DNA of 64,000 nucleotides from Thermoplasma acidophilum DSM 1728. GTDB lineage: Archaea > Thermoplasmatota > Thermoplasmata > Thermoplasmatales > Thermoplasmataceae. Under the pieces are notes generated by a model. That model worked only from the letters and a program-made list of their open reading frames with translations. It did no database searches and was not told the DNA's origin. The first letter of the stretch is position 1; every line of letters starts with the position of its first letter. A program made the translations under genes and the position numbers. Positions 1 to 64,000 of the stretch are shown here, piece by piece. The DNA lies in contig NC_002578.1 of NCBI RefSeq assembly GCF_000195915.1, positions 186,001-250,000 on the forward strand, in the 5' to 3' direction.

Positions 1-1
1 A

Positions 2-208
2 GCTTTTTTGCACACCGCAATCGATGGTGGTGTCGTATACACGGATCTATATGTTATAATGAACCGATCTACTTATATCACTGCGAGTGCCATTTTCTGG
101 ACCGTCGCCATGTCCATATCGGTTATAATATTCATAGTCGGTCTTACGAAGCTTTCATCCGTGAGTGATGCAGATGAATTCAGGGTAGAAAAGCCTGTCG
201 TGTTTTGA
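2..208 (+). CDS. C-terminal end of an unrecognised membrane protein (partial, 5' end outside window)
   Basis: The reading frame is open from the left edge of the window and ends at 208, so this is the tail of a longer gene; an internal ATG at 8 is probably not the true start. The visible 68 residues hold one clear hydrophobic segment (about residues 31-52, rich in I, V, F and A) followed by a short charged tail ending in VEKPVVF. That suggests a membrane protein whose last helix is followed by a short soluble end. I do not recognise the family and cannot assign a function. It is followed by 140 nt without a gene and then by a convergent UbiD gene. Confidence 0.5.
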   Translation, partial: AFLHTAIDGGVVYTDLYVIMNRSTYITASAIFWTVAMSISVIIFIVGLTKLSSVSDADEFRVEKPVVF

Positions 209-348
209 GGATCAGGACAGAACCTATTTTTTGAAAACCACTGCATCACATGGGTGCGATGAGATAAAGCATGCGGTAACCTAATATTATATTAGCACAG
301 CGACTACCAATATCACTGTACTGCAGGCCAATACCGATTTTTCATAGA

Positions 349-1959
349 TCAATGCTCACGTGCGTACTTTCTTGCAATACCAGAGACCTTTGAGATCACG
401 TTCTGGGGAATAATAGGTGTTTCATGCAGATCTTTCCTCAGATCGACGATGATCCTGTCATCCTCTACACGCAGATCCCTATCGCAGTCTATGTTGAGTG
501 CAAGCATCCATCCAACGCGATCCATATCTGACGCCTTTATTGTCCTTGGTACCAGGATGTTCACATCCGCATCCGACTCCTGATGCGATATCATAACTTT
601 TCCATTTCTGGATGTCATTCGAACGCCTTCTGGAAGCCTCTCCACATCAAAGTGATTTCCGCTTCCTCTTGTTATGGCAATTAATTTAGAGTCTGTACCG
701 TCATCTCTTGCTGTGGGATCCGAGCTTATGGTGTACAGATCCCTTATTATGGTCAGTGAACGATTGAAATTTTTTGTTTCGGCCAGGTTCAGTAGCATTC
801 TCTCAAGAGTTAGATCGGTTTTTCCTTCGTTCACCATTACAACTTTGTTCCACAGAGGATCGTTGGCAATTGCCGATAGGGCTGTATTCTTGGCTAATCC
901 TGGAAAAGGTGGATCAACGTAGCCCAGAGCGAGAAAACGCGATCCGTAATTTGGCCACACGATTCTGATATCATGCCCCTTGGGGCTGGTTTCTCTTATG
1001 ATCCTGTTGACGCCGACGGATCGGGTAAATGAAAAGAGGTTAACATGCTCATAGGAATTGGATGGCATGATATCCACATAGATAGGATTCCTCCTCATAA
1101 TGAGGCTTCTCACCTCGGCGACGCTTCTCGTTGAATCATAACCCATGTAACCGGTGTACTCAGCGAACGGTCCCTCATCGTATTCTTCATTTGGTATGTA
1201 TCTGGCTTCTATCACTATTTCCGATGCGCTGGGCACTGGAACATCGTTCCTGAAGCCTTTTACGTAGTCGAAGCTGAAAATTCTCCCTATTTTCCTGTAT
1301 TCATCGTCCATAAAGGCAGCAGCGGTAAGATAATGGATGGGCGGTGCACCTATTATTACGGACATCTCCAGAGATGATCCACTCTTCCTGCTCTGCTGAA
1401 GGTACGACCATAGGTGCCCGTGGCTCCCAGCATCGAAAGCGTATCTATCTTCAGATATGATCTGGATCCTTGTAAAGCTCAGATTTATCCTTTCTGGATC
1501 ATTTGGATCTCTTGCAGCCACTATACCACCGGTTATGTATCTTCCATTACCTGTCTTTTTTCCGTCATTTTTGTAATGTCTTAACACTGGAAGCGAGAGG
1601 AGATTTGGTTTGTCTTCCGGGTACAAGTCTGCAGGGAGAGATCCTTTTATCTGTATATCAGGCAAAGAACCTTCTCCTGTTATTCTGGCCCATTTCCTGT
1701 AGAAATCGGCTTCATTTGCGGAACCGAGTATCTTCATCATCCTTTCTTCTGTTAAAAATAGACCAGTTATGATAGAGAATCCGGGAAAATTCTTTATACT
1801 ATTGAATCTCATTATCTTTCCAGTCTTTTCCATCATTGAAGCCAGAGTTGAGATCTCGAAATTCGGTGATAGATCCTCGTTTACGTCAACAACATTCCCG
1901 GCAGTTTCCTCGTCTGATACGAATTCTCTTAGCACCTTACCATGCATTATCCCTGTCAT
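349..1959 (-). CDS. UbiD-family (prenyl-FMN dependent) decarboxylase
   Basis: This 536-residue protein matches the UbiD family in length and motifs. The signature EGPFAE lies at residues 262-267, equivalent to the EGPFGE motif that carries the two catalytic glutamates, and an arginine in SFTR (Arg164) fits the catalytic Arg. UbiD enzymes (de)carboxylate aromatic or alpha,beta-unsaturated acids using prenylated FMN made by a UbiX flavin prenyltransferase; no ubiX is visible in this window. The gene starts 6 nt downstream of an ArsR-like regulator on the same strand, so the two are probably one operon. The substrate cannot be read from sequence. One option is the decarboxylation step of futalosine-pathway menaquinone synthesis (MqnL-like), since mqn genes lie about 30 kb away, but this is inference only. 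Confidence 0.88.
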   Translation of the reverse strand: MTGIMHGKVLREFVSDEETAGNVVDVNEDLSPNFEISTLASMMEKTGKIMRFNSIKNFPGFSIITGLFLTEERMMKILGSANEADFYRKWARITGEGSLPDIQIKGSLPADLYPEDKPNLLSLPVLRHYKNDGKKTGNGRYITGGIVAARDPNDPERINLSFTRIQIISEDRYAFDAGSHGHLWSYLQQSRKSGSSLEMSVIIGAPPIHYLTAAAFMDDEYRKIGRIFSFDYVKGFRNDVPVPSASEIVIEARYIPNEEYDEGPFAEYTGYMGYDSTRSVAEVRSLIMRRNPIYVDIMPSNSYEHVNLFSFTRSVGVNRIIRETSPKGHDIRIVWPNYGSRFLALGYVDPPFPGLAKNTALSAIANDPLWNKVVMVNEGKTDLTLERMLLNLAETKNFNRSLTIIRDLYTISSDPTARDDGTDSKLIAITRGSGNHFDVERLPEGVRMTSRNGKVMISHQESDADVNILVPRTIKASDMDRVGWMLALNIDCDRDLRVEDDRIIVDLRKDLHETPIIPQNVISKVSGIARKYAREH

Positions 1960-1965
1960 GGGAAA

Positions 1966-2619
1966 TCATCTCTTTTCAGCGTTTTTATTCTGTTTTCCGT
2001 TATTACTATCATCATTGCGGAAAAGGTTCAAACGTGATGTAGAAGGAAATCCCACCACGTATAGGAAGTGATCCTCTCTTGAATGATTGCTACTATCTTC
2101 CACTTCCTTCAGGAAACTCTCGTTCATTTCAGCATATTTCGCCATGGTCTCTCTGGATAACGAGGAAAATGACATGATGATGAGATCATCTCTTATTTCC
2201 TCTCGGTATATGTTCATCTCCCCAGGAGTGGCCATTGCCACCTGTTCAGCCATGATAGAGAATATGGCGGATGCCGTGGCCAGAAATGAGACCATCAGAT
2301 TCCTGAGATCCTCGTCATCCATGACCATAAGTGCATTCTTGAGATCTTCGGATCCAACGCTTGCAAACAGATCCTCGTTTATGTAATAGTATTTTTCAAC
2401 GTAGTTTCTGTTGGTTTCGGTTTTAACCTGTGTAATCACGCCATCAGACAGCATATCCTTTATTATCTGGTAAAGGTTCGATCTGCTTGTTTTTATGATC
2501 TTTGAAAGCTGCGTTACAGTCATGGGCCCATTTTTTATTATGAGTGTCAATATCATTAGCCTGGTCCTGTTGGCAAAATTTTTCAGCAGCAGATCGACAT
2601 TTTTTCCAGATCCGTTCAT
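1966..2619 (-). CDS. ArsR-like winged-helix transcriptional regulator
   Basis: A 217-residue protein with an N-terminal winged helix-turn-helix of the ArsR type: residues about 10-80 contain a helix-rich segment typical of these regulators (NRTRLMILTLI, then TVTQLSKIIKTSRSNLYQII, where the recognition helix lies), followed by a beta-wing with alternating charged and aromatic residues. The remaining 130 residues are mostly helical, end in a polar Asn/Lys-rich tail and show no known ligand domain. It is the first gene of a likely operon with the downstream UbiD decarboxylase (6-nt gap) and is divergent from an MFS carrier with only 41 nt between start codons. It may therefore control both transcripts; the ligand is unknown. 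Confidence 0.8.
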   Translation of the reverse strand: MNGSGKNVDLLLKNFANRTRLMILTLIIKNGPMTVTQLSKIIKTSRSNLYQIIKDMLSDGVITQVKTETNRNYVEKYYYINEDLFASVGSEDLKNALMVMDDEDLRNLMVSFLATASAIFSIMAEQVAMATPGEMNIYREEIRDDLIIMSFSSLSRETMAKYAEMNESFLKEVEDSSNHSREDHFLYVVGFPSTSRLNLFRNDDSNNGKQNKNAEKR

Positions 2620-2660
2620 GGTGGCATATTTTTATATAAGATAATAATCTACGTATAAGC
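2620..2660. promoter_or_regulatory. Divergent promoter region between regulator and MFS carrier
   Basis: The 41 nt between the two start codons are very AT-rich and contain overlapping TATA-like stretches (TTTTTATATAAGATAATAAT around 2629-2648 and nearby ACGTATAAG). The spacing leaves almost no 5' leader for either mRNA, as is common in Thermoplasma. Binding by the adjacent ArsR-like regulator would affect both directions; no clear operator repeat was identified. Confidence 0.5.
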
Positions 2661-3869
2661 TTGATTTATATGTATAATGAGAACATGAATAATGGGATGC
2701 CTCGCAATTTTCAGCTGACTGTTGCTAATGCAGCTATATCTAGGTTTGGGCTTTCGGCTTACAACCTTGTCATAATATGGGTTATACTGCAGGTCACAGG
2801 AAAGCCCGCGCTTGCAGGCCTGGCTGACAGCATGATGACATTTCCGCTGATGCTGAGCATAGTTGTCGGATCATTTGTGGATAGAATGTGGCTGAAGAAG
2901 GAACTGGCAATAAGTGCAGCAGTGATTCGGGTTGTTCTGCTTCTCTTCATCCTATTTGCCATCCACACAGGAAAAGATCTATACATCGCTGTTTCGATAT
3001 TTGCTGCAACGTTCATTTTGGGTTTTACATCAGATGTAATAGATTCCGTTCGGTCTTCCTGGATGAAAGCTTTTCTGAGAGAAGATCAGTACAAAGCTGG
3101 ATCCTCTGAGATGTCTTCAGCGACAATGATCGCGCAGGGTGTCGGTTTCATCTTATCAGGCATAATAATCGCCTTAGGCGATATCAGGTCGTTTCTCGTT
3201 CTAACACTGATATTTCTAATTTCGATATTGCCTATTCTTGCGATAAGGCATGCGAGATACGGTGGAACCGATACCATCCAGAATTACATAAAAGAAGGGA
3301 TAAAGCTGGCTATCGGTGATGGCAGGATCAGGGAGGTCATAATAATAGGCCTTATTGGAAATTTTATAGTGGGCATGGCGGCCATCATGTTCATATCGCT
3401 TGTACAGGTAGGATTCAGGCTCCCAGCCATCTATGTATCCATGATATTCGGAGTTCTGGTATTCGGCATTGCGATCGGTTCCGTCGCTGGGAGTAAGATC
3501 ACCGGAAATGTTGGAAGAATAAGCATTGCAATGTACGCCATTGTCGGGATTTCCTTTTTCTCAATATCGCTTGTTAAAAATGCACTCCTTGCCGTACCGC
3601 CTTCATTCATAGCCGGAATGGCCATGGGCATCGAGAATGTGGCGGTGAACACGTCGCTGATGAGGATAATACCAATAGATATGATGGCAAGGATACAGGG
3701 CGCTTTCAATACATTTGGCATTGCGGCCACCGCCGTCTCAAGTATTGTTGGTGGCTTTCTATACCAGTCTGCAGGCAGGATCTATTCATTTATGATAGTT
3801 GGGGTCTCCATGATTCTGGTTTCAGCCCTGATAAAGTTCTTGAGGAACTTTTCCAGCATGATTTATTAG
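2661..3869 (+). CDS. Major facilitator superfamily transporter
   Basis: A 402-residue polytopic protein with about 12 hydrophobic segments and a charged central loop near residues 195-220, as expected of a 6+6 helix MFS carrier. The loop after helix 2 (GSFVDRMWLKKE) resembles the conserved MFS loop motif. The overall pattern, with an N-terminal ISRFGLSAY segment, fits the MFS_1/MFS_3 group that includes drug and metabolite exporters; the substrate cannot be predicted. It is transcribed away from the UbiD/regulator pair from a shared 41-nt promoter, so co-regulation is plausible, for example export of the aromatic acid handled by UbiD. Met8 or Met11 are possible alternative starts. Confidence 0.8.
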   Translation: MIYMYNENMNNGMPRNFQLTVANAAISRFGLSAYNLVIIWVILQVTGKPALAGLADSMMTFPLMLSIVVGSFVDRMWLKKELAISAAVIRVVLLLFILFAIHTGKDLYIAVSIFAATFILGFTSDVIDSVRSSWMKAFLREDQYKAGSSEMSSATMIAQGVGFILSGIIIALGDIRSFLVLTLIFLISILPILAIRHARYGGTDTIQNYIKEGIKLAIGDGRIREVIIIGLIGNFIVGMAAIMFISLVQVGFRLPAIYVSMIFGVLVFGIAIGSVAGSKITGNVGRISIAMYAIVGISFFSISLVKNALLAVPPSFIAGMAMGIENVAVNTSLMRIIPIDMMARIQGAFNTFGIAATAVSSIVGGFLYQSAGRIYSFMIVGVSMILVSALIKFLRNFSSMIY

Positions 3870-3884
3870 AAAGTTAGAGGTTTG

Positions 3885-4110
3885 GGGAAAGCAGTAAAAC
3901 TCAGATCTTCAGCGATGTGATACACGGACTTCCCCCAATAGAAGAGTTTATAATGTGTATGCAGACATAGAACAGTAGGGCTGGTGCGGTCCGAACTTAC
4001 GCCTGTGGAGATCGCTATCTCGGGCTTGTCCGGTATATATCCGTACAGGCAGAAGTCGGTCTATGAATCAGGAAGAAGTTATGACGCCTCGGTATAGGGA
4101 GTGGCTCGAT
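3885..4110 (+). pseudogene. TnpB (IS200/IS605 group) C-terminal tail relic, copy A
   Basis: Translation from about 3986 gives RAGAVRTYACGD, the characteristic region after the RuvC motifs of TnpB proteins, and an offset frame later gives MNQEEVMTPR, the usual MNQE-type tail. Frames are broken by stops and shifts and nothing of the N-terminal or catalytic part remains. About 85 nt upstream of RAGAV also align with relic copies at 25160-25395 and 43500-43690, so all three share the same truncated architecture. It lies immediately after an MFS gene and starts the mobile-element relic zone next to tRNA-Arg. Confidence 0.75.
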
Positions 4111-4402
4111 GTATCCTCCGCTGTCTTGAAAAAGCACATAATCTCCTGGTTTTCTTCTATATTATTTTTCCATCTATAGATTGATTTTACACCGGTGATA
4201 ATGCTTATGCAGGCGGTAAAGCCAGATTCCATAGCTTTAGTTCAAACAATATTTGCTGTTTTCAAATCGTCAAAAGTTGTTATCACATAGTAAGGCATGA
4301 ATTCATTATGCTTAAACACAATTTAATCTTGTCAGAATGAACGTTAGTGTTGAATAAGGAATAATAATGCGACATACCAACTGTGGGATGATATATTCTA
4401 TG
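4111..4402. other. Gene-free spacer between TnpB and IS256 relics
   Basis: About 290 nt of AT-rich sequence with no convincing open frame, RNA gene or repeat. The first part continues an open frame from the TnpB tail for some 35 codons, which is probably decay. I see nothing else I can support. Confidence 0.5.
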
Positions 4403-5113
4403 GATAGTGTCCTGAATTTTGTGTAAGGAGATCGTTGAAAGATCATGAAAAAAAATTCATGAAAAATAGAAGAATGCCTCCTCGAAGGGACGAGAAGGCA
4501 ATGTATAATGGAATGTCCGGACAAAGATATTTAAGATAGCCCAATCGACAGTGAGGGAGTTCATGGAATCGTTAATGAGAATAGCGATAAAGGCAATTCT
4601 GGAAGAGAATGGTAAACACAACGAATACTACGAAAGGGATCTTTTAACGAGATACGGTAAAACAGAAGAACTTAAAGTATTCAGGGATCGTGATGATGTA
4701 TTACGTATATATTCGAACCTTATCAACGATTTATCGGTATAGAGGATCTCATACTGTCGATGTATTCTAAGGGCATATCGACGAGGAAGATGGCAGATAT
4801 ACTCGACGAAGTGTTTCACAGCAGGTACAGCAGATCCACCATATCGAGGATAACTGACATAACTGTACCGAAGATAGAGAAATGGAAGAGGAGATCGCTC
4901 AACAGAAGGTACATAGCGATATTCATGGATGCCATGTTTTTTGCTTAGAAGGGAAACCGTGGAGAAGGAATGTACGATATTTGCCATGGGTATAGATGAA
5001 TACGGTCAATACGAAATATTGGGTTTTTACATCAACCCGGTGGAGAATCATATAGCCTACAGGAACGTGAAATGTTTATCGCATCTCTGGACAAATTGCG
5101 AAATTAATTATGA
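4403..5113 (+). pseudogene. IS256-family (mutator-type) transposase relic with its left end
   Basis: Three pieces in different frames together resemble the N-terminal half of an IS256-type transposase. Positions 4551-4695 encode MREFMESLMRIAIKAILEEN and a YYERDLLTRYGK segment. A one-base shift near 4700 continues into IGIEDLILSMYSKG, then STRKMADIL and SRSTISRIT, with IAIFMDAMFFA carrying the first catalytic Asp. A second shift near 4945 continues with RRETVEKE, FAMGIDEYGQYEILGFYI and YRNV. The C-terminal half with the remaining DDE residues is missing; the sequence is cut near 5113 by an IS3-type relic. GATAGTGTCCTGAATTTTGTG at 4403-4423 looks like the terminal inverted repeat. The gene is inactive. 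Confidence 0.85.
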
Positions 5114-5137
5114 TCCATGTTGTTCCACGTCTAATAA

Positions 5138-5440
5138 ATGGCAGTAAAGAGGGTATACAAACCCGAGGAGAAACTGAAGATCGTCCTTGAGGGGATGATC
5201 GGTACCATATCATTAACGGATTTATGCAGGAAATATGATCGAAACCAACAAGATTCTACCACTGGAAGGATCAGCTCCTAAACAGTGCGCCGGAGATATT
5301 AGAGAACCATGGTAAGAAAGTAAATGATAATCGCATCATGTCTGAGAAGTATGATGAGATTGCAAGGCTCAAGGCAACCATGGCTGACATCATATCAGAG
5401 AATTTAGATCTCAAAAAAGATTGGAGGACGCTTAAGGAGT
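5138..5440 (+). pseudogene. IS3-family OrfA-like transposase subunit (frameshifted)
   Basis: Starting at ATG 5138 the frame reads MAVKRVYKPEEKLKIVLEG and TISLTDLCRKYDRN, a helix-turn-helix of the HTH_Tnp_1/OrfA type. A one-base slip near 5240 is needed to continue into FYHWKDQLLNSAPEILENHG and a C-terminal coiled helix with IARLKATMADIISENLDLKK that ends at a stop at 5440. The order HTH, FY-W-K-Q-L, coiled helix is standard for the IS3 OrfA subunit. A matching OrfB fragment follows directly. The frameshift and lack of a complete partner show that it is a relic. Confidence 0.75.
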
Positions 5441-5479
5441 AGCGAACGTATAAGATCGCATTTCTATGATATCCGTTGA

Positions 5480-5890
5480 ACAGTTAGGAATACAGTTGAA
5501 AATTAAGGTTATTCCGTATCAAGGGTACTTTCCATGCTGGGATTATCCAGATCCTGGTACTATTCACAGATATCGTTCTCGCCCATCCTCGACGGAAGGT
5601 TCAGTCCTATGACGATAAGAGATGACGATGAATATATCATCATAGGATTCAAGCACCAGCATCCGAAGATGTCCTTCAGGGAGATCGCCTACACCCCGAT
5701 AGAGGAGGATCTTGCATATCTTTCCCCTTCTGCAGTCTACAGGATACTGAAGAGGCACGATCTGATAACGCCCTGGAAACATCGGGTGTGGGAATCAACA
5801 AAACCGGAACATGCAAAATCCCCTGATGAGAAATGGCAGACCGATATAATGTATGTGAAAATTCAAAGCATGCATTCAGGAAGATGAACG
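5480..5890 (+). pseudogene. IS3-family OrfB integrase-core fragment
   Basis: The open part from 5534 encodes LGLSRSWYYS, then SFREIAYTPIEEDLAYLSPS, AVYRILKRHDLITPWK and PDEKWQTDIMYVKI. This is the N-terminal half of an IS3 OrfB, running through the HTH_21-like region to the first catalytic Asp (WQTDIMYV) of the rve domain. Sequence after 5870 diverges abruptly and the remaining D and E residues of the DDE triad are absent. No terminal inverted repeat could be matched. Together with the OrfA relic it marks an old IS3-type insertion next to the IS256 relic. Confidence 0.8.
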
Positions 5891-6406
5891 GATACTAGAA
5901 ATGCAGCGATGAGATCAAAGAGATGTTCAACAAGGGGTACCCTTTATAAATACACAGAATACTGTAGACGATCATCTGTCGAGCGACCTCACAGGTCAAG
6001 TGTTTAGACTGCTACCTATCCGACTCTCACGCTAACATCGTCATGCAAGCATGGTCAAAAGAACTTTTTATGGCATCTAAGGATTGCCATCGTAGCCTAT
6101 GCTCCTCCGTCATTATAAGATCGTCTAGGAAACTTTCTGAAATAATTGTAAAAAACGATAAGGCAGTGTTCAAGGAAAATAAAGGAAAACCTTATCCTAA
6201 AAGAGAAATACGAATAAGGTTTATTTCAGAGATAAATGCAAAAGTATTGATATTTTTTTATAATATCTCAAAATTATGAACGATCATATGGGTGACTGAC
6301 CAGAAAGCATTGGTACAGTTATCTTAGCATTATTTTACAAATTAAAATTCGTAAGACAAGAACAGCACTTTCTTTCTTATGATACCTTAAAGAACCAATA
6401 AAGATA
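5891..6406. other. Relic-zone remainder upstream of tRNA-Arg
   Basis: About 515 nt with no gene I can support. The first 150 nt may be scrambled IS3 sequence. A 78-codon open frame at 6043-6279 is lysine- and isoleucine-rich, has no recognisable motif and looks fortuitous. The rest is AT-rich flank of the tRNA gene. Confidence 0.4.
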
Positions 6407-6481
6407 CGGGCCCGGTGGGATTTGGACCCACGATTCCCGACTTAGAAGGACGGTGCCTTATCCTAGCTAGGCCACGGGCCC
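6407..6481 (-). tRNA. tRNA-Arg (anticodon UCU)
   Basis: Read on the minus strand, 75 nt fold as a cloverleaf: acceptor GGGCCCG/CGGGCCC with discriminator G, D stem GCCT/AGGC, anticodon loop CTTCTAA with anticodon TCT, and T stem GTGGG/CCCAC around loop TCCAAAT. The anticodon reads AGA and AGG arginine codons. No intron is present and CCA is not encoded. The anticodon stem CCGTC/GTCGG carries a central U-U mismatch (positions 30 and 40). The 3' end of the tRNA faces the insertion-sequence relic zone at 3.9-6.3 kb. Confidence 0.93.
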
Positions 6482-6627
6482 AGTGAGGCTATTCAAATTC
6501 GTTATATAAAAGTTAGGAGGTGTGGAAAGAGGCTTGAAGCCAGAGAATAATTTGGGTAAAAAGAAGAATGGTCTTAACCAGACAATGGAAATAGATACAG
6601 CTTAATCCGATATAACGATTATAGTTC

Positions 6628-7434
6628 ATGGACGAGAATAGAGGAAGCAGAATAGCCATAAACCTGACAGGAAAAATAGCACTTGTTACAGGTTCAAGTT
6701 CCGGTCTCGGAGCTGCCATTGCGAAGTATATGGCCAGAGCCGGCGCCAAGGTTGCAGTGCATTACCGCAGCGGAAAGGATCGTGCGGACGCGATCGTTGA
6801 TGAGATAAAAAATGATGGTGGCTTCGCCATGGCGTTCTATGGCGATGTATCAAAGAAGGAAGATGTCCAGAAGCTATTCTCAGAAATAGACAGTAAACTC
6901 GGCACTGTTGATATACTTGTCAACAACGCTGGTATAGACGGTAAGCGAGAACTGGTTGGCGAAGATGATCCTGATGACTGGGAGAAGGTAATAGAGGTCA
7001 ACCTCATGGGCCCTTATTACTGCGCAAGGGAAGCAGTTAAGCGCATGAAACCGAAAAAAAGCGGTGTGATCATAAACATAACGTCAGTCCACGAATACGT
7101 ACCATGGTCCGGATACACAGCATACAGCAGTGCAAAGGCGGGTCTTTCTATGTTCACGAAGGCACTGGCACAGGAGCTGTCTGATTACAACATCCGCGTG
7201 GTTGCAATAGCGCCAGGTGCCATAAAGACACCCATAAACAAGGACGTATGGGGCAATCCCGAATCGCTAAAGGATCTGCTCAACAAGATAGCGATGCCGA
7301 GGCTTGGTGAAGTTGATGATATAGGCCAAGCAGCTGTCTTTCTTGCCAGCGATCTTGCCTCATACATAACCGGAACAACACTGCTTGTCGATGGGGGCAT
7401 GGCTCTCTATCCGGATTTCAAGCATGGCGGATGA
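6628..7434 (+). CDS. Short-chain dehydrogenase, aldohexose/glucose 1-dehydrogenase-like
   Basis: A 268-residue classical SDR with all core motifs: the nucleotide-binding TGSSSGLG at residues 21-28, NNAG at 99-102, catalytic Ser153 with Tyr166 and Lys170 in YSSAK, and a C-terminal GTTLLVDGGMALYPD segment as in glucose 1-dehydrogenases. It should be a soluble tetrameric NAD(P)-dependent oxidoreductase acting on a hydroxyl group. From memory the sequence and gene order fit T. acidophilum Ta0191, one of several aldohexose-dehydrogenase-like SDRs of this organism, which would place it at entry to non-phosphorylative sugar oxidation. The exact sugar is not readable from sequence. It stands alone between tRNA-Arg and a convergent methyltransferase; an AT-rich TATA-like stretch ends just before ATG. 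Confidence 0.87.
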   Translation: MDENRGSRIAINLTGKIALVTGSSSGLGAAIAKYMARAGAKVAVHYRSGKDRADAIVDEIKNDGGFAMAFYGDVSKKEDVQKLFSEIDSKLGTVDILVNNAGIDGKRELVGEDDPDDWEKVIEVNLMGPYYCAREAVKRMKPKKSGVIINITSVHEYVPWSGYTAYSSAKAGLSMFTKALAQELSDYNIRVVAIAPGAIKTPINKDVWGNPESLKDLLNKIAMPRLGEVDDIGQAAVFLASDLASYITGTTLLVDGGMALYPDFKHGG

Positions 7435-7465
7435 ATGATCAGCGTCCAGAATAATCGGTAAGGAA

Positions 7466-8050
7466 TCAATCTCTCTGAAACATGATCCTCATCATCTCTC
7501 CCCTTATCTCATATTTCTTTGTGAAACCCTCTATGTTCAACTTCTCAACGTCTTCCATCGTGAGCGCATGTTTTCCAGCGACCCTGTGGAAGCTCCTCAG
7601 ATTTGGCCTATAGTATTCGTATACAGCCAGAACGCCATGATCGGAAACATACTTTGCCATGTTCCTTAGGCCATCTTCACGGCACTTCCAGTGATGAAAT
7701 GAGATAGATGTGAAGACGAAATCGTATCTGCGATCGAAGGGGATCGATCTGCTGCTTCCTAATTCCGCCCTTACCCTTGATCCGAACTTTGAGAGCTTCT
7801 TCCTTGCGATGCTGATCATGTACGGCGATGGATCGATGCAGTCTACAGATATATCAGGGAATGCGGATAATATGAAGTAATCGGCTGTCCCTGTTCCACA
7901 GCCCACATCAAGTATGGCGGATGGTTTGAACCTCCCGACATCGTCAACAATGATGGCGTAGAGATCACGCAGAAAATGGTTTGATATCATACCATAGAAG
8001 TACGATGAAACCGGTCCGAACTTCTCCTCCCCTTCCTTGTAAAGATCCAT
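7466..8050 (-). CDS. Class I SAM-dependent methyltransferase
   Basis: A 194-residue protein with the SAM-binding motif I ILDVGCGTGTA at residues 46-56, an acidic end of the second strand (CIDPSPYM), and a FTSISFHHW segment typical of post-I motifs in the Methyltransf_11/25 group. It is short for the family, with essentially only the Rossmann core and little room for a substrate-recognition domain. The substrate, small molecule or otherwise, is unknown. It is convergent with the SDR gene and divergent from the SRP RNA gene. The start at 8050 is the first ATG and leaves about 58 nt to the SRP RNA 5' end. Confidence 0.82.
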   Translation of the reverse strand: MDLYKEGEEKFGPVSSYFYGMISNHFLRDLYAIIVDDVGRFKPSAILDVGCGTGTADYFILSAFPDISVDCIDPSPYMISIARKKLSKFGSRVRAELGSSRSIPFDRRYDFVFTSISFHHWKCREDGLRNMAKYVSDHGVLAVYEYYRPNLRSFHRVAGKHALTMEDVEKLNIEGFTKKYEIRGEMMRIMFQRD

Positions 8051-8108
8051 GCATGTCCATATCGAATCATATGCATAAGCTTTTTACCGGTTCTTTTATA
8101 TGGTTATT

Positions 8109-8410
8109 GCCAGACTTGGCCGGGGGGTTAGGCGTCCCCTGTACCCGAAGTCTAGATGCGGGGGCGACAGCCCGGTGAGACCACCTGGGTTTCTGCCAGG
8201 CCCTGCGGAATCAATGATCTCCTGTCCCTCTGGATCGGAGGCCCATGGACACGATCTCAAAGGAGAACGCGCCCATGGCTTGCCAGGGGAACGCGCCAGG
8301 CCCGGAAGGGAGCAACGACACCCTGGACTCTCGATGCTGGAGGGGTGCGGGGGTGAGAGGAAACAGGGGGTACCTGACAGGACGCCCAGACCGAACCGGG
8401 TGTGTCTGGC
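8109..8410 (+). ncRNA. Signal recognition particle (7S) RNA
   Basis: About 302 nt of very GC-rich sequence in an AT-richer genome. The helix 8 signature is unmistakable: CCAGGCCCGGAAGGGAGCAA, with apical tetraloop GGAA at 8304-8307 and the AGCA side of the SRP54 binding loop just after. The ends pair as helix 1: GCCAGAC at 8109-8115 with GTCTGGC at 8404-8410. GGGGGGTTAGGCGTCCCC near the 5' end forms the helix 3/4 region seen in archaeal SRP RNAs. The RNA scaffolds SRP19 and SRP54 for co-translational targeting to the membrane. A TATA-like TTTTATATG lies just upstream (8094-8102). The next gene starts only 12 nt after the 3' end. Confidence 0.93.
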
Positions 8411-8421
8411 TTCTGATCGGC

Positions 8422-9525
8422 ATGAATTCAAAGATAATCCAGGATCCTGTACACGGGCCCATACGAGCTTCAGATGCCATACTTGAGATGATAGACACTC
8501 CAGAATTCCAGAGGCTGCGCTACATAAAGAATCTTGGCCTCTGCTACCTGGTGTTTCCCAGCGCCAATCATTCCAGGTTCGAGCATTCCATCGGTACTTT
8601 CCATCTTGCTGGCATGTACCTTGACCATTTGGGAATAAAGTCTGAGGAAACGGCAATGGCAGCACTTCTGCATGACGTCGGGCATTTTCCATTCTCGCAC
8701 ACCATAGAGGACTTTTATCGTAAAAACAGGGGTGTGGATCACCTGGAGGAAGGCATTAAGATAATAAGGGGTGAAAGGGAAAGCAATATACCATCGATAC
8801 TGGAAAAATATTCAATCGATGTGAAGAAGGTCGTAAGCATCCTGGAGGGGCGTGAGAATGTATTGTCTGAAATCGTCAGCGGGCCCATAGACGCTGATGA
8901 ACTTGATTATCTGAGACGAGACTCATTCTACTGCGGAGTGTCCATAGGTTTTGTAAATCCAGCGAGGGTGATCAGCGTATCCGGCATTTACGATGGCAGG
9001 ATGATCATCGAGGAGAAGGGTCTCTCGGACATAGAAAGCCTGCTGATATCACGCTTTCTGATGTATCAGGCCGTATACTTCCATAAGACCTGCAGAATAG
9101 CAAACAGGATGCTTGAGAGGGCTGCGATCATGTCCGAGGCCTATGACACCTACCGGCTCAGCGACCAGGAATTCACTCATCTCCTCATGTCGGATCCACG
9201 TTCAGAGGATATGATGCGCAACATACTGGACCGCAGGCTCATGAAGGTTCTCTACAAGGTGAAGTACGATGAAAGCCTTGCACATGACATTCTAAATGCA
9301 GTATCGGAGAAATTCATAGTGGATATAATACCGCCGCTGTCTTTCAGAGGAAAGGATAGGCTCAAGACACAGGTTGGCGTTCTGCTTGAAAACAGGATCG
9401 CCACAGGAGAGGAATCATCACCACTGGTAAACGCGCTGAATTCAGCGATAGATAGACGTTACATATACGTCTATGGATACCATGAGGATGAGAGGGATCT
9501 GAAGCGAGATCTGGCAGGAATCTGA
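8422..9525 (+). CDS. HD-domain metal-dependent phosphohydrolase
   Basis: 367 residues starting at ATG 8422, chosen because the family-conserved N-terminus (KIIQDPVHGPI, then IDTPEFQRLRYIKNLG) begins there; the upstream extension runs through SRP RNA. The HD metal-site residues are visible: His55 in RFEH, His84-Asp85 in ALLHDVGHFPFSHT, and a distal Asp in DADELDYLRRD near residues 157-167. This pattern belongs to the group of dGTPase-like/SAMHD1-like HD hydrolases, which act on nucleoside triphosphates or related phosphoesters. The substrate is not determined by sequence. No independent promoter fits in the 12 nt after SRP RNA, so expression may depend on read-through from, or a promoter inside, the SRP gene. 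Confidence 0.87.
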   Translation: MNSKIIQDPVHGPIRASDAILEMIDTPEFQRLRYIKNLGLCYLVFPSANHSRFEHSIGTFHLAGMYLDHLGIKSEETAMAALLHDVGHFPFSHTIEDFYRKNRGVDHLEEGIKIIRGERESNIPSILEKYSIDVKKVVSILEGRENVLSEIVSGPIDADELDYLRRDSFYCGVSIGFVNPARVISVSGIYDGRMIIEEKGLSDIESLLISRFLMYQAVYFHKTCRIANRMLERAAIMSEAYDTYRLSDQEFTHLLMSDPRSEDMMRNILDRRLMKVLYKVKYDESLAHDILNAVSEKFIVDIIPPLSFRGKDRLKTQVGVLLENRIATGEESSPLVNALNSAIDRRYIYVYGYHEDERDLKRDLAGI

Positions 9526-9629
9526 TACAAAAAGATCTTGTAAGATGTTGGTGATGCCAGGACCCAATGTTATCCATGAAAACTCTCCACAGATAGAATC
9601 ATTGAAATCCTTATTTGTGATATACAGTC

Positions 9630-10250
9630 ATGGCATTACAAGAAGAATTCATTGATGTGAATGGAACCAGGGTATTTCAGAGGAAGATGGTCACAGATTC
9701 GAACAGAAGAAGCATAGCGCTCTTCCACGGATACTCGTTCACCTCTATGGATTGGGATAAAGCCGATCTGTTCAATAACTACTCGAAGATAGGCTATAAC
9801 GTCTACGCTCCAGATTATCCGGGATTTGGAAGGTCAGCCAGTTCTGAAAAGTACGGGATAGATAGGGGCGATCTTAAACACGCCGCTGAATTTATAAGGG
9901 ATTACCTAAAGGCGAACGGCGTGGCGAGATCGGTCATAATGGGGGCATCCATGGGCGGTGGAATGGTCATAATGACTACATTGCAGTACCCGGATATAGT
10001 AGACGGCATAATTGCTGTCGCACCGGCATGGGTTGAATCCCTGAAGGGCGATATGAAGAAAATAAGACAGAAAACGTTACTAGTATGGGGTTCAAAGGAT
10101 CACGTGGTGCCCATCGCCCTCTCTAAGGAATATGCATCAATCATATCAGGATCAAGACTGGAAATTGTTGAGGGATCTGGCCATCCAGTATACATAAAAA
10201 AACCTGAAGAGTTCGTGAGGATAACCGTTGATTTCCTGAGAAATCTCTGA
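9630..10250 (+). CDS. Alpha/beta hydrolase
   Basis: A 206-residue alpha/beta-hydrolase fold protein with the complete triad: nucleophile Ser107 in GASMGG, Asp157 in VWGSKDHVVP and His185 in GSGHPVY. The oxyanion-hole region HGYSFTSMDW is at residues 33-42. There is no signal peptide and almost no cap domain between strands 6 and 7, so it is a compact cytoplasmic esterase- or lipase-like enzyme. The substrate is unknown. It is followed after 3 nt by a convergent OsmC gene, so the two are not in one operon. The 100 nt before it carry a TATA-like TTATTTGTGATAT close to the ATG, suggesting a short leader. Confidence 0.85.
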   Translation: MALQEEFIDVNGTRVFQRKMVTDSNRRSIALFHGYSFTSMDWDKADLFNNYSKIGYNVYAPDYPGFGRSASSEKYGIDRGDLKHAAEFIRDYLKANGVARSVIMGASMGGGMVIMTTLQYPDIVDGIIAVAPAWVESLKGDMKKIRQKTLLVWGSKDHVVPIALSKEYASIISGSRLEIVEGSGHPVYIKKPEEFVRITVDFLRNL

Positions 10251-10253
10251 TCA

Positions 10254-10685
10254 TCACACGAATTCGTAATCTACTATTTCCTCAACATTATTTCTTATTG
10301 CCCTCGATATGAAACAGTATTTTTCGGCCAGCTGCATTGCTCTCGGTATCTTCTCCTTATCCTCATCGTTCACTCCTATCTTCACATGTATTTTTATACG
10401 ATGGAATTTGAAGCCCTTCTCTGGCGACGGCCCCAGTTCAGCGGTTACATGGCTGTTCCAGCTTTTCAGGTTTATCCCCATTCTGTCCTTGAACTCCAGG
10501 AAAGTCGTCAGGAGGCAGGATGCGAGAACGCTTGGGAAAAGCGTTTCAGGATAAAGTTGGCCTTCTGGACCGCCAAACTCTGGTGGAGAATCAACCTCGA
10601 TCCTGTGATCTCCCACCGAAACCTCCGTTCTCCTGTCGTCGATCCATGATACATCACTTTCATACACATGCATTTGGTCTGCCAC
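10254..10685 (-). CDS. OsmC/Ohr-family peroxide-reducing protein
   Basis: A 143-residue protein with the OsmC fold signatures and both redox cysteines: Cys57 in LASCLLTT and Cys124 in EKYCFISRAI. Members of the family reduce organic hydroperoxides through a disulfide between these cysteines, using low-molecular-weight thiols or lipoyl proteins. The central FHRIKIHVKI strand and C-terminal helix are as expected. It lies 7 nt downstream of the ankyrin-repeat gene on the same strand, which suggests co-transcription. From memory it resembles T. acidophilum Ta0195, whose structure has been solved. It probably protects this thermoacidophile against lipid or organic peroxides. Confidence 0.9.
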   Translation of the reverse strand: MADQMHVYESDVSWIDDRRTEVSVGDHRIEVDSPPEFGGPEGQLYPETLFPSVLASCLLTTFLEFKDRMGINLKSWNSHVTAELGPSPEKGFKFHRIKIHVKIGVNDEDKEKIPRAMQLAEKYCFISRAIRNNVEEIVDYEFV

Positions 10686-10691
10686 AGTATA

Positions 10692-11324
10692 TCACCTACC
10701 GTTGGATAACGATGCGAGAACTTCTAATATTTCTTTTCTGCCAAAGGCCTCCGCAGCCTTCCACACGTTCTGAGCATTGTGGTTTTTTGCGTTCAGGTCG
10801 CAACCAGCCTCTATTAACATCTTGAGACATTCGGATCTTCCGTACTTAGAGGCAAGTATCGCAGGGGTATCTCCCTCATCATTTGATATATTTATATTGG
10901 CTCCGGAGGATATGAGCAGCTTGACCATATCTGTGTATCCGAATATTACTGCCCAGCAGATCGGCGTATTGCCGGCGCTGTCAGGTATATCAATGCTGCA
11001 TTTCAGTGCGATGAGGCTTTTCGCTGATTCCATCCTGTTGTTACGCACAGCCCACATCAATGCCGTATTTCCTTCTATGTCCCTATCATCGATGTGGTCG
11101 TACCTTGCGGCGAAGAATTCTATCAGATCAGTCCTCCCGTACATGGCCGAGATCATCAGCGCATTCCTCTGATACAGATCCCTGTAATTCCATAGATCAT
11201 CCGCCATTTCCTCTATCTTCTTTTTGTCGCCAGTTTTTATGGTGCTGATGAATGTCTGATCATCCATGCAGGTATGACATTCTGAAGGCTGATAAATGTT
11301 TCCCACGCTGAATTGCATTACCAT
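10692..11324 (-). CDS. Ankyrin-repeat protein
   Basis: 210 residues made almost entirely of about five ankyrin repeats; clear repeat cores are EGNTALMWAV, AGNTPICWAVIFGYTDMVKLL, EGDTPAILASKYGRSECLKML and a final NAQNVWKAAEAFGRKEIL. The loop-tip pattern (G-A-N-I-N, G-C-D-L-N) is canonical. Such repeats are protein-binding scaffolds with no catalytic activity, and they are rare in archaea. The first ATG is at 11324, but Met20 (11267) just before DDQTFISTIKTG may be the true start, because the preceding 19 residues (two Cys, no repeat) do not fit the fold. It is probably co-transcribed with osmC. The binding partner is unknown. Confidence 0.87.
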   Translation of the reverse strand: MVMQFSVGNIYQPSECHTCMDDQTFISTIKTGDKKKIEEMADDLWNYRDLYQRNALMISAMYGRTDLIEFFAARYDHIDDRDIEGNTALMWAVRNNRMESAKSLIALKCSIDIPDSAGNTPICWAVIFGYTDMVKLLISSGANINISNDEGDTPAILASKYGRSECLKMLIEAGCDLNAKNHNAQNVWKAAEAFGRKEILEVLASLSNGR

Positions 11325-11427
11325 TTATCAAAAATGGATCTTGCTCCGGTGCCTTTCGATGAGTTTCGGAACATCATTGATTCGCGATCATGGCAAATAA
11401 TTAGAACATCAGAACAATTGAAGTTGT

Positions 11428-12543
11428 GTGAAGCGAGGCTATCTCGTAATAGCGCTTGTCGTAATGTCCATGAACTCGCTATACCAGTACTCATGGAATG
11501 TGTTAGAACCTATGATATCCATTGATCTGCACACATCCACGGTCTATGTCGAAGTGGCGTTTACGCTCTTCACAGTTTTTTCGACCACATTCCAGGGTGT
11601 TGGAGGATACTTTGCTGACAGGGATGGGCCGGCCAGGATAGGGATGATATCGGCGATTCTTTCAGCTTTTGGATTTTTGGGCGGATCCTTTGTGCATTCA
11701 ATCTACGAATTTTATGCGGTCTGGTCCATAGGAAGCATCGGAGAAGGGATACTTTACGGGATAGCCACAAATCTGGCGGTTAAGTGGTACAGCAACATAA
11801 GGGGCTTTGCCGTGGGCATAGTTTCACTCGGCTTCGGCCTTGGATCCAGCGTCGCTAACGTTTTTCTTGTCCACGCGACCGGTTTCAGGGCGCCAATGCT
11901 TATCATAGGACTCATGGAAATAGTGTTAATGCCGATACTCATGTATCTAACCAGATATCCAGGCACGAGTCTGACTGGCGAGAGACCAAGGCGCAACCTC
12001 TCCAGCCCGGTATTCTGGATTCTGTACGCTTCCTTCGTTTTCGGTTCAGTTCCGCTCCTAGTCATATCATCATCATTCGGATACATAGGCCGTCATCTTC
12101 CTGCCCTGGAGTTTTCGCTGCTTGTGTCCATTTTTCCACTCATGAGCGGAATAAGCAGGCCGATGATCGGATGGCTATCGGACAGGATAGGGAGATCCGC
12201 AAGCGTCATGATGATCGATGTATTCATAATAGCGGGTTCAGCATTTCTTGTTGCGAGGCAGTACATACCTGCAATAGTGATCATAGGTTTCTTCGGAGGA
12301 TCAATGATATCACTTTACTTTTCCTACATAGGCGATGTTTTCGGTACCAGGTTTTCAACCGCAAATAACGGTGTATTTTACACGGGAAAATCGATATCTG
12401 GATTCATAGGCAGCACCATATTTGCTCTCCTCTTTGCATATGACGTAAGCGTATCATTCATATTCGTTCTCATATCCGGTGTTATTGGTCTTGCATTGCT
12501 GATAGCATCACGTGGTGCCGTTAAAAAAAGGCAGGCTATGTGA
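11428..12543 (+). CDS. MFS transporter, oxalate/formate-antiporter-like
   Basis: A 371-residue protein with 11-12 hydrophobic segments, starting with GTG at 11428. Features of the OFA-like MFS group are the N-terminal YQYSWNVLEPM segment, the loop GGYFADRDGPARIG after helix 2, and GWLSDRIGRSASVM after helix 8. The group exchanges small organic acids such as oxalate and formate, but other substrates are common, so the specific cargo is open. It sits alone between the ankyrin gene (divergent) and the membrane Fe-S oxidoreductase. No ATG lies near the hydrophobic start, which supports the GTG. Confidence 0.78.
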   Translation: MKRGYLVIALVVMSMNSLYQYSWNVLEPMISIDLHTSTVYVEVAFTLFTVFSTTFQGVGGYFADRDGPARIGMISAILSAFGFLGGSFVHSIYEFYAVWSIGSIGEGILYGIATNLAVKWYSNIRGFAVGIVSLGFGLGSSVANVFLVHATGFRAPMLIIGLMEIVLMPILMYLTRYPGTSLTGERPRRNLSSPVFWILYASFVFGSVPLLVISSSFGYIGRHLPALEFSLLVSIFPLMSGISRPMIGWLSDRIGRSASVMMIDVFIIAGSAFLVARQYIPAIVIIGFFGGSMISLYFSYIGDVFGTRFSTANNGVFYTGKSISGFIGSTIFALLFAYDVSVSFIFVLISGVIGLALLIASRGAVKKRQAM

Positions 12544-12596
12544 TAGAAACTTAATGGCTAAAAAAAGGTTAAAATACGCATAGCCCATATTCGAAT

Positions 12597-14609
12597 ATGA
12601 CCATACCCGTAAGCCCCACGCTGGTTTTCATACCCGTACCTGAGCTCATAATACTCTATTCCATCTCATTTCCCGTTGCAATATTTGACATCTATATGTG
12701 GTACAGATCCTACTCGAAAAAGGGGATCAACTATGGGGTTATGTGGTCATATTTAACATCCAATTTTCCCAGGATGGTAAAGCAGTTCTTCAGCTACGCC
12801 ATATTCCAGAGGAAGATAGTTAAGAACAGGTACGCTGGGATAATGCACCTGTTCATATTCTACGGTTTCGTCATATTGTTCATAGCAACATCCCTGATAG
12901 CTCTCTCGCATGATATTCTGAAGCCACTGATAGGTGTTGGGATCCTATACGGGACGTTCTACCTCATATTCGAGGTATTCACGCAGATTGGAGGCATAAT
13001 TCTGATAATTGGCCTGATAATGGCCCTGGTTAGAAGGTTAACGAATTTCGTACCAATGCATACGACTTCTGAAGACTACATACTTCTCTCTGGCATACTT
13101 CTTCTTGCGCTGGAAGGGTTCTTCCTGGGCGCACTGAAAATAGCACTTTTCAGGGAATCATTCGATATATACAGGTTCGTCGAGTGGTACCTCAGCTACA
13201 TCTTCCCATACGGGAGCTTCAGTCCTGCAGGTATAGCAGTATACAGGGATCTGTGGATGGCGCATGTGATCACGGCCTTCCTCGTTGCCCTGTATCTCCC
13301 ATACTCAAAGCTCTTCCATTCCCTGCTTTCCCCCACGCACGCTACGAAGACGGTCATACATGGAAATTCATACGTTGGTACCCCATTCATACTGTCAGAG
13401 GTCATGGCATCTGGAAACTACGAGGTGAAGGTGGGTGCTAAGAATGTGAAGGAACTGTCTCTTGAATACATGACTGCGGCCATGGCCTGCACAGACTGCG
13501 GGCGTTGTGAGAGGGCATGCCCGGCATACGCTTCCGGCACTGGCTTAGATCCAAGGGCAGTAGTCCAGAACCTAAAGAAGACTGTTGGAACAGAGACGGA
13601 TCTCGTGCCGGTCATACTCACAGAGAATGCCGCATGGTCCTGTACAACATGCATGGCGTGCGTGGAGGAATGCCCAGTACTCATAAGGCCATACAACTTT
13701 GTGACTGAAACAAGGCGCAACCTCGTAATGGAAAACAGAGTCTCAAAGGAGACTACGACCTATCTGACGAATCTGTACAATACGGGTAACCCGCTTGGAA
13801 GCTCCCCGATGGACAGGGACGACCTTCTGCAGTATGCTGAAAAGTACTCAGAGGATAAGGAGGTACTTTACTGGGTCGGCTGCATGGGAGCCTACGATCC
13901 AAAGGCAAAGGAAACGGCTATAGCCGTTATGGATCTGATGAAGAAGGCTGGCGTTAAATTCGGCATCCTCGGATCTGAGGAGAGGTGCACTGGAGAAACG
14001 GCCAGAAGGATAGGCGAAGAGGGGCTCTTTCAGACGCTGGCAACCGGAAATATAGAGACATTCAACAAATATGGGGTGAAGAAGATAGTAACCTCATGCC
14101 CGCACTGCTACAACACCTTCAAGAACGAGTACCCTGAGTTCGGGCTGAAGACAGAGGTAGTGCACCACTCCGAATTCCTTGCCCAGCTTATACGCGAGGG
14201 AAAGCTGAAGGTCAAAAATTCAGAAACTTTAACGACTTATCACGATCCGTGCTACCTTGGACGTGGAAACGGCGTATACGATGATCCGAGATTCATAGTC
14301 TCATCGTCATCGAACCTGGTTGAGATGGAAAAATCGAGAAACTCAAGCTTCTGCTGCGGTGCTGGGGGCGGTAACTACTGGTACAAGGTCGATAGCGAGA
14401 AGGCCATAAGCCATATAAGGATGGAACAGGCAATGAAAACAAACGCATCAAACGTTGCGGTTGCGTGTCCATTCTGCAATGCCATGCTCTCTGACGCAGC
14501 GAGAACCATGAACGTGGAGGATAAGATCCAGGTCAAGGATATAGCCATAATAATTCGGGAGAACCTGATAGAGGATCAGGGGAAAACTGAAAACAAAGGC
14601 ACAAGCTGA
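12597..14609 (+). CDS. Membrane-anchored Fe-S oxidoreductase (NarI-like plus HdrD-like domains)
   Basis: A 670-residue fusion. The first 260 residues hold about six hydrophobic segments with spaced histidines, resembling the b-heme NarI/HdrE membrane domain. Next come two 4Fe-4S motifs, CTDCGRCERACP from Cys298 and CTTCMACVEECP from Cys349. Finally there are two CCG domains with SCPHCYNTF, HDPCYLGR and FCCGAGGG, which in HdrB/HdrD bind a noncubane cluster. Proteins of this layout are found beside ETF and acyl-CoA dehydrogenase genes and are thought to pass electrons from ETF to quinone. Both ETF subunits are encoded 12 kb away here. A TATA-like TTAAAATACG about 27 nt before ATG suggests a leaderless mRNA. 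Confidence 0.87.
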   Translation: MTIPVSPTLVFIPVPELIILYSISFPVAIFDIYMWYRSYSKKGINYGVMWSYLTSNFPRMVKQFFSYAIFQRKIVKNRYAGIMHLFIFYGFVILFIATSLIALSHDILKPLIGVGILYGTFYLIFEVFTQIGGIILIIGLIMALVRRLTNFVPMHTTSEDYILLSGILLLALEGFFLGALKIALFRESFDIYRFVEWYLSYIFPYGSFSPAGIAVYRDLWMAHVITAFLVALYLPYSKLFHSLLSPTHATKTVIHGNSYVGTPFILSEVMASGNYEVKVGAKNVKELSLEYMTAAMACTDCGRCERACPAYASGTGLDPRAVVQNLKKTVGTETDLVPVILTENAAWSCTTCMACVEECPVLIRPYNFVTETRRNLVMENRVSKETTTYLTNLYNTGNPLGSSPMDRDDLLQYAEKYSEDKEVLYWVGCMGAYDPKAKETAIAVMDLMKKAGVKFGILGSEERCTGETARRIGEEGLFQTLATGNIETFNKYGVKKIVTSCPHCYNTFKNEYPEFGLKTEVVHHSEFLAQLIREGKLKVKNSETLTTYHDPCYLGRGNGVYDDPRFIVSSSSNLVEMEKSRNSSFCCGAGGGNYWYKVDSEKAISHIRMEQAMKTNASNVAVACPFCNAMLSDAARTMNVEDKIQVKDIAIIIRENLIEDQGKTENKGTS

Positions 14610-14703
14610 TTGGGCATTCAGGAAAAAGCTTCTAAGATCTGGGCATGGCCGAACTTGAATCGCAGGGTGATGCGATAAGTTCGGAATACTCCAGGATCTG
14701 TAA

Positions 14704-15258
14704 TCAGATCAAGCCTACCTTCTGTAGTTCTTTCTTGACCTTTATTACGGCCTGTTCTATCTCGCTCTCCTCCTTTGCTCCGGTGCAGACAACCTTTCCT
14801 GAACCGAATAGAAGGAGAACCACTCTTGGCTCCTCAACCCTGTATACCAGACCTGGAAACTGCTCAGGTTCGTATTCAACGTTTTCAAGTCCAAGGGACA
14901 TGGCTATATCTGTCAGATTGAGCTCTGATTCTAGATCGTAGACTGCCACGATGTTCTGTACTATTATCTGGGGATCGTCGTAGACTTCTATATCCGCTGC
15001 TTTGAGCTTGTCTATGATGATCTTTATTGTCCTCTTGACATCTTCGATATTCTTGGCACCAGTGCAGTTCACCTTTCCGCTCCTGAATATAAGCACAGCT
15101 GTCTTCGGTTCCTGAAGCCTGTATATGAGGCCTGGAAATTGCTCGGGTTCGTATTCTGATCCATCGAGGGCGAGTGCGATCCTGCTGAGATCCAGATGCT
15201 CCGCAAGTGATGTTGATGCCACTATATTCTCTATGGTGATCTTTTCTCTCTCACTCAT
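14704..15258 (-). CDS. tbp: TATA-box binding protein
   Basis: 184 residues forming the two-fold pseudo-symmetric TBP saddle. Each half carries the repeated EYEPEQFPGLIYR or VEYEPEQFPGLVYR segment, followed by an FRSGKVNCTGAK or FGSGKVVCTGAK strand. The phenylalanines that kink DNA are within these. It recognises TATA boxes and recruits TFB and RNA polymerase. The length matches archaeal TBPs. The gene has its own promoter region: read on the minus strand, AT-rich TTTAAATA-type sequence lies 20-40 nt before the ATG. It is transcribed in the same direction as sufT and the SufR-like gene but separated by 61 nt. Confidence 0.97.
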   Translation of the reverse strand: MSEREKITIENIVASTSLAEHLDLSRIALALDGSEYEPEQFPGLIYRLQEPKTAVLIFRSGKVNCTGAKNIEDVKRTIKIIIDKLKAADIEVYDDPQIIVQNIVAVYDLESELNLTDIAMSLGLENVEYEPEQFPGLVYRVEEPRVVLLLFGSGKVVCTGAKEESEIEQAVIKVKKELQKVGLI

Positions 15259-15319
15259 AAGTTATCAGATGGTTTATATTTAAATGGTATTTAAAGATAT
15301 GATTACTGCGGAAAAACGA

Positions 15320-15622
15320 TCAATAATCTATGTTGAGTGCCTGTTTTGCCTCGTCGCTCATCATCTTCGGGTTCCATGGCGGATCCCATACAAGCTCTAT
15401 GTCGCAGGCCTCTACCCCCGGAAGCTCTTCGACAACACGCTGTGCTTCGCTGAGTATCCAGGGCGTCACGGGGCACGTCGGTGCTGTCATGGTCATTTTT
15501 ATGTAAACCCTGTTGCCGTTTATCTGTATATCGTACACGAGTCCGAGATTGACAACATCGTAACCTATTTCCGGATCTGAAACAGCCTTTAAGGCTTCTA
15601 GCACCTCCTCCTTAGTCACCAT
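15320..15622 (-). CDS. sufT: SufT/MIP18-type Fe-S assembly protein (DUF59)
   Basis: A 100-residue single-domain DUF59 protein with the conserved KAVSDPEIGYDVVNLGLVYD region, the TAPTCPVTPWI motif carrying the conserved Cys, and the VWDPPWNPKMMSDEAK ending typical of SufT/PaaD/MIP18 homologues. These proteins help mature or deliver Fe-S clusters. It lies 12 nt downstream of the SufR-like regulator on the same strand, and that pair is divergent from sufCBD, so all five genes form one Fe-S assembly locus. The symbol is assigned by domain and context; the fine role within the family is inferred. Confidence 0.88.
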   Translation of the reverse strand: MVTKEEVLEALKAVSDPEIGYDVVNLGLVYDIQINGNRVYIKMTMTAPTCPVTPWILSEAQRVVEELPGVEACDIELVWDPPWNPKMMSDEAKQALNIDY

Positions 15623-15634
15623 TATAAAAACACC

Positions 15635-16282
15635 TCACAATTTAACTTCAATAACACACTTGTTCGACCCGCTGCTGATCTTTTCGGTTATCTGAAAGTC
15701 CGCATTGAGCGATTGTACTATCAGATCTCTGCCTAGAGAATTGCATATTATCCTGTTGTTTGTCTTTGCCAGATCGTAGAATATGCAGTTATGCCTTGAT
15801 ATAATTACCCTGTCGCTGTACACATCAAGCGTAGCATTGTAACCGAGAACATTAAGCATTGAAACGTACTCCTGCAGCTTCTTTATCTTCTCATCCCTGG
15901 GCTTGTCACGGAGATCCTCGGCAAGCCATCCGGTATCGGATATCATCCTGGAGGCGATCCTCTCAAGTATTGCGTTCATTTGTTCTGTGCCAAGTACCTT
16001 TTCCGTCTCATCCAGCAGCAGCTTTGCAAAATCTATGTACTTTTTGGGAAACAGTGAAATACCTTTATCCGTCAGCTTGTAAAACTTTTTTGGCCTGCCA
16101 GCACCACCACTCTGGAAATATGAAGAAACGTATCCACGCATCTCAAGATATTCGAGATGTTCCTTGACTGCTGTCTTGTTTATGCCCAGAATCTCCGAGA
16201 GATCATCGACGCTCCTGTCCTTAACATTTAAGCTCTCCAGTATGGTCGTCTTCGTTGTCCCCAGGATGTCGTCGTATATCAT
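15635..16282 (-). CDS. SufR-like winged-helix Fe-S regulator
   Basis: A 215-residue protein with an N-terminal ArsR/DeoR-like winged helix (KTTILESL, VDDLSEILGINKTAVKEHLE, and the GRPKKFYKLTDKG wing at about residues 62-74). A C-terminal domain carries Cys166, Cys180 and Cys209. In cyanobacterial SufR, as I recall it, four cysteines spaced C-x12-C-x13-C-x14-C bind a 4Fe-4S cluster and repress the suf operon. Here the first, second and last positions are matched (x13, then x28) and the third is absent. The gene is divergent from sufCBD across a 93-nt gap holding an inverted repeat on the TATA box, so it very likely controls suf genes in response to cluster status. Confidence 0.85.
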   Translation of the reverse strand: MIYDDILGTTKTTILESLNVKDRSVDDLSEILGINKTAVKEHLEYLEMRGYVSSYFQSGGAGRPKKFYKLTDKGISLFPKKYIDFAKLLLDETEKVLGTEQMNAILERIASRMISDTGWLAEDLRDKPRDEKIKKLQEYVSMLNVLGYNATLDVYSDRVIISRHNCIFYDLAKTNNRIICNSLGRDLIVQSLNADFQITEKISSGSNKCVIEVKL

Positions 16283-16320
16283 ATGATAAGTAATGCGTAA
16301 TGATTATTTAAATTTAGTCA

Positions 16321-16346
16321 ATTTAGACACAAAAAAGTGTTTAAAT
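16321..16346. promoter_or_regulatory. Inverted-repeat operator overlapping the sufC TATA box
   Basis: ATTTAGACAC, six A residues, then GTGTTTAAAT form an inverted repeat with 10-nt arms and one mismatch, centred about 16333. Its right arm overlaps the TTTAAATA box (16340-16347) that lies 31-38 nt before the sufC start. It sits between divergent sufC and the SufR-like gene. A dimeric winged-helix regulator would be expected to bind such a site and block TBP. The binding protein is inferred. Confidence 0.6.
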
Positions 16347-16375
16347 AGTATTAAGATATATTCCTACGATAGCTT

Positions 16376-17116
16376 ATGATACTTGAGATCAGAAACCTCT
16401 CTGCATCAGTTGAGGATAAACAGATACTGAAGGATGTCAACCTTAAGATAGGCGGCGGTGAAATACACGCACTGATGGGCCCGAATGGGGCCGGAAAGAG
16501 CACACTTGGCAATGTGCTCATAGGGCATCCAGATTACAAAATAACCGGCGGGCAGATAATACTGGATGGTAAGGATATAACGTATGCAACGCCGGAAGAG
16601 AGGGCCAGGGCAGGGCTGTTCCTTGCATTCCAAAGCCCCGTGGCAGTTGAGGGTGTCCGCATTTCTACGTTCCTCAGGATAGCCTACAGCCATCTGCATC
16701 CTGATGAGAAGATAGTCATTTCGGAGTTCAACAAAAGGATAAAGGAGGCCATGAAGACCGTTGGCCTTGACGAGAGCTTCATATCAAGATCAGTGAATGA
16801 CGGTTTTTCCGGTGGTGAGAGGAAGAGGTTTGAGATACTGCAGATGCTCATACTGAAACCCAAGATGATAATACTGGATGAGATAGATTCCGGTCTTGAC
16901 GTGGACGCGCTGAGAATGGTTGCTGAACAGCTGAAGAAGTACTTCAGCAAGGATGTCGGATACCTGATAATAACGCACTACCAGAGGATTCTGAAGGATA
17001 TAGAACCGCAGTTCGTGCACGTGCTGGTCAACGGCACAATAGCGATAAATGGAGACAAATCGCTGTCGGATAAGATCGAGGAAAATGGATATGACTGGCT
17101 TAAGGAGGTGGCATAA
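16376..17116 (+). CDS. sufC: SufC, Fe-S assembly ATPase
   Basis: A 246-residue ABC-type ATPase that energises the SufBCD scaffold. Walker A is GPNGAGKST (about residues 35-43), the signature is FSGGERKRFEI, Walker B is MIILDEIDSGLD, and the switch His is in ITHYQRI. The SufC-specific DEIDSGLD and IGHPDYKIT segments are both present, separating it from transporters; there is no associated permease. It is the first gene of sufCBD: sufB starts directly after its stop codon with a strong Shine-Dalgarno GGAGGTG at 17104-17110. Confidence 0.96.
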   Translation: MILEIRNLSASVEDKQILKDVNLKIGGGEIHALMGPNGAGKSTLGNVLIGHPDYKITGGQIILDGKDITYATPEERARAGLFLAFQSPVAVEGVRISTFLRIAYSHLHPDEKIVISEFNKRIKEAMKTVGLDESFISRSVNDGFSGGERKRFEILQMLILKPKMIILDEIDSGLDVDALRMVAEQLKKYFSKDVGYLIITHYQRILKDIEPQFVHVLVNGTIAINGDKSLSDKIEENGYDWLKEVA

Positions 17117-18562
17117 ATGGAATCAACGTATGTTAATAAGGATGAGGAAATAGATAGACTTATAAACGATCTGAAGTCAAATGGATCCCTGGATTATGGG
17201 TTCCATGACAACATAAACCCTGTTTACTCGACCGGAAAGGGTCTGAGCAGGCAGGTTGTAGAGGAGATATCTGAGATAAAGAAGGAACCAGACTGGATGA
17301 GGCGCATAAGGCTTCATGCCTACGAGATCTTCATGTCGAAACCAGTTCCCACTTGGGGTCCGGATCTGTCCGGAATAGACTGGGAAAACATGACCTATTA
17401 CAGCAGGCCGGATGAGGTCAAGGCCACCAACTGGGACGAGGTCCCCAAGGAGATAAAGGATACCTTCGAGAAGCTGGGCGTGCCTGAGATGGAGAGAAAG
17501 TACCTTGCGGGTTCCATCGCACAGTACGACAGTGAAGGGATTTACAACAGCATAAAGAAGGAATGGGAGGAGAAGGGCGTTGTCTTCATGGATCTGGATT
17601 CAGCGTTGAAGAGGTATCCTGATCTCGTGAAGGAGTACTTCGCAAAGGCAGTCCCGCCAAGCGACAACAAGTTCGCCGCGCTGAACGTAGCCGTATGGAG
17701 CGGTGGAGCATTCCTCTATGTGCCAAGGGGCGTACACGTTGACATGCCTCTGCAGACCTACTTCAGGATAAACGGAGAGGCCACCGGTCAGTTCGAGCAC
17801 ACAATTGTCGTTGCGGATGAGGGATCAAGCGTGCACTACCTTGAAGGATGCACGGCCCCAGTTTATTCCAAGGATTCCCTGCATGCCGCCATAGTCGAAT
17901 ACTATGTAATGAAGAATGCACACGGAAGGTATACGAGCGTACAGAACTGGTCAAACAGCGTTTACAACATGCCGACGAAGCGTGCATGGGTAGAGGAGAA
18001 CGGGAACATGGAATGGGTAGGCGGTTCCCTCGGTTCAAAGGTTACGATGATATATCCGTCATCGTATCTGCGTGGAAGAAACGCTACCACTTCGAACCTG
18101 AACATAGCCCTTGCCGGTCCCGGCACAGTTAAGGATACAGGAGCGAAGGCCATACACATGGCTCCAAATACAAGCTCAAAGATCATAGCAAAGAGCGTTT
18201 CGCTCGGCGATGGAAAATCCATATACCGCGGCCTTGTGAGGATAAACAAGGATGCAGTGAATGCAAAGAGCCATGTTCAGTGCGATGCTCTGTTGATAAA
18301 CGATGAATCGGTATCCTACACCATGCCGCATGACGAAATATACGAGCCAACAGCCAACTTCACCCATGAAGCAACCGTAGGCAAGATCGGCACTGAAGAA
18401 CTGACGTACCTGAGATCACGCGGGCTCTCTGAGGATGAGGCAAGTTCGCTGATCGTCTTGGGTTTCCTCGATGACGTCATGAAGGAGATACCCATGGAGT
18501 TCGCAGTGGAAATGAACAGGCTGGTAAAACTTGAAATGAGCAAGATGGGTGCTGTGGGATGA
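17117..18562 (+). CDS. sufB: SufB, Fe-S cluster scaffold
   Basis: 481 residues in the size range of SufB. Family hallmarks are AALNVAVWSGGAFLYVPRGV, the YLEGCTAP segment with a conserved Cys, CDALLINDESVSYTMP, and the C-terminal VGKIGTEELTYLRSRGL where the helices contacting SufC lie. SufB assembles 4Fe-4S clusters on the SufBC2D complex in the cytoplasm. The ATG directly abuts the sufC stop and is preceded by GGAGGTG. Its stop overlaps the sufD start (ATGA), so translation is coupled. Confidence 0.96.
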   Translation: MESTYVNKDEEIDRLINDLKSNGSLDYGFHDNINPVYSTGKGLSRQVVEEISEIKKEPDWMRRIRLHAYEIFMSKPVPTWGPDLSGIDWENMTYYSRPDEVKATNWDEVPKEIKDTFEKLGVPEMERKYLAGSIAQYDSEGIYNSIKKEWEEKGVVFMDLDSALKRYPDLVKEYFAKAVPPSDNKFAALNVAVWSGGAFLYVPRGVHVDMPLQTYFRINGEATGQFEHTIVVADEGSSVHYLEGCTAPVYSKDSLHAAIVEYYVMKNAHGRYTSVQNWSNSVYNMPTKRAWVEENGNMEWVGGSLGSKVTMIYPSSYLRGRNATTSNLNIALAGPGTVKDTGAKAIHMAPNTSSKIIAKSVSLGDGKSIYRGLVRINKDAVNAKSHVQCDALLINDESVSYTMPHDEIYEPTANFTHEATVGKIGTEELTYLRSRGLSEDEASSLIVLGFLDDVMKEIPMEFAVEMNRLVKLEMSKMGAVG

Positions 18563-19764
18563 TCGAGCAGATACGCGACATGATAAACGATCGTGGATAC
18601 GATCGCCTGCACGAGTACAGGCAGGAGAACTTCATACAGTTCATGAAGACGCCACCGCAGACCTGGAAGGAGAGCCCAACCAGGATGAGGTACGTCGAAT
18701 TCACCGATGAATTCGTTGAGAAGATGGTGCTCGGAAAACAGGAGGCTAGCAACGGAGATTACAGGAGATCGGATGAGGACGTGGCAATCGTCAACGGCCG
18801 GGTTCACGTGTACGACACTAAGGGACTAATAGTTTCATCGATCAGGGATGCTGAGGAGACGCACCCCTCCATCCTTTACGATTTTGCGGGTAAAGAATAC
18901 GTGTACGATCGTTACGAGTTTCTCATAAACGCAGGTTTCCATGACGGTCTTTTCCTCTATGTTCCCAAGGGCGTCTCTGCTTCCATAAACATAGAGGATT
19001 ACGCTTCCTCAACATCCTCGTTTGCCGCAAAGAATATGATAATAGTGGATGAAGGATCGAAGATCAACGTTTTCAGGAGAATATCAGGCAGCGGTACAGG
19101 CAATGGGTATCAGGGCGACAATACGTATATATTCCTGGGCAAGAACGCATCAATAGAGTACAACCAGGTGCAGGACAGGCCAAAGACAGTGGAGGGCCTC
19201 CAATTCATAAGGACGTTCATGGACGATTACTCCTCAGCGAGAATATACCATGCTGAGAACGGATACGACAGATCGATCATCGTGACGGAATCGTATCAGT
19301 ATGGAAATGGAACGAACTACCAGGTCAGGGGTGTAAGCTTCACCAGATCGCTGCAGCAGATGGATCTCAGGGATAACACGATACAGATAGGTACGCACAC
19401 CGTTGCTGACATATACATTAGGGGAATTGTAAGGGATAGGAGCCTGACCATGCAGCGTGGGAACATAGACATAAGGGAGCAGGCGAGGCATGCCGAGGGT
19501 TACTACGATACAAGGATACTGCTGCTTTCTAAGGATGCCTTTGCGAACACTAAACCGGCGCTGCTTATAAACAACAATGACGTGAGATCGAAGCACGCAT
19601 CTGCTATAAGCAACATAGACGATATATCCCTGTTCTATCTGCGTTCCAGGGGTATCGATGAGGATACTGCGAAGAACATGATAGTGGAAGGTTTCACGGA
19701 GCATGTGGTTGAAGGATCCGATGAAAGGCTTAAGGAGGCCGTTGTCAGGTTCTCCGGCCTCTGA
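18559..19764 (+). CDS. sufD: SufD-like Fe-S assembly scaffold subunit
   Basis: A 401-residue paralogue of SufB with the same beta-helix core: FLYVPKGVSASINI, the central glycine- and Asn-rich strands, and the C-terminal TKPALLINNNDVRSKHASAIS plus FYLRSRGIDEDTAKNMI region, where a conserved His lies. It lacks the SufB GCTAP cysteine, as expected of SufD. It pairs with SufB in SufBC2D. The start codon overlaps the sufB stop by 4 nt. The gene ends 2 nt before a convergent SDR gene. Confidence 0.93.
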   Translation: MIEQIRDMINDRGYDRLHEYRQENFIQFMKTPPQTWKESPTRMRYVEFTDEFVEKMVLGKQEASNGDYRRSDEDVAIVNGRVHVYDTKGLIVSSIRDAEETHPSILYDFAGKEYVYDRYEFLINAGFHDGLFLYVPKGVSASINIEDYASSTSSFAAKNMIIVDEGSKINVFRRISGSGTGNGYQGDNTYIFLGKNASIEYNQVQDRPKTVEGLQFIRTFMDDYSSARIYHAENGYDRSIIVTESYQYGNGTNYQVRGVSFTRSLQQMDLRDNTIQIGTHTVADIYIRGIVRDRSLTMQRGNIDIREQARHAEGYYDTRILLLSKDAFANTKPALLINNNDVRSKHASAISNIDDISLFYLRSRGIDEDTAKNMIVEGFTEHVVEGSDERLKEAVVRFSGL

Positions 19765-19765
19765 T

Positions 19766-20614
19766 TCATTCTTTTTTTCTCGATATCTTGTAGATCATCT
19801 TCCACTGATCCTCCGTCAGATTTTCAAGATGGTTGAACTGGCCAGCTCCCTTGAGCCATTCACCACCATCAATGGTCACTACCGAACCGTTGATGTATTC
19901 GGCCCCATCGGAAACTAGGTAGGCGGCGAGGTTTGCTATTTCATCCATCCTCCCAGGCCTCTTCAGCGGGACCCTTTGCACTATGCGATCCTCTATTTCG
20001 GGGATAGGGAAGAGATTCTTTCTCGTTGCTTCCGTTGGAAACGGGCCAGGTGCTATGGCCACATGCCTGATTCCATACTTAGCCCATTCCACGGCAAGGG
20101 ATCTTACCAGTGCGAGAACTCCGGCCTTCGCAGCTGCAGACGGAACAACGTAGCCGGATCCGGTCCATGCATAGGTCGTTACGATGTCAAGGACCACACC
20201 ATGCTGGCCATTCCTGATCCACCGCTTGCCAAGTTCAAGCGTCATATACACTGTACCATGAAGTACAATGCCTATGACGGCGTCGAAAGCATGCGGGGAT
20301 AGCTTCTCAGTTGGTGAGACGAAATTTCCGGCCGCATTGTTAACCAGGACGTCAATTTTACCGAAACGATCCATGAAGTGATCGACGGTTTCAGAAACCT
20401 GGGTAGGATCTCTTACGTCACAGCGATGAGAATCTGCGTCGATCCCAGCCTCCTTGAATTTGAATACAGCATCAGCCAGTACATTTTCCCTGCGCCCGCA
20501 TATGGCTATGGATGCACCTAGCTCACCATACCGCTTTCCTATGCTGAAACCTATTCCTGTGCCTCCTCCAGTTACGAGTGCGATCTTTCCCTCGAGCAAA
20601 TTTCTTTCAAACAT
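19766..20614 (-). CDS. SDR oxidoreductase, 2,4-dienoyl-CoA reductase-like
   Basis: 282 residues with Rossmann motif TGGGTGIG at residues 15-22 and NNAAGNF near residue 100, the variant seen in 2,4-dienoyl-CoA reductases (DECR) rather than NNAG. The usual YxxxK active site reads SAAAK, so the catalytic Tyr is replaced while the Lys is kept, again as in peroxisomal-type DECR. The C-terminus has the SVVTIDGGEWL segment. The expected reaction is NADPH-dependent reduction of dienoyl-CoA during degradation of unsaturated acyl chains. It may act with the acyl-CoA dehydrogenase and acyl-CoA synthetase encoded at 47-51 kb. It is convergent with sufD with a 1-nt gap. Confidence 0.82.
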   Translation of the reverse strand: MFERNLLEGKIALVTGGGTGIGFSIGKRYGELGASIAICGRRENVLADAVFKFKEAGIDADSHRCDVRDPTQVSETVDHFMDRFGKIDVLVNNAAGNFVSPTEKLSPHAFDAVIGIVLHGTVYMTLELGKRWIRNGQHGVVLDIVTTYAWTGSGYVVPSAAAKAGVLALVRSLAVEWAKYGIRHVAIAPGPFPTEATRKNLFPIPEIEDRIVQRVPLKRPGRMDEIANLAAYLVSDGAEYINGSVVTIDGGEWLKGAGQFNHLENLTEDQWKMIYKISRKKE

Positions 20615-20722
20615 CCCATGAATATCTGCGCGAGATTATAAAGAAGTTATTTACTTGCGAGATCGCCGTGATATAGTCTTAATAGACAGAACGTGAATCA
20701 ACGTTTAAAGATTTAAATAGAT

Positions 20723-22153
20723 TCAATTTGAGAACAACGCAGAAAGGGAATCCGGGAAAGATCTTGTTCGTTCGAGAAGATCGCTGATCTTCACTCTGAC
20801 CTGTGAAGTACTGTCCCTTTCTCTTATTGTTACGGTTTCATCATCCTTTGTCTGGTAATCAACCGTCACGCAGAAAGGAGTACCTATTTCGTCCTGTCTT
20901 GCGTATCTCCTGCCTATATTCCCACTGTCATCATAGAATATGAATGGATCTATATTTTTCATCTTTTCAAAAAGATCCTTTGCTATCTTATCCAGATCAT
21001 CCCTTTTCTGGAGTGGGAAGATGGCCATGTGGATGGGCGAGATATGTGGATCGAGGCGAAGAACCTTGTACCCGTTTTCCCTTCTATAGTATGAGGAATC
21101 CATTATAGTAAGAAGTATACGGTCAAGGCCGTAGGAGGGTTCTACGACTTTCGGTGTCCTGCCATCTATCTGAAAGTTTTCTCCGGAAAACTGCTGATGT
21201 CTTCCAAGATCGTATGTTCCGCGATCTGATACACCGACTATCTCGGTCCAATCACCATCAAGGAGATATTCAAAATCCCATGTCTCTGACGAATAGTGTG
21301 CTCTTTCTCCTGGATCATGCTCCCTTGCCCTTATGTGATCCGGTTGGAACCCGAGCTTCAGGAGTATTTCATATGTTTTGTTGAGGAAATAGGCCATAAC
21401 CCTGTTGCCTATAATTCCGGATCTAAGGGCATCGGAGACCTTCATCTTCAAAAGATCTCCAGTGTTCCTCAGCATGTTAAGTTCAACGCTAGAATCAGGG
21501 ATGGGGAAGTCATCGTTTTCAATGTAGAAGACTTCAACTTCAGCCTGGGAAAATTCCCTCATTCTTATCAATGCCTGTCTCGGGGAAATCTCGTTTCTGA
21601 ACCCCTTACCCACCTGGCAAACTATGATCGGCATTGAGTTTCTGGCGTAATTATAAAGATTCTTGAAGTTTATGAATATGCCCTGTGCCGTTTCCGGACG
21701 CAGGTAGAGATCGTTGGATCCGACACGGAACATAAGGTTGAAATCATATGGATTCTTCAGCTTTTCCCCGCACTTCGGGCACTTTACATCGTATTTTTCA
21801 AGTATTGCGGCGGCTTCATCAACTGTCTTCGCTATCTCATTGATACCAAGGCTTTTTATCAGGCTTTCAAATTTGTAAGGCGTTCCGCATTTGCTGCATT
21901 TCACAGCTATATCTGAGAATTTTTCCAGGTGTCCTGAGGCCCTGAATACGTCTGCAGGCGATATCACAGGGGTATCTAGGAATATTGCACCCTCACGTGC
22001 GTATTCCCTTTTCCATGCGGCTATTATGTTGTCCTTCAGGAGAGTACCCAGAGGCCCATAATCGTAGAAACCAGAAGAACCGCCGTATATCATGTACGAA
22101 GGCCAGAAGAAGCCTCTCCTCTTTGCCAGCTCGATAACGTCATCGAAGCTCAT
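20723..22153 (-). CDS. glyS: Glycyl-tRNA synthetase
   Basis: A 476-residue class II aminoacyl-tRNA synthetase of the archaeal/eukaryotic alpha2 type. It begins with RGFFWPSYMIYGG and DYGPLG, has two zinc-binding CxxC pairs (CSKC at 86-89 and CPKC at 125-128), then LRPETAQGIF, the motif 2 region VGKGFRNEISPRQ, motif 3 EPSYGLDRIL, and an anticodon-binding domain at the C-terminus. It charges tRNA-Gly. Its start overlaps the stop of the upstream CBS-domain gene by 4 nt, so the two are translationally coupled. Confidence 0.96.
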   Translation of the reverse strand: MSFDDVIELAKRRGFFWPSYMIYGGSSGFYDYGPLGTLLKDNIIAAWKREYAREGAIFLDTPVISPADVFRASGHLEKFSDIAVKCSKCGTPYKFESLIKSLGINEIAKTVDEAAAILEKYDVKCPKCGEKLKNPYDFNLMFRVGSNDLYLRPETAQGIFINFKNLYNYARNSMPIIVCQVGKGFRNEISPRQALIRMREFSQAEVEVFYIENDDFPIPDSSVELNMLRNTGDLLKMKVSDALRSGIIGNRVMAYFLNKTYEILLKLGFQPDHIRAREHDPGERAHYSSETWDFEYLLDGDWTEIVGVSDRGTYDLGRHQQFSGENFQIDGRTPKVVEPSYGLDRILLTIMDSSYYRRENGYKVLRLDPHISPIHMAIFPLQKRDDLDKIAKDLFEKMKNIDPFIFYDDSGNIGRRYARQDEIGTPFCVTVDYQTKDDETVTIRERDSTSQVRVKISDLLERTRSFPDSLSALFSN

Positions 22154-22986
22154 TGAAACACACCCAGCATTTCGATATCGTACAGCATGCCGTATATACC
22201 ATGCGAGTCATCCAGCACAGGGAGCTGGTTGTAGTTGTACTTTATCATGAGCTCTGCGGCTGTGGATAGTTTATCGTTAGCATAGACAACGGTTGGATTC
22301 TTTACCATTATTTCATCCGCAGAGATCTTTGGAAGCTTTATGTCCGCTCGTTCTACAACGTATTTGAACACGTTGCGGAGGCCGGTCCATGACCAGGGAT
22401 CTTCATCGTCAGCTATGCCCATTTCGCTCAGTATTGAATCAAACTTCAGGTCGATCCTGTCGAATATATCCCTGTCGACCAGCAACCCCACGAAGGTTCC
22501 GTTGTCATCTATCACAGGAAATGAGAATATCCCTGAAACGTTCATCACAGTGAGTATTGCGGGAAGCGGTGTTTTATACCATATCGGAACGCTTGTTTCT
22601 TTCATTACTTCCTTTACCTTCACATTTCCATAATTTTCCTTTATCGTTTTCATGAAGTTCTGTGGTGTGAGTATGCCTTTGACATGTCCATCTCTGTCTA
22701 CGACGGTCAGATGCCTCTTCTTCTGTGCCAGCATTTCAAGCGCTGCCGTCCTTACTTCATCATCCTCGTACACCGCCTTGGATCTCCTCATTACCATGGC
22801 TGTCTGAGTTTCCCGTGGGTTAGCAAATACATCCCGTCTGCTGACAAAACCAGCGTAATGGCCTGACTGATCTGTTATGGGTACGCCAGTCACATTGTAT
22901 TTTATTAGTACCTTTATGACTTCGTTTATTGAGCTCGGGACGTGGTAGGTTATGGGATCGGGCGTCATTATATCTGATACTTTCAT
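22150..22986 (-). CDS. Protein of four CBS domains
   Basis: 278 residues consisting of two Bateman modules, that is four CBS motifs, for example DIMTPDPITYHV, ANPRETQTAMVM, VKEVMKETSVPIW and ADEIMVKNPTVVY. There is no catalytic or DNA-binding domain. CBS pairs bind adenine nucleotides or S-adenosyl compounds and act as energy sensors. The 4-nt overlap with glyS shows co-expression, which hints at coupling of some adenosine-nucleotide signal to translation, but no partner can be named from sequence. The ATG at 22986 begins directly with KVSDIMTPD, the standard CBS beginning, so the start is secure. Confidence 0.9.
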   Translation of the reverse strand: MKVSDIMTPDPITYHVPSSINEVIKVLIKYNVTGVPITDQSGHYAGFVSRRDVFANPRETQTAMVMRRSKAVYEDDEVRTAALEMLAQKKRHLTVVDRDGHVKGILTPQNFMKTIKENYGNVKVKEVMKETSVPIWYKTPLPAILTVMNVSGIFSFPVIDDNGTFVGLLVDRDIFDRIDLKFDSILSEMGIADDEDPWSWTGLRNVFKYVVERADIKLPKISADEIMVKNPTVVYANDKLSTAAELMIKYNYNQLPVLDDSHGIYGMLYDIEMLGVFQ

Positions 22987-23117
22987 GATGGCGGTGCATT
23001 GTTAATCTGGATAAAATTATTTTCCTAAACTAAATGGCATGGTTTTGCATCGAATTAATCATAACCATGATATAACATCACAAAAAAGAAATTTATTCAT
23101 CTCTGCGATACAGAAAT

Positions 23118-24473
23118 ATGGAAGAATATGACGTCATCACGATAGGTGCAGGAGGCGCTGCTTATCCAGCCGCGTTCAGGCTTAAGAGATCAGGTTTCAG
23201 CGTTCTCATGATAGATAAGAAGGGCGTGATGTCGGGAAATTGCCTTGCAGAAGGTTGTGTTCCATCTAAAGCTGTGATCGAAACGGTGCATAATCTGGCG
23301 AAGATGAGGCATTTCGGTGATTATTCCATAGATTACAGTAAAATCGTCGATCACAAAGACAGTGTCCAGAATATAAGATATGAACAGCATGACCAAGAGC
23401 TCAAGGAAGCGGGTCTGAAGATAATTAAGGGTACAGCAAGGATAATAGATGACAATACCGTTGAAGTTTCATCGGATACCGGAACATCAAGATACAGATC
23501 ATCATCAGCAATAATAATAGCTTCAGGTTCAGAAACCTTTGTGCCCAAGATACCGGGCGCAGAACTTGCCTGGACAAGCGCAGATCTTTATTCGCTGAAG
23601 CCAAAGGTGAAGAAACTTCCAAAGAGCATCGCGATAATAGGCGGTGGATACATTGGTATGGAAACGGCTTCATTCATGTCCATACTTGGTGTAAAGGTAA
23701 CGGTCATAGAGATGCTGGACAGGGTTATGAGCACCATGGATGAAGCCATGGTGGATAAACTTTTACCGCTGCTGCCCAAAATGGATATAAGGACGGCTTC
23801 ACCTGTTCAGTCGATAGAAAGGAACGGAAGCATGTACCATGTTAATTTCGGCAAAGAAGGTGAGAAAGAATCCATAGAAGTTGAAGCTGTTCTGATGGCA
23901 GTTGGAAGGGTTCCTGTATTTCCGGAAGGCATCGACGATCTCGGTATTGAGCACGACAGACACGGAATCAAGGTTAATATGGCGATGCAGACCAACATAA
24001 AGAATATTTATGCGACCGGTGATGTCAACGGAATAACGCCGCTCTTCCATGCGGCCAAGAGGCAGTCTTTGGTTGCTGCGAATAACATAATGGCAAACAA
24101 CGTACCGATTGACTACTTCGATCCGCTTTCAGTACCATTCACAGTGTACACAATACCGCAGATGGCCTACGTTGGAATACTGCCGTCTCAGGCACGGAAG
24201 ATGGGCATAGAATACCTTGAGACAGATTATCAGATTGAGAAGGATGCGTTGGCGCAGATCAACAACGAGATGTTCGGGGAGATCAGGATCTTCACGGATA
24301 AAAGGATGAAGGTTATAGGGGGCTACGTGATAGGGAACGACGCAGGGAACGTTATAAATGAGATTGCACTGGCTGTTTCTAAGGGGCTCAGCTTGAGAGA
24401 TCTAGCTGAGATGGCACATCAGCACCCAATGACCTTCGAGGGAATAGATTCTGCTGCAAGAAAACTCTACTGA
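23118..24473 (+). CDS. FAD-dependent pyridine nucleotide-disulfide oxidoreductase (dihydrolipoamide dehydrogenase-like)
   Basis: 451 residues with FAD-binding IGAGGAA near residue 9, a redox-active disulfide CLAEGC (Cys42, Cys47) followed by VPSK, a NAD(P)-binding IIGGGYIGMETA, an ATGDVNG second FAD motif, and a C-terminal HQHPMTFEG in which the catalytic His-Glu dyad lies. This is the complete set for dihydrolipoamide dehydrogenase or mercuric reductase. Two cysteines are separated by four residues as in LPD. No 2-oxoacid dehydrogenase genes adjoin it, so the partner disulfide (lipoyl protein or other) is not fixed. A TATA-like AAATTTATTC lies about 25 nt before ATG. Confidence 0.87.
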   Translation: MEEYDVITIGAGGAAYPAAFRLKRSGFSVLMIDKKGVMSGNCLAEGCVPSKAVIETVHNLAKMRHFGDYSIDYSKIVDHKDSVQNIRYEQHDQELKEAGLKIIKGTARIIDDNTVEVSSDTGTSRYRSSSAIIIASGSETFVPKIPGAELAWTSADLYSLKPKVKKLPKSIAIIGGGYIGMETASFMSILGVKVTVIEMLDRVMSTMDEAMVDKLLPLLPKMDIRTASPVQSIERNGSMYHVNFGKEGEKESIEVEAVLMAVGRVPVFPEGIDDLGIEHDRHGIKVNMAMQTNIKNIYATGDVNGITPLFHAAKRQSLVAANNIMANNVPIDYFDPLSVPFTVYTIPQMAYVGILPSQARKMGIEYLETDYQIEKDALAQINNEMFGEIRIFTDKRMKVIGGYVIGNDAGNVINEIALAVSKGLSLRDLAEMAHQHPMTFEGIDSAARKLY

Positions 24474-24580
24474 ACCCTAAATATTTTTTATTCATAATTA
24501 AAATTTTGTGCAGTTCGGAATACTATGATAAATGTGATACAGTAAATGTTGGCCTTGAATGTGTGAGGACAGAAATATTA

Positions 24581-25009
24581 TCATTTTTTTGGGGCTATGT
24601 CGTCAGCATATATTCTATTTCTGAAGAGAGATCCGCCAATTATTCCCCCTAGGACGGAAAACAGAGTAAAATCTACTATTATATGGTTCACCAACGGAGA
24701 TATGGGGGAATTTATCTGGTGCAGCGAATAACTCAAGAACAGATATATGAAACTGTTTCCCGTGGAATTATAAACAGACTGCAGAAAAGAGGGCGGAGCT
24801 ACTATCGTTATCGTGATCATTATGAAAACCGTTGAAAGTGCGGATATAAGGCTGGCCAGCGCTCCACGTGCTGATCCCTTTGATGCAACGCCAGCAATGA
24901 GACCGGATATGAACCACGAAACAGGGCTGATCGTAACCATAGCTATAAGAAAGAGGACACCGGCGGCTGTACCGACGGACAGGCTTCCAGTTCTTGCCAG
25001 TAAAGGCAT
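24581..25009 (-). CDS. Small hypothetical membrane protein
   Basis: 142 residues with four hydrophobic stretches (about residues 13-45, 49-72, 84-96 and 108-126), small-residue-rich helices such as GLIAGVASKGSARGALASL, and short loops. The architecture resembles small archaeal integral membrane proteins of unknown function. I see no catalytic or ligand motif. It stands alone, separated by a TnpB relic from the next carrier gene. Function cannot be assigned. Confidence 0.65.
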   Translation of the reverse strand: MPLLARTGSLSVGTAAGVLFLIAMVTISPVSWFISGLIAGVASKGSARGALASLISALSTVFIMITITIVAPPSFLQSVYNSTGNSFIYLFLSYSLHQINSPISPLVNHIIVDFTLFSVLGGIIGGSLFRNRIYADDIAPKK

Positions 25010-25150
25010 ATTCTTTTAACGTTAGCATTTTATTAAGCGTTATGGCGATCATGCAGAGATTTTTGTTCTTTGAAAAGAATCAAACGTCGCCATTCATAGT
25101 GTCTGTAGTGGCTTCGCATAGCTGAACAGTCGTTGATCCGTTCATGAGAA

Positions 25151-25395
25151 AATTATAGATTTGAGGGAAGTAGTAAAACCCAGATATTGAGGCATGATAT
25201 GCACGGACTTTCCTGATAGAGAAGTTCTTAGTTTTTTATGTATATTCAGGTAGAGGTGGGGCTGGTGCGGTCAGAATTGACGCCTGTGGAGATACCGCCG
25301 GCAGGATACCATCATGAATGTATTGATCGCGTGTCGTTGAATCAGGAAGAAGATCCGACGCCTAGTCGGAGTAGATCACTTATGCTTCTCCGCAG
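25151..25395 (+). pseudogene. TnpB C-terminal tail relic, copy B
   Basis: The segment is visibly similar to the copy at 3885-4110: GGGCTGGTGCGGTC translating GAGAVR, then DACGDTAG, and later in a shifted frame SLNQEEDPTPSRSRSL, the typical TnpB tail. The 85 nt upstream align with copy A (shared AGTAAAAC, CAGAT, CACGGACTT and ATAGA-GAAGTT blocks). Stops and shifts prevent translation. No catalytic RuvC motif remains. The relic occupies most of the gap between the small membrane protein and the next carrier. Confidence 0.75.
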
Positions 25396-25533
25396 AATGG
25401 AAAGGCATCGAGCTTAAGAGAACTGGTGAAACGAAGAGGAAGTGAGAAAATATGTACGATACATAGAAATTTATTTATAACGGGTATATGATGCTGAAAT
25501 AGGTGCACCGCCACGGACGATAGAGACATTTTC

Positions 25534-26691
25534 TTGATCAGGTTCGGCATAGTTGTGGCAACGTTCTTTTCGCTGGCCCTCTATGCAGGTTCCTTCACAT
25601 TCATACTCAGGGAAGGGGGTATACCGTTCTATTATCTAGGCGTATTCTTCGCCATAGCCGTTATATTATACCTGATCTTCAATTCTCTTTCACGCGAGTA
25701 CGTGGGTCGTGCTGGGGATGCCATAATAGTACCGGTATCCATACTGATGGTGGCCGTGGCGTTCGTACTCGTTTACATATCACAGAGCATTCCGATCATT
25801 TCCGTTTCTGTTGCCCTTTTCACAGTGTCACTGATTATGTTCTACAATTCCACGGTGAGGAACGAAGTATCCATAAGCACGAATGAGAGGATATTCATGG
25901 GCGGTGCAGGGCTAGGTGGCTTTATTGGCCTCATCGTTGCCGGGGTCTTTCCAGGTAAGATGTCTGTCCTTGACTCCTACATGGCCATAATAATGCTTGC
26001 GGTAGGTCTTGCCGCCGTATTCGTATTTTTTAGGAGGCCTACCGGCAGGTTCAGCATAGCGGACGCATTCCATGTGTTTGTAAGGCCGTTCAACTCGATG
26101 GAGAAGATAAGGACGATTGAAAAGAAGCTTCTCCTGCTTGCCGTATCATTAGATGAGATATTTGTCTGGATAGCCATCGGAGCGTCATTTCCATTCGTCA
26201 TATCCGCCGGTCTTGGATCGGGCATGTCGAGGCCTGCGGTGATGTTCTCAGTGGCCGCTGCTATCATAATAGGCGCTGCACTTGTATATGTTTTCGAATC
26301 ATCCAATATACCAGCTACTCCATTTTTCTATCCAGTCAAGGATCTGATTCTTGTAGCAGGCCTTCTTCTGCTGAGCTTTATGTATCCAGCATCATACGTT
26401 GCTGGCATGATATTCCTCGCCCTACTTCCCGTGGCCTTCATCGGTTCTGTGCGTTTCCTCAAATCGCAGTTCCCTTCGTCATTCGATTTCAGGCAGATAA
26501 CATCCTTCTTCAGGAATCCCATAATGGTCATAGCGCCATTGATGGGTTCAATCCTGTGGGCTGTCAGCGGTGCGATGCTATTCCTTACAGCGATGGCCTT
26601 TGCCATATTCGCCCTTGTCATTGGGATAATCGTAATAACGAATCCAAAGATATTCAAGGTAAGCGATCCATACGAGACCGCAAATAATTGA
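25534..26691 (+). CDS. MFS-like 12-helix membrane transporter
   Basis: 385 residues with roughly 12 hydrophobic segments, a charged loop after helix 6 (residues about 170-205) and little else hydrophilic. It resembles an MFS carrier in topology but lacks a clear loop 2-3 motif; GGAGLGGFIG may be a weak version of a helix-4/5 motif. The start is uncertain: there is no ATG near the first helix, so TTG at 25534 is used; the frame is open upstream only to 25498. The substrate is unknown. It ends 44 nt before the ETF beta start but probably has a separate function. Confidence 0.65.
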   Translation: MIRFGIVVATFFSLALYAGSFTFILREGGIPFYYLGVFFAIAVILYLIFNSLSREYVGRAGDAIIVPVSILMVAVAFVLVYISQSIPIISVSVALFTVSLIMFYNSTVRNEVSISTNERIFMGGAGLGGFIGLIVAGVFPGKMSVLDSYMAIIMLAVGLAAVFVFFRRPTGRFSIADAFHVFVRPFNSMEKIRTIEKKLLLLAVSLDEIFVWIAIGASFPFVISAGLGSGMSRPAVMFSVAAAIIIGAALVYVFESSNIPATPFFYPVKDLILVAGLLLLSFMYPASYVAGMIFLALLPVAFIGSVRFLKSQFPSSFDFRQITSFFRNPIMVIAPLMGSILWAVSGAMLFLTAMAFAIFALVIGIIVITNPKIFKVSDPYETANN

Positions 26692-26735
26692 AGCCCATTG
26701 AAAACGTATATACGACACGGAATCATATCAGGATG

Positions 26736-27362
26736 ATGGTAAACGTAGCTGTTCTCATTAAGCAAATTATAGACATAGACCAGATGAAGACAGACAGCGA
26801 AGGAAAGCCAATTCTGACAGGAATCCCCTACAGGCTTGAGAATCTGAGCAAAAATGCCATAGAGGCCGCTGTCAGAATTAAGGAGAAGTACGGAGGGAAG
26901 GTCACCGGGATCATATTTGGCACCGAAGCTGGAACCTCTGCCATGAAGGAATCCTATGCGATGGGCGTTGACGAGGGCATCCTCATAACAGGCTACAAGG
27001 GCAACAACCCTCAGGTCACGGCAAAGGCCATTTTGAACTACCTAAAACAGATACCTTTCGATCTTGTTATTCTCGGCGACCAGTCAGCCGATTCGTATAC
27101 AGGAATGCTGCCAGGGCTCATCTCGGCAGGCTTGGGAATTCCTCTCCTTGGTAATGCAAACAATATAGTGGTGGATGGAAAGACCGTTCGGATAACCCAG
27201 GTTGGCGAAACAGAAAACGCAGAGATGGAATCGGAAATGCCGGCAGTCGTATCCGTAAAGCAGGAGATAAATGAACCAAGGCTTCCGCCTGTTCTGCAGA
27301 TCATGGCGGCTGGCAGAAAGCCGATACGCACAGAGAAGTTTGAGGATCTTTCAGCAACGTGA
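26736..27362 (+). CDS. etfB: Electron transfer flavoprotein beta subunit (C-terminal arm encoded separately)
   Basis: 208 residues starting at the second of two adjacent ATGs (26733 or 26736), where the conserved VNVAVLIKQIIDID N-terminus begins; the preceding bases ATCAGGATG may serve as a weak ribosome site. The beta-subunit signature region is present in GVDEGILI, GDQSADSYTGMLPGLISAGLG and VVSVKQEINEPRLPP. ETF accepts electrons from acyl-CoA dehydrogenases and hands them to a quinone-linked oxidoreductase. The product ends early at FEDLSAT; the lysine-rich arm that normally wraps around the alpha subunit follows in the -1 frame (see next entry). Confidence 0.9.
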   Translation: MVNVAVLIKQIIDIDQMKTDSEGKPILTGIPYRLENLSKNAIEAAVRIKEKYGGKVTGIIFGTEAGTSAMKESYAMGVDEGILITGYKGNNPQVTAKAILNYLKQIPFDLVILGDQSADSYTGMLPGLISAGLGIPLLGNANNIVVDGKTVRITQVGETENAEMESEMPAVVSVKQEINEPRLPPVLQIMAAGRKPIRTEKFEDLSAT

Positions 27363-27472
27363 ATGTTATCTCTAACCTTGCTCCAAAGAGTGAGAGGAAG
27401 AGGAAGGTCTTTGAGAAGGTGGATGAAGGCGTAGCTGAGGTTGTAAAGGTTCTTAAGGAGGAGATAAGATGA
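27359..27472 (+). CDS. 37-residue ORF matching the missing C-terminal arm of ETF beta
   Basis: Starting with GTG overlapping the etfB stop (GTGA), this frame encodes 37 residues ending KVLKEEIR, with SNLAPKSERKRKVFEKVDEG in the middle. Its composition and pattern match the C-terminal arm of ordinary ETF beta subunits, where a basic PPKR-like stretch is followed by an amphipathic helix ending in LKEE. It lies directly between etfB and etfA and its stop overlaps the etfA ATG. It may be translated separately by coupling, joined by a -1 frameshift, or reflect a mutation or base error. Confidence 0.6.
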   Translation: MNVISNLAPKSERKRKVFEKVDEGVAEVVKVLKEEIR

Positions 27473-28350
27473 AGTTTCTGACAGTATCGGATGATATGAA
27501 CTTCCTCCGGCAGGTGAACACACTTGTAGCCGGCAAGGGTGATATGGATTCGGTGATCATAGGGGAAGGGGACGCAAAGGGACTCGGATCCAAGGTTCTG
27601 TATAGAGCTAAGAAGGGAACGCCATTCGATGCCGTATCTGAGGGCATTCTGAAGATTGCAGGAAATTACGACTACATAGCGATAGGATCCACGGAGGTTG
27701 GCAGAGAGATAGCTGGATATCTATCATTTAAGACGGGTTTCTACACTGCAACTGAGATATTCTCGCTGGAGTTCAACGGGCAGAAGGCACACACAAAGAG
27801 ATTCTTCTATGGTGGAAAAACGGTCATAGAGGAGGAGAGTGATGCCAGGATCCTGACGGTTGCACCGGGTGTTATAGAGGCCAAGGATCTCGGAACTACG
27901 CCGGAGATCAGAGATCTGGAGATAGGCCAGAGCAGGATAAAGATAACGAAATTCGTAAGCAAGGCGGGCGGAAGCGTGAGGCTAGAGGACGCAAAGGTCA
28001 TAGTATCAGTCGGAAGGGGCATAGGCAGCAAGGAGAACATAGCAAAGATTGAACCGCTGGCAAAGGCTCTGAATGGCGAGATCGCAGGATCGAGGCCAGT
28101 CTGCATGGACTATGGATGGCTGAGCGAGGACAGGCAGGTAGGTCTCTCAGGCAAGAAAGTTTCTCCGAAAGTCTACATCGCGCTGGGTATTTCAGGCCAG
28201 ATACAGCACATAGCCGGAATGAGAAATTCGAAAACGGTGATCGCCATAAACAAGGACAAGAATGCACCCATATTCCAGGAATGCGATTATGGGATAGTCG
28301 GTGATCTATTCACCGTTGTTCCAAAGATACTGGAACAGCTCAAGCAGTGA
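27469..28350 (+). CDS. etfA: Electron transfer flavoprotein alpha subunit
   Basis: 293 residues with the alpha-subunit FAD domain at the C-terminus: VSVGRGIGSKENI, then SRPVCMDYGWL, VSPKVYIALGISGQIQHIAGM and TVIAINKDKNAPIFQECDYGIVGD. These match the consensus for FAD binding in ETF alpha. A GGAGGAG Shine-Dalgarno lies 6 nt before ATG. It follows etfB and the arm ORF in a single operon. It receives electrons from acyl-CoA dehydrogenases such as that at 49444-50607; the likely acceptor is the NarI/HdrD-like protein at 12597-14609. Confidence 0.95.
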   Translation: MKFLTVSDDMNFLRQVNTLVAGKGDMDSVIIGEGDAKGLGSKVLYRAKKGTPFDAVSEGILKIAGNYDYIAIGSTEVGREIAGYLSFKTGFYTATEIFSLEFNGQKAHTKRFFYGGKTVIEEESDARILTVAPGVIEAKDLGTTPEIRDLEIGQSRIKITKFVSKAGGSVRLEDAKVIVSVGRGIGSKENIAKIEPLAKALNGEIAGSRPVCMDYGWLSEDRQVGLSGKKVSPKVYIALGISGQIQHIAGMRNSKTVIAINKDKNAPIFQECDYGIVGDLFTVVPKILEQLKQ

Positions 28351-28470
28351 AACATAATCGATATTGAACATCCATAATTTTTATTCTTTAATCGTTGTCG
28401 CCGTTCGTCTCTGGAAACCGTAGAGATCAATCTGCCAAAATTTATATAATAATCATACGATCATCATTAA

Positions 28471-29850
28471 ATGCAAACTCTAAGGCAGGGCGCTTTTGCG
28501 ATGGGCTTGACTTTCTGGCAGATCCCCGTCATTCTTGTCCTCCTCATTCCTGCAGGATTCAAATTCATTTCTGATTCATCGAGTCCCATAACCTATGCCG
28601 TCGAGGCACTTTGGCTGATGGGCATGCCCATTATTGTAATAGCCCTGGCTGGAGCTTACAAGAGTAGGAACGTGCGTCTATCAGATTTCAGCGGCCATAT
28701 CGATGAGATGGTTGTTTTTCAGATAGCGTCGATAGCCAGATGGGATGTGGTGAACGCACTTGAAAGGGTTATAAACTCAATAGTTTCATCTGCACCCCGT
28801 AATCTCAGGAACTGGTTCATAAACCTGGTGATCGAGGAAAATTCAGAAGCCAGGTCCTACCTCGAGAAAAAATATGGCGGCAGCAACAGAATAAGGATAA
28901 CGGTTGTCCCGAGGGAATACAGGACGAAGAAGGGAGCTCTGGCAAAGTCAAGGGCCAACCAGTACGCAATAGAGAACCTAAGGGCGCAGGGACTGATATC
29001 AAAGAGCACATGGATATACCATTTGGACGATGACACGTCAATAGGCCCGGAGAGCGTTGCTGCCGTGGCTGAGCATATCATGCGTTATGGAGATAAATAT
29101 TATCTGGCTCAGGGCATACTCTCTTTTCCCCACTTTCTGACGAGAAACTTCATAACAAAGTACGCTGATTCGATGAGGCCGACAGACGACCTCACGAGGT
29201 TCTACTTTTTCACGAACGTGATAAAGATGCCGCTGATAGGTCTTCATGGGGAGAACATGCTCGTCCGATCAGATGTGGAGGAGTCAGTTGGCTGGGATAA
29301 CGGAAATAGGGCCATAGCGGATGACAGCTTCTTTGCCCTGAACTTTGCATATTTGTATCCAGGCCGATCGGCATTCATGCCCGCAATAACCTATGGGTCT
29401 TCTCCAACCACCATAAGGGACATGCTGAAGCAGAGGAAGCGCTGGTTCCTCAACGTGTCAAACCTGAGCTTCTACGGCGGCATTCCGATAAAATACAGGG
29501 CCTTCATGATATACAGCATAATATTCTGGATCGGGATGGTGGTGCAGAACGTTGTCCCTATCCTCATGGTCCTTCACTTCCTTGGTGTGATACGTATGGC
29601 AGTGATAAATCCGGAGGTTCTATTTCTTTGGGCTTTCACGCTTTCATTTTGGATATGGTTTTACATCTCTGGTCTGCGCATCAACAGGGAAGTCTCAGGG
29701 ATATATCGTGAAAGCCTGATCGATTACGCCATCCTGGTGTTCCTATACATATTTGTGATCTCGCCGCTGGAGATAATTGGAGGCCTGCTTGGTTTCATTA
29801 GCTTCCTAAAGAATGAGAGATCCTTCGAAGTTATATCAAAACCCATCTGA
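28471..29850 (+). CDS. Membrane glycosyltransferase, GT2 family (egghead-like)
   Basis: 459 residues with two N-terminal hydrophobic helices (about 13-33 and 45-63), a GT2 catalytic domain and three or four C-terminal helices. The nucleotide-sugar/metal motif HLDDDTS is at residues 184-190 and a K-QRKRW motif near residue 325 corresponds to the (Q/R)xxRW acceptor site of processive GT2 enzymes. The arrangement resembles the egghead (beta-1,4-mannosyltransferase) group. It probably extends a lipid-linked or surface glycan; Thermoplasma lacks a cell wall and has glycosylated lipids and proteins. Donor and acceptor are not readable. Its 3' end overlaps convergent truD by 15 nt. Confidence 0.83.
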   Translation: MQTLRQGAFAMGLTFWQIPVILVLLIPAGFKFISDSSSPITYAVEALWLMGMPIIVIALAGAYKSRNVRLSDFSGHIDEMVVFQIASIARWDVVNALERVINSIVSSAPRNLRNWFINLVIEENSEARSYLEKKYGGSNRIRITVVPREYRTKKGALAKSRANQYAIENLRAQGLISKSTWIYHLDDDTSIGPESVAAVAEHIMRYGDKYYLAQGILSFPHFLTRNFITKYADSMRPTDDLTRFYFFTNVIKMPLIGLHGENMLVRSDVEESVGWDNGNRAIADDSFFALNFAYLYPGRSAFMPAITYGSSPTTIRDMLKQRKRWFLNVSNLSFYGGIPIKYRAFMIYSIIFWIGMVVQNVVPILMVLHFLGVIRMAVINPEVLFLWAFTLSFWIWFYISGLRINREVSGIYRESLIDYAILVFLYIFVISPLEIIGGLLGFISFLKNERSFEVISKPI

Positions 29851-31071
29851 TTCAGCGTCAAAATCGACCAGATCTCCAAACGTGGATATCAGGGTTGTTG
29901 CGTATATGCCTCTGCCGAGGGTGAAATCCATGACGCTGTTAGAAACTGAAAAGTCAACAGGCTTCGCCGATACTATACGCCTGTCGCCGGTGGATGAGAG
30001 ATGGGGGTATTCCGAATTTCTGAACATGGATCGATCCACATGCTCTTCCTCCAGGATTTTTTTCTCTATTTCTCCGAAATCGCTTTGATCCGGTCCAACC
30101 TCTGAACCTATTATTGGCAGCGCCACCCTGAGGCGGTCCCTTTCAATAAGCTGGTTTATCGTGTCCACGTTTACCTCATTAACCTCCACTGGCCTGGACT
30201 TATCTGGGTTGAAATACCTGTCCACAGGAAAAGCCGTATCGCCGGGTATGGCCCTGTTTAATCCGTATTTTTCGATCCTGAGGCTAAGCATCCTGTTGAA
30301 GAGGTACGATTGGTATGCGTGCACGAACATTATGGATAGGTTTTTTGGGAGGGCGTCAAACGCACCTTTAAAAGTGTGATGCTGTGCATAGTACCCTATT
30401 ATCGAACGCTCAAACCTGAGGGTTCTAGGAAATTTTTCAAGTGCCCTATTATAGTCAAGCGTCTCTATGAATTCCCTCCTGTAGTCCTCTATATCGTAAC
30501 GTTCATCGTATAGGTAAAGGCGAACAGCATCTTCGTACCTTCCTGTTACTATGAGCCTCCCGACGTCATGGGTGTTCCTGCGCCTGGATCCGAAGCGCTG
30601 CTGGCCGAAGTAATTTGGAAAACCACCGCACTCCATCATCTTCTCGTAACGCTGCTCTATGTAATCGTCCGATGCACCCTGGAACCTTATCCTGAAATGA
30701 TTCGCTGTAAGATCGCCCAGCCTGAGGTAGTGATCGCTCCTGAATCTATCGATGATCCTGAACCCCTTGAACGCCAACACTGAAACGTCAACGGGTGCAT
30801 TTATACAGAAATATTGGATCTTTCTGGCACGCTTGTCCTTGGTGCCTGCATACGAGATCCTCTTTCTGCTTATCCTGAGCGCGGATGCGATCTCCTCCAC
30901 TATTCTGTTGGTATCCCAGTCTATGATCTCGGCCTTTATGATTGTGTATTTGCCGTTGTCGCTTTTCGGAATGTCCGCAACTTCCTCAACCGTGAAATCT
31001 TCAGGGTTCTCCTTTATGCGAATCACGGGCCTGGCCCGGTTGCTTTGATCTGCTGACATGGTTGAACTCAC
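29836..31071 (-). CDS. truD: tRNA pseudouridine synthase TruD
   Basis: 411 residues with the TruD signature YAGTKDKRARKIQ, in which Asp79 is the catalytic residue, and the conserved NYFGQQRFGSR and FVHAYQSYLFN segments. An N-terminal KENPEDFTVEEV motif is also typical. The enzyme isomerises U13 (and in archaea sometimes other positions) of tRNA. The length matches archaeal TruD. Start codon choice is the first ATG of the frame; Met5 is possible. It is convergent with the GT2 gene. Confidence 0.95.
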   Translation of the reverse strand: MSSTMSADQSNRARPVIRIKENPEDFTVEEVADIPKSDNGKYTIIKAEIIDWDTNRIVEEIASALRISRKRISYAGTKDKRARKIQYFCINAPVDVSVLAFKGFRIIDRFRSDHYLRLGDLTANHFRIRFQGASDDYIEQRYEKMMECGGFPNYFGQQRFGSRRRNTHDVGRLIVTGRYEDAVRLYLYDERYDIEDYRREFIETLDYNRALEKFPRTLRFERSIIGYYAQHHTFKGAFDALPKNLSIMFVHAYQSYLFNRMLSLRIEKYGLNRAIPGDTAFPVDRYFNPDKSRPVEVNEVNVDTINQLIERDRLRVALPIIGSEVGPDQSDFGEIEKKILEEEHVDRSMFRNSEYPHLSSTGDRRIVSAKPVDFSVSNSVMDFTLGRGIYATTLISTFGDLVDFDAESDGF

Positions 31072-31149
31072 AGGTATATTATCTGAAAATTTAACATGTG
31101 CAGTGCTTTCACCTCAAGATAGATGTGGATTGCCTTTTTAATTCAAAAA

Positions 31150-32247
31150 TCAGTAAACCTTGACAGTTCTGTAGAGGTTATCCCTCTCCACCGGAACCAT
31201 GCCAAGATCCCTTATGCTCCTTATTATGATCTCCTTTCTCAGATTTCCAACCTGCTTCCCCGTTGCCGGTATAACACGTTCGTCGTATATGGTTCCACCC
31301 CAGTCATTTGATCCGTATATTATGGCAAGCTGCCCCATTTCCACTCCGTTTGTCAGCCATGAACTCTGTATTATCGGCAGATGATAGTTCAGCACTATCC
31401 TAGATATTGCGACATTTCTTATGACGTCCTCAGCCTGCGATCTGTATTTCAGTATGCCCTCCCTCTGTAGCTGGGTGTTATCCGGCTCCATGTTCCAGGC
31501 TGTGAAAGAAAGGAAACCGTGGTACTTCTTCTGCAGATCTCTTATAGCTATGAGATGGTGCGCCTTGTTTATGCTCTTCTCAATGTGGCCGTACACCATG
31601 GTTGCAGAGGTCTTCACACCTATCCTATGCGCCGTTTCCATTATTTCAAGCCACTGTTTTCCGCTTCCGGAGGGCCTTCCAAGTGCTACCCTAATATCCT
31701 CGTCTAGTATTTCAGCACCGGCTCCAGGTATGGTTTCCAGTCCAGCATCTCTCAGTACGGATATCGTATCTTCATAGCTCATTCTCGCCTTCCTGGAAAT
31801 GAAATTTATCTCCGCAGTTGAAAGCCCGTTTATGCCCACATCTGGAAATTCCTTTCTTATTTTCCTGAAAACATCGATGTAGTAATCCAGATCGAGGTTC
31901 GGATTGACTCCGCCTTGTATCAGAACCTGCTTTATACCAAGTGGATAGTACTTTCTTATCTCCTCTATTACCTGATCTGGGGTCATGGTATATGCATCGT
32001 CTTCCTTTCCAGTTCTGTAGAAGGCGCAGAATTTGCACCTCACGTTGCAGATGTTGGTATAGTTCAGTATTATGTTGGAAACAAATGATACGCGGTTTCC
32101 GCTTATTTTCTCCGTGATCTTCCTTGCAAGCTTCCCGAGATCGTTTACGTCCGCCTCATCGTACATGTAAACGATATCGTCTTCGTCTAGATCCTCTCCG
32201 CGATCGATCTTCTTTTCGATGGATGAAATGAAATCTGATACTATCAC
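31150..32247 (-). CDS. mqnC: MqnC, cyclic dehypoxanthinylfutalosine synthase (radical SAM)
   Basis: 365 residues. The radical SAM motif is CNVRCKFC (Cys67, 71, 74). Features separating MqnC from its relatives MqnE and CofH are TIPGAGAEIL, TSATMVYGHIE, a Q-S-S-W-L-T-N-G segment and the GSNDWGGTIYDERVIPATG region. It cyclises dehypoxanthinylfutalosine on the route from chorismate to menaquinone through futalosine. Two other pathway genes, mqnE and mqnA, lie about 2 kb away on the opposite strand, so this region is a menaquinone cluster with a radical SAM protein of unknown role in the middle. Confidence 0.9.
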   Translation of the reverse strand: MIVSDFISSIEKKIDRGEDLDEDDIVYMYDEADVNDLGKLARKITEKISGNRVSFVSNIILNYTNICNVRCKFCAFYRTGKEDDAYTMTPDQVIEEIRKYYPLGIKQVLIQGGVNPNLDLDYYIDVFRKIRKEFPDVGINGLSTAEINFISRKARMSYEDTISVLRDAGLETIPGAGAEILDEDIRVALGRPSGSGKQWLEIMETAHRIGVKTSATMVYGHIEKSINKAHHLIAIRDLQKKYHGFLSFTAWNMEPDNTQLQREGILKYRSQAEDVIRNVAISRIVLNYHLPIIQSSWLTNGVEMGQLAIIYGSNDWGGTIYDERVIPATGKQVGNLRKEIIIRSIRDLGMVPVERDNLYRTVKVY

Positions 32248-32294
32248 GGTACTCTATTTTTTAATAGTTATTAACATTTGCCAAAGGATGACGA

Positions 32295-33989
32295 TCATGA
32301 TCGATCCTCTGATCTCATACGCATGCCTCCTATAACCTCCTCATAGGATCTATATAGTAATATGAGCAGTGAGGTGAGCGTCGGCTTGTGTTTGTTTGAC
32401 CATTCTATGTCCTTGCTCATGTATGCGAGGTGTTTGTCAACCCTATTGCTCCTGCAGTAATTGTTTCCGCGCCTGTAGTTCTGCACGTTTCTTATTATAT
32501 TCTCCATGGTCTCACGGTCTATGTCTCCAACATCGTACCTTATCTGTGTCATCCTTATCTCTGCATCATAGGTAGCATTCACTATGTCCTCCCTGCTCAT
32601 CCACTGAGTCTCGTAGTCCAGAAAATCGTACCACGTCTTTCCAGTGTCAAGTATATGGTATATATCCGCAATGGTTCTGGCGAAGACCTTGAATCCGTAC
32701 ATTTCAGATTTTTCATACCAGAGTGATCCGGGATCTACAAAGGGTGCTATGGGCGATATGAATGTGCTGAGTTTCATTTGAGATCCGTTGAAATCCCTCA
32801 TGAGCTTGCCTGCATATTCAACAGTATCGAGGACGTTCTTGTAGTCCTGGTGCGACAGTCCGATGGAGAAGTAAACGTCGAACTTCTTGGAGCCGTATCT
32901 TTCGGCCAGCTTAAGCGATCTCTCAAGATCATCGTTGCTGTAACCGCTCTTGTTCCAGTTGCGTACGTTCTCATCAGAAGTTTCAGGTGATATCTCCATG
33001 GAGAAATCAACCACGCTTCTGCTTATCTCCCTGGCGTAGTCCTCGTCGAATGGCTTGAAGTACTCAGTCAGGATAGGTATGTCTATCTTGCGGTCACGAA
33101 GGCATTGAAAGAACTTTTCGTAATATTTTGGGCCGGCGAGGGCAAGATCACCCACAACAAAAACAGGTGATCCGAGGATCTCCTGCGAAAGCTCTATTTC
33201 ATCGACGACCCTGCATGGATCTCTGAACTGGTAGTTGATAGCGAAATTGTTCTTGTAGGAGAAATTGGAACCGCCGCAGAACCCGCAGTTCAGCTGGCAT
33301 CCGCGCTCTATGAGTGTGAAGCCCTCCGGATTCCTGAGCCAGTCAGCGTAAGGCAGATGGCCTTTCACATCGTGGTATTTTAGGGCGTTCTTCAGCAGAA
33401 CCTCGTAGTTGAAGAAAACGTTTTCAAGCCCCTTCCTGAAGTCATAGGGCCTTTCCTCCTTTATCATCCCGTTCTCCCTGTGCACAAGCCCGGGTACTTC
33501 AGATAATGGTCTGCCTTCAACAATGCTCTCGGCCAGCTTGTATATGCCGTATTCCTGAAAATCTCCGGCAAGGATGAAGTCTATGAAGGGATAGTCACGC
33601 ATTATCTCCTTCCTGAAGTAGGTGGAGGAATAGCCGCCGAGAACCACATATGAATTTGGATGCAGATTTTTGACGATCCGTGCAAGGTTCAGTGCTCCAT
33701 GGGTGTGTGGAAGCCAGTGAAGATCGATGCCGTATATCGGAGCCTCCAGATCCTTCAGATAGGATATCGGATCGAATCTTTTTGACTGTACCATTCTAAC
33801 GGCAACGTTTGCTATCCTAGCGTTGAAGCCATTCTGTACCAGATAATTCAGCATGCTGACGAAGCCGACGGGATACATTTCGAAAACTGGCGTGGAGGGC
33901 ACCACGTCGCTTATGGGGCCAGGGTCAATGTCTCTCTTTCTGAAATCATAAATGGATGGAGGGTGAATAAAAACAACATCAGCGTTCAT
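32295..33989 (-). CDS. B12-binding-domain/radical SAM protein of the Ta0216 type
   Basis: 564 residues. The N-terminal 190 residues resemble a cobalamin-binding Rossmann domain (VVFIHPPSIYDF, VGFVSMLNYLVQNGF, VVLGGYSSTYF). The usual DxHxxG base motif appears only in altered form as DLHWLP near residues 89-94. The radical SAM motif is CQLNCGFC (Cys231, 235, 238), and a long C-terminal region follows. From memory this matches a TIGRFAM class named after T. acidophilum Ta0216, of unknown function. It starts 179 nt from divergent mqnE and ends 48 nt upstream of mqnC on the same strand, so it may be co-transcribed with mqnC and take part in quinone synthesis or modification, for example ring methylation; that is inference. 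Confidence 0.85.
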   Translation of the reverse strand: MNADVVFIHPPSIYDFRKRDIDPGPISDVVPSTPVFEMYPVGFVSMLNYLVQNGFNARIANVAVRMVQSKRFDPISYLKDLEAPIYGIDLHWLPHTHGALNLARIVKNLHPNSYVVLGGYSSTYFRKEIMRDYPFIDFILAGDFQEYGIYKLAESIVEGRPLSEVPGLVHRENGMIKEERPYDFRKGLENVFFNYEVLLKNALKYHDVKGHLPYADWLRNPEGFTLIERGCQLNCGFCGGSNFSYKNNFAINYQFRDPCRVVDEIELSQEILGSPVFVVGDLALAGPKYYEKFFQCLRDRKIDIPILTEYFKPFDEDYAREISRSVVDFSMEISPETSDENVRNWNKSGYSNDDLERSLKLAERYGSKKFDVYFSIGLSHQDYKNVLDTVEYAGKLMRDFNGSQMKLSTFISPIAPFVDPGSLWYEKSEMYGFKVFARTIADIYHILDTGKTWYDFLDYETQWMSREDIVNATYDAEIRMTQIRYDVGDIDRETMENIIRNVQNYRRGNNYCRSNRVDKHLAYMSKDIEWSNKHKPTLTSLLILLYRSYEEVIGGMRMRSEDRS

Positions 33990-34083
33990 AGGTCACAGAT
34001 AGTCATTTTCCTGCCGTATTTAAGCATTTGTTGATCAATTTTATCCACAAACTTTGTATATTCTGCCACGTGGATGACTCCAT

Positions 34084-34128
34084 CGGATCAGCATCGCCTT
34101 CTTCAATGATCCTCGTCATGCTGATCCG
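34084..34128. promoter_or_regulatory. 11-bp perfect inverted repeat upstream of mqnE
   Basis: CGGATCAGCAT (34084-34094) and ATGCTGATCCG (34118-34128) are exact reverse complements separated by 23 nt. The right arm ends about 10 nt before the mqnE TATA box GTTTAAATATC (34138-34148), which itself is placed for a start of transcription at or near ATG 34168. The position suits an operator for the divergent mqnE/Ta0216-type promoters; alternatively it forms an RNA hairpin in the leader of the minus-strand gene. Confidence 0.55.
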
Positions 34129-34167
34129 TGGCTCCAAGTTTAAATATCAAATGACAATGAGTATAAA

Positions 34168-35265
34168 ATGATCTCCTACGATGTTGATTACTGGGTGGAG
34201 AGAGCCAGAACCTCACCCATAACATTCCAAGAGGCCATGGATCTTTCAGGCATGGATGTATTTGATCTGATGAAGATTGCGAACAGGCTTACAGAGATCG
34301 ATGTTGGAGAAACCGTTACTTATGCAGTTTCTTACAATATCAACTATACAAACTACTGCACCGCAAGCTGCCCAATATGCGCATTCTATGTTCCATACAA
34401 GAATAAAAGGTTTGGGAAGGGGTACGAGCTGACGAAGGAGATGATAATGCATGAGGCATACGAGGCAAAGAAGAGGCAGGTGACAGAGGTCCACATTGTC
34501 GGTGGCTTCAATCCCGATCTGAGCATAGAATATTATGAGGATATGTTCCGTACAATAAGATCCATAATGCCAGATGTTGCGATAAAGGCTTTTACGATCC
34601 CCGAGATAGACTTCATTGCCAGAACCACAGGAAACAGCATAAAGGAAACTGTATCAAGGTTCATGGAAGCCGGTATGAACGCCCACACCGGTGGCGGTGC
34701 TGAAATATTCGATCCTGAGGTCAGGAGGATCGTTGCAACTCCTGAGAAGATATCTGGCGAGAAATGGCTGGAGGATGCAAAGATAATACACAAACTTGGC
34801 CTGAAGGGAAATTCCACCATGACCTATGGCCATGTTGAGGGGTGGAACCACATAGTGGATCACATGATAAGGATCAGGGACAATCAGATGGAGGTTCCAG
34901 GCTTCCTTTCATTCATACCGTTGAAATTCAGCCCAGAGAACACAGCCCTTCTTAAATCGGGAAGGGTCAAGGGCCCTGCACCGGTGGACAAAGATCTGAA
35001 GGTCATAGCGCTTGCGAGGATATTGATGGGAGAGGCGATAAGGAACATAAGCGTTTACTGGGTGGCTCTGGGCAAACTTGTGGCGCAGATCGCCATCAAT
35101 GGTGGCGGCAGCGATCTCGTTGGTACGGCCTATAGTGAGAAGGTATTTGGCGCAACGGACAGGAGGAACCCAACCACAACAGAGGAACTGAACCATCTCG
35201 TGAGGCAGGCTGGAAAGATCCCCGCCATAAGGGATACATTCTACAACATAATGGCGTACGCATGA
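34168..35265 (+). CDS. mqnE: MqnE, aminofutalosine synthase (radical SAM)
   Basis: 365 residues with radical SAM motif CTASCPIC (Cys64, 68, 71). MqnE-specific signatures are VGGFNPDLSIEYYEDM, IKAFTIPEIDF, AHTGGGAEIFDPEVRR, TMTYGHVE and FIPLKFSPENTAL; the last region contains the NTAL segment of the family. The enzyme joins 3-[(1-carboxyvinyl)oxy]benzoate to the SAM ribose-adenine to give aminofutalosine. Stop overlaps the mqnA start by 4 nt. It has a TATA box consistent with a leaderless message and an inverted repeat upstream. Confidence 0.9.
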   Translation: MISYDVDYWVERARTSPITFQEAMDLSGMDVFDLMKIANRLTEIDVGETVTYAVSYNINYTNYCTASCPICAFYVPYKNKRFGKGYELTKEMIMHEAYEAKKRQVTEVHIVGGFNPDLSIEYYEDMFRTIRSIMPDVAIKAFTIPEIDFIARTTGNSIKETVSRFMEAGMNAHTGGGAEIFDPEVRRIVATPEKISGEKWLEDAKIIHKLGLKGNSTMTYGHVEGWNHIVDHMIRIRDNQMEVPGFLSFIPLKFSPENTALLKSGRVKGPAPVDKDLKVIALARILMGEAIRNISVYWVALGKLVAQIAINGGGSDLVGTAYSEKVFGATDRRNPTTTEELNHLVRQAGKIPAIRDTFYNIMAYA

Positions 35266-36023
35266 TCTCGATAATTGATTTCGCACACAGCGATCCGCTC
35301 TATCTTGGATTCGAAGACAGGGCTGGGATCGAGCGTCACAATCCATTCGAGAACCTAGATCTGGTTCTTTCAGGAAAGGCACAGATAGGCATGGTGTCCC
35401 TCGTTTCATATCTGGAAAACGAGGATAACCTGCGCCTTTTGAAGACCGCAAACATACACTCCATGGGCAAGACAATTTCAACGCTTCTGATATCGAAGAA
35501 CGACAGGCTGAAGAAGAGCATCGACGTTGCAGTGACACGGAATACGAAGACTACGGAGCTCTATCTCGATCTCGTGCTCACATCCCTCGGCATCGAACAC
35601 AGGTTCATGCACACCGATTTCAAGGACGCCGGTGATCTGCTGGGTCTTGCGGATTATGCCCTGCTGAATGGCGATGAGGCACTTGCCGTATACTCGTCCA
35701 GGATCCACATAATAATGGATGTGGGAAGTGCGTTTTCGAGGATTTTCCATATTTCGCCTGTATACGCGGTATCCGTTTCGAGGGTATCGGAGAACCCTGA
35801 CACCTCTCGCCTGGACCGCGCTGTTGTCCGTTCTGCCGCTTTCAGAAACGAATGTGCGCGCGGCCTTTCCCATCGGCTGAATATACCGATGAGCGTTGCT
35901 GAGGACTACTACAATACGATAATATACGATTACGATGATCATGTGGAAAAGGCCATAGAATTCATCATAAACGTTCATAAGCAGGCTAGCAGAAACAGGA
36001 CATCCTCATCGCTGGTAGGATGA
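35262..36023 (+). CDS. mqnA: MqnA-like chorismate dehydratase
   Basis: 253 residues of the MqnA/MqnD periplasmic-binding-protein-like fold. The N-terminal DFAHSDPLYLGF and the GKAQIGMVSLVSYLEN segment match the family, as does LGLADYALLNGDEALAVY. MqnA makes 3-[(1-carboxyvinyl)oxy]benzoate, the MqnE substrate, from chorismate; the 4-nt overlap with mqnE fits sequential steps. MqnD (the final step) shares the fold, but coupling with mqnE and the N-terminal pattern favour MqnA. The C-terminal 60 residues are helical and end in a Ser-rich tail. Confidence 0.83.
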   Translation: MISIIDFAHSDPLYLGFEDRAGIERHNPFENLDLVLSGKAQIGMVSLVSYLENEDNLRLLKTANIHSMGKTISTLLISKNDRLKKSIDVAVTRNTKTTELYLDLVLTSLGIEHRFMHTDFKDAGDLLGLADYALLNGDEALAVYSSRIHIIMDVGSAFSRIFHISPVYAVSVSRVSENPDTSRLDRAVVRSAAFRNECARGLSHRLNIPMSVAEDYYNTIIYDYDDHVEKAIEFIINVHKQASRNRTSSSLVG

Positions 36024-36078
36024 TCTTTTAAATTTAAAAACAGGCAACATTTATTTATTGGTTTTAACTTCCTTTCGC

Positions 36079-37536
36079 ATGTATAGAGAGAAGTTCACGA
36101 AGATAACAGAAGGCTTCACTTTTGATGATGTTCTGCTCATACCAATGCGTACGGCTGTTGAACCAAAGAATGTTGTTGTTTCGTCACGCATAAGCCGGCA
36201 CATACAGGTCAAGGTTCCAATAGTAAGCTCGCCCATGGACACTGTGACGGAAGATGCAATGGCAATCGCCATGGCCAGATATGGCGCCATAGGCGTAATC
36301 CACAGGAACCAGCCACGGGAAAAGGAAGTTGAGATGGTAAAGCGCGTGAAGAGGGAAGAGACCATCATAATACGGGACGTGTACACAATAAGCCCTGAGA
36401 CGCCAATAGAGGTCGCAAGGACCCTCATGGCAACCAGAAACATAGCCGGACTCCCTGTTGTGAAGGATGATAAGCTCGTCGGCATAGTCACGAAGAGGGA
36501 CCTGGAGTTCGTGAAGAAGGGCTCATCGGTATCCGACGTCATGGTCAGGGATGTCATCACCGCTCCGGAGAACGTGGATATAGACGAGGCAATAGAGATA
36601 CTGCATAAGAACAGGATAGAGAAACTGCCGCTCGTTGACAGTTCAGGCCATCTCGTTGGCCTCATAACAGCAAAGGACATCATAACAAGGCAAAAGTTTC
36701 CTGATGCTTCGAGGGACAGCGAGGGCCAGCTTATGGTCGGTGCAGCGGTCGGCCCTTTCGATCTGGACAGGGCCGTGGAGGTCGAGAAGGCAGGGGCGGA
36801 CTTCATAGTCGTTGACACCGCACATGCGGACAACGAGAACGTCCTTTCCTCCCTCAAGAAGATGCGGAAGCAGATATCCGTGGATATCGTTGCCGGGAAC
36901 ATAGCCACGGCGCAGGCTGCCGAGGATCTGATTTCCTGCGACGTGGATGGCCTCAGGGTGGGCATAGGCCCGGGATCCATATGCACGACCAGGATAGTGG
37001 CTGGCGTGGGCGTCCCACAGCTCACAGCGATATCGGATGTGGCAGAGGCCGCGAAGGACAGCGGGATACCCGTTATAGCAGACGGAGGCATAAGGTATTC
37101 TGGGGATATAGTCAAGGCCATAGCCGCAGGCGCAGATGCGGTGATGCTTGGATCGATGCTGGCAGGCACTGAGGAAAGCCCAGGCCAGGAGATGATAATA
37201 AACGGCAGGAAATACAAGGCATACAGGGGCATGGGGTCCATCGGTGCTCTCACAACCGGCCTATCGGACCGATACAGCAAGCTTGGCAACGGTTTCATAG
37301 CTGAGGGCGTGGAAGGCGCTGTCCCATACAGGGGCAGGGTTGATGAGGTCCTGTTCCAGCTGGTCGGTGGCCTGCGCACAGGGATGGGGTATGTCGGGGC
37401 AGCCACCATAGAGGATCTGAAGAGGAACGGCAAATTTGTGAGGATAACAAATAACGGTCTCAGGGAGAGCCACCCGCACGACATAAGGTTGATAAGCGAA
37501 CCGCCAAATTACCAGATATCGAATATAAGCCCGTAG
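36079..37536 (+). CDS. guaB: Inosine-5'-monophosphate dehydrogenase
   Basis: 485 residues from ATG 36079, chosen because conserved KITEGFTFDDVLLIP follows immediately; an open frame extends further upstream but has only non-ATG starts. A pair of CBS domains is inserted at about residues 95-205, and the catalytic loop reads GPGSICTTR with the nucleophilic Cys. GADAVMLGSMLAGTEESPG and RGMGSIGAL bind IMP, and YRGMGS plus the flap are intact. It oxidises IMP to XMP in GTP synthesis. TATA-like CATTTATTTATTG lies 20-30 nt before ATG. A degenerate ALDH gene starts 6 nt after its stop. Confidence 0.96.
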   Translation: MYREKFTKITEGFTFDDVLLIPMRTAVEPKNVVVSSRISRHIQVKVPIVSSPMDTVTEDAMAIAMARYGAIGVIHRNQPREKEVEMVKRVKREETIIIRDVYTISPETPIEVARTLMATRNIAGLPVVKDDKLVGIVTKRDLEFVKKGSSVSDVMVRDVITAPENVDIDEAIEILHKNRIEKLPLVDSSGHLVGLITAKDIITRQKFPDASRDSEGQLMVGAAVGPFDLDRAVEVEKAGADFIVVDTAHADNENVLSSLKKMRKQISVDIVAGNIATAQAAEDLISCDVDGLRVGIGPGSICTTRIVAGVGVPQLTAISDVAEAAKDSGIPVIADGGIRYSGDIVKAIAAGADAVMLGSMLAGTEESPGQEMIINGRKYKAYRGMGSIGALTTGLSDRYSKLGNGFIAEGVEGAVPYRGRVDEVLFQLVGGLRTGMGYVGAATIEDLKRNGKFVRITNNGLRESHPHDIRLISEPPNYQISNISP

Positions 37537-37542
37537 GCGAAC

Positions 37543-38727
37543 ATGATAATAAAAAACAGATTCACCGATGAGATCGAGGATGCGTACCTCGATTACGGCA
37601 GTCCTCCGCCTGAATGGCAGACCGTCCAGAATGCAGCAGAATCGCTCAGATCAATGCCAACCGATCAGCTGCAGTCTTCGGCGAAGTCAGTATTCGATTA
37701 CATCAGGCAGAACATGGATGCCATACTTCCGCGGATATCCAGGACTACGGGCAAGCCAATGAGATATCTCAGATTGGAGGTAGACAGATCTCTTTCGGAA
37801 ACGGGAAAGATCGTGGTAATGGATGAACCGATGTTTCACGATATCCCTCAGTATTCGGTCGTTTATCCCAACTACCAGGATCCCGTGTCGTCATTGATCG
37901 TACCATCCATTTTCTTCCTCCTGAATCGCGTACCAGTTATTGTGGTTCCCGACAGGTATGCATTTCTAGTCCCATCGCTAATCTACAAGGCCTTCGCATC
38001 CTCCGGGCTTCCCAGTGGTTCGTTCAGCATATCAAACGGCGGCATTCCAGAGGGCTTTCCCAGTACGAGGTACGCTGTATCATACTCCACGGACGCCATG
38101 CCGGAGGCTGCGCCAGGGTCAGGCACGCTCCATGCTGATCGCGGGGGGCCGTCTATGGCCGTCGTGTGGAAGGATGCGGACGTTGATTTTGCAGCCCAGA
38201 ACCTGGTGGATTCGGTCATAGAACGGCACAGCATATTCCTGAGATCAATAGTGGTGCACGATGAGATCTTCGAATATTTCGTAAACAGATTGAAGGATCT
38301 GCTTCCATCCATAGTTGCAGGCGATCCCGAGGATCTGTCAACCCAGCTTGGGCCATGTGCATCGGATATAGATCTCATCAGATCCCTGAACATGATAGCG
38401 GAGGCGAGGAGGGCCAGGTCCATCATCTACTCCAAGGGCCCGCAGGGAAACATCATAACGCCAACGATCATAAACGGTGAAATAACCGATATGGATGACA
38501 TGGTTTACACACCCGTCTACATTCTGCACCATGCATCCTCCATGGAGGAAGTTTTCGAACTCGTTTCTAAGGTGGGCCCTGAAGCCCTTGCACTCTACAG
38601 CTCGGATTCCATGCTTTTCAGGATGGTTCTTTCCAGGACTTCGGCAAAATACATAGGCCTGAACAGCTATCCTGAAATATCGTATAAACCTCCGATCAGC
38701 ATTCCCAGGCGCGGTCTGTACCTTTGA
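37543..38727 (+). CDS. Degenerate aldehyde-dehydrogenase-fold protein (probable pseudoenzyme)
   Basis: 394 residues, shorter than the usual 470-500 of the ALDH superfamily, but with recognisable elements: SSLIVPSIFFLLNRVPVIVV in the cofactor strand region and IERHSIFLRSIVVHDEIFEYF, which aligns with the catalytic GQxCxxxxRxxVH element. At the position of the catalytic Cys there is a Ser in the ERHS segment, and the usual glutamate-glycine ELGG motif is replaced by DRGG. It is therefore unlikely to be an active ALDH. It starts 6 nt after guaB and is probably co-transcribed with it, which suggests a conserved linked role, structural or regulatory, that is unknown. Confidence 0.68.
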   Translation: MIIKNRFTDEIEDAYLDYGSPPPEWQTVQNAAESLRSMPTDQLQSSAKSVFDYIRQNMDAILPRISRTTGKPMRYLRLEVDRSLSETGKIVVMDEPMFHDIPQYSVVYPNYQDPVSSLIVPSIFFLLNRVPVIVVPDRYAFLVPSLIYKAFASSGLPSGSFSISNGGIPEGFPSTRYAVSYSTDAMPEAAPGSGTLHADRGGPSMAVVWKDADVDFAAQNLVDSVIERHSIFLRSIVVHDEIFEYFVNRLKDLLPSIVAGDPEDLSTQLGPCASDIDLIRSLNMIAEARRARSIIYSKGPQGNIITPTIINGEITDMDDMVYTPVYILHHASSMEEVFELVSKVGPEALALYSSDSMLFRMVLSRTSAKYIGLNSYPEISYKPPISIPRRGLYL

Positions 38728-38748
38728 AAAATTTTTCTCAAAGCCATA

Positions 38749-39606
38749 TCACCTGAGGCGTCCAGACAGGTAGATACCCACGCTCATCACAGCGAAACCT
38801 ATCAGCATGATCCTTGATACGGCCTCATGCAGCAGGATGACTGAGAGGATCACGCTTATGGCCGGAACAATGAAGAAAAACGCCGATATATCGCTGACCC
38901 TGTATCTCCTGTAGAGCGTGAGGAATATGAAATACGCGACCGCAGTACCCAGCGATCCCATGTACAGCATTATAAGGTTGAACTGCGGTATCATCAGATT
39001 TCTGTTTATTCCCCCTGTCATGAAAGCGATCAGGATGACGGCTGGCATCGCGTAGAGGAGCTGAAGGGTGTTCAGGCCTGCTGAATCGTATCCTGTCAGG
39101 AATTTCCTGTAGAATACTGTGCCCATGGCCCAGCTCAATGCTGCGAGAATTAGCATTATCAGATCGATGTAGTTTGATACGTTGATGGATCTGAAGAAGA
39201 TTATTATGAGCCCGGCGAAGCCAAGCGCTATGCCCATGGCCTTGCCCCTGCCAAACCTGTCGTTGAGCAGGGCGTACGATGCGACGAGCGACATGATCGG
39301 GTACGAATATATCACGATCGACGTCAGCGATGCACTTACTCCGGTCTCTCCGAAGAACCAAAGTGCGAAGAATGCTGTTATATTTAGATTAGAAAGCACG
39401 AATACCTTCAGGTGCTCCATTGGCGTTCTCGGAAATCTTATCTGCCGGACGAAGATTATAGCTGAGAATACCAGTGCGTAAAGAACCCTCATCAGCAGGA
39501 TCGAAGAGGAAACATCGTATACGTACGCGTATTTTACCATTATATAGTTCAGGCCCCAGAAGAATGCCATGAAGAAGAAGAGAACAGGTTCCCCGTTTTT
39601 CTGCAT
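38749..39606 (-). CDS. EamA/DMT-family transporter
   Basis: About 285 residues with ten hydrophobic segments and two repeated EamA-type halves; hallmarks are FFMAFFWGLNYI near the start and, in the second half, a LYMGSLGTAVAYFIFLTLYRR segment. DMT carriers export amino acids, metabolites or drugs; cargo is not predictable. The start is set at Met 39606, immediately before the first helix; the frame continues upstream to 39666 but that would overlap the start region of divergent polB. A short 5' gap of 94 nt separates the two starts. Confidence 0.82.
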   Translation of the reverse strand: MQKNGEPVLFFFMAFFWGLNYIMVKYAYVYDVSSSILLMRVLYALVFSAIIFVRQIRFPRTPMEHLKVFVLSNLNITAFFALWFFGETGVSASLTSIVIYSYPIMSLVASYALLNDRFGRGKAMGIALGFAGLIIIFFRSINVSNYIDLIMLILAALSWAMGTVFYRKFLTGYDSAGLNTLQLLYAMPAVILIAFMTGGINRNLMIPQFNLIMLYMGSLGTAVAYFIFLTLYRRYRVSDISAFFFIVPAISVILSVILLHEAVSRIMLIGFAVMSVGIYLSGRLR

Positions 39607-39699
39607 CCGGAGATAATTGTGAAGATGGTTATATGGTTTTTTTACGGTTTTCGGAAGATAATGCATTTATCCTTGAAGCGGATCATCGTGAAGTGCAAG

Positions 39700-41091
39700 A
39701 TGTCGCAGCTTGATCGGACGAGCCTCATACAGTACTTCAACAGCAATGGCGTGCTGATCTCTCCAGAAGCGCTGGATAAGCTCATAAAATACTCATCCAG
39801 CTCGCTGATAGAGGATCTGATAAAGAATTCTGACGGCTACATAGATGAGAAGTACGTTGAACGCTATGTTTCAAGGCCAAAGGTCAGGAACGATTATGAG
39901 GTGTATCTGCCCGACGTCCGCTTCAACGCGTCGATAGAGGACTTCAGAAAGATGTTCGTGAGCAAGTACGAGAAGCTGAGCAAGATCATAACATCAAGCT
40001 CTTCGATGCGCGGTTCTATAAGCATAAAGACTGCGAAGAGGTCTCAGGGGGAGGTCAAGGTCGTTGGAATGGTTTCAGAGGTATCCATGACCAAGAACGG
40101 CCACAAGCGCATCGTTATAGAGGATCTGGACGATTCCATAACTGCCATAGTGATGAAGGACCGCGGGCCTGTAAACGAGATCATACTGGAAGACGAGGTC
40201 ATAGGGATCATAGGTAGCGTGAGCCAGTCATCAAAGGACCCTGTCATATTCGTTAACGAGATCATAAGGCCGGACATACCGTACCGCGTCATCGATGAGG
40301 AGAAGCACGAACCCGTTTACGTAGCATCCATTTCGGACATACATGTGGGCAGCAAGACATTCAGGAAGAACGAGTTTGAAGCCATGGTCAGATGGATATC
40401 GGGATCCGATCCTGACGCATCAAGGGTCAAATATCTCATACTCAGCGGAGACGTGGTCGACGGAATCGGCGTCTATCCGGATCAGGAGAACGATCTGGAG
40501 ATACTCAACCCGCTGGAACAGTACGCAAATCTGGCCGAATACCTCGTGGACGTGCCGGAAGATGTGAAGGTGTTCGTCATGCCTGGAAACCACGATACTG
40601 TCCGCCTATCTGAACCGCAACCGGTTTTTCCAGGCAAGATCCGTGACCTGTTTGAGCCAAACGTGGCTTTCCTCCCCAATCCCTATAACCTGAAACTGGA
40701 AGGGAAGAACGTGCTCGTTTACCATGGCATGTCGCTGAACGACATGATAGAGCTGATACCCGGCGCAAACTACGACAGCATAGGCAAGGCCATAGAGGCA
40801 ATACTGGTGCGCAGGCATCTGAGCCCAAAATACGGCGGAAACACCCCTATGATACCATCAGCCGTGGATTATCACGTGATTGAGGAGGTCCCAGATATCT
40901 TCATAACCGGGCATATACACTCCCACTATATAGGGAACTACAAGGGCGTCAGATACGTAAATTCGTCCACATGGCAGTCCCAGACCGAATACCAGAAGAT
41001 GATGAACTTCAACCCGAAACCTTCAAAGCTGACACTCTTCGATCTGTATTCAAGATCCGTGATAGTGAAGGACTTCGACACAACGTTATAG
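39700..41091 (+). CDS. polB: DNA polymerase D small subunit (DP1)
   Basis: About 463 residues from ATG 39700 (SQLDRTSLIQYF); ATG 39661 is an alternative. The N-terminal helical part is followed by an OB-fold (GEVKVVGMVSEV, KRIVIEDLDD) and a calcineurin-like nuclease domain: SDIHVGSKTF, LSGDVVDGIG, MPGNHDTVR, YHGMS and GHIHSHYI. This is the euryarchaeal DP1, the 3'-5' exonuclease and regulatory subunit of replicative polymerase PolD; the large subunit is not in this window. It convergently overlaps a 113-codon gene by 6 nt. Confidence 0.95.
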   Translation: MSQLDRTSLIQYFNSNGVLISPEALDKLIKYSSSSLIEDLIKNSDGYIDEKYVERYVSRPKVRNDYEVYLPDVRFNASIEDFRKMFVSKYEKLSKIITSSSSMRGSISIKTAKRSQGEVKVVGMVSEVSMTKNGHKRIVIEDLDDSITAIVMKDRGPVNEIILEDEVIGIIGSVSQSSKDPVIFVNEIIRPDIPYRVIDEEKHEPVYVASISDIHVGSKTFRKNEFEAMVRWISGSDPDASRVKYLILSGDVVDGIGVYPDQENDLEILNPLEQYANLAEYLVDVPEDVKVFVMPGNHDTVRLSEPQPVFPGKIRDLFEPNVAFLPNPYNLKLEGKNVLVYHGMSLNDMIELIPGANYDSIGKAIEAILVRRHLSPKYGGNTPMIPSAVDYHVIEEVPDIFITGHIHSHYIGNYKGVRYVNSSTWQSQTEYQKMMNFNPKPSKLTLFDLYSRSVIVKDFDTTL

Positions 41092-41427
41092 CGTCTTCTT
41101 TATTATTGCCTCGATCTCGTTCTTGAAGACCTTCATCAGATCTTCGTACATCTCAGATTTTACATCTTCTGGTGCGCTGACGAGTCCGATCTTGGCTATT
41201 ATCTTTGTCATGCTGATCATGGCATCGTACTGCTTTACGCGCGATTCCATGAATTCTTCCAGGACGTTTGCAAGCTCCTTCTTTATGGTCTCGTCCTCAT
41301 TCATCTTCTTCTTGATGTACTCCTTTATGAGATCCTTCACTATGTCGCGCACTGCCTCGAGGTATAGATCCTCTGTCGGCATCGCCTTCATAAAATTCTT
41401 AAAATATTTCTCAAGGTCGTCATCCAT
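41086..41427 (-). CDS. Hypothetical helical protein
   Basis: 113 residues, almost entirely helical and highly charged: a DDDLEKYFKNFM start, a coiled stretch near residues 25-55 with EYIKKKMNEDETIKKELANV, and a C-terminal amphipathic helix. No known domain is recognised. It lies 40 nt downstream of the eL41 gene on the same strand and overlaps the end of DP1 by 6 nt. The codon pattern and helical amphipathicity support it being real. Function unknown. Confidence 0.6.
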   Translation of the reverse strand: MDDDLEKYFKNFMKAMPTEDLYLEAVRDIVKDLIKEYIKKKMNEDETIKKELANVLEEFMESRVKQYDAMISMTKIIAKIGLVSAPEDVKSEMYEDLMKVFKNEIEAIIKKTL

Positions 41428-41467
41428 GGTAAAACATCATCATATGGAATAAAGAATTTTTGTAGGA

Positions 41468-41536
41468 TCACATTCTGTTGGCTCTTCTCTGCCTCTTGAG
41501 CCTTCTGATTCTCTTCTTTCTCCACTTCCATCGCAT
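41468..41536 (-). CDS. rpl41e: Ribosomal protein eL41
   Basis: A 22-residue gene reading [20 protein letters not shown] followed by Arg-Met and a stop. This closely matches the family consensus MRxKWRKKRMRRLKRKRR of eL41, the smallest ribosomal protein, an arginine-rich helix at the subunit bridge. It is too short for usual gene finders. The C-terminal five or so residues are shorter than the usual 25. A GGAAAAAGCGCGG stretch precedes the start and a TATA-like CATATATGG lies about 85 nt upstream. It sits between a 59-codon and a 113-codon gene on the same strand. Confidence 0.82.
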
Positions 41537-41730
41537 CTTGCCGCGCTTTTTCCAGTCCCTTGAACTTCTCTTCAACCAAACACCTCTGATCGCTATAGTG
41601 TGACGTTGACCTGATTGAACCACCATATATGAAAGTTATTACTGCAAAAACAGCGGCCTTCAAGGAAGATGCATTCAGAAAATACGTGCGGATGAGGCTG
41701 GGTCTTTAAAAAACCGACCCGTTAAGGCAT

Positions 41731-41910
41731 TCAGTCGGCGTTGCCGTGGCAGAAGTAACCTGAGAGGTAGCTGTCGTACGCGGTTCTTTCCACGGCGTAA
41801 ACTGCCGGGGCCTTAGTGTATCTGTAAACGGCCTCCCTTACTATCTCATCAACGTCCCCCATGGAGGACAGCCTTCTGTACATCTCATCATCTATCTCTA
41901 TCTTTGCCAT
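41731..41910 (-). CDS. Small hypothetical protein of 59 residues
   Basis: An intact ATG-to-stop frame on the minus strand: MAKIEIDDEMYRRLSSMG at the start, then VDEIVREAVYRYTKAP, and a Tyr-rich tail with a single Cys-His near the end (GYFCHGNAD). The N-terminal beta strand followed by a helix with conserved hydrophobic spacing is compatible with a ribbon-helix-helix type fold, but this is a guess. It lies upstream of eL41 on the same strand with a 194-nt gap. No function is assigned. The even codon pattern supports a real gene. Confidence 0.62.
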   Translation of the reverse strand: MAKIEIDDEMYRRLSSMGDVDEIVREAVYRYTKAPAVYAVERTAYDSYLSGYFCHGNAD

Positions 41911-42026
41911 TGATAATCATACTCTTGCATGGTATTTATATTTTGCCATATTCGTGTTCGGCGAATGACGTATGAACCCATGCGATTTACATTGCTTTAC
42001 TGATAAAATACCACACTTATTAATAA

Positions 42027-43499
42027 TTGAACTGCATCGTGAAAATGCGTATGACCATATCGGAGAACGATCTGATACTGATCCCGGTTCTCGCAGGCGT
42101 CATGATGGGTGCCATAGACAGCACAATAGTTGTGCTCGCGCTTCCAACAATATCAGACAGCTTAAGGGCGCCCCTGTCGCTGTCGATCTGGATAATACTG
42201 GCATATCTTCTGACTGCAGCTGTGACCACCACACAGTTTGGCCGCCTGGGGGACATGAAATCCAGGAAGGCCATATTCAACAGTGGCATGATAATATTTA
42301 CGGCAGGTTCCTTCCTTTGCGGAATATCCCCGAACATAGAATCACTTATGGCCTTCAGGTTTGTACAGGCCGCCGGTGGATCCATGATGCAGGCGAACTC
42401 CGGATCGATCATAGCTGATAATTTTCCACCCAACCTCAGGGGCAGGGCATACGGATACACATCAGTTGGCTGGAATTCAGGCGCAACCCTCGGCATAGTC
42501 CTCGGTGGAATCATAACGACGCTGATAGGATGGCGCTACATCTTCTATATAAATGTCCCCATAGGAATCATCTCGTTCTATTTCGCGATGAAGTACATAG
42601 GGAAGGGGGAGAGCCACATGGCGCATCTGGACATTCCAGGCGTGGCAGCGCTTTCGGCTGCTCTGATCTCCATATCCTATGCCGCAACAGACTTCACATC
42701 TCACGGGATCGACAGGTTGAATGAAGCACTACTGATAGCGGGTGCAATACTGATCATTGTGTTCGTACTCATTGAAAGATCCAGTAAAGAGGCGCTTCTG
42801 CCTATCAACATGTTCAGGAACAGGGTGTTCAACTTCTCCATAATGGCATCGTTTCTCCAGAGTCTGGGATTCCTGGCCGTCACGTTCATAATAATAATGT
42901 ATCTGCAGGGCCTGCGTGGGCTGACGCCGCTGGACAGCTCCCTGTTGCTTGTCCCGGGATACGTTCTTGGTGGTTTCACAGGCCCAATATTTGGGCGATT
43001 ATCAGACAGGATCGGCGCAAGGATACCCGCCACGCTTGGCATGCTTATGATGGCAGTGGCCGTGCTATTATACATGCGCCTTACGCTCACAACATCGATA
43101 TACTATGTGATACCAATATCGATAATATCGGGGTTGGGATCATCCATGTTCTTCCCGGCTAACAACAGTGCAGTAATGGCAAGCTCCCCCGTCAAGACAT
43201 ACGGCGCAGCTTCAGGTCTGCTGCGTACAATGGCCAATATAGGCATGCTTGGATCATTCGTTCTTGCAATAACGGTATCCACGCTGTCCATACCGAGATA
43301 TATAGCGTTTGAGGTCTTCGCCGGCGTGGGGCATCTTGTTGGCGGTGTGTCCGCATCTTTCCTGAGCGGCATACATACGGCTCTTGCGGTATCGCTCGGC
43401 ATAATTCTCATCGGCGCTCTCTTTTCCTTCATAAGGGGGAAGGAGGAGAGGAGCAGGGGTTCGGTGACCATCCAGAAGGGCAGTGAGAATGCCAAGTGA
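42027..43499 (+). CDS. MFS drug-resistance transporter (DHA2, 14-TMS)
   Basis: 490 residues with 14 hydrophobic segments. The DHA2 signatures are present: LAGVMMGAIDSTIVVLALPT in helix 1 (DxTIVNVALP-like), QFGRLGDMKSRKAIF after helix 2, GWNSGATLGIVLGGIITTLI as motif C in helix 5, and GRLSDRIGARIPAT in the second half. Such EmrB/QacA-type proteins export hydrophobic drugs by proton antiport. Start at 42027 is used; Met7 or Met9 (42045, 42051) are also possible. It is not linked in an operon with neighbours; a TnpB relic follows its 3' end. Confidence 0.87.
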   Translation: MNCIVKMRMTISENDLILIPVLAGVMMGAIDSTIVVLALPTISDSLRAPLSLSIWIILAYLLTAAVTTTQFGRLGDMKSRKAIFNSGMIIFTAGSFLCGISPNIESLMAFRFVQAAGGSMMQANSGSIIADNFPPNLRGRAYGYTSVGWNSGATLGIVLGGIITTLIGWRYIFYINVPIGIISFYFAMKYIGKGESHMAHLDIPGVAALSAALISISYAATDFTSHGIDRLNEALLIAGAILIIVFVLIERSSKEALLPINMFRNRVFNFSIMASFLQSLGFLAVTFIIIMYLQGLRGLTPLDSSLLLVPGYVLGGFTGPIFGRLSDRIGARIPATLGMLMMAVAVLLYMRLTLTTSIYYVIPISIISGLGSSMFFPANNSAVMASSPVKTYGAASGLLRTMANIGMLGSFVLAITVSTLSIPRYIAFEVFAGVGHLVGGVSASFLSGIHTALAVSLGIILIGALFSFIRGKEERSRGSVTIQKGSENAK

Positions 43500-43690
43500 T
43501 CTACTGCGATGAGAAGGCATCGGTTCATCCATATTCAGCGATGCATTGCCAATACTCAATGATTCGTGTACCCAGCCAGCGGTATCCCCACAGACGCTAG
43601 TTCCGAATGCACCAGCCCTGCCCTTCCCGTGTCCTGAGGATTGCAGGCTTTTCCGCTGGGGGCATGCACGTGTGTCATCTGCCTGAAGAT
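43500..43690 (-). pseudogene. TnpB C-terminal tail relic, copy C
   Basis: Read on the minus strand, one frame gives GRAGAFGTSVCGDTAG, then VHESLSIGNASLNMDEPMPS and HRSRSLGI. This aligns with the tails of copies A and B (CGDTAG and SLNQE-PTPSRSRSL) and is the best preserved of the three. Upstream sequence of about 75 nt (GATCTTCAGGCAGATGACAC and onward) aligns with copy A at the same distance. Catalytic motifs are missing and the rest of the gene is absent. It fills the gap between the MFS gene and the ABC exporter. Confidence 0.78.
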
Positions 43691-43765
43691 CGGACTTTAT
43701 CAGCTTCCTTTATACTCAAAACGTCCCTATAACAATGTCTTTATATTTTTTCAAATTGACCAGAT

Positions 43766-44683
43766 GTGCCCGATAAAGTGATAGAGGTCGAACACCTCCG
43801 GCAGACCTACGATGGCAGGACATTTGTCGTAGATGACGTTTCATTTTATGTGCTTAAGGGTGAGATCTATGGCCTCCTTGGCAAAAACGGTGCCGGAAAG
43901 ACCACAACGATAAGGACGATGACAACGATACTCCCGGTTCATTACGGAAAGGTAAGGATCCTTGGCATGGATGTATCCGAAAACGCGGAGAAGATAAGGA
44001 GACGCATAGGCGTGGTTCTTCAGAACGAGTCCTTCGACTTCGCCAGCGTCGAGCGAAACCTGAAGGTTTACGGCATGCTCTGGGATGTTCCCAGGGAGGT
44101 GCTGAAGGCCAGGATAGAGGAGGTGCTTGAGGTCTTCGATCTGGGCCAGCTGAGGAAGGTGAGGGCTATGGAGCTCTCGGGAGGGCAGAAAAAGCGTTTA
44201 CAGGTTGCCAGGGAATTCCTGCATGACATGGACCTGCTGTTTCTCGACGAACCAACGGTGGGCCTGGATCCGATAATGCGCCGTTCCGTCCTGAATTACA
44301 TAAGGGACAAGGCCAGAAAGGGCCTTACCGTTCTTTACACAACCCAGATCATGGAGGAGGCAGATTACCTGTGCGACAGGATCGCCATCATGAACAGGGG
44401 CAAGATCGTGGCAGAGGGTACAAGTTCAGATCTAAAGTCAAAATATGGCGATCTCAAAACAATACATGTCGTGGTGTCAGGCGAAATCGATTACGAGGAT
44501 CTAAGGGCGAAGTTTCCTGAGGACGTCCTGTTTGATAATGAGGAGATACGCATCGTATCGAAGAACGTGGAGGACATACTGCCAGATCTCATAATATACC
44601 TGAAGACGAAGGGTATAAGGATAGAAAGAATAAGTGTAGAGGAGAGCAGCCTTGACGATGTATTCCTGAAGGTGGTATCATGA
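43766..44683 (+). CDS. ABC transporter ATP-binding protein (DrrA-like)
   Basis: 305 residues starting with GTG. Walker A is GLLGKNGAGKTTT, the signature is LSGGQKKRLQVAR, Walker B is LLFLDEPTVGLDP and the switch region reads YTTQIMEEAD, with Gln in place of the common His, a substitution also found in the DrrA subgroup. The C-terminal 80-residue domain is typical of drug or antibiotic exporters. Stop overlaps the permease start by 4 nt (ATGA). The two form a simple exporter with unknown cargo. Confidence 0.92.
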   Translation: MPDKVIEVEHLRQTYDGRTFVVDDVSFYVLKGEIYGLLGKNGAGKTTTIRTMTTILPVHYGKVRILGMDVSENAEKIRRRIGVVLQNESFDFASVERNLKVYGMLWDVPREVLKARIEEVLEVFDLGQLRKVRAMELSGGQKKRLQVAREFLHDMDLLFLDEPTVGLDPIMRRSVLNYIRDKARKGLTVLYTTQIMEEADYLCDRIAIMNRGKIVAEGTSSDLKSKYGDLKTIHVVVSGEIDYEDLRAKFPEDVLFDNEEIRIVSKNVEDILPDLIIYLKTKGIRIERISVEESSLDDVFLKVVS

Positions 44684-45444
44684 TTCCGCCATCACTGCGC
44701 CTCACAGCCCGCAACTTGATAATAAACACGGATCCCGGCACGCTTCTGTTCCTGATAGGTCTCCCGTCCTTCTATCTAATAGTCCTCGGTCTGATGTTCC
44801 AGGCCCTGATCCCCAACGTTATATTCGATGGGCGATCTATAAGCTACGCACAGTTCCTTTCTCCAGGCGTTGTGGCAATGCAGCCGTTCATAGCGGGATC
44901 AATAGGCGGAAGCATGCTCTGGTCCGACAGGCGCTGGGGCATGTTCGAGCAGCTTCTCGTTGGGCCGTTCCACAGGATAGATTACCTGCTCGGTATAATC
45001 TATGTATCAATGATATTCTCCGTTGGAGGGGCACTTCTGATGTTCCTGGTATCGTACTTGCTGACCGGATTCGTTGTCCATTACTTAATGAACATAGTGC
45101 TCATTGTCATAGTGCTGCTCGTGTCTTCCATACTCTTCACTTCCTTGTTCTTGGTGCTTTCGGTTTTCATACGCACAATACAGACCTACAACACAGTGAC
45201 CATGTTCATATTCTTCATACTTGACTTCGCAAGTTCAGCATTCTACCCGATCAATGGCAGGACGCCGCTTGGCCTCAGGATAGTTTCCTATGCGAACCCA
45301 CTCACGTACATAGTTGATTCGGTGAGGGACATGATGTTCGCCAGATTAACTGGATCTGATCTAATATATGTTGGAATAGTGGTGGCTCTATCCGCCATAT
45401 TCTTTGTATTCGCAGCTCTATCATACAGAAAAGCCAAAATATGA
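44680..45444 (+). CDS. ABC-2 type transporter permease
   Basis: 254 residues with six hydrophobic segments in ABC-2 arrangement: an N-terminal soluble segment (LTARNLIINTDPGT) that precedes the first helix, and the conserved end of the fifth helix with SYANPLTYIVDSVRDM, the ABC-2 signature (NPLTY) near residue 205. It pairs with the preceding ATPase through a 4-nt overlap. Substrate: probably a hydrophobic compound, by homology to DrrB-like proteins; not verifiable. Confidence 0.9.
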   Translation: MIPPSLRLTARNLIINTDPGTLLFLIGLPSFYLIVLGLMFQALIPNVIFDGRSISYAQFLSPGVVAMQPFIAGSIGGSMLWSDRRWGMFEQLLVGPFHRIDYLLGIIYVSMIFSVGGALLMFLVSYLLTGFVVHYLMNIVLIVIVLLVSSILFTSLFLVLSVFIRTIQTYNTVTMFIFFILDFASSAFYPINGRTPLGLRIVSYANPLTYIVDSVRDMMFARLTGSDLIYVGIVVALSAIFFVFAALSYRKAKI

Positions 45445-45507
45445 AAATGAAAAGGTTTATCCCTGAATTTTTCCTTGATAGCATGAGGTTCGGAAGGAGA
45501 TGAGGCC

Positions 45508-46125
45508 ATGTTCAGGGACAGAACAGAGGCCGGGCGCATACTTGCCGGCAAGATACAGAAGCCAGCCGGAAGCTGCACGGTCACCGGCATCGCGAGAGGT
45601 GGGATCGTCACCGCCAGGCCGATCGCCGATATACTCGGCTGCGATCTCACGACCATAATAGTCAAGAAGATAGGCCACCCTGAAGATCCGGAGTTCGCAA
45701 TAGGCGCCATAGCTGAAGGGCAGGAAAGAAAACCGTACCTGAGCCCGTTCTCATCGGGGGTGGACAGAGAAGCCATACAGTACGCCGTGAGCAGGCTTAT
45801 GAACGATATAGCGGAAATGCGTGCATCGATCGGTAAAGAAAACTCAGTTTTCCGCAGAAAATGGGATTCCGTTTTGCTGGTGGACGACGGTTCGGCTACT
45901 GGGGCAACCATCGTGGCCGCCCTGAGGAGCATAAGATCCTCTGTTACGAAGAACGTATCGGTTGCTGTACCCGTTCTGAGCGAGGAGGCATATGATCTCA
46001 TACGATCAGAGGGTGTGCAGATATACTACGTGGAGATGCCCTATGATTTCGAAGCGGTGAGCGAGTTCTATTCTGATTTCAGGGAAGTGACCATTGAAGA
46101 TCTGGCGGCTGTTCTGGGGCATTAG
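45508..46125 (+). CDS. Phosphoribosyltransferase-fold protein
   Basis: 205 residues of the type I PRTase fold. The PRPP-binding motif is VLLVDDGSATGATIV at residues 122-136, and IARGGIV (about residues 28-34) is the first loop. This resembles the broad group of predicted phosphoribosyltransferases annotated in archaea without an assigned base. It may act on a nucleobase but the specificity hood is short and not diagnostic. It stands between the ABC exporter and tRNA-Trp. Confidence 0.8.
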   Translation: MFRDRTEAGRILAGKIQKPAGSCTVTGIARGGIVTARPIADILGCDLTTIIVKKIGHPEDPEFAIGAIAEGQERKPYLSPFSSGVDREAIQYAVSRLMNDIAEMRASIGKENSVFRRKWDSVLLVDDGSATGATIVAALRSIRSSVTKNVSVAVPVLSEEAYDLIRSEGVQIYYVEMPYDFEAVSEFYSDFREVTIEDLAAVLGH

Positions 46126-46159
46126 CTTTTACTTATACTGCGGATGTGATGCCAGGTTT

Positions 46160-46227
46160 CCGCGGGTGCAGTTAAACCTACGAAATTGATATATATGATA
46201 CAAACATCACTTTCTGAAAACCCGCGG
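46160..46227. promoter_or_regulatory. TATA element bracketed by CCGCGGG/CCCGCGG inverted repeat upstream of tRNA-Trp
   Basis: CCGCGGG (46160-46166) and CCCGCGG (46221-46227) are exact reverse complements. Between them lies the AT-rich TTGATATATATGATAC (46187-46202), a plausible TATA box for tRNA-Trp, whose 5' end is 76 nt further on. The function of the repeat is unclear. Confidence 0.4.
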
Positions 46228-46277
46228 GGATTCACGAGGCCGGCATATCTGTGCGGATCGTTGAAACTTCGGCGGAA

Positions 46278-46417
46278 GGGGACATGGGGTAATGGCATCC
46301 TGACGGGCTCCAGTCAGGAGATGATTAGAAACAGGGTCATCTGATTTGATGATGAGTGACTGGAACTATGATCCAGGAAGAGACCCGTAGATCTGGGTTC
46401 AACTCCCAGTGTCCCCA
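46278..46417 (+). tRNA. tRNA-Trp (CCA) with a 69-nt intron
   Basis: The mature tRNA of about 71 nt comes from exons 46278-46313 and 46383-46417. The acceptor GGGGACA pairs with TGTCCCC, followed by discriminator A; the D stem is GGGT/ATCC; the anticodon stem is ACGGG/CCCGT; anticodon CCA is at 46310-46312; T stem CTGGG/CCCAG encloses TTCAACT. The intron follows position 37, the canonical place for archaeal introns removed by the splicing endonuclease at a bulge-helix-bulge. A two-base TG between D stem and anticodon stem is slightly unusual. Exact splice points could move by a base. Confidence 0.92.
46314..46382 (+). ncRNA. Box C/D guide RNA within the tRNA-Trp intron
   Basis: The intron contains ordered elements of a box C/D guide: C-like ATGATTA (46321-46327), D' CTGA (46341-46344), C' ATGATGA (46349-46355) and D-like ATGA (46368-46371). 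TGACTGGA (46357-46364) is fully complementary to TCCAGTCA (46309-46316) of the unspliced precursor, placing C34 five nucleotides from box D. GGGTC (46334-46338) pairs with GACCC (46382-46386), placing C39 five nucleotides from box D'. In Haloferax the homologous intron guides methylation at 34 and 39, as I recall. Confidence 0.75.
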
Positions 46418-46677
46418 TTCTAATTCACGTTAGAATCTGTGATTTGGAATCAGCAGTATAATGTGCACATTCAAAGGCAGGTGAAGCCCACCATTAGAAG
46501 GTTTCAATTCCTGCATTGTGAAACTAGCTGTCGTGAAAAGCGCTGTCGTGTTCTTTCAGGATCGACACTTAATTCATTCTCCGTTTCAACTTTCCGATCT
46601 AGGGTCCGATCAGACAGGCCATTTTCTCCAGATACATGCTACAAAATGGTTATGTTCCATGCTCATTTCGAATTTCT

Positions 46678-47475
46678 ATGGCAGGAATGGATGTGGAATT
46701 CAACACCAAGAATGACGTAATAAAGGCATATTTATCGCGCCCAGATGACGGCATGAGGCATCCCGGCATAGTGGTGATACACGAGATATTCGGTCTTGAC
46801 GATCACATCAGGTCCGTGGCGGACAGGATCTCACGCGAAGGCTATGTGGCGCTGGCCCCAGATCTCTTTTCAAGCCACGAACTCTCTGCAAAGATAACCA
46901 GAGAGGGCATACTCGAGAGCATGAAATTCATCATGAGCATTCCCCCGGAGAAGCAGCGGGATGATTCATACAGAAACTCTCTTCTTAATTCAATGCCGGA
47001 GGAAAAGAGAAGGATAATGTCCAGCACCTATTCCGCTCTCTTTGTAAACAGGCCAACACAGCTGCTTACGGAATACCTAGAATACGCCGTTGATTACCTG
47101 AAGGGCATCGGCGTAACCAGTGTGGGTTCGGTTGGTTTCTGTTTCGGCGGAGGCATGTCCGCGAATCTGGGATGCACGGGCAAGGTTGACGCTACGGTGA
47201 TATTTTACGGTGAGAACCCTGATCCCATAGATAAGGTCAAGGGAATGAAGAGTGTGCTTGGTCTTTATGCCGGAGAAGATCACAGGATCACTTCACGCGT
47301 TCCAGAGCTACTGGCCAAGCTGATAGAGTTCAGCATCCCCGTGACAATAAAGGTGTACCCGGGGGCCTATCATGCCTTCTTCAACGATACAAGGCCGCAG
47401 ATATACAACGAGGCAGCTGCGAAGGATGCCTGGAACATGATGCTGTACTTCTTCAGGACGCAGCTTGGCCCTTAG
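46678..47475 (+). CDS. Dienelactone hydrolase family protein
   Basis: 265 residues from ATG 46678 (ATG 46687 is an alternative start closer to DVEFNTKN). The family triad is visible: Cys nucleophile in GFCFGGG (Cys154 from 46678), Asp200 in YAGEDHRI and His231 in GAYHAFFND; Glu36 in HEIFGLDD supports the nucleophile, as in dienelactone hydrolase. The length is slightly above the 236-residue enzymes. The natural substrate may be a lactone or ester; there is no linked aromatic degradation cluster, so it is open. It is convergent with the acyl-CoA synthetase gene. Confidence 0.86.
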   Translation: MAGMDVEFNTKNDVIKAYLSRPDDGMRHPGIVVIHEIFGLDDHIRSVADRISREGYVALAPDLFSSHELSAKITREGILESMKFIMSIPPEKQRDDSYRNSLLNSMPEEKRRIMSSTYSALFVNRPTQLLTEYLEYAVDYLKGIGVTSVGSVGFCFGGGMSANLGCTGKVDATVIFYGENPDPIDKVKGMKSVLGLYAGEDHRITSRVPELLAKLIEFSIPVTIKVYPGAYHAFFNDTRPQIYNEAAAKDAWNMMLYFFRTQLGP

Positions 47476-47489
47476 TTGATAAGGATCTC

Positions 47490-49349
47490 CTAAGCCTGGC
47501 GAAGGGCAACCTTCCCAAGGTCATCTATTTCCCTTATCACGTCGCCGTCGTCGGTGTTGCTCACATCGCCAACGGGAAGGCCGCAGAAGGCGGATCTTAT
47601 CACCCTCCTCATGATCTTGCCGTTCCTTGTCTTCGGTATTCTGGATATGCGCACCACATGGGCGGGCGTGAATGGCTTTCCCATGCCAACCTCTATCTGC
47701 TTTGCAATTCTCCCGCTCAGGCCCGGTTCGCCGACGTAGAAGACGGCGAGAACCTCCCCTTTGACGCTGTCAGGTATCGATACCACCGCGCATTCCGTCA
47801 CGCCGCTGACACGCATCACCATATCCTCAACTTCATTGGGGCCAACGCGTTTCCCGGCGATCTTTATCACGTCATCGGATCTACCGTAAAGGTAGAAGTA
47901 GCCTTCTTCATCCATCTCACCGAAGTCTCCATGGAACCATATATCTTTGAATTTCGACCAGTAAGTTTCGAGGTACTTCTCCCTGTTATTCCAAAGCCCG
48001 CGTGTCATTGATGGGCTTGGAAACTTTGCCACAAGGTACCCCACCGTGTTGTATACCTCCCTTCCCTCCTCGTTGAATATCGATGCGTTCATGCCAAGTC
48101 CCCTGTAGAGGCATCTGGGTTTCTGCGGTATGGCCGGATTTGAGGCAAGGAAGCACCCTATTATGTCTGTGCCGCCGGATATGTTTGAAATCGATGCACG
48201 GCCGCGGCCGAGTATGCTGAACAGGTATACCCATGACTCCTCGTCCCATGGCTCCCCAGTTGATCCGAATACCCTCACGGTATCGAACGTCCTGCTCGTG
48301 CCCCTGAACTTTATCATCCTGACCACCGTGGGAGAGAGGCCAAGGAGCGTTACGCCGTTATCGTGCACAATATCGAATATCCTGTCAGGATCGGGATAGT
48401 CTATTGCGCCGTCGTAGAGGAATATCGTGCCGTGAAGCGCATTCGTGCCAATAAGCGCCCATGGGCCCATCATCCAGCCAAGGTCAGTTATCCAGTGCAG
48501 CACATCGTTCTCTTTCAGATCCATGTAATACTTGACTTCCTTGGCTATGTTGACTAGCGCGCCGCCATGCACATGTACCGTGCCCTTTGGCTTTCCAGTA
48601 GTTCCTGATGTGTAGAGCATTATGGCAGGGTCTTCGCTCGATGTACGCTCCACTGGCACATTTTTGCCGCCGCTGACAGCATCTTCAAATCTGTAGAAAT
48701 CTGTGCGATCGGCATCCATTATCGTTTTCATATTGATGCTCCTTGCGACCGCGGACATATCGATGGCCTTTCCCTTCCTCCTGTACGATGCAGACGTTAT
48801 CATGAGGCTCGATCCTGAATCTTCGATCCTGTTCCTGACAGCATCAACTCCGTAGCCAGAGAACATCGGCACAGCTATGGCACCGATGCGGAGGACGGCA
48901 TAGAACGCTATTGCGCTGTTAGCATTGAATGGCATGTATATGGCGACCCTGTCCCCCCTGCCTATGCCCATGTCATGGATGGCCGAAGATAAGGCCGAGA
49001 CCTTTCTGTTGAGTTCCGAGTATGACATTTTTGATTTATAGCCATCCTCAGATTCATACACTATGGCAGTATTTTCGGAATCGGAGTAGCGTTCCACCGC
49101 ATTATACTCGATGTTGATTCTGCCGCCGGTGAACCATTTCGCCCACGGTACGCCTTCGGATAGATCCATTACATGGTCGAATTTTTTGAAGAATTCCAGG
49201 CCGAGATCATCTATAACCCTTGGCCAGAACCACTCAGGATCCCTGTCGGCCCTGGCGTAGAGATCCTTTACGGTCATCCCAAGGGATGAGGCGAATCGCC
49301 CAAGATTGGTTTCCGCGATGGCTTCATCGGACGGCTTATAATAGAACAT
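47490..49349 (-). CDS. AMP-forming acyl-CoA synthetase (acetyl/propionyl-CoA synthetase-like)
   Basis: 619 residues with ANL-superfamily motifs: LYTSGTTGKPKGTVH (P-loop like), the GEPWDEESW motif, YWSKFKDIWFHGDFGEMDEEGY with the essential hinge region, and a C-terminal KTRNGKIMRR with the catalytic lysine. An N-terminal ACAS_N-like segment (WFWPRVIDDLGLEFFKKFDH) places it near acetyl/propionyl-CoA synthetases rather than long-chain ones. It activates a carboxylate to acyl-CoA using ATP. It lies 95 nt after the acyl-CoA dehydrogenase gene on the same strand, suggesting a shared role in short or branched acyl metabolism. Confidence 0.87.
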   Translation of the reverse strand: MFYYKPSDEAIAETNLGRFASSLGMTVKDLYARADRDPEWFWPRVIDDLGLEFFKKFDHVMDLSEGVPWAKWFTGGRINIEYNAVERYSDSENTAIVYESEDGYKSKMSYSELNRKVSALSSAIHDMGIGRGDRVAIYMPFNANSAIAFYAVLRIGAIAVPMFSGYGVDAVRNRIEDSGSSLMITSASYRRKGKAIDMSAVARSINMKTIMDADRTDFYRFEDAVSGGKNVPVERTSSEDPAIMLYTSGTTGKPKGTVHVHGGALVNIAKEVKYYMDLKENDVLHWITDLGWMMGPWALIGTNALHGTIFLYDGAIDYPDPDRIFDIVHDNGVTLLGLSPTVVRMIKFRGTSRTFDTVRVFGSTGEPWDEESWVYLFSILGRGRASISNISGGTDIIGCFLASNPAIPQKPRCLYRGLGMNASIFNEEGREVYNTVGYLVAKFPSPSMTRGLWNNREKYLETYWSKFKDIWFHGDFGEMDEEGYFYLYGRSDDVIKIAGKRVGPNEVEDMVMRVSGVTECAVVSIPDSVKGEVLAVFYVGEPGLSGRIAKQIEVGMGKPFTPAHVVRISRIPKTRNGKIMRRVIRSAFCGLPVGDVSNTDDGDVIREIDDLGKVALRQA

Positions 49350-49443
49350 AAGTGTACCAGTGAATTAATATATATAACATTTTTCGCATATCTAGTTTAT
49401 TCACCATAAATAATGATGGATTCTATGCACTCAATCTGAACGA

Positions 49444-50607
49444 TCACTCGATCCTTCTGCCCTCCTCGTACATCTTCACCAGGGATCTGGCGATCACGCG
49501 CTTCCTTATCTCAGTTGTTCCTGCACCTATCTGCCCCAGGATCGCGTCTCTCAGCAGCATTTCAATGCCGGTATCCTTTATGTATCCGTACCCGCCGAAG
49601 ATCTGAATCGCCTCTCTTGCTATGTATTCTGCTGATTCGGAAGCATACATGATCGCTGATGCAGCGTCTATTGGATCCATCATATCGAACTGCAGCTTCT
49701 CCAGAGCCCTGAAGGCAAGCATCCTGCTGGCCTCATACCTCACATACATGTACGAAAGCTTCTCCTGGATGAGCTCGAAGTCCGCGATGTGCTGCCCGAA
49801 CTGTTTCCTCTGTGAGGCATAGTTCACGGCCTCGTCTATGGCCCGCCTTGCCAGGCCTATGAATATGAATGCAAGTATCACACGCTCAGAGTTCAGTCCA
49901 GACATTATTATTTTTTTACCTGATCCTCTACCCCCTACTATCCTGCCAGGTTCGATCCTGACCCTGTTGAAGAATATCTCTCCGGTTGGCGAACCGCGCA
50001 TTCCCATCTTCTCAAGCGATCTCCCCCTGTTGAATCCGCCATCACTGGCCAGTACTATCACCGATGAGTATCCGTCACCGTCCCTGCTGTGAACCAGGAA
50101 AAGGTCTGCGTACGGCGCGTTGGTGATAAACATTTTGCTTCCTGAAAGGTAAAGTTCCCCATCGACTTCATCGATATGGGTTGACATGGCAAGGGCATCT
50201 GAACCGGATCCCGGCTCGGTGAGGCACAGCGATCCTATGTAGTCGCCGGAGGCAAGTTTCGGGACAAAGGTCTCCCTTATGTATTTCGACCCGTTCCTGT
50301 ATATGTTATCAAGGCACAGGTTGCTGTGAGCTCCATATGACAGCGCCAAAGATGGCGATGAATACCCAAGTTCATCCTCAATTATTGCCTGTGCAATGTA
50401 ACCTGCCCCACTGCCTCCGTATTCAGGGGGTACGGTCACCCCAAGATAGCCCATTTTCCCCATCATTCTGAATTTATCAACTGGAAAATAATCATCCCTG
50501 TCAATCTTTGATCGGAGCGGTTCTATCTCCCTCCGGACGAATTCCCTTATGGATGATCTTATCATTTCGGACGCATCTGTATAACCCTGCATTGGTATAT
50601 GTATCAT
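49444..50607 (-). CDS. Acyl-CoA dehydrogenase (isovaleryl-CoA-type active site)
   Basis: 387 residues with FAD-binding motifs CLTEPGSGSDA and KMFITNA, and a QRKQFGQHIADFELIQ region. The position where MCAD/SCAD carry their catalytic Glu (IYEGT) reads IGAGTTEIRK (360-369), so the base is missing there. Instead a Glu is present in NSERVILA (Glu241), corresponding to the site used by isovaleryl-CoA and long-chain types. This predicts a branched-chain or long-chain specificity and oxidation through ETF (26.7-28.4 kb). It lies next to the acyl-CoA synthetase. Confidence 0.88.
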   Translation of the reverse strand: MIHIPMQGYTDASEMIRSSIREFVRREIEPLRSKIDRDDYFPVDKFRMMGKMGYLGVTVPPEYGGSGAGYIAQAIIEDELGYSSPSLALSYGAHSNLCLDNIYRNGSKYIRETFVPKLASGDYIGSLCLTEPGSGSDALAMSTHIDEVDGELYLSGSKMFITNAPYADLFLVHSRDGDGYSSVIVLASDGGFNRGRSLEKMGMRGSPTGEIFFNRVRIEPGRIVGGRGSGKKIIMSGLNSERVILAFIFIGLARRAIDEAVNYASQRKQFGQHIADFELIQEKLSYMYVRYEASRMLAFRALEKLQFDMMDPIDAASAIMYASESAEYIAREAIQIFGGYGYIKDTGIEMLLRDAILGQIGAGTTEIRKRVIARSLVKMYEEGRRIE

Positions 50608-50681
50608 ATTTAAGCTATATATAGTTTATTAGATTATGATGGCATAATTTACATATAGATAAATCATACTTTGATCATGTA

Positions 50682-51224
50682 TTAGGTAAGAAGATCAGCA
50701 TATTTTTTGATATCCTCTGGATAATTTACGCTTACGAAGAACTTTTCCTCCTCTTCTGCTATGGGAACGCGGTCTATATCCGCCATGCTGAGGAATCCTA
50801 TCAGGCTCTCCCCACCAGATTCGATGTAATCGCGCATGGCGTCATAGATGGCGTCGGTGTATATGCCGAACAGCGGCTCTATCAGGCCATCTGCATGCAC
50901 AGGAAATGTGGGCTTGCCATCGTACGAACTTAATATCTTTTCTATTATGCGGTCCGTTATGAACGGCATATCACCCGCAACAGCGAAGAATGTGCCGAAC
51001 CTGTCCATAGCACTGAGGACGGAATCCGTTATTATGCCGTCCGTTGTGTCCCGGACAACCCTGCACATGTCGCAGTTGAGTTCCGGATCCTTTGAGTAAA
51101 GTATGACCTCGCCGTGATTTTTCAATTTTGAAGCAACGATATCTATCATTCTGCGCCCATTTATCATAGCAGAATGCTTCCCGGGAAATCTGACGCTCTT
51201 CTTCGCAAATATGACGAAGATCAT
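50682..51224 (-). CDS. MobA-like nucleotidyltransferase
   Basis: 180 residues of the GT-A/NTP-transferase fold. The acidic metal site appears in VAGDMPFITDRII and a product-site IEPLFGIYTDAI follows, both typical of molybdenum cofactor guanylyltransferase MobA and CofC-like enzymes. The N-terminal nucleotide loop FAKKSVRFPGKHSA is not the usual LAGGxSxRMG and is closer to sugar-nucleotide synthetases such as CMP-KDO types. It may therefore transfer a nucleotide to a cofactor precursor other than molybdopterin. It stands alone upstream of tRNA-Val on the opposite strand. Confidence 0.62.
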   Translation of the reverse strand: MIFVIFAKKSVRFPGKHSAMINGRRMIDIVASKLKNHGEVILYSKDPELNCDMCRVVRDTTDGIITDSVLSAMDRFGTFFAVAGDMPFITDRIIEKILSSYDGKPTFPVHADGLIEPLFGIYTDAIYDAMRDYIESGGESLIGFLSMADIDRVPIAEEEEKFFVSVNYPEDIKKYADLLT

Positions 51225-51338
51225 GCGTATGCATAGTATCTATCCAATAAATAGGTTTCCATATGCACCTTCATTGAGAGAAGCTTAAATTTTCCAAGAA
51301 TCGTTATGTTTTTATTGCCTTTGATATTTCCACAATGC

Positions 51339-51411
51339 GGGCTCGTGGTCCAGTGGTTACGACGTCGCCCTTACAAGGCGGAGATCACCGGTTCGATCCC
51401 GGTCGGGCCCA
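51339..51411 (+). tRNA. tRNA-Val (anticodon UAC)
   Basis: A 73-nt cloverleaf: acceptor GGGCTCG/CGGGCCC with one G-U pair and discriminator A, anticodon loop CTTACAA in stem CGCC/GGCG, and T stem ACCGG/CCGGT enclosing the TTCGATC loop. The anticodon TAC reads GTA and other Val codons. CCA is not encoded. Its last 16 nt, with two following bases, recur at 52736-52751, marking it as the integration site of the element that follows. Confidence 0.95.
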
Positions 51412-51413
51412 TT
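51398..51413 (+). repeat. attL-like repeat in the 3' end of tRNA-Val
   Basis: CCCGGTCGGGCCCATT here and TCCGATCGGGCCCATT at 52736-52751 agree at 14 of 16 positions, including an 11-nt identical core TCGGGCCCATT. A repeat of the tRNA 3' end at the far side is the usual outcome of site-specific integration into a tRNA gene. Confidence 0.65.
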
Positions 51414-51460
51414 TAATCTATTAATAGAATACTTTCTATCCTGCTACTGGTTACGTTATT

Positions 51461-51766
51461 ATGAAGCCTCAGCTGAAGTATCAGGAACTTCTTCCTGATG
51501 GCGATGTAAAAAGGATGATTTGAGAATTTAAAGGGCAAGGTCCGTCTTAACTGCGACTGTTTATTTGTGAGGATTAGGACATTATTGCTATCTCAACAGT
51601 ACAAACTCCAAGGAAATTCTGGAAAATGCAGGAAACAATGAAAAGGAATTCAAAGATAAATTCATAGCTCTTATAAGAAAGCTCGAAAAAGAGGGCAAGG
51701 TAGGATCATATATAGTCAGATTCAGAAAAATAATCTTATCTAGGCTGAAGATAGTGTCCTGAATGT
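51461..51766 (+). pseudogene. Tyrosine-recombinase (integrase) N-terminal domain relic
   Basis: Beginning at ATG 51461, MKPQLKYQELLPDGDVKRM is followed, after a shift, by an interrupted ARSVLTATVYL, GLGHYCYLNSTNSKEILENA and FIALIRKLEKEGKVGSYIVR and FRKIILSRLK. The pattern is that of the SAM-like N-terminal domain of archaeal integrases, with their TA-Y-R-L-F-C-N--S-KE-L element. Two in-frame stops and a slip inactivate it. At about 51750 it breaks off at the sequence GATAGTGTCCTGAAT, identical to the end of the IS256 relic. The catalytic domain is missing. It lies 50 nt inside the tRNA-Val border. Confidence 0.65.
51750..51764 (+). repeat. 15-nt copy of the IS256-relic end
   Basis: GATAGTGTCCTGAAT is identical to 4403-4417, the proposed left terminal repeat of the IS256-type relic. 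It coincides with the point where the integrase relic stops matching its family, so an IS256-type insertion, now mostly deleted, may have cut the gene. Confidence 0.5.
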
Positions 51767-51964
51767 TGTTTCATAATATTCTTGTGATTCCCTTAACAAG
51801 ATTCGTGATACTATCCAAATATTATTATCAGACGAATCAATAGTCTCTGCAGAGCTAAGAAAGAGGGTCCGAGGATAGAAACATATGGAGCATGCAATAG
51901 CATTGAGGAAATTTAAGAAGAGTATTTGGAAGACAATGCATTTAAGGAAAAATGGACTGTATTC

Positions 51965-52225
51965 ATGAACTACATCGTAGAATCAACAGAAACTTTCGAG
52001 AGGGAATTCTTTAAGAATCACAAGGATAAAAAGGAGTGGTTACAGCATATGATAGAGAGATTGGAACAGGAACCACAGTCAGGAAAGCCACTAAGAGGCA
52101 AACTTCATGGTTTATGGCAGCTCAGAATCGGCCCTTTCAGAGTCTGGTACGAAATAAACGAGAGGGAAAGGAAAGTGATTCTCAGAGCGATACTTCACAA
52201 AGACGAAGCCAAAAAATATTATTAG
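51965..52225 (+). CDS. RelE/ParE-family toxin
   Basis: 86 residues from ATG 51965, chosen because family members start directly with a strand such as YIVESTETFEREF; a TTG 39 nt upstream would only add a nonconserved stretch. The region GKPLRGKLHGLWQLRIGPFRVWYEI is the typical core of RelE mRNA-interferase-like proteins, with basic and Tyr residues near the active face and the final LRAILHKDEAKKYY. RelE toxins cut ribosome-bound mRNA. The stop codon overlaps that of the convergent antitoxin-like gene. It lies inside the tRNA-Val-linked element. Confidence 0.87.
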   Translation: MNYIVESTETFEREFFKNHKDKKEWLQHMIERLEQEPQSGKPLRGKLHGLWQLRIGPFRVWYEINERERKVILRAILHKDEAKKYY

Positions 52226-52413
52226 AGCTCTTTAAGGAAATCTCTGGCATTCCTCACTCTTCCCTTCTGTATATCTTTTTCGCTTCTTTCCAGTTGATCC
52301 ATTACATACTCGTTCTCAAGAGTCTCAACTGTAGCCTCAAGGCTATCCAGATCGGACTTTGGTATGCTTACTAGCCTTGACTGTTTTACTTTTGTCATAG
52401 TATGATTCCACAT
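52222..52413 (-). CDS. RelB/Phd-like antitoxin, convergent with the toxin
   Basis: 63 residues (or 58 from Met6, 52398). A basic N-terminal half (TKVKQSRLVSIPKSDLDSLE) is followed by a coiled acidic half with ENEYVMDQLERSEKDIQKGR and RNARDFLKEL. The E--I--GR---L-E-L ending is the toxin-wrapping segment of RelB- and YefM-like antitoxins. The pair would normally be co-directional, but here the gene faces the toxin and the two stop codons overlap (52222-52225). This makes mutual antisense transcription possible. Confidence 0.7.
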   Translation of the reverse strand: MWNHTMTKVKQSRLVSIPKSDLDSLEATVETLENEYVMDQLERSEKDIQKGRVRNARDFLKEL

Positions 52414-52493
52414 GCTTTCAGATTTTAATAATTTTTGGTATGCTCTGCTCGGTGTTCTTCAGAGCGCACCGCTGACGCTTACACCGCCCGGTC

Positions 52494-52655
52494 ATGATCG
52501 AAGTACTATACCCGACTAGCTTTATCGCTATATTGGTTGTAAATGCTTTGCTCACAGCGATAACCGGCTTAGCAGTGGGGGAGGCAATAAACGTCGTCAA
52601 AAAGGCTCACGAGTTTAACAATACCAAGATGACAGGCGCAGGTATTTCTTCCTAA
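52494..52655 (+). CDS. Small single-span membrane protein (53 residues)
   Basis: An intact frame with ATG at 52494 encodes MIEVLYPTSFIAILVVNALL, followed by TAITGLAVGEAINVVKKAHE and a polar tail. Residues 8-32 make one transmembrane helix with GxxxG-like spacing. There is no homologue I recognise. It lies near the right end of the tRNA-Val element, is followed by an AT-rich TTTAAATTT, and may be an element gene such as a virus or plasmid structural peptide. It could also be fortuitous. Confidence 0.4.
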   Translation: MIEVLYPTSFIAILVVNALLTAITGLAVGEAINVVKKAHEFNNTKMTGAGISS

Positions 52656-52735
52656 AAATTAGGGTATTTAAATTTGCTTGATGTTCATGTCACGAGTTTT
52701 TTTTATCTTAGTATTCACTAAAAACATTAATCAAA

Positions 52736-52751
52736 TCCGATCGGGCCCATT
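52736..52751 (+). repeat. attR-like copy of the tRNA-Val 3' end
   Basis: TCCGATCGGGCCCATT repeats the last bases of tRNA-Val (14 of 16 identical). It lies about 1.3 kb downstream of the gene, in AT-rich DNA where such a GC-rich motif is conspicuous, and defines the right border of the element. Confidence 0.65.
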
Positions 52752-52804
52752 ACGATTTTTTATACAAATTAGAACTATATTATTCGTAGCAAGAAAATGA
52801 AGAG

Positions 52805-54211
52805 TTAGAGAAGGTTATGGGAGAGTATGGCCCTCTTTAGCCTGTTCTGAACACCTGGTATTGCTATCAGTACAGCTGCTACGGCAATGAATGAAACGGA
52901 CGCATACAGGTAAAGGCCTGGGATGAAAACCGATAGTATGGTTACCACTGTGACAGGAGCAATGACGAATCCAACCACAAAATTCCTTCCGGAATACCGC
53001 GATGAAGGCGGTAGCTCTCCTATATCTATTATCTGGTATGGATTCACAAAGCCGGCAAGGTAAAAGCCAAGTATCAGCACTGAAGGCGATACTGCAAGCG
53101 TCATCACAGCCATCTCTGCGAACAGATACTCTCTGAGGATGAGGAAAAGGATCATGTTTACGATGATGAGCGGCATGAGTATTATTATCGTTGAAATTGC
53201 CTTCGCCAGTGCCATGTGCCTGAAATACACGGTTGCGGGCAGCGACATGAGTGCGAGCCATATTCTTTCCGTCTGTATCCAGCCCACTCCTCTCATAAGC
53301 GGATAAATGGCTATACCATATAGAATGTAATAGATCTCTATTATAGATCTTAACGACTTTGGTATGAATATGAATGCTATGCCGTAGAGTGCGGCTACGG
53401 CAATCGACATCCACACGGCGAGCCCAGTGTTGATCCTTCCTGTGTAGTTCCTCGATACTGCACCGACCCTGAGAGTCGATGCGCCGCCTACCATCTTGAG
53501 GTTGAACCTGTATATTGCCCCTATTGGGCTCGTTCCTGCAAAGCTTATGGATCTCCTTATGTTTGAAGTTCTGGGCGTAACGGACCGATAATAGTATGAT
53601 ATCCTCGGAGGATACATGATATTGTAAAGGACAAGAGAGGCGGCCAGCACAACATCTATAACGGTTCCGTACACTGGATATCCGGCGAATGTTGACGTCG
53701 GTGAATACGGAAAACGAATGAAACCCGGAAGGAGATACCAGATCAGGATGAAGCCTATCGCCATCAGTCTGTTCCTAATCTTCAGCTTTCTCATCAACGC
53801 CGCAATCGAAACATTGATCATCATCACCAGCCAGAGATCGATGGCGGCAGGAATGAGAAAAGCAGGATATTCAAGCGATGGAAGAAAATACATCAGGAAG
53901 AATGCATACATTGAGTTTATGACGAGCGCGGCCAGAAAGAAATCGAGCGACAGTCTTCTCGCCGGGATGGGTGATGTGAAGAGAAAGTCGAAGTCTGATT
54001 TCTTTAATATGAGAGCAGTCCCGATCATCACTATGAGCGAGATGAAGCTGAAGATTCCAAGAAAGACAGGAAACTCCGAACTTATTGGCCTCGCCGTTGG
54101 AATGGATATTGTTATAACGAAAACTGCCAGGGCCAGGAAAATTCCTGTTATCACGAGGAAAGAAGAGGAAACTCGCGTTCTAAGTATGAGCGAAAACAGT
54201 GATCTTCTCAT
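52805..54211 (-). CDS. ABC transporter permease
   Basis: 468 residues with about 12 hydrophobic segments in two sets, longer than simple ABC-2 permeases and similar to two-domain types without extracellular domain. Conserved residues are few; an RGVGWIQTERIWLALMSLPA segment lies in the second half, in the position of the coupling helix. The start overlaps the end of the upstream ATPase gene by 4 nt, so both form one exporter. The cargo is not identifiable. Confidence 0.8.
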   Translation of the reverse strand: MRRSLFSLILRTRVSSSFLVITGIFLALAVFVITISIPTARPISSEFPVFLGIFSFISLIVMIGTALILKKSDFDFLFTSPIPARRLSLDFFLAALVINSMYAFFLMYFLPSLEYPAFLIPAAIDLWLVMMINVSIAALMRKLKIRNRLMAIGFILIWYLLPGFIRFPYSPTSTFAGYPVYGTVIDVVLAASLVLYNIMYPPRISYYYRSVTPRTSNIRRSISFAGTSPIGAIYRFNLKMVGGASTLRVGAVSRNYTGRINTGLAVWMSIAVAALYGIAFIFIPKSLRSIIEIYYILYGIAIYPLMRGVGWIQTERIWLALMSLPATVYFRHMALAKAISTIIILMPLIIVNMILFLILREYLFAEMAVMTLAVSPSVLILGFYLAGFVNPYQIIDIGELPPSSRYSGRNFVVGFVIAPVTVVTILSVFIPGLYLYASVSFIAVAAVLIAIPGVQNRLKRAILSHNLL

Positions 54212-54927
54212 GATCCACCCATTATTTTCGAGATCACGCCTTCTATCGTCAGGTTCTCTTCCCTGCTCATCTCCTTGAGTTCATCTATCTGCCCTGTCCA
54301 TATCTGCCTCCCGCTGTTTATGATGATCGCCCGCCTTGTGAACCGTTCGGCTATTGACATTATGTGAGTTGAAACAAGAAAGGTCGCGTTCATGCTGTTG
54401 AAGTACTTTATTATCTTCTCCTGCGTGGGTATATCGAGATAATTCAGAGGCTCGTCAAGCAGCATTATCTTTGGGTCATGGATTATGGCCAGTGCAATGG
54501 ATAGCTTCTGCCTGTTTCCCCTCGACAGGGTACTCACCCTGCTGTTCCTGTACTCATTCAGCTCCATTAAATTCAGCAGGAACTCCACCTTCTGCTCCAG
54601 ATCCTCTGTTTTTCTGAGGGCACCGATGTATTCCAGGTTCTCCTTTACACTCAGCGTCAGGTAGGGTGAGGCGTCTTCCGGGAGATAGCCCATCAGCCTC
54701 TTTGCTTCGATCGAATCTGGATCGAAGCCACCCACCTTGACGCTTCCGGAATCTGGCTTTATGAGGCCAGCAAGTATCTTCAGTGTGGTGCTTTTCCCTG
54801 CGCCGTTAGGTCCGATGAGTGCCACGCTCTCTTGGCATTCGACATCGAATGATAACCCGTCCAGAGCTTTCTTGGTTCCGAATGATTTGGTCACGTCATT
54901 GAATTCGATGCAGTTCATTTTATGCAA
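54208..54927 (-). CDS. ABC transporter ATP-binding protein
   Basis: 239 residues with Walker A GPNGAGKSTT, a signature written LSRGNRQKLSIA rather than LSGGQ, Walker B IMLLDEPLNYLDIP and switch STHIMSIAERF. The modified signature keeps the Ser and Gly needed for function. The protein has only the ATPase core. Coupled to the downstream permease by a 4-nt overlap. Similar ATPases accompany ABC-2 exporters and stress-related sodium or bacitracin exporters; the role here is unknown. Confidence 0.92.
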   Translation of the reverse strand: MHKMNCIEFNDVTKSFGTKKALDGLSFDVECQESVALIGPNGAGKSTTLKILAGLIKPDSGSVKVGGFDPDSIEAKRLMGYLPEDASPYLTLSVKENLEYIGALRKTEDLEQKVEFLLNLMELNEYRNSRVSTLSRGNRQKLSIALAIIHDPKIMLLDEPLNYLDIPTQEKIIKYFNSMNATFLVSTHIMSIAERFTRRAIIINSGRQIWTGQIDELKEMSREENLTIEGVISKIMGGS

Positions 54928-55284
54928 AATATTCTATGTTGATAAATAATTCGGTTGAAGGTATGGATACTATCGATAAGTTCAGTTTCGATACCGTGGT
55001 GGCATATTCACCAGGCTTTTGAGGCCTGGCCTGGCAATAACCGAAACTGCAGATTCGTCCGCTGATGCGGTATATCCATTAGATTCGTGCCAGGCATCTG
55101 CACTCATTCCTTGAAAATTTGCCAGGATCCGTAAACAAGATTTAAATAGCGTCTCGATATATATTATCGCGTGCATCAAAAGATGAAGTCGATCTTCATG
55201 GGCCATATCAAAGATGCCCATTGCTGAGGTATCTGATGAACATCCTAAAGGCACGCAATTGACGGCATAAAAAGAGGTGCATAC
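54928..55284. other. Gap with nested hairpin and promoter before a small membrane protein
   Basis: About 357 nt without a supported gene. CAGTTTCG (54983-54990) and CGAAACTG (55042-55049) form an 8-bp perfect stem enclosing two smaller hairpins, GGTG/CACC and CCAGGC/GCCTGG. A TATA-like GATTTAAATAGC lies near 55138-55150 and could drive the following small gene with a long leader. An overlapping 90-codon minus-strand frame lacks any recognisable pattern. Confidence 0.45.
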
Positions 55285-55503
55285 ATGGCATTCAGGATAA
55301 CGGCTAAATTCATCACGGGGGTAGTGGCAGTGGTGTTCATAATAGTGGGTGGATACCTCTTTGGCCTGGTCATAAAATCAGTTATAGACAGCATCAACAG
55401 GGGTGAATTTGAGTGGGGCCTGGCCCTTCTCGTTATAGGCATAATTGCCCTGGTTATCATAATACCGAAACCAAGGATAAGCAGCAAGGCAAAAAACCAG
55501 TGA
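55285..55503 (+). CDS. Small two-helix membrane protein (72 residues)
   Basis: 72 residues with two hydrophobic helices (about 8-30 and 44-60), a short charged loop (SINRGEFEWG) and a basic tail (KPRISSKAKNQ), suggesting both ends in the cytoplasm. No family is recognised. A GAGGTG ribosome-binding sequence lies about 7 nt before ATG. It stands alone, convergent with the S66 peptidase gene, with its probable TATA box more than 100 nt upstream. Confidence 0.6.
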   Translation: MAFRITAKFITGVVAVVFIIVGGYLFGLVIKSVIDSINRGEFEWGLALLVIGIIALVIIIPKPRISSKAKNQ

Positions 55504-55584
55504 TTGCGTTATCAATTTTCATATTACGTTCTCTTCTCCTATTTTCAACGGGAAAGCCCTATCATGCTGTGGGCGTATGAAAAT

Positions 55585-56511
55585 TCAATCTACAACGTTT
55601 TCCAGCAATTCCACATATGGTTCTTCATATGATATCCGCACCCTTGCGTTCAGCGGTATCATCATCTGATCCTCACCATGACCGAATGGAAGACCGTATA
55701 TGGACACCTTCTTGAGGGAATTCATGTACATTTCTATTATGTCCTCAACGAATGGCATTGGATCTTCCGGATCAACATAGCTTTTGAATTCTCCGAACGC
55801 AAAGCCTTCAAACTTGTCAAGAATGCCTGCAAGCTTCATCGTGAACAGATAGCGATCGATATCGCCTGATGTCACGCCCGTATCCTCGGCGAACAGGATC
55901 TTTCCCTGGGAATCCGGCAGATAACCTGTACCTATAAGCGATGCGAAGACGGAGAGGTTTGTGCCCATGCTCAGGCCCTCAACCTTTCCCTGGATTATGT
56001 AGCGAACTATCCTCTCAACGTCAGAATTCAGGTGTGTTGTTTCTCCCTTGAGTATATCTATGAAATCCTTGAAGTCTGTCTTCGAGAACTTGTCCGGATC
56101 AGCTGCAGGCATGGGGCCATGGAATGTTATCAGTGAGGCCTTTGCATTGAGTGCCAGATGCAGAGCCGTTATATCGCTGTAACCTACGAATATCTTCGGA
56201 TGATCCCTTATTGCATCGTAATCGATCAGCGGGAGTATATGAATGGATCCGTAGCCGCCCCTTGCGCAGAAGATTGCCTTCACATGATCGTCAAGGAACG
56301 CCTCCATGAGCTCATCCCGCCTGCTTGTGTCTGGTGCTGCCAGCTGGTTCATCTGCATGAGCTTCTTTATATTCCTGCCCAGCGTGACCCTGTATCCGGA
56401 TTTTTTCAGCCTCGCTATGGATCTTGAAAGGTTCTTCATATCCGGTGCGCTTGCCGGTGCTATTATTCTTATCTCATCTCCTTCCTTCAGCCTCGGTGGT
56501 CTTATCCTCAT
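55585..56511 (-). CDS. S66-family peptidase (LD-carboxypeptidase/MccF-like)
   Basis: 308 residues with the S66 triad: Ser112 in VGYSDIT, Glu209 in FAEDTG and His278 in PFGHGED. The N-terminal RLKEGDEIRIIAPASAP and the FCARGGYGS segment are standard. Bacterial relatives cut L,D-peptide bonds of murein or inactivate microcin C; an archaeon without a murein wall presumably uses it on other peptidyl-adenylate or L,D substrates. Its start overlaps the stop of the upstream M20 gene by 4 nt, so the two are coupled. Confidence 0.9.
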   Translation of the reverse strand: MRIRPPRLKEGDEIRIIAPASAPDMKNLSRSIARLKKSGYRVTLGRNIKKLMQMNQLAAPDTSRRDELMEAFLDDHVKAIFCARGGYGSIHILPLIDYDAIRDHPKIFVGYSDITALHLALNAKASLITFHGPMPAADPDKFSKTDFKDFIDILKGETTHLNSDVERIVRYIIQGKVEGLSMGTNLSVFASLIGTGYLPDSQGKILFAEDTGVTSGDIDRYLFTMKLAGILDKFEGFAFGEFKSYVDPEDPMPFVEDIIEMYMNSLKKVSIYGLPFGHGEDQMMIPLNARVRISYEEPYVELLENVVD

Positions 56512-57656
56512 CTTATCGCCTCCTTGAATTCGTTTTTCATTTTCTTCATCAAATTGCGGTCTCTTGTGATCTTTGCGGCTGCGCTTGCGGTGGCTTCTAT
56601 GGCTGTCATGAGCGGGTCTGCAGCCTTATCCGGGTCTGCGGCCATCCTGAACTCATCGGTGTGCGCAGGTATGGATGGCTGCACGATCTTAACGTCTATG
56701 TGGCCCGTAGGTATTATATGGCTGATGTTCGCCTCATCGGTGCTGCCCATGGCAGCTTCGTTGGTGCGATGCACATTCACCGGATCGATGCCGTGCGATC
56801 TGAGCTCTTCCTCAAGCGTATTGTCTATGGTCTCGTTGCTAATATACTCCTCATACACAGGCGTGACGTCCCTTATCCTGAAATCGCAGCCATGCATCCT
56901 TGATATGTTTCCGATGATATCCTTTGCCCTAGCAGCAAGATCCTCCAAATACCTGCGTTTAGAGGATCTCAGGTCTATCTCCATAACAGAACGATCGGGT
57001 ATGACGTTTGAGGCCTTGCCGCCCTCCCTGATGATCATGCCTATTATCGGGCGCTTTAGATCGGAGATGGAGGAACGGAGGTTGTTAAGCGCTATGTAGG
57101 TCTCGATAGCAGGCGTGAGTGCGTTTATGCCGTAATCCGGTCCCAGCAGGTGGGACGATTTCCCGGAGAACTCTGCCTCTATCGTTAGATCAGCAAGCGA
57201 TACCGAACCCACAGCCCACCTGTCGTCAGGATGCATGCCGATTACGAAGTCAACGTCCCTTATCAGGTTCTTCTCCACAAGTATGGCCTTGCTTCCAGCA
57301 TATGGGCCTATACCTTCCTCAGATGGTGTTCCGAAAACTGTTACGGATATTCCGAAATCCTCACACAGCGTGACTGCCGTGCCGAAGGCCCAGGCGGCGA
57401 TCAGGTTATGCCCGCAGGAATGTCCATTTGGAAGCGCATCGTACTCTGCCAGCACTCCAACAGAGGGGCCGCCTCTATAACATGTGGCTCTGAATGCGGT
57501 TTCCATCCCTCCATATGGCATCTCCACGTTGAATCCGTGCCTTGAAAGGTGATCTGCAATCAGCCTCGAACTTCTGTATTCCTGGCTGCCAAGTTCGGCA
57601 TACTCATATATCCTGCGTGAGACCTCGAGGGTCTCGTCCCTGATCTCTTTCCTCAT
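56508..57656 (-). CDS. M20-family amidohydrolase (AbgB/M20D-like)
   Basis: 382 residues with binuclear metal-site residues: HSCGHN (Cys81, His83), EYDALP at 71-76, Glu113-Glu114 in TPSEEG and His in IGMHPD. The Cys in the metal site is typical of the M20D group (amidohydrolases such as p-aminobenzoyl-glutamate hydrolase AbgB and aminoacylases). A lid domain lies at about residues 165-270. It likely hydrolyses an N-acyl or amide bond of an amino acid, and it may act together with the coupled S66 peptidase. Confidence 0.88.
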   Translation of the reverse strand: MRKEIRDETLEVSRRIYEYAELGSQEYRSSRLIADHLSRHGFNVEMPYGGMETAFRATCYRGGPSVGVLAEYDALPNGHSCGHNLIAAWAFGTAVTLCEDFGISVTVFGTPSEEGIGPYAGSKAILVEKNLIRDVDFVIGMHPDDRWAVGSVSLADLTIEAEFSGKSSHLLGPDYGINALTPAIETYIALNNLRSSISDLKRPIIGMIIREGGKASNVIPDRSVMEIDLRSSKRRYLEDLAARAKDIIGNISRMHGCDFRIRDVTPVYEEYISNETIDNTLEEELRSHGIDPVNVHRTNEAAMGSTDEANISHIIPTGHIDVKIVQPSIPAHTDEFRMAADPDKAADPLMTAIEATASAAAKITRDRNLMKKMKNEFKEAIR

Positions 57657-57814
57657 TTTGATTTAGCATGCATGCATCGGTGTTAAATCTTTTTCATGCG
57701 GCACGGGATATTGCTTATGATGGGCAGATAAGACATAGCCATTTATAACCGGGCGGTGAGCCCGTTGCCCGATAACTGGATCACATTTATAGATTGATTT
57801 TGCATGATCTCATT

Positions 57815-58420
57815 ATGTCAATGGCTGAAGTTGATATAAGCCTCGATATCGGTACGAAGGCGGTCAGACTGGCTAGGGCAGCCGCCTCTTCATATCTCAG
57901 GAATGAGAAGCTTCCGGATCCTCCAGCAGATCCAATATTTCAGGAGAAGCATGGAGTATTCACAACCATCAACACCTATCCCGGAAATACGCTCAGAGGG
58001 TGTATAGGCTTTCCGGAGCCATACTATCCGCTTGGTGAGGGAATAATAAGGAGCAGCATCTACGCTGCCACCGAGGACCCGCGTTTCGAACCGATGAAGA
58101 TCGACGAGATCTCGCATGTTACATTCGAAGTTTCTATACTGACGCAGCCGGTGGAGATAACCGTCAACCCGGAGGACAGGCCAAAGGCGGTGCACATAGG
58201 AAGGGACGGACTGATAGCGGTTTACAATGGTGCCAGTGGCCTCCTGCTGCCACAGGTAGCCACGGAATACAGGATGAATCCTGAGGAATTCCTCGAAGCT
58301 CTGTGCGAGAAAGCAGGCCTGTGGGAGGGATGCTGGAAATACAAGAAGGTGAAGATAAGCAAGTTCCAGGCAACGGTGTTCGGTGAAAAGGATCCTGAAG
58401 GGGTGGTGGAAAAACGATGA
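57815..58420 (+). CDS. AMMECR1-domain protein
   Basis: 201 residues from ATG 57815 (ATG 57821 is also possible). The AMMECR1 signature LRGCIGFPEP is near residue 60 and the FEVSILTQPVEI segment follows. The second half contains LLLPQVATEYRMNPEEFLEALCEKAGL. The domain is conserved from archaea to humans; the conserved Cys and basic surroundings suggest a ligand or catalytic site but its activity is unsettled. Stop overlaps the MEMO start by 4 nt, showing tight coupling. Confidence 0.92.
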   Translation: MSMAEVDISLDIGTKAVRLARAAASSYLRNEKLPDPPADPIFQEKHGVFTTINTYPGNTLRGCIGFPEPYYPLGEGIIRSSIYAATEDPRFEPMKIDEISHVTFEVSILTQPVEITVNPEDRPKAVHIGRDGLIAVYNGASGLLLPQVATEYRMNPEEFLEALCEKAGLWEGCWKYKKVKISKFQATVFGEKDPEGVVEKR

Positions 58421-59223
58421 AGAGGAAACCTGCCGTGGCAGGTTACTTCTATCCCGAAAGGAAGGACGAGCTCTACTCCCTGCTATCGTCGTTCGCTATA
58501 CCGGAACAGCACGTGTCCGGAACCATCATAGGGGCTGTGGTGCCGCATGCCGGGATAATATATTCTGGCCGCACGGCCATGTACTCGTACCGTGCGATTG
58601 AAAAATCTGCCGTCAGGGACTTCGTAATTATAGGGCCCAATCACAGGCCCCTGACTCCGTATGCATCACTCTATCCCGAGGGCGAATGGTCCACACCGCT
58701 TGGCGATGCGTTGATAAACGATCGCATGGCAGAAGCCCTTTACAGGGACTCCAACTACATCGTAAAGGACGAGGAATCCCATCTGATGGAGCATTCCGTG
58801 GAGGTTCAGATACCATTCCTCCAGTACCTGTTCGGCGATGGATTCAGGTTCGTGCCCGTGATACTCGGCGATCAGGAGATCGATGTTGCAAGGGACATAG
58901 GCGAAGCGATAATGAAGATAGAAGATCCGTTCATCTTCATAGCAAGTTCAGATTTCACGCATTACGAGGATGCCAAGCGTGTTGAGAAGAAGGACATGGA
59001 TCTGATATCAGCCATACTTACGCTTGATCTGGATAAATTCTATTCCGTCCTCGAAAAGGAGAACGTCACCGCTTGCGGTTACGGTGCCATAGCAGCGCTC
59101 ATGTACTATACCAAGAAAAGAGGTGGAAGGATGATATTCCTGAATCATTCCAATTCCGGCGACGTCACCGGTGATTACTCGGAGGTCGTGGGCTACGCTT
59201 CGCTAGTATCTGTGATACCGTGA
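58417..59223 (+). CDS. MEMO-family protein
   Basis: 268 residues matching MEMO1: VPHAGIIYSG (His44), NHRP (His76), MEHSVEVQIPF (His126) and TACGYGAI (Cys220), the metal-binding set of histidines and a cysteine that binds iron or copper in human MEMO1. The fold is that of aromatic-ring extradiol dioxygenases (LigB). It is translationally coupled with AMMECR1; in many genomes these two plus a radical SAM protein form a conserved module. Its 3' end overlaps convergent hutI by 31 nt. Confidence 0.93.
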   Translation: MKRKPAVAGYFYPERKDELYSLLSSFAIPEQHVSGTIIGAVVPHAGIIYSGRTAMYSYRAIEKSAVRDFVIIGPNHRPLTPYASLYPEGEWSTPLGDALINDRMAEALYRDSNYIVKDEESHLMEHSVEVQIPFLQYLFGDGFRFVPVILGDQEIDVARDIGEAIMKIEDPFIFIASSDFTHYEDAKRVEKKDMDLISAILTLDLDKFYSVLEKENVTACGYGAIAALMYYTKKRGGRMIFLNHSNSGDVTGDYSEVVGYASLVSVIP

Positions 59224-60425
59224 TCGCCTCTGCTGTAAAGGATATTTCCTCTGGATATGGTCATAGATACTATGTCCAGGCCGTAAAGATACGGGATCTC
59301 ATCGTAGCTTCTGGCAGATAGAACGACAAGATCCGCATCCTTCCCACTTTCAATGGTTCCCTTTTTTTCGGCGAGGCCCAGGGAAGCAGCGGGATTGATC
59401 GTCGCGGCATTCAGCACTTCTTCAGCGTTCATGTGGTTGTTCCTCACGGCGAGGTGCATGGCGAATATCATGTCATCGTTCATGTTGAGCGGTGATATGT
59501 CCGTAGCTATCGAAACCGGGATGCCACGATCTATTATCCTTCTTGCGTCAGGGTAAGCCTCGTTCAGCGCGAAAACGGTTATGGGCAAAAGCGTTACGGA
59601 TGATCCATTTTCCTTAACGATGTCGAGATCGGCGTCATCGAAGTGTATCATGTGATCGTACGATACTATGGGCAGGCCCCTTGTTTTCTTCACGCAACCA
59701 ACGTTCTCTATCTCGTTGGTGTGAATTCTGGCCGGAATACCCATTGCAATTGCCGCCTCAAGAAAACGCCTGGATGCTTCCGGGCTGAATGCCCCTGCAT
59801 CGCAGAATATGTCCGCATAAGATATTCTCTGTCTGTTCCTTTTCACAGTTTCTAAGATCCCTTCAACGTAGGCATTCTCCTGCACATCCTGTGGAACCAC
59901 ATGGGCAAGGTAAGTGGGAACAACGCTTATGGGGCCTGTGTTCTTTATAACTTCAATGGCGGAGAGTATCTTCTCCTCTCCCCTCTGATCGAGTCCGTAG
60001 CCGGTCTTCATCTCCATTGTGGTCGTTCCCCTCCTCACCGCAGACCATACCCTTGAGATCGTTTCCTTAAAAATTCGGTTTTCATCAGCATTCACAGTAT
60101 CCCTTATCGTCCTGTATATGCCATTTCCAGACCTGAGTATGTCAAGGTAGCTGGTGCCCCTGATCCGCATGTAGAACTCCTGGACCCTGTTACCGGCAAA
60201 GGCTATGTGCGTATGCGGGTCCACGAATCCAGGCACCGCAACCCCGCCACCGCAGTCGATCTCTTCCACGCCTGGAGGGACGGCTCTCGTTATCTCCGCG
60301 ATCCTTCCGCCGTGTATGAGTATTGAGTGGTTCTCATACACCTTCACGTCCGCCTGCCTCTCACCGGAGAGAAATGACCTGCCTTCCCCAGTGGCTATCT
60401 GGGAAAGGTTGGTAAGCGCCCTCAT
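59193..60425 (-). CDS. hutI: Imidazolonepropionase
   Basis: 410 residues of the amidohydrolase superfamily: metal ligands in GFVDPHTHIAFAG, with the long insertion and the RGTTTMEMKTGYGLD segment specific to imidazolonepropionase. Later come HTNEIENVGCV and the end segment ISIATDISPLNMNDDM with Asp. It opens the imidazolone ring to formiminoglutamate in histidine degradation. It starts 2 nt after the hutU stop in the same operon. hutH and later steps are not in this window. Confidence 0.95.
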   Translation of the reverse strand: MRALTNLSQIATGEGRSFLSGERQADVKVYENHSILIHGGRIAEITRAVPPGVEEIDCGGGVAVPGFVDPHTHIAFAGNRVQEFYMRIRGTSYLDILRSGNGIYRTIRDTVNADENRIFKETISRVWSAVRRGTTTMEMKTGYGLDQRGEEKILSAIEVIKNTGPISVVPTYLAHVVPQDVQENAYVEGILETVKRNRQRISYADIFCDAGAFSPEASRRFLEAAIAMGIPARIHTNEIENVGCVKKTRGLPIVSYDHMIHFDDADLDIVKENGSSVTLLPITVFALNEAYPDARRIIDRGIPVSIATDISPLNMNDDMIFAMHLAVRNNHMNAEEVLNAATINPAASLGLAEKKGTIESGKDADLVVLSARSYDEIPYLYGLDIVSMTISRGNILYSRGDHGITDTSEA

Positions 60426-60427
60426 GA

Positions 60428-63615
<3,188 letters not shown>

Positions 63616-63685
63616 TCCCTTGAGAACTAATTTTATAAACCGTGATCTCAATAAGATTAAATATCAATTTATAATTGATTTAATC

Positions 63686-64000
63686 ATGAAGAACATAGCT
63701 GTGATAGTCTCGTCCGGTAAAAACGAGAAGGAAAAGGTGCTGACAGCTCTTACATTTGCCAATGTGGCCAAGAAGAACAAGCTGTTCAATGACGTGACGC
63801 TGATACTTTTTGGTCCAGTTGAGAAGCTTGTTGCCGAAGGCGACAAGGATGTGCTGAAGATGCTCGATGATTTTGCATCACTAGGTGAAAAACCCGTGGC
63901 ATGCCAGGTAGTGGCCAACAATTTCAACATAACTACTGATCTTCAGAAGCTACAGAATCTTAAAGTTGACATGGTCGGGCCGATCATAAAGGATCTTGCC
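63686..64000 (+). CDS. DsrE-like protein, start only (continues past the window)
   Basis: 105 codons from ATG 63686 to the window end without stop. The visible part starts MKNIAVIVSSGKNEKEKVLT, followed by ALTFANVAKKN and VTLILFGPVEKLVAEGD, as in DsrE/DsrF/TusD-like sulfur-relay folds (Rossmann-like, with a strand pattern). A Cys in EKPVACQVVANN might be the functional residue. TATA-like TTTATAATTG lies about 20-30 nt upstream. The C-terminus and operon are not visible. Confidence 0.6.
   Translation, partial: MKNIAVIVSSGKNEKEKVLTALTFANVAKKNKLFNDVTLILFGPVEKLVAEGDKDVLKMLDDFASLGEKPVACQVVANNFNITTDLQKLQNLKVDMVGPIIKDLA

Follow-up and report, generated by a model that had tools for sequence, protein, structure and literature searches.

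A predicted dual box C/D guide in the tRNA-Trp intron of Thermoplasma acidophilum, with an apparently compensated box C/box D pair

The intron of the tRNA-Trp(CCA) gene of Thermoplasma acidophilum is very probably a functional dual box C/D guide of the type known from archaeal tRNA-Trp introns. It is a sound member of a class whose function is already known, and its kink-turn pair, compensated between box C and box D, is possibly a small addition to that picture.

The gene, its boxes and its guides

The gene lies in the window, the whole stretch of 64,000 nucleotides that was analysed, in a genome consisting of a single contig of 1,564,906 bases. Infernal placed a tRNA with a large insertion in its anticodon loop at 46278–46417 (+); ARAGORN, at default settings, did not report this tRNA-Trp gene, presumably because of its intron. 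An archaeal signal recognition particle RNA is encoded elsewhere in the window, at 8108–8411 (+; 187 bits). The guide is located in the 37/38 intron of tRNA-Trp(CCA), as in the type described by Clouet d'Orval in 2001, and the features are arranged as follows.

46278–46417, plus strand: tRNA-Trp (CCA) gene with intron (Rfam tRNA model RF00005, 48.8 bits, E 5.5e-9)
46278–46313, plus strand: 5' exon, read from the sequence; anticodon CCA at 46310–46312, C34 at 46310, G37 at 46313
46314–46382, plus strand: intron of 69 nt at the canonical 37/38 site (after G37), containing the box C/D guide
46317–46319, plus strand: 5' strand of the kink-turn C-helix, GGA, partner of 46372–46374 (covariation)
46321–46327, plus strand: box C, ATGATTA; its sixth base, T46326, is position 4b
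46334–46338, plus strand: D' guide, GGGTC; its partner is 46382–46386 (GACCC, last intron base to position 41), with C39 at −5
46341–46344, plus strand: box D', CTGA
46349–46355, plus strand: box C', ATGATGA
46357–46364, plus strand: D guide, TGACTGGA; its partner is TCCAGTCA at 46309–46316, across the 5' splice junction, with C34 at −5
46368–46371, plus strand: box D, ATGA; its first base, A46368, is position 4n, partner of T46326 in box C (4b-4n covariation)
46372–46374, plus strand: 3' strand of the kink-turn C-helix, TCC (covariation)
46383–46417, plus strand: 3' exon; A38 at 46383, C39 at 46384

The four boxes had been proposed from the letters of the sequence, in order, at 46321, 46341, 46349 and 46368, and these coordinates hold to the base. 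Both guides satisfy the fifth-nucleotide rule, C34 being counted from box D and C39 from box D', as the same sequence-only reading had it. The C34 duplex has 8 bp, from U33 to intron position +3, and reaches over the 5' splice junction by 3 bp; the C39 duplex has 5 bp and reaches over the 3' splice junction by 1 bp. When the intron dinucleotides were permuted with the real exons kept on either side, an 8-bp D guide in register arose by chance in 90 of 200,000 shuffles and a 5-bp D' guide in 407 of 200,000. Both guides in order arose only once in 200,000, in agreement with the proposal of a dual guide for positions 34 and 39. The Rfam models of the archaeal C/D sRNAs sR3 and sR20 match the intron at 46317–46373, with scores below their gathering thresholds. 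Elsewhere in the genome TGACTGGANNNNTGA has two other exact matches, both without a box C', and no further, independent copy of the D guide with that box was found.

Pairing across the splice junctions

Covariation was followed in 131 distinct introns, chosen by a pattern that required CTCCAG, TGATGA and CTGGA, so that lineages with other boxes are under-represented. Intron position +1 and guide position −9 form T-A, A-T or C-G in all 131, +2 and −10 are paired in all 131 with six pair types including wobble, and +3 and −11 are paired in 123, wobble included; +4 and −12 showed no correlation in these introns. Because the sampling pattern fixed CTGGA alone, pairs +1 to +3 constitute an independent test. 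They provide direct evidence, at the level of sequence, that the unspliced precursor would be the substrate of the C34 guide, as had been proposed for this duplex, and that the duplex would as a rule have 8 bp in the sampled introns.

On splicing, the C34 duplex loses three of its eight pairs and its calculated energy changes from −13.3 to −7.7 kcal/mol, while that of the C39 duplex is −10.0 kcal/mol before and after. Given that the last intron base and G37 are both G, GACCC is present on either side of the splicing step, and therefore splice dependence, on pairing grounds, concerns C34 alone. The idea that methylation precedes splicing thus stands for C34, but C39 is not forced to come first by pairing alone. 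The requirement itself, offered by the sequence-only reading as its own, had already been published (PMC2584109).

Could the intron be an ordinary one, its complementarities serving only to form the bulge-helix-bulge for splicing and not methylation? Introns at 37/38 need this motif, bases 32–35 must be able to pair with the 3' end of the intron, and a bulge-helix-bulge-like fold can be drawn here. However, the one version that could be drawn has a bulged A in its 4-bp helix and falls some 6 kcal/mol short of the best cloverleaf fold (−44.5 versus −50.2 kcal/mol). A role in splicing alone also leaves unexplained the four ordered boxes, the fifth-nucleotide register at two sites, the way in which +1 to +3 co-vary with −9 to −11 and the co-varying kink-turn considered below, and we regard it as extremely improbable. 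Free-energy folding of the naked precursor, suggested earlier as a check, returned competing hairpins as the best folds, with no kink-turn; the kink-turns of box C/D RNAs are reported to require protein for folding (PMC5689011).

For the intron as a methylation guide, a sub-question is whether it works in cis only, on its own molecule. Guide and target share one transcript, and the earliest proposal was indeed cis action (PMC7994747). Judged from the coordinates, however, cis action would make each guide duplex cross the C/D kink-turn and would also make the two duplexes cross one another. This agrees with Haloferax, for which in vitro work is reported to favour action in trans (PMC2584109, PMC5372725). 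Action exclusively in cis is, in our view, unlikely.

The kink-turn pair and the non-consensus box D

Box C and box D each have a single non-consensus base, and the two bases pair. They form the 4b-4n pair of the kink-turn, between the sixth base of box C and the first base of box D, which are T and A here. In the kink-turns of archaeal box C/D RNAs, 4b:4n is reported to be strongly conserved as G:C (PMC5689011); the U-A pair is a real departure from that published norm, yet, judging from the sequences, a compensated one. When box C was selected regardless of its sixth base, 4b-4n was U-A in 94 of the 131 introns, G-C in 12, C-G in 9, A-U in 2 and something else in 14. In 5,000 shuffles, which ignore kinship, the number of Watson-Crick pairs averaged 78 and never exceeded 92, as against the 117 observed. 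U-A is the usual 4b-4n pair in this tRNA-Trp intron family, and each alternative has lineages of its own: family f5, the Aciduliprofundum group and Methanocorpusculum use G-C; C-G is found mainly in family f7, which has halophiles among its members, and in part of f17; and A-U occurs in one genus.

Other kink-turn elements were followed in the 102 introns that have TGA in box C. Within this limited set, all 102 keep the tandem G-A and A-G pairs, 3b:3n is U-U in 93, and C-helix pairs −1 to −3 are Watson-Crick in 83–92%, with covariation. These features point to a C/D kink-turn with tandem sheared G-A/A-G pairs and flanking helices. The predicted motif resembles the Archaeoglobus fulgidus type (PMC5689011) in its three-base bulge, tandem sheared G-A/A-G pairs, U:U at 3b:3n and short C-helix, and differs from it in having U-A at 4b:4n.

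The T. acidophilum copy had earlier been described as degenerate on account of its ATGA box D and 5-bp D' duplex. It would then be a former guide, weak or inactive, with at best one site methylated. Box D is indeed ATGA and not CTGA, box C is ATGATTA and not RTGATGA, the pair that they form is not the G-C whose strong conservation is reported for archaeal box C/D kink-turns (PMC5689011), and the shortness of the D' duplex counts against a functional guide; a relative, L018, has lost more, with ATGTTTA as box C and AAGA as box D. However, the two odd bases pair mutually and occur together, as a fixed combination, throughout the family; G-C, C-G or A-U stands at the same place in other lineages; and the sheared G-A pairs are invariant in the set limited to TGA-containing boxes C. 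As for the D' duplex, in introns that have a CTGA box D' the pairing frequency at each of positions −3 to −7 is 87–97%, and −8 and −9 are often unpaired; a duplex of five pairs is common in the sample. Covariation speaks against a degenerate box D, the common length in relatives against a degenerate D' duplex, and on both points the earlier description was wrong: ATGA together with TGATTA in box C makes a compensated kink-turn pair, and 5 bp is a common length. We consider a degenerate former guide highly improbable. In L018, which shares its genus with L019, the sheared G-A pair is broken, making it a candidate case of genuine decay.

It is possible, though doubtful, that in most of the Thermoplasmatota sampled the intron guide traded a near-fixed G-C for U-A, or in some for C-G or A-U, as a pair perhaps more easily undone when the precursor refolds for splicing. 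If true, the U-A form would represent a kink-turn variant characteristic of a whole lineage, one that would be overlooked by consensus scanners.

Distribution, proposed mechanism and meaning

The tRNA gene is 98–100% identical in all four same-genus genomes, and the intron is recognisable throughout the family and the order. The sequence-only reading had named lack of conservation in other Thermoplasmatales introns as a finding that would speak against it; of 51 complete genomes from the order, 43 contain the exact pattern (CTCCAG, box C', guide core and box D), as do 150 of 284 genomes of the phylum sample, with no matches to a reversed control pattern in either search. Among named genomes, the guide pattern matches Methanomassiliicoccales, Poseidoniales, Aciduliprofundum, Methanocorpusculum, Asgard-group and Micrarchaeota contigs, as well as some bacteria, where the matches look like chance. 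An intronless tRNA-Trp pattern was found in only 15 of 284 phylum genomes, several of these looking like chance, which suggests that few members of the phylum have a tRNA-Trp gene without an intron. In families f11, f40 and f41 almost no genome carries the guide pattern (one does in f40), the intronless pattern is also absent with few exceptions, and in f11 a looser tRNA-Trp pattern gave no match.

Several introns depart from the common layout. Those of L118 (a Micrarchaeota contig), L144 and L159 have a C34 guide in register, pairing over the junction, and no recognisable D' guide for position 39; they are perhaps single-guide versions. The tRNA-Trp introns of L055, L056 and L047 (Heimdallarchaeota, Freyarchaeota and Jordarchaeia contigs) carry a C34 guide with which the junction bases, although different, still pair; the D' guide has 7-bp pairing in L056 and does not fit position 39 in L047, and a literature search for tRNA-Trp intron guides in the Asgard group found no report. 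L077, L094 and L112 lack a CTGA box D' and contain a long GC-rich hairpin that separates the D' guide from box C', as though a stem had replaced the kink-loop. One genome holds two tRNA-Trp intron copies 1.8 kb apart (G067:C10:116398–116460 and 118231–118293), which differ by one base of the D' guide, GGTTA versus GGTCA.

In Haloferax and other euryarchaea, tRNA-Trp introns have been described as box C/D guides for C34 and U39 (PMC11408192), and a review table lists Cm34 with Um39 or Cm39 (PMC6313347). Such an intron guide is reported in at least 29 archaea, together with the statement that methylation must precede splicing (PMC2584109); it has been described for most euryarchaea (PMC5372725), and the earlier remark that the function is known for haloarchaea was correct but too narrow. 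The Haloferax system was shown experimentally (PMC11408192, PMC7994747, PMC5372725), and deletion of the intron abolished both methylations without a growth defect (PMC11408192). Like Haloferax volcanii pre-tRNA-Trp (Cm34, Um39), that of T. acidophilum has a dual C/D guide in a 37/38 intron, aimed at the same two positions, with a partly intronic target, so that methylation would have to come before splicing (PMC2584109). Unlike it, the intron has 69 nt and not 103 nt, position 39 is C and not U, the box C/box D pair is U-A in place of the usual archaeal G-C, and the guide is predicted and not experimental. By description it can also be likened to Pyrococcus sR50, a tRNA-Trp intron that is at the same time a C/D sRNA targeting its own tRNA (PMC7994747).

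Genes for fibrillarin, a Nop-domain protein, L7Ae and one tRNA-splicing endonuclease are present in the genome, and from homology we infer how these might act. L7Ae would bind the C/D kink-turn and the C'/D' kink-loop, after which Nop5 and fibrillarin would join. C34 would then be 2'-O-methylated under the direction of the D guide, and C39 under that of the D' guide, on the same precursor or, more likely, on another one, and the splicing endonuclease would excise the intron afterwards. Our literature search found no modification data for T. acidophilum tRNA-Trp, and the paper on tRNA methylation in this species does not treat tRNA-Trp (PMC4307237). In Sulfolobus acidocaldarius tRNA-Trp a C/D-guided methyl group at C39 was predicted and not detected, and thus a predicted methylation need not occur (PMC7668247).

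Across much of an archaeal phylum, self-guided tRNA methylation via the unspliced precursor is supported by covariation and not by mere resemblance. A box D that departs from consensus can still be sound if box C compensates for it, and this is relevant to programs that identify C/D RNAs, or judge them decayed, by RUGAUGA and CUGA alone.
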